From positions 1 to 32,780 of the forward strand of contig CASEPS010000021.1 of the NCBI GenBank assembly GCA_949289855.1: DNA of 32,780 bases, read 5' to 3'. Shown here piece by piece: positions 1 to 32,780 of this stretch (positions within the stretch are counted from its first letter, which is position 1; every line of letters begins with the position of its first letter). The DNA comes from an uncultured Erysipelotrichaceae bacterium. Lineage in GTDB: Bacteria > Bacillota_I > Bacilli_A > Erysipelotrichales > Erysipelotrichaceae. The notes below the pieces were generated by a model that searched no databases, had not been told where the DNA came from, and was given only the letters and a program-made list of their open reading frames with translations. A program made the position numbers and the translations under genes.

Positions 1-126
1 AACTCTTTCTTCATGTCCTCAAGAAAAAAGGAATGGAAGGTAAATTCAATGGAAATTGGCAATTAACACTTGACAAAGGCTTTTACATAACAGAAGTTTC
101 AAAGAGAAAAACAGGCACATGACATC

Positions 127-1158
127 ATGGTAAGAAGCAGTAAAGAATTGAGGGAAAGCAGAAGAAAAAGACTGTTTTACAGTGTCTTCATCGAATCTCT
201 GGGTTCTGAAGCATCTGCACTTGCCCAGCTTGGTGTACTTCTGACTGGATGCTGGATGGCACTTACTGGCAGTGGTATTACTGGTGGTACACTTGTGATC
301 TTTTTGAACCTCATGGGCAGCGTGGTGACGTTTGTCAGTATATTTCCGGATTATATAGCGGGAAGAAAGAGCGCCTCAGCGCTGATGGAAAGGCTGGCAG
401 AGCGCCTTGCAAAGGATATGCAGGATGAAGGAAAGGCAGTGCCAGAAGATTTTCGTGGCAATATTACCATCCATCATCTTTGTGTTAAAACAGATGATCA
501 TGAGATTCTGCATGATGTGAATGTACAATTCCCTGCAGGTTCCTGTACGGCAATTGTCGGACCATCAGGAAGTGGTAAATCAACTTTACTGAAGGCTATT
601 ATTTCAAGGCAAAGTAAAGATGCTGTGCTCTATGATGAAACGCCAGTTGGTGATATGAACATGGAGCGCATATGCTGCCTAGTTTCCCAGCTTGATCAGA
701 ATGTGTTCATTTTCAGAGGGACAATTCATGACAACATCACATTATGGAAGCACTTTGAAGAAAAGGATATACGAAATGCAGAAAGAGAGAGTGATCTTTC
801 AGATGTGATAATAGAAAAGAGTGAATCATATCTCTGTGGTCTGAATGGCGTGAATCTTCCGGGCGGTGAGAAGCAGCGTATTGCCCTTGCCAGATGTCTC
901 TTGCAGAAAAAACCGATTCTTTTGCTAGATGAAGTTGTCTCAGCATTAGATGAAAGAAGTGCAAATGTGGTATATGGACAGATATTGCAGAAAAAAGATG
1001 TGACACGCATCATTGTCACACATAACCTGTCATCATCTTTCCTTTCCCAATGTGACAATATCATTGTTATGCATCAGGGAAGGGTTGAAGAAAGTGGCAC
1101 ATATGAAGCATTGATGCAGAAAGAAGGCATGTTGTACAGGCTTGTCCATACTGGGTGA
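127..1158 (+). CDS. ABC exporter ATP-binding subunit, N-terminally incomplete (probable frameshifted remnant)
   Basis: This is the C-terminal part of an ABC exporter: the last transmembrane helices (about residues 16-75) followed by a nucleotide-binding domain. Visible motifs are Walker A GPSGSGKST (145-153), Q-loop Gln188, a variant signature LPGGEKQ (244-250, usually LSGGQ), Walker B ILLLDE (264-269) and H-loop His299. Full exporters of this type have about 550-600 residues with six helices, so roughly 200 N-terminal residues are missing. The frame is open back to base 91 and reads KFQREKQAHD, which looks like the exporter linker before the penultimate helix pair. Upstream of base 91 this frame has stops at 64-66 and 88-90, while another frame is open from the window edge to 122. 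That suggests a frameshift near 90-110. The ATG at 127 has no convincing ribosome site. The substrate is unknown. The domain call is firm; whether the gene is functional is doubtful. Confidence 0.72.
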   Translation: MVRSSKELRESRRKRLFYSVFIESLGSEASALAQLGVLLTGCWMALTGSGITGGTLVIFLNLMGSVVTFVSIFPDYIAGRKSASALMERLAERLAKDMQDEGKAVPEDFRGNITIHHLCVKTDDHEILHDVNVQFPAGSCTAIVGPSGSGKSTLLKAIISRQSKDAVLYDETPVGDMNMERICCLVSQLDQNVFIFRGTIHDNITLWKHFEEKDIRNAERESDLSDVIIEKSESYLCGLNGVNLPGGEKQRIALARCLLQKKPILLLDEVVSALDERSANVVYGQILQKKDVTRIIVTHNLSSSFLSQCDNIIVMHQGRVEESGTYEALMQKEGMLYRLVHTG

Positions 1159-1166
1159 GAAAGAAG

Positions 1167-1196
1167 AAAGAGCTGATTTTAAAACCAGCTCTTTTT
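1167..1196 (+). terminator. Rho-independent terminator after the ABC gene
   Basis: The nine-base arm AAAGAGCTG (1167-1175) pairs with CAGCTCTTT (1186-1194) around an A/T-rich loop, and a T-run follows to 1196. It lies just after the ABC stop codon and directly before the 3' end of the minus-strand tRNA gene. Because the stem is flanked by A-rich sequence on its left, it may also stop transcripts leaving the tRNA gene on the other strand. Confidence 0.8.
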
Positions 1197-1199
1197 CTA

Positions 1200-1288
1200 T
1201 GGCGGAGAATGAGGGATTTGAACCCCCGCACGCTTGCACGTCTAGCGGTTTTCGAAACCGCCCCCTTCAGCCTCTTGGGTAATTCTCC
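1200..1288 (-). tRNA. tRNA-Ser (anticodon CGA)
   Basis: On the minus strand the acceptor strand GGAGAAT pairs with ATTCTCC. The D arm is CCC...GGG and the anticodon stem is GCGGT/ACCGC with loop TTCGAAA, giving anticodon CGA, which reads UCG serine codons. A long variable arm follows, as expected for class II tRNA-Ser. The T arm contains TTCAAAT. The discriminator base is G and the 3' CCA is encoded in the DNA. The length of 89 bases fits tRNA-Ser. The gene stands alone between the ABC remnant and pepF. Confidence 0.95.
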
Positions 1289-1301
1289 ATGTGCATGGAT
1301 T

Positions 1302-1307
1302 AGTATA
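1302..1307 (-). promoter_or_regulatory. Candidate -10 element for tRNA-Ser
   Basis: The minus strand reads TATACT here, 14 bases before the tRNA 5' end, a normal distance for a short 5' leader. No good -35 box was found at 16-18 bases. A small inverted repeat GCATAAT-CTCT-ATTATGC (1308-1325) sits just upstream of the -10 box on this strand and could be structural or an operator. Confidence 0.35.
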
Positions 1308-1377
1308 GCATAATCTCTATTATGCGTCATGTGGGATTTTGTGATAGCATAGTTTGCATATCGAAGGAGTATTGGTT

Positions 1378-3081
1378 ATGAAATTCAAAGAGATGAAATA
1401 TGAACGCCCAGATATGGATGAAGTGGTGAAAGAGATTGCCGCAAATACAGAAAAGCTGAAAAATGCAAAAACGTATGAAGAGGCAAAGCGTGTATTTCTT
1501 GAAGAAGATGCGTTTGTAACCCATGTGGAGACACTTGGAACAATCGCTTCCATAAGACATGACATTGATACGCGTGATGCTTTTTATAAACAGGAAAATG
1601 AATTCTGGCTTTCTGTCTATCCGGAATTAGAGGAATACAGGCAGGCTTTCAATGATGCATTGCTCGATTCTTCTTTCCGTAAAGATTTTGAGAAAGATTT
1701 TGGTTCGATTCTCTTCATTAACGGGGAGATGAATCGCAAGTCATTCTCTCCATTGAACATCGAAGATATGAAGAAGGAAAACCAGCTTGCACAGGATTAT
1801 GAAAATCTGCTTGCCTCCGCAAAGGTTCCTTTTGAAGGAAAGACATATACCCTTTCCCAGATGACTCCATTCCAGAATGATCCGGATGATGAAAGAAGAC
1901 TTTCTGCCTGGATGGCTGTTGGACAGTGGTATAAGGACAATCAGCCTGAAATGGACAGAATCTATGATGAACTCGTTCATCTGCGCGATGCGATGGGAAA
2001 AAGAATGGGCTATGAAGGGTATACACCCCTTGGCTATTACCGCATGATGCGCAACTGCTATACAAAAGAAGATGTCGCAAAGTTCCGTGAAGCGGTTGTG
2101 AAATATGTAGTGCCGGTAACAGAAGAGATTTATAAAGCGCAGGCAAAGCGCCTTGGCAAAAGTTACCCGCTTTCTTTTGCGGATGCACAGCTGGAATTCC
2201 GCAGTGGCAATGCAACTCCTGCTGGTACTGCAGATGACATCATCAAGGCTGGCACAAAGTTCTATGATGAACTTTCACCCGAAACAAGTGAGTTCTTCCA
2301 TGCGATGCTCGATGGTGAGCTGATGAATCTACTTTCGACAGAAGGCAAAGCAGGAGGTGGCTATTGCACAACGCTTGGTGATTATCATGTGCCGTTCATC
2401 TTTGCCAATTTCAATGGTACACAGGGTGATGTGGAAGTCATTACCCATGAAGCAGGACATGCCTTTGAAGCCTGGGTCAACCGCAACAGGGTTCCTTCTT
2501 CATTGATCTGGCCAACGCTTGAAGCATGTGAATGTCATTCCATGAGTATGGAATTCTTTGGACAGGAGTGGGCAGATGATTTCTTCGGTAAAGATGCGAA
2601 GAAGTACTGCTATTCCCATGTGGCAGGGGCACTGAAGTTCATTCCATATGGCACAGCAGTTGATCACTTCCAGCATGAAGTTTATGCCAACCCGGATATG
2701 ACACCACAGGAAAGACATGCCGTATGGAAGAAACTGTGTGGTATCTATATGCCATGGTACAAGCTGGATGGGAAGATTCCATTCTTCGCGGATGGCGAAC
2801 ACTGGCAGCTCAAGCACCATATTTATTCTTCTCCGTTCTATTATATTGACTACTGTCTTGCCCAGACGATTTCTCTGGAATTCTGGGCAATGATACAGGA
2901 TGATCGCAAAGCTGCCTGGGACAAGTATCTTGCCTATACAAAGCTGGGTGGCAGTGACACATGGGTGAATATGTTAAAACAGGCAGATCTTGCGTCTCCG
3001 TTTGATGGCACAACATTGAAAGATATTGCTGAAAAGGCGCATGCGTATCTTTCCGCATTTGATCTAAGCGATATCAGGTAA
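1378..3081 (+). CDS. pepF: Oligoendopeptidase F family zinc metallopeptidase (M3)
   Basis: The product is a cytoplasmic zinc peptidase that cuts medium-length peptides. The start at 1378 is chosen because AAGGAG (1364-1369) precedes it by eight bases; an in-frame ATG at 1354 has no such site. The protein has 567 residues, the usual length for the family. The active site HEAGH is at residues 357-361, with zinc ligands His357 and His361 and catalytic Glu358. The third ligand is Glu385 in the segment EACECHSMSMEFF. The opp peptide importer lies downstream, so a role in degrading imported peptides is a reasonable inference. A small membrane protein gene follows after five bases and is probably cotranscribed. 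No clear promoter was seen in the 89 bases before the gene. Confidence 0.93.
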   Translation: MKFKEMKYERPDMDEVVKEIAANTEKLKNAKTYEEAKRVFLEEDAFVTHVETLGTIASIRHDIDTRDAFYKQENEFWLSVYPELEEYRQAFNDALLDSSFRKDFEKDFGSILFINGEMNRKSFSPLNIEDMKKENQLAQDYENLLASAKVPFEGKTYTLSQMTPFQNDPDDERRLSAWMAVGQWYKDNQPEMDRIYDELVHLRDAMGKRMGYEGYTPLGYYRMMRNCYTKEDVAKFREAVVKYVVPVTEEIYKAQAKRLGKSYPLSFADAQLEFRSGNATPAGTADDIIKAGTKFYDELSPETSEFFHAMLDGELMNLLSTEGKAGGGYCTTLGDYHVPFIFANFNGTQGDVEVITHEAGHAFEAWVNRNRVPSSLIWPTLEACECHSMSMEFFGQEWADDFFGKDAKKYCYSHVAGALKFIPYGTAVDHFQHEVYANPDMTPQERHAVWKKLCGIYMPWYKLDGKIPFFADGEHWQLKHHIYSSPFYYIDYCLAQTISLEFWAMIQDDRKAAWDKYLAYTKLGGSDTWVNMLKQADLASPFDGTTLKDIAEKAHAYLSAFDLSDIR

Positions 3082-3086
3082 AGCGC

Positions 3087-3674
3087 ATGGCAAAGAAAAA
3101 CGATAAGATATCTCTTTCGGGAAGATTCCAGCATAAGTATCTGAAGAATTTTGTCAAAGATGACAAAGGGGAATGGATTTATGCAGGGGATCATTACCAG
3201 TATATGAACAAAGACATTCCCGAAAAGAAAATGCATAAAAGGCTGTTGCTGTTATCACTTGGCAGTGTACTTGGTGCGGCGGGAGGTGGACTGATCAAAG
3301 CACCGGGAACTATTGATGCGTGGTATGTCATTCTTCCCCTGGCTCTTTGTCTTCTGTTTTCAGCAATTATGCTGTATAAGAGCGTTTCCCTCTATTTTTC
3401 CAGAAGTCCAATTCGCGACTATGACTACAAAAGCTATGTGGAAACACCGCAGGTATTCAACCTGTTCGTGATGACATGTGGTGCATTGAGCATGGTTACA
3501 GAAGCAGGTTATGTATTGTTTTTTGGCACGGATGGACTTGTGATGGGGATGATAGCTTTTCTTGCCTGTGAAGGAATTGTATGCCTTTGTTCGATTTGTT
3601 GGCGGAAAAATATGAATGAATGTGTCTATGAGAGGGTAGAAGGCACAAATGAAAAAGTTTCAAAGCAGATTTGA
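3087..3674 (+). CDS. Conserved-type membrane protein, four predicted helices, unknown function
   Basis: This 195-residue protein is not recognised. It has a charged N-terminal segment of about 50 residues and then four hydrophobic stretches at roughly 52-72, 79-105, 118-142 and 147-168. The C-terminal tail is polar. It begins five bases after the pepF stop codon with only a weak ribosome site, so translation is probably coupled to pepF. No catalytic motif or known domain could be identified. A housekeeping or transport-accessory role is possible but unsupported. It is called real because of its length, its membrane-protein composition and its tight spacing to pepF. Confidence 0.75.
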   Translation: MAKKNDKISLSGRFQHKYLKNFVKDDKGEWIYAGDHYQYMNKDIPEKKMHKRLLLLSLGSVLGAAGGGLIKAPGTIDAWYVILPLALCLLFSAIMLYKSVSLYFSRSPIRDYDYKSYVETPQVFNLFVMTCGALSMVTEAGYVLFFGTDGLVMGMIAFLACEGIVCLCSICWRKNMNECVYERVEGTNEKVSKQI

Positions 3675-3712
3675 AAATAGTAATTAACGCCTTTTGGAAA
3701 GTTACAGTCAGA

Positions 3713-3741
3713 TTGACGTTAATTTTCTAATCAAATATAAT
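3713..3741 (+). promoter_or_regulatory. Sigma-A type promoter of the opp operon
   Basis: TTGACG (3713-3718) and TATAAT (3736-3741) are separated by exactly 17 bases, a near-consensus housekeeping promoter. Transcription should start near 3748, giving a leader of about 70 bases. That leader contains a small hairpin, GTGGG (3776-3780) with CCCAC (3786-3790), ahead of the strong ribosome site AGGGAGGAAAG before oppA. Confidence 0.82.
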
Positions 3742-3816
3742 AGACACAGCGTTTACACAGCGCGTACATTTGTTCGTGGGTTAATCCCACCGCTTATTTC
3801 TGTTAGGGAGGAAAGT

Positions 3817-6096
3817 ATGAAAAACATGAAAAAAGCACTTGCCTTCGCTTTGTCTGCAGGAATGCTCGTCGGTTGCGGCGGCACTGGCTCTGCAGGTGGT
3901 GAAGACAAAACACTTGTCGTTGGCACAGCACAGCTCAACGCACAGTTCTCACCGTTCTTCTCCACAACGCAATATGATACTGATGTTCAGGAAATGACAC
4001 AGATCTATGCGATCGGTAATGACCGTGCAGGTTCTATTATTTACAATGGAATCGAAGGAGAGACAACGGAGTACAATGGTACAGAGTATACATATACCGG
4101 ACCTGCTGATGTAACAGTTACAGAAAACAGTGACGGTTCTGTAGACTACACAATCAAATTGAAGGAAGGCGTCAAGTTCTCCGATGGTGAAGAACTGACC
4201 GCAAAAGACCTGGTATTCTCTTACTATGTCTATGCAGATCCTACATATGATGGCTCCAACACATTCTTCTCACTGCCAATTGAAGGTATGGAAGAGTATC
4301 GTTCTGGCATGAGCTCTCTCTATGACCTTCTGCTTGCTGCTGGTGAAGACAATGCAGACTTCACTAACTGGACTGAAGAACAGCAGACAGCATTCTGGGA
4401 AGAAGTACATGGTACTGCAGGTGAAGCATTTGCACAGTCCATCCTCGACTATATCGTTGCGAATGGCCTCGCTGCTGAAGAAGATAGTGTTGCAGCAAAG
4501 GCTGTTAACTGGGGCTATGAACTTCCAGAAGACGCTACTGCAATCGATTTCTTCGAAGCAATCATTGCCAACTATCCAACAGTTGCAGAAGCTGTAGATA
4601 CAGAAGTTGCAGATGTAAACTTCGTTGACTGCTTCTCTAATGCAGATGAGTTGAAAGTTGGTGTTTCTACAGGTAATGCAGTAAACACAATTTCTGGTAT
4701 TACAATGAACGGAGACTATGAAGTCAATGTTCATATGACAACTGTAGATGCTACTGCAATTTACAGCCTTGGTGTTGAAATTGCTCCAATGCACTACTAT
4801 GGTGAAGCTGAACTCTGGGATCCTGAAAATGGTTCCTTCGGTTTCACAAAGGGTGATCTGACTCATGTACGTTCCGTCACAACAGAACCGATGGGCGCAG
4901 GTCCTTACAAGTTCGTGAAGTATGAAAACGGCACAGTATACTTTGAAGCTAACGAGAACTACTACAAGGACGCTCCGAAGACAAAGTATGTCAACTTCGT
5001 TGAATCTCAGGAAGCCGATCTTCTCAACGGTGTAACAACTGGAACAATTGATGTTGCTCAGCCTTCTATCAGTGGTGAAGTTGTTGATCAGATTCAGCAG
5101 GCTAACTCCAATGGTGAACTCACAGGTGATAAGATTACAACAGAACTCTATGACTTCCTTGGTTATGGTTATGTTGGTATGTCCGCTAATGTTATGAACA
5201 TCAACGGTGAACCAGGATCTGAAGCTTCCAAGAACATGCGTAAGGCATTCGCTACAATCATTTCTGTTTACAGAGATGTTGCGATCGACTCTTACTATGG
5301 TGATCGTGCAGAAATTATCAACTATCCGATTTCCAATTCTTCCTGGGCTGCTCCTCAGCCTACAGATGCTGATTATAAGGTTGCATTCTCCACAGATGTA
5401 AATGGTAATGATATCTATACATCTGATATGGACGCTGATGCTAAGTATGCTGCTGCTAAGGAAGCTGCTCTTGGTTACTTCGAAGCTGCTGGCTATACAG
5501 TTGAAGGTGGCAAGGTAACAGCTGCTCCTGCAGGTCTTACAACAGTTGATAAGGGTGTCGAAAAAGATGGCCTTACATACACAGTCACGATTCCAGGTGG
5601 CGGTGTGGGTGATCACCCAGTATTTATGGCTCTTGACCTTGCTTCTGATGCATTTGCTGAAATTGGCATTAACTTCATCGTTAACGACCTTTCTGATTCC
5701 TCTCAGCTCTGGGATTCCATCGAAGCTGAACAGTGTGAGATGTGGGCAGCCGCATGGTCTGCTACAATCGATCCTGATATGTATCAGATTTACTACTCTG
5801 ATGTAGCAAATGGTGGTCAGAACCCTGGTGGTTCCAACTATCAGTATGATATCGCTGATGCAGAGCTTGATCAGCTGATCATGGATGCTCGTACAACAAC
5901 TGACCAGGCTGCACGTAAGACAATGTATAAAGCTGCACTTGATATCATTGTTGACTGGGCAGTTGAAATTCCTGTATATCAGAGAAAAGAATGCACTGTT
6001 ATTTCTACAGAACGTGTCAACATTGACACAGTTACACCGGATGTAACATCTTTCTATCACTGGGATGCAGAAATAGAAAAGATTGAACTCAACTAA
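3817..6096 (+). CDS. oppA: Oligopeptide ABC transporter substrate-binding lipoprotein
   Basis: This is the extracellular peptide receptor of the Opp importer. The start at 3817 follows AGGGAGG; the frame is open further upstream, but that stretch is promoter and leader. The 759-residue product begins with a lipoprotein signal ending LVGC, so Cys20 should be lipid-anchored. The mature part matches the SBP_bac_5 fold: TLVVGTAQ near the N-terminus, then YTIKLKEGVKFSDGEELTA, a typical motif of the family. It is longer than the usual 540-650 residues. The extra length lies mostly between about residues 150 and 290, an acidic, Ala-rich segment. Codon use is more biased than in neighbouring genes, with many GCT, ACA and GGT codons, as expected for a highly expressed binding protein. 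It leads an operon with oppBCDF. Confidence 0.92.
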   Translation: MKNMKKALAFALSAGMLVGCGGTGSAGGEDKTLVVGTAQLNAQFSPFFSTTQYDTDVQEMTQIYAIGNDRAGSIIYNGIEGETTEYNGTEYTYTGPADVTVTENSDGSVDYTIKLKEGVKFSDGEELTAKDLVFSYYVYADPTYDGSNTFFSLPIEGMEEYRSGMSSLYDLLLAAGEDNADFTNWTEEQQTAFWEEVHGTAGEAFAQSILDYIVANGLAAEEDSVAAKAVNWGYELPEDATAIDFFEAIIANYPTVAEAVDTEVADVNFVDCFSNADELKVGVSTGNAVNTISGITMNGDYEVNVHMTTVDATAIYSLGVEIAPMHYYGEAELWDPENGSFGFTKGDLTHVRSVTTEPMGAGPYKFVKYENGTVYFEANENYYKDAPKTKYVNFVESQEADLLNGVTTGTIDVAQPSISGEVVDQIQQANSNGELTGDKITTELYDFLGYGYVGMSANVMNINGEPGSEASKNMRKAFATIISVYRDVAIDSYYGDRAEIINYPISNSSWAAPQPTDADYKVAFSTDVNGNDIYTSDMDADAKYAAAKEAALGYFEAAGYTVEGGKVTAAPAGLTTVDKGVEKDGLTYTVTIPGGGVGDHPVFMALDLASDAFAEIGINFIVNDLSDSSQLWDSIEAEQCEMWAAAWSATIDPDMYQIYYSDVANGGQNPGGSNYQYDIADAELDQLIMDARTTTDQAARKTMYKAALDIIVDWAVEIPVYQRKECTVISTERVNIDTVTPDVTSFYHWDAEIEKIELN

Positions 6097-6120
6097 TTGA
6101 AGTTGATTCATTAAACAGGT

Positions 6121-6160
6121 GAATGCGGGGAAGGGTTTGCCTTGCCCGCATTCTGTTTTA
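6121..6160 (+). terminator. Terminator-like hairpin between oppA and oppB
   Basis: GAATGCGGGGAAGG (6121-6134) pairs with CCTTGCCCGCATTC (6141-6154) with one mismatch around a six-base loop, followed by TGTTTTATTT. It should end or protect most transcripts after oppA. Partial read-through would give much more binding protein than permease, a common arrangement in such operons. Confidence 0.75.
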
Positions 6161-6167
6161 TTTAAAA

Positions 6168-6220
6168 CACGACGGCTTCAGCCGTTGTGAAAGAAGACTT
6201 CTGATCTTTTTTCACAACGG
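6168..6220 (+). repeat. Second inverted repeat in the oppA-oppB gap, with two alternative pairings
   Basis: CCGTTGTGAAAGAAG (6182-6196) pairs with CTTTTTTCACAACGG (6206-6220) around a nine-base loop with one G-T wobble. The same left arm can instead fold back on the preceding ACGACGGCTT to form a short competing hairpin at about 6168-6187. There is no T-run after the long stem, so it is not a simple terminator. It may be an RNA-stability element protecting oppB, or a processing site. Confidence 0.6.
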
Positions 6221-6252
6221 TTGCAGTTGATGTTAATAAAAGGAGGAAAGTT

Positions 6253-7239
6253 ATGCGTAAGTACATTATTAAACGTATATTGATCTCAATCGCAATTCTG
6301 TTTGTTGTTGCGTTTTTGATTTACGTCCTGATGCGTTGTCTGCCTACGTCCTATGTAGAAAACCTTGCGCGTCAGAAGTCGATGCAGCCTAATTCCAAGA
6401 GCTTCGAGGAATGGATGGCACAGCTTTCTGCTGCATATGCTATGGATAAAGGCATTATAGAAGGTTTTGTTACATGGCTTGGAAATGTTGCAACTGGTAA
6501 TTTTGGTGACAGCTGGTACTATACAGTTCCTGTAACAGAAAAATTTGTGGATGTCATCGGTGTATCCTTTATCATGGGTGTGATTTCCCTTGTGGCACAG
6601 CTGATTATTTCTATTCCACTGGGCATTATTGCTGCTACCCATCAATACCAGAAGTCTGACTATATTATTTCTGTCTTTGCCCTTGCCTGTATGTCACTTC
6701 CGACATTCTTCATCGCTTCTTTGATGAAGCTTGTCTTCTCTGTTCATCTTGGATGGTTTGACCTGTATGGTCTTGTAGGAAGAACATACCAGCAGCTGGA
6801 TACATTTGGAAAGTTTATGGATATGGCAAATCATCTGGTTATGCCCTGTACTGTTCTGATTCTGATCTCTATTGGTTCTTTGATGCGTTATACAAGAACC
6901 AATATGCTTGAAGTATTACAGCAGGATTATGTCCGTACAGCCCGTGCAAAGGGTCTTTCTGAACATAAGGTAATCTATCGTCATGCATTCCGTAACACAC
7001 TGATTCCGCTTGTAACCATGGTTGGTGGATCATTGCCTGGTCTTTTCTCAGGCGCACTGATTACAGAAACACTCTTTATGATTCCGGGTATTGGTTATAC
7101 ATCTTACAATGCGATGGTACAGGGTGATATTCCATTCTCAATGTTCTATCTGACATTCCTTGCGATCCTGACTCTGGCTGGAAATCTGATTTCTGATATT
7201 CTCTATGCTGTAGTCGATCCAAGAGTCCGTCTTGCCTGA
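6253..7239 (+). CDS. oppB: Oligopeptide ABC transporter permease, OppB/DppB type
   Basis: This is one of the two membrane subunits of the peptide importer. At 328 residues it has the normal family length, with six predicted helices. The first starts at about residue 9 and is followed by a long external loop of about 75 residues. The EAA-type cytoplasmic loop that docks on the ATPases is visible as QDYVRTARAKGLSEHKV (about 220-236). The C-terminus DPRVRLA is typical of the family. A strong site, AGGAGG (6241-6246), precedes the ATG. oppC follows after 18 bases, so the two permeases are cotranslated. Transcription comes by read-through from oppA, since no separate promoter was seen. Confidence 0.93.
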   Translation: MRKYIIKRILISIAILFVVAFLIYVLMRCLPTSYVENLARQKSMQPNSKSFEEWMAQLSAAYAMDKGIIEGFVTWLGNVATGNFGDSWYYTVPVTEKFVDVIGVSFIMGVISLVAQLIISIPLGIIAATHQYQKSDYIISVFALACMSLPTFFIASLMKLVFSVHLGWFDLYGLVGRTYQQLDTFGKFMDMANHLVMPCTVLILISIGSLMRYTRTNMLEVLQQDYVRTARAKGLSEHKVIYRHAFRNTLIPLVTMVGGSLPGLFSGALITETLFMIPGIGYTSYNAMVQGDIPFSMFYLTFLAILTLAGNLISDILYAVVDPRVRLA

Positions 7240-7257
7240 TGAAAGGAGGTATGATTC

Positions 7258-8808
7258 ATGTCTGACGAAAAGAACTTCAATACAAATGAAAATGAAGACA
7301 GAAATGAAAAGTATTCTCTGAATGATGACAGACGAATCAAGACATTGTCCCCGGGTCAGCTTGTTATGAAGAGATTCCTGCGTAACAAGGTGGCTGTTGC
7401 CGGCATGATTATACTTGTTATCATGTTTCTGTTCTCTTTTGTTGGTGGCTGGCTTTCTCCATATGGACAGGATCAGGTATTCTATCGTAATGATTTTATG
7501 TCCAAGGACTATGCAGCCGTAACTGAAAATACAGGTTATCGGTATAGTGCAAGCAATCCAGAAGTCTTCACATCTGTCGCCCAGGCACAGGCTATGCTTG
7601 CGATTACCCGTGGTGAATCTTCTATTACCTACAACGGTGTAACATATGAACTTCATGAAGAAGGTATCGACTTCTACAGTGTATATGTCAATGGCGAAGA
7701 AGTTGGTATGTGCTACATTGATATTGTCAATGCAAACGATGGTTCTACAGTTGACTATGATTTTCAATTTGCGGCATTAAAAGCATTCACCAATGGTGAA
7801 ACTACGTTTAATGTCAATGGTACGGACTATACATTGGATGATATTGGTAATATCACCTCTGCGTCTGGAGATTTTGGCTATGTCAGCCGTTATGTTGTGC
7901 GTGCTTCCGCAACCGATGTTGTCATTACCCGTGAATGGCGTGATGCGCTTCTTGAAAGCATTGAAAACAATGATGACACATTTAAATTCACTGGTGAAGA
8001 TGGTGAAGAATACGAATATGATCTCGAATATGATCCGGGCAAGCTGATCTGGTCTGTTGTGCAGGAAAAAGAGACACGTGTCTTTGATGCTTATGCTGCA
8101 CCAAGTGCTGAACACCTTCTTGGTACAGACAAGAATGGTATGGATATGCTCACACGTCTTATGTATGGTGGTCGTGTTTCCCTTGTCATTGGATTTATTG
8201 TACAGGGCATCTCTGTTGTTCTTGGTGTCATTATGGGTGGCCTTTCCGGTTACTTTGGTGGCTGGGTCGATAATCTCATCATGCGTATTGTCGATGTCTT
8301 CTATTGCATTCCTTCCATGCCATTAATCATCATCCTTGGTTCGGCAATGGATGCGATGCGTGTTGATCCTCAGATCAGAATGCTCTATCTGATGTTAATC
8401 CTCGGTTTCCTTGGATGGCCTGGCATGGCAAGACTTGTCCGTGGTCAGATTCTGTCACTGCGTGAACAGGAATATATGACTGCTGCAGAAGCAACTGGTC
8501 TTTCTGTTTCAAGGCGAATCTTCAAGCACCTTGTACCGAATGTCATCCCACAGATTATCGTTTCTGTCACAATGGGTATCGGTGGTACGATCATCACGGA
8601 ATCCACACTTTCATTCCTTGGTCTTGGTGTCAAGTTCCCGTTTGCTTCATGGGGCAACATCATCAACGATGTAAACAACACATTCGTATTGACCAACTAC
8701 TGGTTCATCTGGATTCCGGCAGGTACATTGCTTCTGTTGACAGTCCTTGCCTTCAACCTGGCAGGCGATGGTCTGCGTGATGCATTTGACCCGAGAATGA
8801 AGCGCTAA
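7258..8808 (+). CDS. oppC: Oligopeptide ABC transporter permease, OppC/DppC type, with large external insertion
   Basis: This is the second membrane subunit of the importer. At 516 residues it is far longer than a typical OppC of about 300. The N-terminus is a polar cytoplasmic tail (1-42), then helix 1 (about 43-66). The usual short loop before the motif HLLGTDKNGMDMLTRL (286-301) is here about 200 residues long, roughly 75-280. It contains three related segments near 111-156, 172-212 and 229-268, each with a pattern like T-x-N-G-x-x-Y-x-L and alternating polar and hydrophobic residues. The rest is a normal permease core, with the ATPase-docking loop EQEYMTAAEATGLS and the ending DAFDPRMKR. 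The insertion should face outside and may contact the binding protein. The ribosome site is AAAGGAGG. Confidence 0.92.
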   Translation: MSDEKNFNTNENEDRNEKYSLNDDRRIKTLSPGQLVMKRFLRNKVAVAGMIILVIMFLFSFVGGWLSPYGQDQVFYRNDFMSKDYAAVTENTGYRYSASNPEVFTSVAQAQAMLAITRGESSITYNGVTYELHEEGIDFYSVYVNGEEVGMCYIDIVNANDGSTVDYDFQFAALKAFTNGETTFNVNGTDYTLDDIGNITSASGDFGYVSRYVVRASATDVVITREWRDALLESIENNDDTFKFTGEDGEEYEYDLEYDPGKLIWSVVQEKETRVFDAYAAPSAEHLLGTDKNGMDMLTRLMYGGRVSLVIGFIVQGISVVLGVIMGGLSGYFGGWVDNLIMRIVDVFYCIPSMPLIIILGSAMDAMRVDPQIRMLYLMLILGFLGWPGMARLVRGQILSLREQEYMTAAEATGLSVSRRIFKHLVPNVIPQIIVSVTMGIGGTIITESTLSFLGLGVKFPFASWGNIINDVNNTFVLTNYWFIWIPAGTLLLLTVLAFNLAGDGLRDAFDPRMKR

Positions 8809-8825
8809 GAAAGGGGGATATCAAC

Positions 8826-10046
8826 ATGGCAAAGAAAAAAGCAGAAGGGTATCTTTCCAATAAAGAATCCCGCGCAATTTCAAAACGCAATAAGAAAATT
8901 ACTGATGCTTATGAAAAGCGTCATAAGAGAAAGAATGTTCCGGAAAGCGAATATACAACTACAATGAAGGATTCCAACAATGCGGTGGAATTCGACAATG
9001 TGCATACATACTTCTTTACAGATGCAGGTACTGTCAAGGCGGTTGATGGTGTTACCTTCAATGTGCCGATTGGTAAGACGATTGGTATTGTTGGTGAGTC
9101 CGGTTGTGGTAAGTCTGTTACTTCACTTTCTCTCATGAGACTGCTGCAGAGACCACAGGGGCAGACTGTTGAAGGTGAAATCCGTGTCAATATGGGTGAT
9201 GGCAAGGCAATTGATGTCACCAAGGCTCCAGATACGGTGATGCAGACACTGAGAGGCTCACGTGTTTCCATGATTTTCCAGGAACCGATGACAGCTCTCA
9301 ATCCTGTCTTCACGATCGGTAATCAGGTTGATGAAGTTATTGCATTGCATGATGGCAAGGACTGGAGTAAGGAGCAGGTCAAAGCAAAGACTATTGAAGC
9401 TCTTGAAATGGTTGGTATAGCCAATGCGAAAGGTGTTTATAACATGTATCCGCATGAACTCTCCGGTGGTATGAGACAGCGTGTCATGATTGCTATGGCA
9501 CTTGCATGTGAACCTCAGCTGATCATCGCCGATGAACCGACTACAGCTCTTGATGTTACGATTCAGGCTCAGATTCTTGACCTTTTGAGAAATCTCAAGA
9601 ACAAGATCAATGCTTCAATTATGTTCATCACGCATGACCTTGGTGTCATTGCAGAAATGGCTGACTATGTTGTCGTCATGTATGCAGGTCGTGTTATCGA
9701 AGAAGGTACAGCAGATGATATCTTCCATCATCCTGCTCATCCTTACACCATTGGTCTGATGGCATCCAAACCGGTTGTTGGAAGAAAGGTAGACAGTCTC
9801 TACTCCATTCCTGGCAAGGTTCCTAATCCGATCAATATGCCGAATTACTGCTACTTCCGTGACAGATGTGAAATGCGCAAGGAACAGTGCAATGGAGAAT
9901 ATCCGCACATGATCCAACTGACTGATACACACCGTGTCGCCTGCTACAGATATTATGAATCCAAAGAGGTCTGGGCTTCTGCAGAAGAAGCATTGAAGGG
10001 CCTCAATGAAAGTGCTGAAAAGTTTGAAAAGGAGGCTGCTGAATGA
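8826..10046 (+). CDS. oppD: Oligopeptide ABC transporter ATP-binding protein, OppD type
   Basis: This cytoplasmic ATPase drives peptide import together with OppF. The 406-residue protein has a lysine- and arginine-rich extension of about 50 residues before the ATPase domain, which is unusual but not unknown. Motifs are Walker A GESGCGKS (90-97), signature LSGGMRQR (212-219), Walker B LIIADE (232-237) and the switch histidine in FITHD. The C-terminal oligopeptide-transporter domain carries a cysteine cluster, CYFRDRCEMRKEQC followed by ACYRY. In DppD/OppD relatives such cysteines can bind an iron-sulfur cluster. The gene starts 17 bases after oppC and overlaps oppF by four bases (ATGA), so translation is coupled. 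Confidence 0.95.
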   Translation: MAKKKAEGYLSNKESRAISKRNKKITDAYEKRHKRKNVPESEYTTTMKDSNNAVEFDNVHTYFFTDAGTVKAVDGVTFNVPIGKTIGIVGESGCGKSVTSLSLMRLLQRPQGQTVEGEIRVNMGDGKAIDVTKAPDTVMQTLRGSRVSMIFQEPMTALNPVFTIGNQVDEVIALHDGKDWSKEQVKAKTIEALEMVGIANAKGVYNMYPHELSGGMRQRVMIAMALACEPQLIIADEPTTALDVTIQAQILDLLRNLKNKINASIMFITHDLGVIAEMADYVVVMYAGRVIEEGTADDIFHHPAHPYTIGLMASKPVVGRKVDSLYSIPGKVPNPINMPNYCYFRDRCEMRKEQCNGEYPHMIQLTDTHRVACYRYYESKEVWASAEEALKGLNESAEKFEKEAAE

Positions 10047-11083
10047 CGGAAAAGAATGCAAATCTTCAGATTGACAAGTCCTTTACACCAATTGAACCAG
10101 ATCCGCAGTACATTCTGCAGGTCAACAATCTGAAGAAATACTTCCCGATCAAGGGTGGCTTTGTTTCCAAGACGGTTGGCTATGTCCGTGCGGTAGATGG
10201 TGTTTCCTTCAATATCAAAACCGGAACAACAATGGGTCTTGTTGGTGAGTCCGGTTGTGGCAAGACAACAACTGGTCGTACAATCCTCCGCCTTTCTGGT
10301 GAAAAGACTTCTGGTCAGGTTCTCTTTGAAGGCAAAGAAGTATTCGATCTTTCGAACAAAGAAATGCGTTCGCTGAGAACAGAGATGCAGATCATCTTCC
10401 AGGATCCGTTCTCTTCTCTGCAGCCACGTATGCCGGTTGGTGAAATCATCGGTGAAGCTGTACGTCAGCACCATATTGTGCCGGATAGTGAATATGATGC
10501 TTATATTGATCACATCATGGATGAATGTGGTCTGCAGTCTTTCCAGAAAGACCGTTATCCACATGAATTCTCCGGTGGTCAGAGACAGCGTATCTGCATT
10601 GCCCGTGCACTTGCTTTGAATCCGAAGTTCATCGTATGCGATGAACCGGTATCTGCACTTGATGTTTCCATCCAGGCACAGATTATCAACCTGCTCAAAG
10701 ATCTGCAGAAGAAGCATAATCTGACATACCTGTTCATTTCCCATGACCTTTCTGTTGTCGAACATATCTCTGATACAGTCGGTGTTATGTATCTTGGCAA
10801 CATGGTCGAATATGGTACGACAGAGCAGATCTTCAAGAACCCGCTGCATCCATATACACAGGCGCTGCTTTCGGCAATTCCTGTACCGGATCCGGATGCG
10901 AAGATGAACAGAATTGTTCTTGAAGGATCTATTCCTTCTCCTGCCAACCCTCCTAAGGGCTGCAAGTTCCATACAAGATGCCGCAAGTGCATGGCATGCT
11001 GCAGTGAGAGCGAGCCACAGTGGCTGGAAGCAGAACCAGGACATTTTGTTGCCTGCCATCTGTATGACGGTCAGAACAAGTGA
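10043..11083 (+). CDS. oppF: Oligopeptide ABC transporter ATP-binding protein, OppF type
   Basis: This is the partner ATPase of OppD. The 346-residue protein shows Walker A GESGCGKT (68-75), Q-loop in IIFQDP (117-122), signature FSGGQRQR (176-183), Walker B FIVCDE (196-201) and the switch histidine in FISHD. The C-terminal domain has cysteines in [16 protein letters not shown] and a final VACHLY, matching the OppF/DppF tail. It starts inside the oppD stop codon (ATGA overlap) after the ribosome site AAGGAGG, and its own stop codon overlaps the next small gene. OppD and OppF form the heterodimer that hydrolyses ATP. Confidence 0.95.
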
Positions 11084-11367
11084 AGAAAGAAAGAGAATAT
11101 GAAGATGACGATGGCAGAACCATCGTCGACATGAGAGGCGTAGAAAAGATGCCGCTGTTTGGTTCCATCGTACCTCCTTCAAGAAGGGAACTGGAAAGGC
11201 CAGCAGAGAAAAAAGAACCATGGCGTGAAGAATACCGGATGAGCAACGGTGAGAAATTCTGGTATATCCTTGGTTCATTAAAAGCCGCATTGCTGATTGC
11301 TTCTGCCTATATCATAGGTCTTGGGGCAATTATCCTGCTCATGATTCTTGTCTTCAGTATTGTTTGA
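11080..11367 (+). CDS. Small single-span membrane protein at the end of the opp operon
   Basis: This 95-residue protein is not recognised. It begins with GTG in the overlap GTGA with the oppF stop codon, so translation is probably coupled; no good ribosome site lies in front of it. The first 60 or so residues are very polar and charged ([11 protein letters not shown] at the N-terminus). The last 30 form one hydrophobic helix, about 66-95, ending almost at the C-terminus. This is the shape of a tail-anchored protein with its charged domain inside the cell. It ends on a terminator, which makes it the last gene of the opp operon. A role as a small accessory subunit of the importer is only an inference from position. 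Confidence 0.65.
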   Translation: MKKEREYEDDDGRTIVDMRGVEKMPLFGSIVPPSRRELERPAEKKEPWREEYRMSNGEKFWYILGSLKAALLIASAYIIGLGAIILLMILVFSIV

Positions 11368-11393
11368 GGAACAACATGTTTGTTCCTCTTTTG
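11366..11393 (+). terminator. Rho-independent terminator of the opp operon
   Basis: GAGGAACAA (11366-11374) pairs with TTGTTCCTC (11380-11388) around a five-base loop and is followed by TTTT. It begins inside the stop codon of the small membrane protein gene and separates the opp operon from the V-ATPase operon. Confidence 0.87.
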
Positions 11394-11418
11394 CATTTGT
11401 GAATAAATCACAAATATA

Positions 11419-11447
11419 TTGAACATTCTCTTTCAGAGTGACATAAT
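11419..11447 (+). promoter_or_regulatory. Promoter of the V-ATPase operon
   Basis: TTGAAC (11419-11424) and CATAAT (11442-11447) are 17 bases apart. The leader of about 45 bases contains a small hairpin GAGAG/CTCTC (11462-11476) and a ribosome site AAGGAAGTG before the first gene. It lies directly downstream of the opp terminator and is the only good promoter seen before the nine ATPase genes. Confidence 0.7.
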
Positions 11448-11498
11448 AATGGAGATTTTTGGAGAGGGGTACTCTCTTGAAAGTAAGGAAGTGATGAA

Positions 11499-11822
11499 AT
11501 GGAAATTGATGCAATCCTGAAACTGATCGAGACGGACGAAAGAGTCCGCAAGCACATCCAGGATGTCCATGAAGAACGCAGACAGTTGAAAATGGCTGTG
11601 GAAGAGGAGAAGAAACAAATCTCTGAAGAAGCCTGGGCTGCGGTTCATGAACAGGTTGCGGCAACGCAGAAAGAACTGGATGAAAAGATCAAGCGGGATG
11701 ATGAGCAGAATGATAAATATTATGAGGCTGCTTCCCGTGAATTACAGGCACTTTATGATGCAAAGTGCAATGAATGGCGCAAGGAGATCTATAACCGTGT
11801 TCTTAGTGATAAGGAGGATTGA
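11499..11822 (+). CDS. V-type ATPase peripheral stalk subunit (G/H-like coiled coil)
   Basis: This 107-residue protein is almost wholly charged and helical, rich in Glu, Lys, Gln and Ala, with a heptad-like pattern across residues 1-100. It has no membrane segment. It is the first gene of the V-ATPase operon, where bacterial and archaeal operons encode the stalk partner called NtpF, AtpH or subunit G. In the complex it would pair with subunit E to form the outer stalk holding the A3B3 head against the membrane part. Sequence alone identifies a coiled coil; the subunit name rests on position. The ribosome site is AAGGAAGTG and the next gene follows after two bases. Confidence 0.8.
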   Translation: MEIDAILKLIETDERVRKHIQDVHEERRQLKMAVEEEKKQISEEAWAAVHEQVAATQKELDEKIKRDDEQNDKYYEAASRELQALYDAKCNEWRKEIYNRVLSDKED

Positions 11823-11824
11823 GT

Positions 11825-12862
11825 ATGGGTTCTGAAGGCGCTATGGCGACCAAAGCCAGGGCAATGTTTGGTGAGAGGCTGAAGGCTGATGAATATGAAG
11901 CGCTGATTCAGAAGAAGTCCATTGCGGATATTGTCACTTATCTCAAAAGCCATCCATTGTATAAAGAAACGCTGGAAGGCATTAATGAGAAGGCGGTACA
12001 CCGTGGTCAGATAGAAGTGCTGCTCAGGCTCAATGTCTATCTGAGGCTGAAGAAGTTATTGCGCTATGGCGATGAACGTGACATGGAATTTATGGTTGCG
12101 GCTGCCATGAGCACAGAGCTGCAGATGATACTGACATGCGTTAGGACACTGATGAATCCGGACAGCGATGAGCGCGAACAGCTTATTGCGGAGATGCCGA
12201 TGTATGTTGCGGACCATATGTCTTTTGACATTGCACAGCTTGCGCATATTGAAACATATGACCAGCTTCTTGCACTGTTAAAAGGTACAAAGTACTATGA
12301 CATGGTACTCCGCCACAGGACAAATACTGTTTCAGAAATTGATTATGTTGGTCTTGCCCATGATCTGCATGAAGTATATTACCATTGCCTTGAGGCGATG
12401 ACGGAACATACATGCCGTGGGGAGGAGAAAGAACAACTGCTCCGCATGATCAACATGCGGGCTGAACTTGACAATGTGGCGGTCATTTACCGTCTCAAGA
12501 AGTACTTTCATCTTTCACCGGTTGAAATTTCCAAGTCTGTCAACAGCAGGACTTGTCTTTTCTCAGCTAAGGAAATACAGAGGCTGATTGATGAATGCAG
12601 TGCGGATGAAGTGCTTTCGGCAATCGAAAGAAAATATCACCGCTACAGCCGCAATGCGAAGTTTCTCTATATTGAGAATTATACGCAGCGCATCGGTTAT
12701 AACATGTACTATACAACGATTGAAACAAGCATGGATGCACATCTCATACTGCTTGCTTATCTGCAGCTGGCAATGGTGGAGATCCGCAATGTGATCAACA
12801 TCATTGAAGGTGTGCGATATCATGTTTCCAATGATAAAATCCGTGCGATGATGATTTATTAG
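11825..12862 (+). CDS. ntpC: V-type ATPase subunit C (AC39 family)
   Basis: This is the socket subunit that joins the central shaft to the membrane rotor ring. The 345-residue product has the normal length and the mostly helical composition of the vATP-synt_AC39 family, with features such as ATKARAMFGERLKADEYEALI near the N-terminus and SVEISK-like turns repeated through the chain. The ATG at 11825 is chosen because AAGGAGG (11811-11817) precedes it by seven bases; a TTG two codons earlier is also in frame. No membrane segment is seen. It stands before subunit I here, whereas in the Enterococcus hirae ntp operon it lies after K and E. Confidence 0.88.
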   Translation: MGSEGAMATKARAMFGERLKADEYEALIQKKSIADIVTYLKSHPLYKETLEGINEKAVHRGQIEVLLRLNVYLRLKKLLRYGDERDMEFMVAAAMSTELQMILTCVRTLMNPDSDEREQLIAEMPMYVADHMSFDIAQLAHIETYDQLLALLKGTKYYDMVLRHRTNTVSEIDYVGLAHDLHEVYYHCLEAMTEHTCRGEEKEQLLRMINMRAELDNVAVIYRLKKYFHLSPVEISKSVNSRTCLFSAKEIQRLIDECSADEVLSAIERKYHRYSRNAKFLYIENYTQRIGYNMYYTTIETSMDAHLILLAYLQLAMVEIRNVINIIEGVRYHVSNDKIRAMMIY

Positions 12863-12876
12863 AAAGGGGTCAGCGA

Positions 12877-14694
12877 ATGGCGATTGTAAAGATGAAATTC
12901 GTTGAAGCCGGCACAGACCGCGAACATCTTGATGAAATGCTTTCAAAGGGTATTTCTTCCGGCATGCTCGATGTCGAACCAGCATCTGAGGTTGTCACAC
13001 CGGAAAACGGGGGTAAGATACTTTCCCGTGACAATCCATTTGCCTCATACCGGCAGACTTTGCAGAACTTTGCCCATGCGACAGGTTTTGCATTTGATGA
13101 GGCGCACAAAGCTTCACAAAGTTATAGTGAGGAAGAAATCCGTTCCTTCCTTGCGGAGCTCAATGGCAGATTTGGTGTGACAAGTGATGCCAAGGAAGTC
13201 ATCCTTACACCAGATGATGAAAAGGCACTTGAAGCATTGAGCGTATGTGGGTTTGAAAGAATTCATGCCTGCAATTATCTCAACTTTGGCTTTGGCAGAC
13301 TGCCGCGGGAAAGTTTCCCAAAACTCTCTATGTACAGGGACAACATCTTTGTGCATCACAAGCTTCATGAAAACAAGCAGTATATCTGGATGGTCTATGT
13401 GACAAGTGATTCCTATGCGGAAGAAGTCAGAAAGATTTTTGATTCCCTCTACTTTGAAGAGATGGAGATTCCGTTGATTGATGTCCATAAGCTGCTTCAT
13501 GAATATGAAGACAGGCTCAATGACATCAATGCATATTGCACAGAAGAGGATGTATTGATCAAAGACTACCAGTATATTGCCCAGTTTGAGGACAAGTTCT
13601 ACCTTTCCGGCTTTGTCAAAGCAAAGGAAGTAGACGCCTATAAAGCATCCTTTGATGGTGTTCCGGTAGAGTTTACGGTAAAGGAACCATCCGAAGTGCC
13701 ACAGTTCAAGTGTCCTACACTTTTGAAAAATGGCTGGTTTGCACGACCATTTGAAATGTTTGTTGAAATGTACAGCCTGCCGGCATATAGTGACTTTGAC
13801 CCGACATTGTTCTTGGCGGTGACATACTGCCTGTTGTTTGGCATCATGTTTGGTGACATGGGACAGGGACTTGTACTCGCTTTGATCGGTCTTCTTCTGG
13901 AGAAGAAGGGAAGCCTGTTTGGCATCATTGGCAGAGTTGGTATTACTTCTACCATCTTCGGTTTCCTGTTTGGTTCCGTCTTTGGCTTTGAAGAAGTGCT
14001 TACCCCATTGCATGAAAGCATCTTCAACATCCGTGGCAAACTGTTTGATGTCATGGAGAGTTCCAATACGATGACACTGCTGCTTGGGGCACTTGTCATT
14101 GGTGCAGTGCTCATCATCTGTTCGCAGATTCTCAACATCTGGAACAATGCCCGCCACAAAAACTGGGGTCAGGTGCTGTTTTCCCAGAATGGTATTGCAG
14201 GACTTGTCTTCTATGTATACATCCTTGTGGCAGCAGCGGGTATGTTGACGGGAGGTGCTTCATTGCTCACACCGGTATTCCTCATCATCTTTGTAGCAGT
14301 ACCACTGCTCTGTTTCCTGTTTGAGGAACCGCTCAACAATCTGATTTCTGGCAAATCCATTACCCCGAAAGAAGGCTGGGGTGGTTATATCATGCAGAGT
14401 ATCTTCGATGTCATTGAAGTATTGCTGTCCTTTATGACCAATTCCATGTCCTATCTTCGTGTAGGTGGCTTTGTGCTTTCCCATGCCGGCATGATGCTCG
14501 TTGTCATGACCCTTATGGAAATGACCGGTGGGGCAGGCATTATCGTATTGATTATCGGTAACATCTTTGTGATGTGCCTTGAAGGTCTTATTGTTGGTAT
14601 TCAGGCATTGCGTCTTGAGTACTATGAAATGTTCTCCCGTTACTACAATGGTGGCGGCAGAAAGTATCAGGCTTTATCTGCGCAGGCAGAATGA
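12877..14694 (+). CDS. ntpI: V-type ATPase subunit I (membrane stator, a subunit)
   Basis: This is the membrane stator that carries the ion half-channels. The 605-residue product is near the usual 600-660. The first 310 or so residues form the cytoplasmic arm. The C-terminal half holds about seven membrane helices from about residue 308 onward, including YCLLFGIMFGDMGQG, a hallmark of the family. Another hallmark is the helix SFMTNSMSYLRVGGFVLSHAGM near residue 525, where the conserved arginine of YLR should face the rotor glutamate. The ribosome site is AAAGGGG. It lies 14 bases after subunit C and 37 bases before subunit K. Confidence 0.92.
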   Translation: MAIVKMKFVEAGTDREHLDEMLSKGISSGMLDVEPASEVVTPENGGKILSRDNPFASYRQTLQNFAHATGFAFDEAHKASQSYSEEEIRSFLAELNGRFGVTSDAKEVILTPDDEKALEALSVCGFERIHACNYLNFGFGRLPRESFPKLSMYRDNIFVHHKLHENKQYIWMVYVTSDSYAEEVRKIFDSLYFEEMEIPLIDVHKLLHEYEDRLNDINAYCTEEDVLIKDYQYIAQFEDKFYLSGFVKAKEVDAYKASFDGVPVEFTVKEPSEVPQFKCPTLLKNGWFARPFEMFVEMYSLPAYSDFDPTLFLAVTYCLLFGIMFGDMGQGLVLALIGLLLEKKGSLFGIIGRVGITSTIFGFLFGSVFGFEEVLTPLHESIFNIRGKLFDVMESSNTMTLLLGALVIGAVLIICSQILNIWNNARHKNWGQVLFSQNGIAGLVFYVYILVAAAGMLTGGASLLTPVFLIIFVAVPLLCFLFEEPLNNLISGKSITPKEGWGGYIMQSIFDVIEVLLSFMTNSMSYLRVGGFVLSHAGMMLVVMTLMEMTGGAGIIVLIIGNIFVMCLEGLIVGIQALRLEYYEMFSRYYNGGGRKYQALSAQAE

Positions 14695-14731
14695 TTTATA
14701 AACAGGAAAACATGCAGGAGGAAAATTGATT

Positions 14732-15166
14732 ATGTTATCCATCAGTGAAATTATCGTACCGTTCATTGCCGTTGTAATGATTATCGCACCACTTTATCTG
14801 ATTGCCCGCGGTGGTATTAACCGTAAGAATGCAAAGCATAAGCTCATCGCACAGATTTCCATCTTTGCCGGTGTATTTGTGGTCTGTCTGCTCGTACAGG
14901 CTAACCAGTTCACAGCACTTGCAGAAGAAGCTTCCGTCACAGGCGCAACAAGTGCTACAGGTCTTGGTTTCATCGCTGCCGCTCTTGCGACTGGCTGTTC
15001 TTCTCTTGGTGCAGGTCTTGCGGTTGCCAAGGCAGCACCTGCCGCAATTGGTGCTATTTCTGAAAACCCGGACAACTTCGGTAAGGCTATGATCTTCGTC
15101 GCTCTTGGTGAAGGTATTGCCATCTATGGTCTTCTGATCTCTATCCTGATCATCAACCAGCTTTAA
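14732..15166 (+). CDS. ntpK: V-type ATPase rotor subunit K (proteolipid)
   Basis: This is the membrane rotor ring subunit that carries ions. The start at 14732 follows AGGAGG (14716-14721); an in-frame TTG at 14726 is less likely. The product has 144 residues and four predicted helices. The C-terminal pair (about 76-100 and 117-142) is a standard c-subunit hairpin with the key carboxylate Glu127 in FVALGEGIAIYG. The N-terminal pair (about 6-26 and 37-56) shows no matching glycine pattern and no membrane carboxylate. Most four-helix K subunits are clear duplications and have about 155-160 residues. One carboxylate per four helices is normal for the V-type. The ion, H+ or Na+, cannot be decided: the extra polar ligands known for Na+ sites are not evident. 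Confidence 0.88.
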   Translation: MLSISEIIVPFIAVVMIIAPLYLIARGGINRKNAKHKLIAQISIFAGVFVVCLLVQANQFTALAEEASVTGATSATGLGFIAAALATGCSSLGAGLAVAKAAPAAIGAISENPDNFGKAMIFVALGEGIAIYGLLISILIINQL

Positions 15167-15178
15167 TGGAGAGAAGCC

Positions 15179-15487
15179 ATGAAAGCATTCTGTATCAGTG
15201 ACAATACGGACACCGTGATGGGAATGCGCCTGGCGGGTATTGAAGGTGTTGTTCTCCATGAAAGGACAGAAATCCTGCAAAAGCTGGATGAACTGATTGC
15301 GAATGAGAACATTGCCATCATTCTGATGACAACAAAAACCATCGAACGTGTTGGTGATGTGGTTTCTGATTACAAACTGAACCTGCCGAAACCGCTGATT
15401 GTGGAAATTCCTGACCGCCATGGTTCAGGCAATATCGGTGAGACCATCGATTCCTATATCAGTGAAGCCATCGGTGTCAAACTGTGA
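15179..15487 (+). CDS. V-type ATPase subunit F (NtpG/AtpF type)
   Basis: This 102-residue protein has the start and fold pattern of the ATP-synt_F family: MKAFCISDNTDTVMGMRLAGIEGV, then alternating strands and helices with LIANENIAIILMT and a final helix. The size is normal. In the rotary ATPase it sits on the central shaft beside subunit D. The ribosome site GGAGAGAAG precedes the ATG, and the gene begins 12 bases after subunit K. Subunit E follows after ten bases. Confidence 0.9.
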   Translation: MKAFCISDNTDTVMGMRLAGIEGVVLHERTEILQKLDELIANENIAIILMTTKTIERVGDVVSDYKLNLPKPLIVEIPDRHGSGNIGETIDSYISEAIGVKL

Positions 15488-15497
15488 GGTGAAGTAC

Positions 15498-16103
15498 GTG
15501 GAAAATTATGAAGAAAAAATTCTGAAGGAAATTGACCGAGACGTCAGTTCCAATGCGGGGCTTGTACAAAGCCTGGTCGAAGGGGAAACAAAGTCACTTC
15601 GTGATGACCAGATTGCCTTTTACAAGGAAGCATTGAAAAAAGAGACGGATACATATCTTGAAAAAGAGCTCAGCGATCTGAGATTGTATGCGGCGACCAA
15701 GTCCTCCAGAGACAAAATGAATACAAAGAAGAAGCTGTTGTCCTTGCGCCAGTCACTTGCGGACAAGCTGTTTGCGGATGTGCGCAGTGACCTGATGGCG
15801 TTTGTCAAAACAGATGGTTACAAGGCATATCTCAGCCATCATCTTGCAAAGATTGATGTGACAGAAAAGGGATATTTCCTCTGCCGTCCTGAGGACAAGG
15901 CACTTCTTGAAAGCCTGCTTGCTGAGAAAGGCTTTCATAATGCAATACATCCGGAATATCTTGAAATCGGTGGATTCCTCTACCGTGACCGCGCATTCCA
16001 GATTGAATACAGCTGTTCACTGGATGAGCGCCTGGCGGACCAGATTGAATGGTTCCGCAACCATTCCGGATTCAAGGTGACAGAAAGCGGGGAAAATGCA
16101 TGA
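15498..16103 (+). CDS. ntpE: V-type ATPase subunit E (peripheral stalk)
   Basis: This is the outer-stalk subunit. The frame is open far upstream into subunit F, but the best start is GTG at 15498, seven bases after GAGGTG; that gives VENYEEKILKEID as the N-terminus and 201 residues, the family length. The N-terminal 90 residues form a charged coiled coil. The C-terminal half is a mixed domain of the vATP-synt_E type that binds the head. It overlaps the start of subunit A by four bases (ATGA), so translation of the two is coupled. The non-ATG start may limit the amount of this subunit. Confidence 0.87.
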   Translation: MENYEEKILKEIDRDVSSNAGLVQSLVEGETKSLRDDQIAFYKEALKKETDTYLEKELSDLRLYAATKSSRDKMNTKKKLLSLRQSLADKLFADVRSDLMAFVKTDGYKAYLSHHLAKIDVTEKGYFLCRPEDKALLESLLAEKGFHNAIHPEYLEIGGFLYRDRAFQIEYSCSLDERLADQIEWFRNHSGFKVTESGENA

Positions 16104-17851
16104 GTGATGTCATTTATTCCATCAATGGTTCCATTGTTTCTGTGCTGAATGCCCAGTCTCTTGCGATGCGTGAGATGGTCTATGTCGGTGAGAAGAAGCT
16201 GATGGGCGAAGTCATCAGGATTGACCCTGACAGAACGATGATTCAGGTCTATGAATCCACAACTGGCTTAAGACCTGGTGAACCAGTGCAGTCTACAGGC
16301 AGTCTTTTGAATGCGACACTTGGTCCTGGCATTTTGAGAAATATTTATGATGGTATTGAAAGACCGCTCGAAAAGATAGCGGAAGAGCAGGGTGCTTTCA
16401 TTGCGGAAGGCAAGTCTGTTCCTTCTCTTGATGAAGAGAAGAAATGGCATGTGACCATGAAGGTCAAAACAGGAGACAAAGTCAGAGAAGGCATGATCTT
16501 TGCGACATGTCCTGAGACAAGCCTGATCGAACATCGTTCCATGATTCCTTATGGTATCAATGGTACAGTTGTCAAAGCAGTCAGCGATGGTGACTATACG
16601 GTGAATGATGTATTGATTACGGTCAAAAATGATTCTACTGGAAAAGAGACAGATGTCTATCTGAAACAGCAGTGGGCTATCCGTAATCCCCGTCCGATTG
16701 CCGAACGTGAGCCGATTTCCATGCCACTTGTGACAGGACAGCGTGTCATCGATACGATGTTTCCAATTGCCAAAGGTGGTTCCAGTGCATTGCCTGGTGG
16801 ATTTGGTGCAGGTAAGACCATGATGCAGCACCAGATTGCCAAGTGGTGTGATGCGGACATCATCGTCTATGTCGGTTGTGGGGAACGTGGCAACGAAATG
16901 ACCCAGGCATTGGAGGAGTTCAGTGAACTGACTGACCCGAAGTCTGGCAAGCCATTGCTTGATAGAACCGTGCTTATTGCCAATACTTCCAACATGCCTG
17001 TCGCAGCCCGTGAAGCAAGTATTTATACCGGTGTTACCATTGCGGAATATTACCGTGATATGGGCTACCATGTTGCTTTGATGGCTGACTCAACTTCCCG
17101 TTGGGCAGAGGCATTGCGTGAAATTTCCGGCAGACTGGAAGAAATGCCGGCTGAAGAAGGTTTCCCGGCATATCTGCCAAGCCGTATTGCCCAGTTCTAT
17201 GAACGTGCTGGTTATGTAGAAACACTTGGTGGAGACAAAGGTTCTGTCACCCTCATCGGTGCGGTTTCTCCACAGGGTGGTGACTTCTCTGAACCTGTTA
17301 CAGCAAATACAAAGCGTTTTGTCAGATGTTTCTGGGCACTGGATAAGGCCCTTGCCTATGCAAGACATTATCCATCCATGAACTGGACTGACAGTTATTC
17401 TGAATATGTAGATGATCTTTCCCACTGGTATTCGGACAATGTAGCCCATGACTTTTTGAATCTGAGAAGTGAAATGCAGGCCATTCTCCATGAGGAGAGC
17501 AACCTCATGGAAGTTGTCAAACTGATTGGTTCGGATGTACTGCCGGAAGATCAGAAGCTGACACTTGAAATTGCCCGTGTCATCCGTGTAGGTTTCCTGC
17601 AGCAGAATGCATTCCACAAGGACGATACATCTGTTTCCCTTGAGAAGCAGTACAAGATGTTAAAGGTCATCGACTATCTCAAGAGTGCATGTGAACGGGT
17701 AATACGCAGGAAGATTCCGGTCTCCCTGATTACAAAGACTGGTATTTTCGAAACGATTATTTCCATTAAGTATGATGTGCCAAATGATAATGTTGCTTTG
17801 CTGGATGAATATCCATCAAAGATTGATGCGGCACTTGACAGTATTGAATAG
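16100..17851 (+). CDS. ntpA: V-type ATPase catalytic subunit A
   Basis: This is the ATP-hydrolysing or ATP-forming subunit of the A3B3 head. The start at 16100 overlaps the subunit E stop codon; an in-frame ATG at 16049 lies inside subunit E and lacks a ribosome site. The 583-residue product has the normal length. Key features are the A-type insertion (about 100-190) between the N-terminal barrel and the nucleotide domain, the P-loop GGFGAGKT (233-240) with Lys239, and catalytic Glu262 in [28 protein letters not shown] is also typical of the subunit. All catalytic residues looked for are present, so it should be active. Confidence 0.96.
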
Positions 17852-17865
17852 AAAGGAGGGCTTTC

Positions 17866-19287
17866 ATGAGCCTTCAGTTATTAGGACTCAATGACATCAG
17901 GGGTTCTTTGATCGCCCTCGACCATGTCAGAAATGTTTCCAATGAAGAAATGGTCAGCATCCGCCTGCAGGACGGCAGCGAACGCATTGGCAGAGTTGTC
18001 GAAATCGAAGGGGAAAAGGCTGTTATCCAGGTCTTCCAGGGAACAGATGGCATGTCGAAACTGAATGTCAAAACAAGATTCCTCGGTCATCCGATGGTTC
18101 TTGGACTTTCAAGAGAAATCCTTGGCCGTACCTTCAATGGTATCGGTACACCAATTGATGGACTGGGTGATGTGTATCCGGACAAGTTTGAAGATGTCAA
18201 TGGCAAACCATTGAATCCGGTATCCCGTGTCTATCCGCGTAACTACATTGAAACAGGTATTTCCGCAATTGATGGATTGAATACACTGATCCGTGGTCAG
18301 AAGCTGCCGATTTTCTCCGGCAGTGGTCTGCCCCATGATCAGCTTGCCATCCAGATTGTCCGTCAGGCAAAACTGACAGGTGAAGATGCGGAGAACTTCT
18401 GTATCGTCTTTGGTGCCATGGGTGTCAAGAATGACGTAGCAGATCTCTTCAGAAGATCTTTTGAAGAAACCGGTGTTATGGAAAAGGTTGTCATGTATGT
18501 CAACCTGTCCGATGATCCGATCATCGAACGTATGATGACACCGCGCTGTGCTCTTACCGCAGCAGAATATCTTGCCTATGAATGTGGCATGAACGTACTT
18601 GTCATCCTGACAGATATGACTTCGTATTGTGAAGCAGTACGTGAATTCTCTTCCAGTAAGGGTGAAATTCCTTCCCGTAAAGGTTATCCTGGTTATCTCT
18701 ATAGTGACCTGGCGTCCCTTTATGAAAGAGCAGGTATTGTCAAAGGTGGAAAGGGAAGTGTTACCCAGATTCCTATCCTGACTATGCCAAATGATGATAT
18801 TACAAACCCGGTACCAGACCTTACCGGTTATATTACCGAAGGACAGATCGTTCTTGATAGAGACCTCTATCTCAAGGGCATCAATCCACCGATTGGTATT
18901 CTGGCTTCCCTTTCCCGTCTCATGAAGGATGGTATTGGTGAAGGCTATACAAGAAAAGACCACCAGGATGTTGCCAACCAGCTCTTTGCGTCTTATGCAA
19001 AGGTGCAGGACGCAAGGTCTCTTGCGTCGGTTATTGGTGAAGATGAACTTTCTGAAATGGACCAGAAGTATATGGAATTTGGCCGGCGCTTTGAAGATAT
19101 CTTCATCGGTCAGGGTTTCCGTACAAACCGTTCCATCCAGGAGACATTGAACCTTGGCTGGGCATTGCTTTCCACATTGCCTAAGGCAGCTCTGGATCGT
19201 CTTGATCCACAGCTTGTCAAGGAGAACTATGACCCTGAACATGCGGAAAGAACCATCCAGCTCGTTCTTGAGCAGGAGGAAAAATAA
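17866..19287 (+). CDS. ntpB: V-type ATPase non-catalytic subunit B
   Basis: This is the regulatory partner of subunit A in the hexameric head. At 473 residues it is a normal length. It lacks a P-loop; the equivalent position reads [12 protein letters not shown], as in all B subunits. Other family marks are [25 protein letters not shown] and the segment [20 protein letters not shown]. The ribosome site AAAGGAGGG lies 14 bases after subunit A. The stop codon TAA is followed at once by the ATG of subunit D (TAAATG), which points to coupled translation. Confidence 0.96.
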
Positions 19288-19914
19288 ATGGCTGGCATCC
19301 CTGCAACAAAAGGAAATCTGATCAGGGCAAGGAAATCCCTTGCCCTTGCCCAGAATGGCTATGAACTCATGGACCGCAAGAGAAATATTCTCGTGCGGGA
19401 AATGATGAGTGAGATCGATAAGGTCAAAGCCCTTCGCAATGAGATTGCGGATGCCTATGGCAATGCCTATTTTCTCTTGCAGCAGGCGAATATGTATTCC
19501 GGTGTCATTGATAATGTTGCCAAGGAAATCAGACCTGAGCGCAATATTCATGTGACATATCGTTCGGTAATGGGAGTGGAAGTGCCAAAGGTAACCTGTG
19601 ACAAGGATGAAACCATTGGTGTTCCCTATGGACTACGGGAATCCAATTCCCGCATCGATGAGGCGTATATCGCCTTCCAGAGGGTTAAAGATATCACGAT
19701 GACCCTTGCGGAAGTTGATAATACGGTATATCGTCTTGCCCATGCCATTTCTACAACCCAGAAACGTGCCAATGCCCTCAAGAATATTGTCATTCCCCGT
19801 TATGAAGAGCAGATCCGCACCATGACGGCAGACCTTGAGGAAAAGGAGAGAGAAGAATTCTCCCGCATGAAGGTGATCAAGGCTAACAAGGAGAAACAAA
19901 ATGGCAGTAAGTGA
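19288..19914 (+). CDS. ntpD: V-type ATPase subunit D (central shaft)
   Basis: This is the rotating shaft inside the A3B3 head. The 208-residue protein is mostly two long helices. The N-terminal helix includes PATKGNLIRARKSLALAQNG (about residues 4-23), a standard start for the family. The C-terminal helix includes TQKRANALKNIVIPRYEEQI, its strongest signature. The size is normal. The ATG follows the subunit B stop codon without a gap, and the ribosome site CAGGAGG lies within the end of the B gene. The last 14 bases overlap the start of the M42 peptidase gene. Confidence 0.94.
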   Translation: MAGIPATKGNLIRARKSLALAQNGYELMDRKRNILVREMMSEIDKVKALRNEIADAYGNAYFLLQQANMYSGVIDNVAKEIRPERNIHVTYRSVMGVEVPKVTCDKDETIGVPYGLRESNSRIDEAYIAFQRVKDITMTLAEVDNTVYRLAHAISTTQKRANALKNIVIPRYEEQIRTMTADLEEKEREEFSRMKVIKANKEKQNGSK

Positions 19915-20953
19915 AGTAAAGCGCATCATGGAGCTCTCTGATCTGTTTGGACCATCTGGTTTTGAAGACAGAGTTGCAGCATATGTGAGAAGTCATCTCG
20001 ATTACGATACAACAGAAGACCATATGCGCAATGTGAGATGTATCAAAGAGGGTAATGGACCACGCATTATGCTGGATGCCCATATGGATGAGGTAGGTCT
20101 CATTGTACAGGCTATCAAACCTAATGGAACAATGCGCATCCTGCCACTTGGTGGCATGAACCCGCAGTCTCTTGGTGCCCACAACTTCCGTATTCTTGCG
20201 GAGAATGGAAGTTTCATCAAAGCTGTCATTGCCTCCAAACCACCACACTTCATGAGTGCTTCTGACAAAAACAGGGCAGTGACGATGGATGAACTGATTC
20301 TTGATGCAGGTACTTCCAGCAAAGAAGAAACGGAAGCCCTTGGTATTCATATCGGTTCACCTGCCGTACCGGATACAACCTGTACATATGATGAAGAAAG
20401 AGGCATCTTCTTTGGTAAGGCATTTGATGACAGAATTGGTGTAGCCGCGATGATGGAAGTCATGAACCGCATCAAGGACAAAGAACTGCCTTGTACAGTT
20501 GGCGCATCCTTCTCTGTACAGGAAGAAGTCGGAGAGCGTGGTGTCATGGCCAATGCACGGGCATTACAACCCGAAGCACTCATCTGCTTTGAAGGCTGTC
20601 CAGCCGATGATACATTCTCTGAACCATATATGGTACAGGCCGCAATGGGCAAAGGTGTCATGTTACGGCATATGGACATTTCCATGATCACCAACCACCG
20701 TTTCCAGAAGTTTGCCCTCGATACCGCAAGAGAACATGGTATTCCGGTACAGGAATCTGTTCGTAAGGGTGGAGGTACCAATGCCGCAAAGATTTATGAA
20801 GAACTTGGTGTGCCAGGTATTGTCATTGGTGTACCAGTCCGCTATATCCATCATTGTTCATGCATTATGGATTACCGGGACTACAAAGCAGCCGTAGATC
20901 TTGGCATTGCACTGCTGGAAAAACTCGATCGTACAACTGTTGATCAATTCTGA
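19901..20953 (+). CDS. M42 family metallo-aminopeptidase
   Basis: This is a cytoplasmic zinc or cobalt aminopeptidase of the glutamyl-aminopeptidase/tetrahedral-aminopeptidase group, usually a large oligomer that trims short peptides. The 350-residue product has the family metal ligands in order: His61 and Asp63 in DAHMDEVG, Asp176/177 in AFDDRIG, Glu208 and Glu209 in VQEEVGERG, Glu231 in CFEG, and a C-terminal HHCSCIMDYRD. The start at 19901 has AAGGAG in front of it. It overlaps the V-ATPase subunit D gene by 14 bases in another frame, so it belongs to the same transcript. A functional tie to the ATPase is not known; the link may be only shared expression. A terminator begins at its stop codon. 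Confidence 0.93.
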   Translation: MAVSEVKRIMELSDLFGPSGFEDRVAAYVRSHLDYDTTEDHMRNVRCIKEGNGPRIMLDAHMDEVGLIVQAIKPNGTMRILPLGGMNPQSLGAHNFRILAENGSFIKAVIASKPPHFMSASDKNRAVTMDELILDAGTSSKEETEALGIHIGSPAVPDTTCTYDEERGIFFGKAFDDRIGVAAMMEVMNRIKDKELPCTVGASFSVQEEVGERGVMANARALQPEALICFEGCPADDTFSEPYMVQAAMGKGVMLRHMDISMITNHRFQKFALDTAREHGIPVQESVRKGGGTNAAKIYEELGVPGIVIGVPVRYIHHCSCIMDYRDYKAAVDLGIALLEKLDRTTVDQF

Positions 20954-20982
20954 ACAGTCATACAACCGTATGGCTGTTTTTT
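20954..20982 (+). terminator. Rho-independent terminator after the V-ATPase/M42 operon
   Basis: ACAGTCATAC (20954-20963) pairs with GTATGGCTGT (20968-20977) around AACC, then a T-run. The pairing is complete apart from one T-G wobble. The same two ten-base arms occur again at 21746-21769 after the next gene. Confidence 0.88.
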
Positions 20983-21000
20983 CAATAGCATCAAAAAGAC

Positions 21001-21030
21001 TTGAATCAAATGTGACAAATTTCATATAAT
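21001..21030 (+). promoter_or_regulatory. Promoter of the ECF S-component gene
   Basis: TTGAAT (21001-21006) and TATAAT (21025-21030) are separated by 18 bases, a good housekeeping promoter. Transcription would begin near 21037 and leave a leader of about 80 bases, long enough for a small regulatory structure. The leader contains ATTCGT/ACGAAT arms (21034-21066 region) as well as the palindrome at 21080-21100. No known riboswitch was recognised. Confidence 0.68.
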
Positions 21031-21079
21031 TGTGATTCGTGCAAAGCAACTGTAATTGTACGAATGGATAACATACTGC

Positions 21080-21100
21080 ATGTTCATCATGAATGAACAT
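21080..21100 (+). promoter_or_regulatory. Palindrome touching the ribosome site of the ECF gene
   Basis: ATGTTCAT (21080-21087) and ATGAACAT (21093-21100) form a perfect inverted repeat with a five-base centre. The ribosome site AAGGAGG starts at 21101, the very next base. In DNA it has the shape of a dimeric repressor operator. In RNA it would make an eight-pair hairpin beside the ribosome site. Confidence 0.55.
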
Positions 21101-21116
21101 AAGGAGGAAATGGAAT

Positions 21117-21731
21117 ATGTCTAAGACATCACGACAGATTAAGAACCTGACGATGTTTGCCTTCTATCTTGCCATAGAAGTTGTGTTGTTAGTTACACCA
21201 CTTGGATATCTTCGTATTGGTGTATTGAGTGCTACATTATTGCATGTGCCGGTTATTGTATGTGCCTGCACGATGGGCACAAAATATGGTGCACTTCTAG
21301 GACTTGTTTTTGGTATCACTTCGGTCATCAATGCGACCATGGCGCCCACTATCACAAGCTTTGCCTTCAGCCCGTTTATTACGGTAGGAGGATTTACGGG
21401 TGGTTATCAGTCTTTGCTTGTAGCAATTGTTCCCCGCGTTCTGCTTGGTGTGATTGCCGGGGCATTATATGAGTTTTGTCATAAGAAAGGTCTTTCCGTT
21501 GCCATCAGTGCAGCATGTTCTGCCCTGGTTGCGACAATTCTGCATACCATTGGGGTACTCGGTCTGATCATTCTGTTTTATGCAGCACCATATGCTGAGG
21601 CCATTGGTGTTGCCCAGTCTGCTTTGATGGCAGCGATGGGGACGGTGATCCTGACCAATGCGATTCCGGAAACCATTGTGGCAGTCGTCGCCAATATGGC
21701 ACTGACAAAGGCATTGTCTGTCAAAAAGTAA
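21117..21731 (+). CDS. ECF transporter S component (substrate-binding membrane protein), PanT-like
   Basis: This is the membrane subunit that gives an energy-coupling-factor vitamin importer its specificity. The shared EcfA1, EcfA2 and EcfT parts would be encoded elsewhere. The start at 21117 follows AAGGAGG by nine bases. The 204-residue protein has about six hydrophobic helices and the S-component pattern: MFAFYLAIEVVLLVTPLGYL, LLHVPVIVCACTMGTKYGALLG, and a loop SVINATMAPTITSFAFSPF. This resembles pantothenate-type (PanT) components, but the ligand is a weak inference. It is a single-gene unit with its own promoter and terminator. Confidence 0.83.
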   Translation: MSKTSRQIKNLTMFAFYLAIEVVLLVTPLGYLRIGVLSATLLHVPVIVCACTMGTKYGALLGLVFGITSVINATMAPTITSFAFSPFITVGGFTGGYQSLLVAIVPRVLLGVIAGALYEFCHKKGLSVAISAACSALVATILHTIGVLGLIILFYAAPYAEAIGVAQSALMAAMGTVILTNAIPETIVAVVANMALTKALSVKK

Positions 21732-21745
21732 TTGGTTATTTCTCA

Positions 21746-21774
21746 ACAGTCATACTGCGGTATGGCTGTTTTTT
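21746..21774 (+). terminator. Rho-independent terminator after the ECF gene
   Basis: ACAGTCATAC (21746-21755) pairs with GTATGGCTGT (21760-21769) around TGCG and is followed by five T residues. Both arms are identical to those of the terminator at 20954-20977; only the four-base loop differs. Confidence 0.88.
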
Positions 21775-21857
21775 ACATCAAAAATACTCAGTTTGTGCTT
21801 TCCATGCATAGTAAATTGGTATATTGTTAAGTAAATACATTTTATAAAGGAGGCAAC

Positions 21858-23045
21858 ATGAAAAAGCTGGACAATGCAAAGCTGTTACTTGTTGGCATCA
21901 CCCTGTTTTCCATGTTCTTTGGAGCAGGAAACCTCATCTTCCCACCATATCTTGGATACCTGGCAGGGACAAAGTCTATACCTGCATTTATTGGATTTGT
22001 GATCACCGCGGTGGTATTTCCTGTGCTTGGCGTTACAGCTGTAGCTAAGATGGGTGGACTTGATCAGCTGTGTAACAAGGTACATCCTGGATTTGCCCTG
22101 TTGTTTTCCTTTGCAGTCTATCTTTTCATTGGTCCTATGCTTGCTATACCAAGGACTGCAAGCACAAGCTATGCCATGTTTGGCTTTCTGACAGACAGGT
22201 TCACAGGCAGTATTCTCGGTATAGATGCGCAGTTTTTGATCAGTATCATTTATGCATTGTTATTATTCATTGGTGCTGGTATCGTGGCAAAGCGTCCGGA
22301 AAAGCTCAAGGACAGGCTTGGGAAAAGACTTACACCAATCCTGATCATTCTCATACTCGTACTTTTCATTGCAGGTCTTATGCATAGTGAGCTCAGTGTG
22401 AATGAAGCCTCTCAAGCCTATGCAGAAAATGCCTTTGGTACAGGTTTTATTGAAGGCTACAACACCATGGATACCCTTGCGGCAATGGTATTTGGCATCG
22501 TCATCGCCGAGAACATCAAAGATCTTGGTATGGATGACAATACTTCCATAGCAAAGGAAACGATACGTGGTGGTGTCATCGCGGGCATCGTACTTGCTGC
22601 TATGTATGGTATTCTGACATTTTTGGGCATGCGCAGTGGAGATATGATAAGCAATGCGCAAAACGGTACGGACATACTGACGGCACTTGCAGGGGGGTTC
22701 TTTGGCAATTTTGGATCCATCATACTGGCTGGCATTTATTTCATAGCCTGCTTCAATGTTTGTGTCGGACTCATATCCAGCTGTGCAAAATACTTTGCGG
22801 AAAAGCTGCATTTTCTCAGCTTTGATGCATGGCGGTGGATTATCACTGCCTGGAGCTTTGGTATATCCATTATGGGACTGAATACCATTCTTTCCATATC
22901 AGTGCCAATGCTGAGTGTTATTTATCCGGTTGCTATGTCGGTCATCCTGCTGAATCTTTTACCGGTAAAGATATTGGAAAAGCCTTTGGTACATAAGATT
23001 GTGGTTGTGGCAGCTTTGTTGTATGGCATATCCACGATATTGTGA
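21858..23045 (+). CDS. brnQ: Branched-chain amino acid carrier, BrnQ family (LIVCS)
   Basis: This is a secondary transporter that imports leucine, isoleucine and valine with Na+ or H+. The 395-residue product has about 12 membrane helices. The family signature FFGAGNLIFPPYLGYLAG lies in the first helix pair (about 20-37). The segment FIEGYNTMDTLAAMVFGIVI is the central conserved region. It is somewhat shorter than the usual 430-450 residues, with a compact C-terminus. The ribosome site AAAGGAGG precedes the ATG. It stands alone after a terminator; no convincing promoter was picked out in the 80 bases before it. Supply of isoleucine fits the Ile T-box of ileS further on, though the two are separate units. 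Confidence 0.92.
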   Translation: MKKLDNAKLLLVGITLFSMFFGAGNLIFPPYLGYLAGTKSIPAFIGFVITAVVFPVLGVTAVAKMGGLDQLCNKVHPGFALLFSFAVYLFIGPMLAIPRTASTSYAMFGFLTDRFTGSILGIDAQFLISIIYALLLFIGAGIVAKRPEKLKDRLGKRLTPILIILILVLFIAGLMHSELSVNEASQAYAENAFGTGFIEGYNTMDTLAAMVFGIVIAENIKDLGMDDNTSIAKETIRGGVIAGIVLAAMYGILTFLGMRSGDMISNAQNGTDILTALAGGFFGNFGSIILAGIYFIACFNVCVGLISSCAKYFAEKLHFLSFDAWRWIITAWSFGISIMGLNTILSISVPMLSVIYPVAMSVILLNLLPVKILEKPLVHKIVVVAALLYGISTIL

Positions 23046-23073
23046 AAATTCACTTTTCAATCAGCGTTGTCTG

Positions 23074-23099
23074 TTTTTCAGCATCTTGATGCTGAAAAA
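23074..23099 (+). repeat. Perfect 12-base inverted repeat overlapping the sepF promoter
   Basis: TTTTTCAGCATC (23074-23085) and GATGCTGAAAAA (23088-23099) are perfect complements with only TT between them. There is no T-run after the second arm on either strand beyond the arms themselves, so this is not a clear terminator, although it could act as a bidirectional one for brnQ. Its second half contains the -35 box of the sepF promoter, so a protein bound here would block RNA polymerase. Confidence 0.7.
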
Positions 23100-23114
23100 T
23101 GGCAATGCTATAAT
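23086..23114 (+). promoter_or_regulatory. Promoter of the sepF-ylmH-divIVA cluster
   Basis: TTGATG (23086-23091) and TATAAT (23109-23114) have a spacer of exactly 17 bases. Transcription should start near 23121, about 24 bases before the sepF start codon. The -35 box begins in the centre of the palindrome at 23074-23099. Confidence 0.8.
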
Positions 23115-23144
23115 AAGCTAGAATGATTGGAGGTCTCATGTATT

Positions 23145-23549
23145 ATGGCATTTGACAAGATTAAAAACTTCATCGCACCAGTTGATGAAGACGATGACGA
23201 TGAAGAAGAACTTGAATACAGAGAAAGCGAAGTAAAACCTATCAGCTCTTATGAAAAAAGACAGACAACTGTGAGAAACATTCCTACAAATGCGTCTATG
23301 TCTCTTTTTGAGCCACGTGCATTTGAAGAATGCGAAGAAATTGCAAGACATCTCAAGGCAAAGCAGGCTGCGGTTGTCAACCTGCACAGATTGCAGAGGG
23401 ATTTTGCACAGCGCACAATTGACTTTCTGACAGGTGTTGTCTTTGCATTGGATGGTACAATCCAGAAGATTGGCCACAATGTTATTCTTTGTGCACCGAA
23501 GAATGTAGCTGTCAGCGGTGAAATCAAAATTGACAGCGATGATGACTGA
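23145..23549 (+). CDS. sepF: Cell division protein SepF
   Basis: SepF anchors FtsZ filaments to the membrane and helps septum assembly. The 134-residue protein has the usual plan. An N-terminal amphipathic segment MAFDKIKNFIAP is followed by a very acidic linker (about 15-25), then the globular domain from about residue 50, with EPRAFEECEEIARHLKAKQ and RTIDFLTGVVFALDGTI. The start at 23145 has GGAGGT upstream at 23129-23134; an in-frame TTG at 23127 is less likely. The gene order sepF-ylmH-divIVA-ileS is the classical Bacillota arrangement, here without the small ylmG gene between the first two. It overlaps ylmH by about 11 bases. Confidence 0.94.
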   Translation: MAFDKIKNFIAPVDEDDDDEEELEYRESEVKPISSYEKRQTTVRNIPTNASMSLFEPRAFEECEEIARHLKAKQAAVVNLHRLQRDFAQRTIDFLTGVVFALDGTIQKIGHNVILCAPKNVAVSGEIKIDSDDD

Positions 23550-24282
23550 TCAGGAAGTTTACGCATCACTGAGAGCACATCTTGAAGATCTTGAAGAGAA
23601 GAGCGGAAGGTGGCATACCCACACATGCTCTTCTTTTCTAAATGAGGAAGAACTTGCGGCAATGGAAAAATATTTTCCCCAAAGTGACAACATTGTCTAT
23701 GATGGAGGGTATGATGGAGCGCGCAAGAAGAAGATCATCTTCCGCTATGATGCAGAGGATGATTTCAGTGATGTGGTATGCCTGTGTGCAAAGATTGACC
23801 AGCGGTTTCGCAAGATTGGGCACCGGGATATTCTTGGGGCATTGATGCATTTACAGATAGACCGGCATTCGTTTGGAGACTTCTGGGTAGAAGATGACCG
23901 GATTTATCTTTATACAAGCATTGATATGGCAGAGTTTCTGATGACAAACCTCATCCGCATCAACCAGTTATCCGTTTCCTTCCGTATATTGGATGAACAT
24001 CCGGTACAGAAGTTTCAGATGAAGGAAATCACTGTGGTCGCCGCAAGTGAAAGGGCAGATGCCATCGTTGCTTCACTTACCCATGTTTCCCGGGCCAAGG
24101 CAAAGGAAATGATACGGCAGGGGCTTGTTCAATTGAATCATGTGACGCTTGAACACCCGGATGAAGTATGCAATAATAACGTTACGATTTCGATCAGAGG
24201 GGTCGGTCGTTTTGTATTTCTTGGTACAGAGCGCATAACCCGCAATGGCCGGATCGCAGCAGTGTTTCAGCAGTATATCTGA
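23539..24282 (+). CDS. ylmH: YlmH-family S4-domain RNA-binding protein
   Basis: The 247-residue protein belongs to the YlmH group found in division clusters; in Bacillus it is known as a ribosome-associated quality-control factor. The N-terminal domain (about 1-165) includes the region with RYDAEDDFSD and LGALMHLQIDRHSFGD. A C-terminal S4 RNA-binding domain follows (about 172-235), with ASLTHVSRAKAKEMIRQGLV as its core helix pair. Two adjacent ATG codons at 23539 and 23542 are possible starts; both lie within the end of sepF, so translation is coupled and no strong ribosome site is seen. A GTG further up at 23518 is also in frame but less likely. Confidence 0.92.
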   Translation: MMTDQEVYASLRAHLEDLEEKSGRWHTHTCSSFLNEEELAAMEKYFPQSDNIVYDGGYDGARKKKIIFRYDAEDDFSDVVCLCAKIDQRFRKIGHRDILGALMHLQIDRHSFGDFWVEDDRIYLYTSIDMAEFLMTNLIRINQLSVSFRILDEHPVQKFQMKEITVVAASERADAIVASLTHVSRAKAKEMIRQGLVQLNHVTLEHPDEVCNNNVTISIRGVGRFVFLGTERITRNGRIAAVFQQYI

Positions 24283-24294
24283 GGGGTGAGCATT

Positions 24295-24777
24295 TTGACA
24301 GCGAAAAGACCTGTATTCCGTGTGATGAAAAACGGTTATGATAGATTTGCGGTTGATGATGCCATTGAGAAGTATGCTGCAACAGTGGATGAGCTGGAAA
24401 AGCGCATCACATTGTACCAGCGGCAGGCAGCCGAAGATGAGACGAAGATCAAAGAGCTCGAGAAGAAATATGCCGAGCTTGAGAATTCTCTTGAGGCAAA
24501 ACAGGCAGCCGCAGATGACATTGCAAGATTATCACTTCGTGAAGCCAATGAGATTATTGGTACCGCAAAGAAAAATGCGGACCAGATTATCAATGAGGCA
24601 CTTGGCACAGCCAGGCTGATTCTCACAGATCTCTCCCGTCTGTATAACCAGGCAGGGGTTGTCAAAGGAGATATGTATGACCAGATCGATGGTCTGAGAA
24701 ATGATCTCGATGCGTTCCAGCTTCCCAAGATGCCGGATCTCAGATGGCTGGATGAAGCAGAAAAGAAAATGCGTTGA
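24295..24777 (+). CDS. divIVA: DivIVA-family cell division/polarity protein
   Basis: DivIVA binds curved membrane at division sites and cell poles. The start is probably TTG at 24295, since GAGGGG (24281-24286) is eight bases before it; GTG at 24286 is in frame but has no site. The 160-residue product begins with the DivIVA membrane-binding pattern FRVMKNGYDRFAVDDAIEKY (about 8-27). A coiled coil then runs across most of the chain, rich in Glu, Lys, Gln and Ala. A shorter helical tail follows. The size is normal for the family. It lies 12 bases after ylmH and directly before the ileS leader. Confidence 0.9.
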   Translation: MTAKRPVFRVMKNGYDRFAVDDAIEKYAATVDELEKRITLYQRQAAEDETKIKELEKKYAELENSLEAKQAAADDIARLSLREANEIIGTAKKNADQIINEALGTARLILTDLSRLYNQAGVVKGDMYDQIDGLRNDLDAFQLPKMPDLRWLDEAEKKMR

Positions 24778-24784
24778 TCAGGAC

Positions 24785-24971
24785 GCGCCATGCTGGTATG
24801 AATCCATAAGAGAGTCTGCAATTGGTGAAAGCAGATGTGCAGTACAGCAATGGACATCACCTGTGAGCAATCGTAACTTCCGCGTTAAGGAAGATTCAAG
24901 GGCATAGCTTTGCTATGAACTAAGGTGGTACCGCGTTATGAAACGTCCTTAGATTTGGACGTTTTTCTTTT
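24785..24971 (+). ncRNA. T-box leader of ileS (isoleucine specifier)
   Basis: This leader RNA senses uncharged tRNA-Ile and controls ileS by antitermination. The T-box sequence AAGGTGGTACCGCG is at 24922-24935. Stem I features include AGAGAG and GGTGAAAGCAGA, and the specifier is ATC (24856-24858) in GGACATCACC, an isoleucine codon, followed by the usual GTGAGC. The terminator is AAACGTCC (24941-24948) with GGACGTTT (24957-24964) and a T-rich tail to 24971. The T-box can pair with the left arm of that terminator to form the antiterminator. The 5' limit is approximate. No separate promoter was found, so transcripts may come through divIVA. Confidence 0.93.
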
Positions 24972-24987
24972 TATGGAAGGAGAAAAA

Positions 24988-27705
24988 ATGGATTACAAGA
25001 ACACTTTGAACATGCCTGACACCTCGTTTGAGATGCGTGGCAACCTGCCAAAGAAAGAACCAGGAATCTTGAAACAGTGGCAGGAGAACAACTACTATCA
25101 GGATCTTTTACAGCACCACAAAGGACAGAAGGCATTTGTACTGCATGATGGTCCGCCATATGCCAATGGCAACCTCCATGCAGGTACTGCCATGAACCGT
25201 GTCATCAAGGATTTCATTGTCCGTTCCCATGCGATGAGTGGCTGCTATACACCATATTTCCCAGGATGGGATACACATGGTCTGCCAATTGAAAATGCCA
25301 TTCAGAAACTCGGTGTAGACCGCAAATCACTTTCTGCTGCGGACTTCCGCAGAAAGTGCGATGAATATGCACATGAGCAGATTGCCCAGCAGATGGAAAC
25401 AGAAAAGAGACTTGGTCAGATTGCGGATTATGAACATCCATATATCACATTGACAAAGGAATTTGAGGCACGTCAGATCCGTAACTTTGAAAAGATGGCT
25501 CTCGATGGTCTGATTTTCCAGGGACTCAAGCCTGTTTACTGGTCTCCATTCAATGAAACAGCAGTAGCTGACTCTGAAATCGTCTACCGCGATGTCAAGG
25601 ATGCGACAATTTATCTTGCTTTCCAGATTGCGGATGGTAAGGGTATCCTCAATGAAAATGACTACTTTGTCATCTGGACAACGACACCATGGACCATTCC
25701 GGCAAATGAAGCAGTCTGCCTTAATGAAGCATTTGACTATGCAGAGATTGCGACAGATAAGGGAAATCTCATTTTCCTGGCAAAGTTTGCAGATCAGCTG
25801 CTTGCAAAGTTTGGTCTTGAAAACAAAGGTGTTCTGCGCACATTCAAGGGTAAGGAACTCGAAGGTATTACATACCACCACGTTGTACTGGATAAGGAAT
25901 GCCCGGTACTGCTTGGCAACCATGTTACAGATGAAGATGGTACTGGTGTTGTCCATACTGCTGGTGGTCATGGTCTTGACGACTTCATGGTTTGTGCAAA
26001 GTATGGCATTGCCCCAATCAATACAGTCGATTCTGTTGGCAAGATGAACAATGAAGCTGGCAAGTATGAAGGGATGTTCTTTGAAGACTGCTCCAAGGCA
26101 ATCATCCATGATATGAATGAAAAGGGCTGCCTGCTTGCGGTTGAAAGCATCACCCACAGCTATCCACATGATGACCGTCTCAAGAAGAAGGTAATCTTCC
26201 GTGCGGTCAAGCAGTGGTTCTGTTCTATTGACAAGATCAAGGACAAGCTTCTCGAACAGATTGACAATGAGGTTACATGGCATAACTCCTTTGGTGAAAA
26301 GAGAATGCACAACATGATCCAGGACAGAGGTGACTGGTGTATTTCCAGACAGCGTCTCTGGGGTGTACCAATTCCGATTTTCTATTGTGAAGATGGTTCA
26401 CCGATCATTGAAAAAGAAGTATTCGAACATGTTGCGGACCTGTTTGCACAATATGGTTCCAATGTGTGGTTTGAAAGAGAAGCAAAGGATCTCCTGCCAG
26501 AAGGCTATACAAACGAAAAGTCACCGAATGGTGTCTTCACAAAGGAAAAGGATATCATGGATGTCTGGTTTGACTCCGGTTCTTCCTGGAGCGAACTTGA
26601 GGCAAGAGGCTATGACTATCCTTGTGACCTGTACTTTGAAGGTTCTGACCAGTACAGAGGCTGGTTCAACAGTTCTCTGATTGTTGGTACAGCCGTCAAG
26701 GGCAGAGCACCATACAGAGAAGTTCTTTCCCATGGTTATGTTGTTGACAGCAAGGGTGAAAAGATGTCCAAATCACTTGGCAATGTTGTCAACCCGATGG
26801 ACATCATCCAGAAGAATGGTGCAGATGTATTCCGTCTTTGGGCAATGGTTTCTGACTTTAAACAGGATCTGAAGCTTGGTGATTCTAATATCAAACAGGT
26901 TTCTGACCAGTACCGCAAGATCAGAAATACATTCCGCTTCCTGCTTGGCAACATCAACCCAGCAGACTTTGATCCAAAGAAGGATATGGTTTCTTATGAA
27001 AACCTCGAAAGAGTTGACAAGTACATCCTTGTCAGACTCAACGATGTTGTCAGAGAAGTACGCGATGATGTCATGAAGTATGACTATGTCGCAGCCAATA
27101 AAGTGCTCATGAACTTCATGGTCAATGAACTTTCTTCCTATTATTGTGATTTCACAAAGGATATCCTCTATTGTGAAAAGAAGGATGACCATAGAAGAAG
27201 ACAGGTACAGAGCGTCTATTGGATGGCAACAGACAAGCTTGTCAGACTCTGGGCACCATTCCTTGTCTATACAATGGAAGAAGTATGGCAGCACTTCAAT
27301 GATGACTGCGAGAAGTCTGTTCATAATACAGAGTTCCCAGTTGTTGAAAGTTACAAAGATGAAGAAGAAATCAGAGCAGAGGGTGAAAAGCTCATGGAAG
27401 TGAGATCCCATGTTCTCAAGGCTCTTGAAGAAGCAAGAAATGAAAAGCTCATCAAGTCTTCTCAGGAAGCTTCCATCAGCCTCGCTGCACCAGTTGATGT
27501 GACAGAACTGCTTGCCCATACACTTTCTGACAAGGTCAGCCAGTGGATGATCGTTTCCCATTGTGAAACAGAAAAGGCAGATGAAATCTCTGTCAAGGTC
27601 AGAAAAGCAGATGGTGTCAAGTGCCCACGCTGCTGGAACTACAGTACAGAGGCAGACAGTGAAGGTCTTTGCCCACGCTGTCAGGCTGTGCTGAACAACA
27701 AGTAA
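24988..27705 (+). CDS. ileS: Isoleucyl-tRNA synthetase
   Basis: This enzyme charges tRNA-Ile using ATP. The start at 24988 follows GGAAGGAG; the frame is open back into the T-box terminator, so earlier starts are unlikely. The product has 905 residues, the usual size. The catalytic motif normally written HIGH reads H64-A-G-T67, within DGPPYANGNLHAGTAMN. KMSKS is intact at 592-596. The editing domain lies between them, with WTTTPWTIPAN and GTGVVHTAGGHGLDDF. The C-terminal zinc site has four cysteines in CPRCWNY and CPRCQAVL. Position and T-box support the assignment. The HxGT form may be a lineage trait rather than a defect. Confidence 0.96.
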   Translation: MDYKNTLNMPDTSFEMRGNLPKKEPGILKQWQENNYYQDLLQHHKGQKAFVLHDGPPYANGNLHAGTAMNRVIKDFIVRSHAMSGCYTPYFPGWDTHGLPIENAIQKLGVDRKSLSAADFRRKCDEYAHEQIAQQMETEKRLGQIADYEHPYITLTKEFEARQIRNFEKMALDGLIFQGLKPVYWSPFNETAVADSEIVYRDVKDATIYLAFQIADGKGILNENDYFVIWTTTPWTIPANEAVCLNEAFDYAEIATDKGNLIFLAKFADQLLAKFGLENKGVLRTFKGKELEGITYHHVVLDKECPVLLGNHVTDEDGTGVVHTAGGHGLDDFMVCAKYGIAPINTVDSVGKMNNEAGKYEGMFFEDCSKAIIHDMNEKGCLLAVESITHSYPHDDRLKKKVIFRAVKQWFCSIDKIKDKLLEQIDNEVTWHNSFGEKRMHNMIQDRGDWCISRQRLWGVPIPIFYCEDGSPIIEKEVFEHVADLFAQYGSNVWFEREAKDLLPEGYTNEKSPNGVFTKEKDIMDVWFDSGSSWSELEARGYDYPCDLYFEGSDQYRGWFNSSLIVGTAVKGRAPYREVLSHGYVVDSKGEKMSKSLGNVVNPMDIIQKNGADVFRLWAMVSDFKQDLKLGDSNIKQVSDQYRKIRNTFRFLLGNINPADFDPKKDMVSYENLERVDKYILVRLNDVVREVRDDVMKYDYVAANKVLMNFMVNELSSYYCDFTKDILYCEKKDDHRRRQVQSVYWMATDKLVRLWAPFLVYTMEEVWQHFNDDCEKSVHNTEFPVVESYKDEEEIRAEGEKLMEVRSHVLKALEEARNEKLIKSSQEASISLAAPVDVTELLAHTLSDKVSQWMIVSHCETEKADEISVKVRKADGVKCPRCWNYSTEADSEGLCPRCQAVLNNK

Positions 27706-27716
27706 TACAAAGAGGT

Positions 27717-27745
27717 AAGGCGTGCAATAACTGCACGCCTTTTTT
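27717..27745. terminator. Shared terminator between ileS and the convergent gene
   Basis: AGGCGTGCA (27718-27726) pairs with TGCACGCCT (27732-27740) around ATAAC, followed by T residues to 27745 on the plus strand. The minus-strand gene ends at 27745, so the stem sits just beyond the ends of both genes. It is a clear terminator for ileS; for the minus strand the T-run is poor. Confidence 0.88.
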
Positions 27746-28278
27746 CAGCTCATGTGCCTGACCATTTGTTCATCGGTTTGCACTTCTCTGATAGTGATGT
27801 TCATCGCTGCGAAGTGATCCGCATCAAAGTGTGGACGATTCAATTCAACTTTCATCAGATGCTGATCTGGATAGATAACCCTTGTACATGAGATTCCTGG
27901 AGGAAAAGCTGATTCGTCTTCAATGATTGCAACAATGACCAGTTCGTGGTCTTTGACTCTTTCCGCATCAAAGTACTCCACAAGATCATTCATCTTGTTG
28001 TAGGCATCCTTTTCTTCCTGCCAGAGGATGCGTACATTGTAAAGCGTTCCGTCCATATCCCTGGCGACAGCTTTCATGCGAATTGAATATCCATAGAGCA
28101 TGGTTTTATCCTGCGGGATGGAGTGCGACAAGAGGGTGACGTTTGGCCTGCAAATGAAGTACCGCACTAATTCCTGCCCCCAATGGGGATCATCTAATAC
28201 GATTTGCAAAAGCTGTTTGTGCTCTTCCGGAAAACCATTGATTCTTTTGTTTTTAGATTTTGAATAACTGATTGTCAT
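27745..28278 (-). CDS. Rpn/PD-(D/E)XK-like protein with degenerate active site
   Basis: This 177-residue protein resembles the Rpn family (recombination-promoting nuclease, also called PD-(D/E)XK family transposase). Segments with the family layout include GYSIRMKAVARDMDGTLYNV (about 63-82), then DLVEYFDAERV and ELVIVAIIEDESAFPPG. In active members the first of these carries a metal-binding Asp (as in RLDV) and an E-x-Q pair. Here the Asp position is Lys (RMKAV) and the Glu position appears to be Arg (RILWQ), so nuclease activity is doubtful. The start has a strong ribosome site, AAGGAGA. The assignment rests on pattern resemblance and is moderate. It is convergent with ileS and downstream of the RNA ligase remnant. 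Confidence 0.62.
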   Translation of the reverse strand: MTISYSKSKNKRINGFPEEHKQLLQIVLDDPHWGQELVRYFICRPNVTLLSHSIPQDKTMLYGYSIRMKAVARDMDGTLYNVRILWQEEKDAYNKMNDLVEYFDAERVKDHELVIVAIIEDESAFPPGISCTRVIYPDQHLMKVELNRPHFDADHFAAMNITIREVQTDEQMVRHMS

Positions 28279-28358
28279 TTTCAGTATCTCCTTTCACTTG
28301 TATATGTACGCAGCAAAAGGCGATTCCCTCAAAAAAAGTGAAAATTGATACTTTGTTT

Positions 28359-28930
28359 TCAGATGTTGGATGACAAATCACCATTTTCTGACAATTTCTG
28401 ACGCCAGTTGATACCAAAGTCTTTGCTTTTGATTTTGCATTGTGGCATACCATCTTTCCAGAATACAAGACCTTCAATTGCATGGTCTTCAAGATAGGCA
28501 CGTATGCCTTCAAAGGAACGTTCCACTTCGACTATATCCTGTCCATGTGGTATCAGAATATCCTTTTGAAGATGGTATGGATTAGCCTGGAAATGAGGAC
28601 CGATTGCCTCATATGTGCCATCTGACCGATAGCTGCAATGATCGTATGTTGCAAATAACCACTTGTCCTGCGACTTATTGCGATCACACTGTAGCCAGCA
28701 GGGAAGATGACCAGTCACTGGATCACATGTTTCTTCACAAGGAATTGCGCCTTCTGGTATTGGTTTTCCGTGCTTTGCATCATATCGTTTGTAAAAAAAC
28801 CATCAATGATAGCACAACATGCCCCATCTCATTTGATGGTCGCAATGCCTTCTCCATTCATCACCCATTCTATGCCAGGAATGGGTTTATGTGCGATAAT
28901 ACTACCGATGAATACATTGGAAATATACAT
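28359..28930 (-). pseudogene. RNA ligase (RLIG1/DUF5565-like), broken by a stop codon and a frameshift
   Basis: Read on the minus strand from ATG 28930, the frame gives PGIEWVMNGEGIATIK, then TGA (28829-28831), then DGACCAIIDG. This is the nucleotidyltransferase motif K-x-D-G with catalytic Lys33, where the codon after Lys is TGA in place of an aromatic codon. A run of seven A on the plus strand (28793-28799) then breaks the frame by one base. Past it the reading continues YKRYDAKHGKPIPEGAIPC, DPVTGHLPCW, and ends with IEGLVFWKDG and CKIKSKDFG, the ligase motifs IV and V. All parts of a ligase of about 190 residues are therefore present in order. Two independent lesions point to a recent pseudogene. 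The part from 28718 is still open and starts with GTG, but lacks the catalytic lysine. Confidence 0.75.
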
Positions 28931-29651
28931 TGAACGTGCGTTAACGATGCTGGAAAAGTGGTTACCACGAAGCAAAGAAGAACTGCAGAAGCATTATAAA
29001 GAACATCCTGAAGATTGTGATGGGATGTGGAAGGATGATTTTTACTATTGTCTGTTCAGCTGGAAGGAAAAACAAGCAGAGAGAATCATTCTGCTTGTCT
29101 ATGATAACGATATTGTCATAGCAGATTTATCTGCCATGCATTGTCCGATTGATACGTTAATGCATGATGTAACGTTCTATGATGCTATGTCTTTTGAATC
29201 AGACTGGATGTATCTTGAACATTACATTCTTTCTTCACTGCTCTTCCCGAAAAGGGCGTATCCTGATTTTTCTTCACCAATACAGAATTGTGAAGGGGAA
29301 GCACTGCTTTTTTCGAATGCTTATGTTACCCGTACATACCGTAACAGAAAGATTTTTACGAATATGGAAAGTATGACCAGGTCTTTTGCATTGCGTAAGA
29401 CAACTGGTCTATCAAGACTTGCAAGTATCTTTTCATTAGATCCGGATGTTGCCTGTTATGGACCCGATACACAGGATGAACCATATATTTATTGCTATGA
29501 AAAAGATGAACCGGTCAGGGGAATGAATGCAAAGATTGCGGAAAAGATCGGTTATGAACCGTTGAAGCTTGAAGAAACGGAACATCATGAAGAAGATGAT
29601 GGCACAAAGCTATGGTTTGCCGTGCATATGGAAAAAACGATTATTCTTTAG
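28908..29651 (+). CDS. Orphan protein with GNAT-like C-terminal features, function unknown
   Basis: The start is uncertain. ATG 28908 (MNTLEIYIERALTMLEKW) gives 247 residues; ATG 28947 gives 234. Neither has a recognisable ribosome site, and the frame is open further upstream into the antisense of the ligase remnant. The protein is soluble and acidic. The segment VTRTYRNRKIFTNMESM (about residues 143-159) and the late segment NAKIAEKIGYEP look like the cofactor loop and the N-x-x-x-x-x-k-x-G-[FY] element of GNAT acetyltransferases, but this is a weak resemblance. Its last 11 bases overlap the end of the convergent MBL-fold gene. It begins head to head with the RNA ligase pseudogene. Confidence 0.55.
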   Translation: MNTLEIYIERALTMLEKWLPRSKEELQKHYKEHPEDCDGMWKDDFYYCLFSWKEKQAERIILLVYDNDIVIADLSAMHCPIDTLMHDVTFYDAMSFESDWMYLEHYILSSLLFPKRAYPDFSSPIQNCEGEALLFSNAYVTRTYRNRKIFTNMESMTRSFALRKTTGLSRLASIFSLDPDVACYGPDTQDEPYIYCYEKDEPVRGMNAKIAEKIGYEPLKLEETEHHEEDDGTKLWFAVHMEKTIIL

Positions 29652-30420
29652 TTGAATGTATTCTTTCTTTCGTTGTGAGTATTTCTGCTTTGCCATAGGA
29701 GGCATAATAGGGAACAGAGTCACTTTTTACTTCTGTTTCTATGAGTTCTGCTTCATCACTAAGAAGCTTTGTGCACAGTGTTTCCATGTCTTTCAAAAGA
29801 GCAAGGCATAATGGGTTGTGCGAAGAAACCTTTGACTGATATTCCTGGTTGGCATGACCACCATAGAAATGCCATGTATCATCACTACCAAGTGTTGTAA
29901 GTTCTTCTAAGGCATGGTGTATACCATTTCTGTATTCTTCAATTGTTAATGCTCCTTCTATCTGCATCCACACCCCACATCCTGAGCCAATGGCATCACC
30001 GGTATAGACAGCCTTGTTATCTATATCTACAAATAAAGTGCTCCCTGGAGTATGACCGGGTAGGGCAACAGCAAAGATACTTTCCAGGTTTTCGGATAAT
30101 GGTTCAGGAAGAGTGTCTTTGATGATGAATTGTTGACCTTCCGCCATTGCCTTGTGTTTCATATAGATGTCGTGATCTTTGATATCCATCCTAACATGTT
30201 CAAATTCTCCACATCTTCCGATATGGTCAATATGTCCATGAGTCAGAAGGACGGTTACCGGTTTGTCAATCAATGTCTTTACATAATCAGAAAGAGAATC
30301 ATGGTCCATGCCGGTATCGATGAGATATGCATGATCTTTTTTCTCAATCAGGTAGAGTGCTTCATCGAACTCATCGATGATACGCCATGTGTCAGGAAAT
30401 ATCTTTTTGCTTTTGTACAT
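29641..30420 (-). CDS. MBL-fold metallo-hydrolase
   Basis: This is a cytoplasmic metallo-beta-lactamase-fold hydrolase of unknown substrate. The start at 30420 has GGAGG eight bases before it; a TTG two codons earlier is possible. The 259-residue protein shows the metal-binding motif HGHIDH (61-66), then ALPGHTPGSTLF with the next histidine, YTGDAIGSG with the bridging aspartate, and FYGGHANQ with the last histidine. The set is complete, so the enzyme should bind two metals. The size and the GHTPGS motif resemble glyoxalase II-like members. It starts two bases after the stop codon of the upstream EEP-fold gene, so the two form one unit. Confidence 0.9.
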   Translation of the reverse strand: MYKSKKIFPDTWRIIDEFDEALYLIEKKDHAYLIDTGMDHDSLSDYVKTLIDKPVTVLLTHGHIDHIGRCGEFEHVRMDIKDHDIYMKHKAMAEGQQFIIKDTLPEPLSENLESIFAVALPGHTPGSTLFVDIDNKAVYTGDAIGSGCGVWMQIEGALTIEEYRNGIHHALEELTTLGSDDTWHFYGGHANQEYQSKVSSHNPLCLALLKDMETLCTKLLSDEAELIETEVKSDSVPYYASYGKAEILTTKERIHSTKE

Positions 30421-30422
30421 AT

Positions 30423-31190
30423 TCAAACCTCCAGTATTGCGCTTAACGGCCAGTGGTCGCTTGGGTAAATGCCATCATAGCATTCATGATGGACAGATAT
30501 GTTTCTTGCATTAATGTCACCTTTGACCAATATGTGATCGATGGGCTGGTTGTGATGGGACAGCGTACCGAGTTTTCCTCTGAGGGTAGATCCAGTAGAG
30601 CTATTCACCAGATCAAGATAGCCATGTTCAGAAAAGATTCTTATGGCATCAGAAGAAGGTATGGTATTGAAATCACCTGTGATGATGGTGAAATTGCCAA
30701 TGCAGTGGTGAGAGGCAAGATTTGCAATGATCTTTGCCTGGGCAGTGCGCACAGTTTCCCTGCCGTGGTCAAGATGGGTATTGATCATGGTAAAGACCAT
30801 ATCATTTTCCTTGTCCTTCAATATGGCAAAAACGGCAATGCGTGGAAAGATGGATGTAAGAAAACTGCTGCCTGGCTTGTCTGGTGTTTTGGACAGCCAG
30901 TATGTGCTTCCATTTAACAGATTAAACCTCTCTTTGCGATAGAAGATCGCATTGCTTTCATTGAACAATTGTTTTGTTCCAAGGCGGTATTCTCCTGTCA
31001 TTCCATACAGTTCTGTCAGCTTTTGCAGTTTTTTCTCGGCAAGGGGTGTCAGTTCCTGTACACCGATAAGATCTGGCTTTTCCTGCTGGATCAATTTTAA
31101 AATTGAAATAGCTCTTGCAGTAAATCTGTTTCTGCCAATGTCATAGAGATGATTGGTCAACAGATTGAAACTCATAATCTTGTATATCAT
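30423..31190 (-). CDS. Endonuclease/exonuclease/phosphatase (EEP) superfamily protein
   Basis: The 255-residue protein has the full set of EEP active-site motifs: Asn9 in MSFNLL, Glu46 in VQELT, NTHLDH (137-142), GDFN (172-175), IDHI (217-220) and SDHWP (244-248). Enzymes of this fold cut phosphodiester or phosphate-ester bonds with Mg2+; the substrate here (DNA, phospholipid or other) is unknown. No signal peptide is present, so it acts inside the cell. There is no ribosome site before the ATG. A TACAAT sequence lies six bases before it on the minus strand, so the transcript could start at or next to the ATG. An internal ATG at codon 6 is another possible start. It is followed after two bases by the MBL-fold gene. 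Confidence 0.9.
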   Translation of the reverse strand: MIYKIMSFNLLTNHLYDIGRNRFTARAISILKLIQQEKPDLIGVQELTPLAEKKLQKLTELYGMTGEYRLGTKQLFNESNAIFYRKERFNLLNGSTYWLSKTPDKPGSSFLTSIFPRIAVFAILKDKENDMVFTMINTHLDHGRETVRTAQAKIIANLASHHCIGNFTIITGDFNTIPSSDAIRIFSEHGYLDLVNSSTGSTLRGKLGTLSHHNQPIDHILVKGDINARNISVHHECYDGIYPSDHWPLSAILEV

Positions 31191-31204
31191 GACACTATTG
31201 TAAC

Positions 31205-31228
31205 AAAAAGCACCTCACTAGGAGGTGC
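31205..31228 (-). terminator. Rho-independent terminator of metK
   Basis: On the minus strand GCACCTC (31228-31222) pairs with GAGGTGC (31216-31210) around five bases and runs into TTTTT (31209-31205). It follows the metK stop codon by about eight bases. Confidence 0.88.
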
Positions 31229-31236
31229 GATGTACA

Positions 31237-32328
31237 TCAGAATACAAGTTTCTTGAACTGTTCCCAAGGAAGATCCTTCTTGCCAAAATGGCCATAGTTT
31301 GTGGTCAGACGGTAGATAGGGCGCTCAAGGTCGAGTTCTTTGATAATGTTAGCAACAGAGAAATCAAAGTTCTTCTCAATGATGTCAAGCAGTTGTTCAT
31401 TGGAATAAGAAGATGTGCCGAAGGTATCAACAGTGACACTCAATGGTTTTGGTTCACCAATCGCATAGGAAAGTTCAAGCTGGCACTTGTGGGCAAGACC
31501 GTTAGCGACAATGTTGCGGCAGACATAACGCGCATAATAGGCAGCAGAACGGTCAACCTTTGTCGGGTCCTTGGAAGAGAAGCAGCCTCCACCAATTGGT
31601 GCATAGCCACCATATGTATCAACGACAATCTTTCTGCCGGTTGTACCGGAGTCACCCCAGCTTCCACCGACCACGAAGGAACCGGAAGGGTTGATGAGAT
31701 ATTTTGTGTTTTCATCAATGAGCTTTTCATCGACCACTGGTCTGATGACTTCGTTCATAATGAGTTCTTTCAATTCTTCCTGTGTGACATCTTCACGATG
31801 CTGGCTGGAAACAAGAATCGTATCAATGCGGGCAAGCTTGCCATCATCGTATTCGACAGTGACCTGTGTCTTGCCATCCGGACAGAGTCTATCATCTTTG
31901 CGGCGTACCTCTTCAAGACGTTTTGCAAGATGATGTGCACAACTGATGGCATATGGCATCAGTTCTTCTGTTTCATCATCCGCATAGCCAAACATAATAC
32001 CCTGGTCACCTGCAGAGATTTCATGATGACCAACAGCACTGTTGATCTCAGAAGACTGCTTGTTTACCTTGACCATAACATGGTAGTCTTCATCATAGCC
32101 AATTTCCTTCAAAACACCAAGGGCAATAGCTTCATAGTCAATGTCTGCTTTTGTGCCTGCTTCACCATAGACAAGAATCAGATCATCTTTGATGGTAGCT
32201 TCGACTGCCATATGGGAATGTGGGTCCTGACGGAGTGCTTCGTCAAGGATGGAGTCCGCAATGAGGTCGCATACTTTATCAGGATGACCACTTGTGACGG
32301 ATTCAGATGTAAAATAACGTTTTGTCAT
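31237..32328 (-). CDS. metK: S-adenosylmethionine synthetase
   Basis: This enzyme makes S-adenosylmethionine from methionine and ATP. The start at 32328 follows AAGGAGG by eight bases and gives MTKRYFTSESVTSGHPDKVCD; the frame is open upstream, but only into the leader. The 363-residue product is shorter than most bacterial forms (about 380-400). GHPDK (14-18), GDQGIMFGYA (108-117), GRK (231-233) and KDPTK (253-257) are present, so the main substrate and phosphate contacts remain. The usually near-invariant motif ARHGGGAFSGKD here reads APIGGGCFSSKD (243-254), with four changes. The upstream leader, promoter and downstream terminator show a single-gene unit, probably controlled by its own product. 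Confidence 0.95.
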   Translation of the reverse strand: MTKRYFTSESVTSGHPDKVCDLIADSILDEALRQDPHSHMAVEATIKDDLILVYGEAGTKADIDYEAIALGVLKEIGYDEDYHVMVKVNKQSSEINSAVGHHEISAGDQGIMFGYADDETEELMPYAISCAHHLAKRLEEVRRKDDRLCPDGKTQVTVEYDDGKLARIDTILVSSQHREDVTQEELKELIMNEVIRPVVDEKLIDENTKYLINPSGSFVVGGSWGDSGTTGRKIVVDTYGGYAPIGGGCFSSKDPTKVDRSAAYYARYVCRNIVANGLAHKCQLELSYAIGEPKPLSVTVDTFGTSSYSNEQLLDIIEKNFDFSVANIIKELDLERPIYRLTTNYGHFGKKDLPWEQFKKLVF

Positions 32329-32390
32329 AATAAAAACCTCCTTCTGTTTGTCTTCTTCAAGACTCTTGAAAGAGGCACATATGTTCTCTT

Positions 32391-32480
32391 TCTTTATCGC
32401 TGTCAGCTTTACCACCTTGCCATTCGGTAGGCTGGTATGGGGTCAAAGAGCTGACTCTCTCACCCATTCTTGATAAAAGA
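32391..32480 (-). ncRNA. SAM-I-like riboswitch (S-box variant) upstream of metK
   Basis: On the minus strand P1 is UCUUUUAUC (32480-32472) with GAUAAAGA (32398-32391), followed by the S-box joining bases AAGA. P2 has AUGGGU (32467-32462) with ACCCCAU (32443-32437), a GAG/UUGA kink-turn-like break, and an inner AGAG/CUCU stem. Its loop GUCAG (32455-32451) matches CUGAC (32406-32402), as in the S-box pseudoknot. P3 is CUACC/GGUGG (32430-32426 and 32416-32412). The familiar helix P4 seems absent: only AGC separates the pseudoknot from P1. Downstream, CCTCTTT (32375-32369) can pair with the ribosome site AAGGAGG (32343-32337), and GAAAGAG (32392-32386) can pair with CTCTTTC, suggesting control of translation. 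The class is inferred from the core and the gene. Confidence 0.72.
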
Positions 32481-32488
32481 CATGTAGT

Positions 32489-32517
32489 ATTAAAGCATTG
32501 TTGTTCCTTAAGGTCAA
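32489..32517 (-). promoter_or_regulatory. Promoter of metK
   Basis: On the minus strand TTGACC (32517-32512) and TTTAAT (32494-32489) are 17 bases apart. Transcription would start near 32482, almost exactly at the first base of riboswitch helix P1, which supports both calls. Confidence 0.75.
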
Positions 32518-32780
32518 CAGAAATGATTATGAATCTAGAATCAATCTGGAATTTCTAAAGAGACATTTACTATAAATTAACAAAAACTTACTATTATAAT
32601 TACATTCACAGAATATTATAACAGCGATGAGTATAGAAGAGCATTTATGAAAGGAATACAAAAATGAAGAAAGTATTGATGTTTAAGACAATATGTAAAA
32701 GCCCTCCATTAACTTGCGTGTTCGAGGATCATCCCACATACTAGTTATTGGAAAACAATAAGAATGGGGGAAGTTGCCTC
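32518..32780. other. A+T-rich region upstream of metK with no convincing gene
   Basis: This stretch is rich in A and T, with several TATAAT-like words on both strands (for example 32595-32600) but no -35 box at proper spacing. One short open frame, ATG 32664 to TAG 32744, encodes 26 residues (MKKVLMFKTICKSPP...) behind AAAGGA. It could be the start of a broken gene, a leader peptide or chance. Nothing else was recognised before the window edge. Confidence 0.5.
32664..32744 (+). CDS. Possible 26-residue open frame, doubtful
   Basis: The frame has an ATG with AAAGGA nine bases upstream and a basic, mildly hydrophobic start. It ends at TAG after 26 codons. No family is recognised, and no promoter with both boxes was found. 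It is listed only because the ribosome site is acceptable and the frame would otherwise be missed. Confidence 0.2.
   Translation: MKKVLMFKTICKSPPLTCVFEDHPTY

What the first reader, a model, noticed from the sequence alone, without database searches (positions are those of the whole stretch)
28359..28930. RNA ligase gene caught in decay: stop codon right after the catalytic lysine plus a homopolymer frameshift
All motifs of a nucleotidyltransferase-type RNA ligase related to RLIG1/DUF5565 can be read in order on the minus strand, but the codon following catalytic Lys33 in K-x-D-G is TGA and a seven-base homopolymer shifts the frame about ten codons later. TGA next to the active lysine is probably a changed TGG. 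RNA ligases of this kind are linked to RNA repair, and the neighbours (Rpn-like, GNAT-like, EEP-fold) look like accessory cargo. If the lesions are assembly errors, an intact ligase would be present.
Basis: partly seen in the sequence, partly recalled or inferred. Interest (0 to 1): 0.6.

Follow-up and report, generated by a model that had tools for sequence, protein, structure and literature searches.

The report
Decayed phage-type RNA ligase pseudogene
A bacterial chromosome carries the broken remains of an RNA-joining enzyme gene of a kind common in gut and rumen phages and bacteria; it has lost its beginning, gained a stop codon beside the active-site lysine and slipped out of frame, so it is an ordinary dead gene and not a new system.

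Summary
On the minus strand at about 28891-28359 lie all motifs of a KxDG RNA ligase, interrupted by TGA right after the motif I lysine (28831-28829) and by a frameshift at a T7 run (28799-28793). The read-through protein matches the PHROG 'RNA ligase' family (E 2e-46) and is up to 71% identical to intact genes of gut and rumen bacteria. That family's profile matches solved RLIG1 (E 3e-24), and AlphaFold2 gives an RLIG1-like fold for the closest intact relative. TGA is a real stop here. In the nearest relatives the residue is Trp (TGG). Three independent lesions and 30 intact neighbouring genes make real decay far likelier than assembly error, and correcting two base calls would still not give a whole gene. 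No other copy was found in this genome or in 293 genomes of the order, so it was probably gained horizontally. Codon-position constraint still looks normal, so decay is recent. The neighbours are not conserved accessories. Verdict: a recent pseudogene of a known family.

The parts
28359..28891 (-). remnant of an RLIG1/DUF5565-like (phrog_14301) RNA ligase gene; 5' end missing, two further lesions inside
28832..28834 (-). AAA, motif I catalytic lysine of K-x-D-G
   Evidence: role of the homologous Lys57 in PMC11494293
28829..28831 (-). in-frame TGA at the x of KxDG; Trp in all 13 nearest intact relatives
28793..28799 (-). T7 run (A7 on +) at which the reading frame is lost
28359..28718 (-). downstream open frame (119 aa from GTG): motifs III, IIIa, IV and V only, no motif I lysine
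28892..28907 (.). junction: ligase homology ends here against an extended -10-like TGC-GATAAT (GATAAT 28895-28900, + strand) and the start of the native + gene
28908..29651 (+). 247-aa protein of unknown function, native to the genus; its conserved start occupies the place of the ligase's missing 5' end
28288..28344 (-). 5' leader element repeated elsewhere in the genome directly before PD-(D/E)XK/Rpn-type genes; follows the ligase stop by about 15 bases
27745..28278 (-). 177-aa possibly Rpn-type ORF behind that leader; no profile match of its own

Best explanation
A pseudogene. The ancestor was a ~190-aa ATP-dependent 5'-to-3' RNA ligase of the bacterial/phage RLIG1 (DUF5565) kind: it would adenylate its motif I lysine, pass AMP to a 5'-phosphate end and seal it to a 3'-OH, with broken tRNA the likeliest substrate (inferred from the family). 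It was gained horizontally by this one lineage, probably from a phage or mobile element circulating among gut and rumen Clostridia (inferred). It lies between the promoter of a native gene (28892-28908) and an Rpn-type gene with its leader (28344). It lost its first ~25 codons and start signals (or arrived without them), acquired TGA at the Trp codon next to the lysine, and lost the frame at a T run. Nothing left can be translated into a ligase: no single reading has motif I together with motifs III-V. The order of the lesions is unknown; the body of the gene still shows coding constraint, so decay is recent.
For: Family: phrog_14301 E 2e-46; 71% identity to intact L049; family profile to solved RLIG1 9c6l E 2.7e-24; AlphaFold2 model of L049 (pLDDT 90.5) best matches RLIG1 9c6m/9c6l, E 6e-11, TM 0.70. 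Lesions. 5' loss: the N-terminal (M/V)-(K/R)-K-x-x-x-LF motif is in essentially every homolog with a complete 5' end, and K3, L7 and F8 are invariant in 49 aligned relatives; it is absent here, and the space is held by the native + gene, whose start Met is conserved. TGA is a stop: 19 of 30 window genes end in TGA, prfB present, the tRNA-Trp found is CCA and no tRNA-Sec reaches the cut-off. Other window genes intact. No copy in 293 other genomes of the order. Recent decay: 57 of the 58 residues invariant in 18 near relatives are kept where aligned; codon-position differences to L049 are 49/34/107, like those between intact genes.
Against: Conservation of the body is so good that, without the 5' loss, assembly errors or recoding would be live options. 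No reads or sister strain of the same species were available, so the two internal lesions are seen in one assembly only. A phage or mobile source is inferred from where relatives are found, not shown by junctions.
Confidence: 0.92

Rival explanations
1. Assembly or base-calling errors in a draft genome make an intact ligase look broken.
For: Draft of 116 contigs; one lesion is a homopolymer indel, the other a single-base change; coding constraint looks normal.
Against: Needs three errors in one gene of under 600 bases while 30 other genes (30.7 kb, with 15 runs of six equal bases) in the window are open. The missing 5' end is not a base-call error: the native neighbour's promoter and start lie there, intact.
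Confidence: 0.05
2. Recoded functional gene: TGA read through as Trp or Sec, followed by a -1 shift at a slippery T run, gives an active ligase.
For: A -1 shift on the T7 run returns to the family frame.
Against: No start codon with a ribosome site and no N-terminal strand remain. TGA is used as stop in 19 of 30 genes, prfB is present, no suppressor or Sec tRNA was found. None of 170 relatives has a stop codon at that position.
Confidence: 0.01
3. The downstream open frame (119 aa, motifs III-V) is expressed and has some new function.
For: It is open and conserved.
Against: It lacks the adenylated lysine and motif Ia; no such free-standing fragment was seen among the relatives; 119 codons can stay open by chance in a young pseudogene.
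Confidence: 0.02

Closest known systems
PHROG phrog_14301 'RNA ligase' / bacterial and phage DUF5565 proteins (e.g. L049 Eubacteriales MAG, IMG/VR L003, Cellulophaga phage phi10:1 gp057, Mycobacterium phage Paola gp78)
   Same: all motifs, length, order; up to 71% identity over 163 residues
   Different: those are intact; this one lacks the first ~25 codons and carries a stop and a frameshift
RLIG1 / C12orf29 (PF17720), human and Yasminevirus (PDB 9c6l, 9c6m)
   Same: motif set K-x-D-G, R, E, H, E, K; the intact relative's predicted fold matches best; family profile E 2.7e-24
   Different: bacterial/phage type is shorter (about 190 aa against a 324-position Pfam model); this sequence itself scores below the PF17720 cut-off
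T4 RNA ligase 1 (Rnl1) with PrrC-damaged tRNA repair
   Same: same chemistry and likely role for viral members, as suggested by the authors of PMC11494293
   Different: T4 Rnl1 has an extra RNA-binding domain and a partner kinase/phosphatase; no partner is seen here

Membership tests
RLIG1/DUF5565-type RNA ligase (as ancestry) | sequence match to the family profile | tested here: met
   phrog_14301 E 2e-46; PF17720 itself sub-threshold, 15.6 bits versus 25, but 50 of 55 intact relatives match it
RLIG1/DUF5565-type RNA ligase (as ancestry) | nucleotidyltransferase motifs I, Ia, III, IIIa, IV, V in order | tested here: met
   K/D, R, E, H, E, K all present when read through; 57 of 58 invariant residues kept
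RLIG1/DUF5565-type RNA ligase (as ancestry) | RLIG1 fold | tested here: met
   for the closest intact relative L049 only: Foldseek to 9c6m, E 6e-11, TM 0.70; the broken gene itself was not folded
functional RNA ligase gene | one open frame holding all motifs | tested here: not met
   TGA after motif I Lys and frame loss ten codons on
functional RNA ligase gene | N-terminal MKKI..LF strand and start codon | tested here: not met
   in essentially all complete relatives, absent here
functional RNA ligase gene | autoadenylation and RNA sealing in vitro | not testable with these tools
   shown for human, bacterial and viral homologs in PMC11494293
recoded gene (TGA as sense codon) | decoding tRNA or an altered code | tested here: not met
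   19 of 30 genes end in TGA, prfB present, tRNA-Trp CCA, no tRNA-Sec over cut-off

The most novel reading that the evidence does not exclude
A ligase whose synthesis is gated by stop read-through beside the catalytic lysine and a -1 frameshift at a T run, from an unconventional start inside the neighbour's promoter.
Probability: 0.01. Interest if true: 0.7.

Novelty: new member of a known kind. Interest (0 to 1): 0.14.

Why it matters
Little by itself: it records one recent gain and loss of a phage-type RNA ligase in a lineage whose relatives lack it. It fits such ligases being transferable and not kept once the selecting pressure (perhaps tRNA-cutting defences) is gone, which is an inference. 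For annotation it says: call it a pseudogene, do not treat it as an intact enzyme with two sequencing errors.

Tried and rejected
An accessory-cargo system around the ligase: rejected, since Rpn-like, 247-aa, MBL and EEP proteins are beside none of 170 related ligases, and PADLOC finds nothing. Alternative code or selenocysteine: rejected. A second intact copy in the genome: none. The same locus in viral contigs by a DNA pattern with the codon left open: no match; the Rpn-like ORF: no match there. The careful tree did not finish; only the quick tree was used, where the candidate groups with L041 and L049 (support 86).

Full report
What was checked. The finding says that an RNA ligase can be read on the minus strand at 28930-28359 with TGA right after the catalytic lysine and a homopolymer frameshift ten codons on. 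Translation shows exactly that...EWVMNGEGIATIK*DGACCAIIDGFF, then after the T7 run (28799-28793) the homology goes on in another frame, KRYDAKHGKPIPEGAIPCEE...IEGLVFWKDGMPQCKIKSKDFGINW, to a stop at 28359.

It is not chance. The read-through protein, X at the lesions, matches PHROG family phrog_14301 'RNA ligase' over 159 residues at E 2e-46, and the downstream frame alone at E 1.6e-23. In the whole genome the two pieces ring separately at 5.5e-33 and 2.6e-7, and there is no second copy. That is a limit of the model: the closest intact relative L049 also has no Pfam match, yet 50 of 55 intact relatives do match PF17720.

Family. Homologs were collected from phage records, plasmids, viral contigs and bacterial genomes. 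The nearest intact relative, L049 from a Eubacteriales MAG, is 71% identical over 163 residues. A profile of 55 relatives matches solved RLIG1 (9c6l, Yasminevirus) at E 2.7e-24. An AlphaFold2 model of the L049 protein (pLDDT 90.5) finds RLIG1 9c6m/9c6l as best structures, E 6e-11, TM 0.70. In PMC11494293 the homologous lysine (K57) is the adenylated residue, and bacterial and viral homologs joined tRNA halves in vitro. PMC10364804 reports that DUF5565 neighbourhoods are enriched in RNA functions and tRNA genes. So the ancestor was very probably a 5'-to-3' RNA ligase; that tRNA was its substrate is inferred.

Lesions. (1) TGA at the x of KxDG. (2) Frame loss at T7. Here the homology begins only near 28891, at the relatives' residue ~26. 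What lies upstream is the start of a divergent gene: ATG 28908 of the 247-aa ORF, which occurs in 39 of 60 genomes of the genus with a start at the same Met (MNTFERTWL, MNAFERTYL against MNTLEIYIE), often with a -10-like hexamer a few bases before it. The extended -10-like TGC-GATAAT of this gene ends at 28900. The ligase's 5' end, start codon and ribosome site are gone.

Not an artefact, not recoding. Thirty other genes in the window (30.7 kb) are open. TGA ends 19 of them; prfB is present; no tRNA-Sec reaches the cut-off, and the near-misses are ordinary tRNAs, among them a Trp tRNA with anticodon CCA. Reads were not available, so each internal lesion alone could be an error, but the third cannot be explained by a base call.

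Origin and age. phrog_14301 rings in none of 293 other genomes of the order, and the protein in none of the other relatives searched. Related ligases are scattered over phage contigs and gut/rumen Clostridia, with Bacteroidota and Verrucomicrobiota; some lie near an integrase or phage-type phosphatases. A horizontal gain is therefore likely. Of 58 residues invariant in 18 near relatives and alignable here, 57 are kept, and differences to L049 fall 49/34/107 on codon positions 1/2/3, as between intact relatives: the gene was under selection until recently.

Neighbours. None of the Rpn-like, 247-aa, MBL, EEP or ileS proteins is found beside any of the 170 related ligases (one weak metK-like match in L194). 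The Rpn-like ORF (27745-28278) has no profile match, but its 5' leader (28288-28344) recurs at two other places in the genome, each directly before a PD-(D/E)XK/Rpn-type gene (that naming rests on a weak PF12784 match and on sequence pattern). The ligase remnant is thus wedged between that leader and the native + gene.

Verdict.

Noticed in passing
28288-28344 (minus), G000 C64:10879-10928 and C58:349-405 (L217, L218): A ~55-base leader (TTTTTTTGAGGGA...GTACATA.AAGTGAAAGGAG) recurs directly before PD-(D/E)XK/Rpn-type genes in this genome, including the otherwise unrecognisable 177-aa ORF of the window.
   Followed up: partly
L217 582-1470 (minus): The Rpn-type gene at C64 is itself split into two overlapping frames, so Rpn-type genes may decay in this genome too.
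   Followed up: no
28892-28910 (+) and L016, L018, L021, L023, L025: The 247-aa gene and several genus homologs have a -10-like hexamer a few bases before the start codon, as if transcribed without a leader.
   Followed up: no
28908-29651 (+): A genus-wide protein family of about 245-280 aa without any family match.
   Followed up: no
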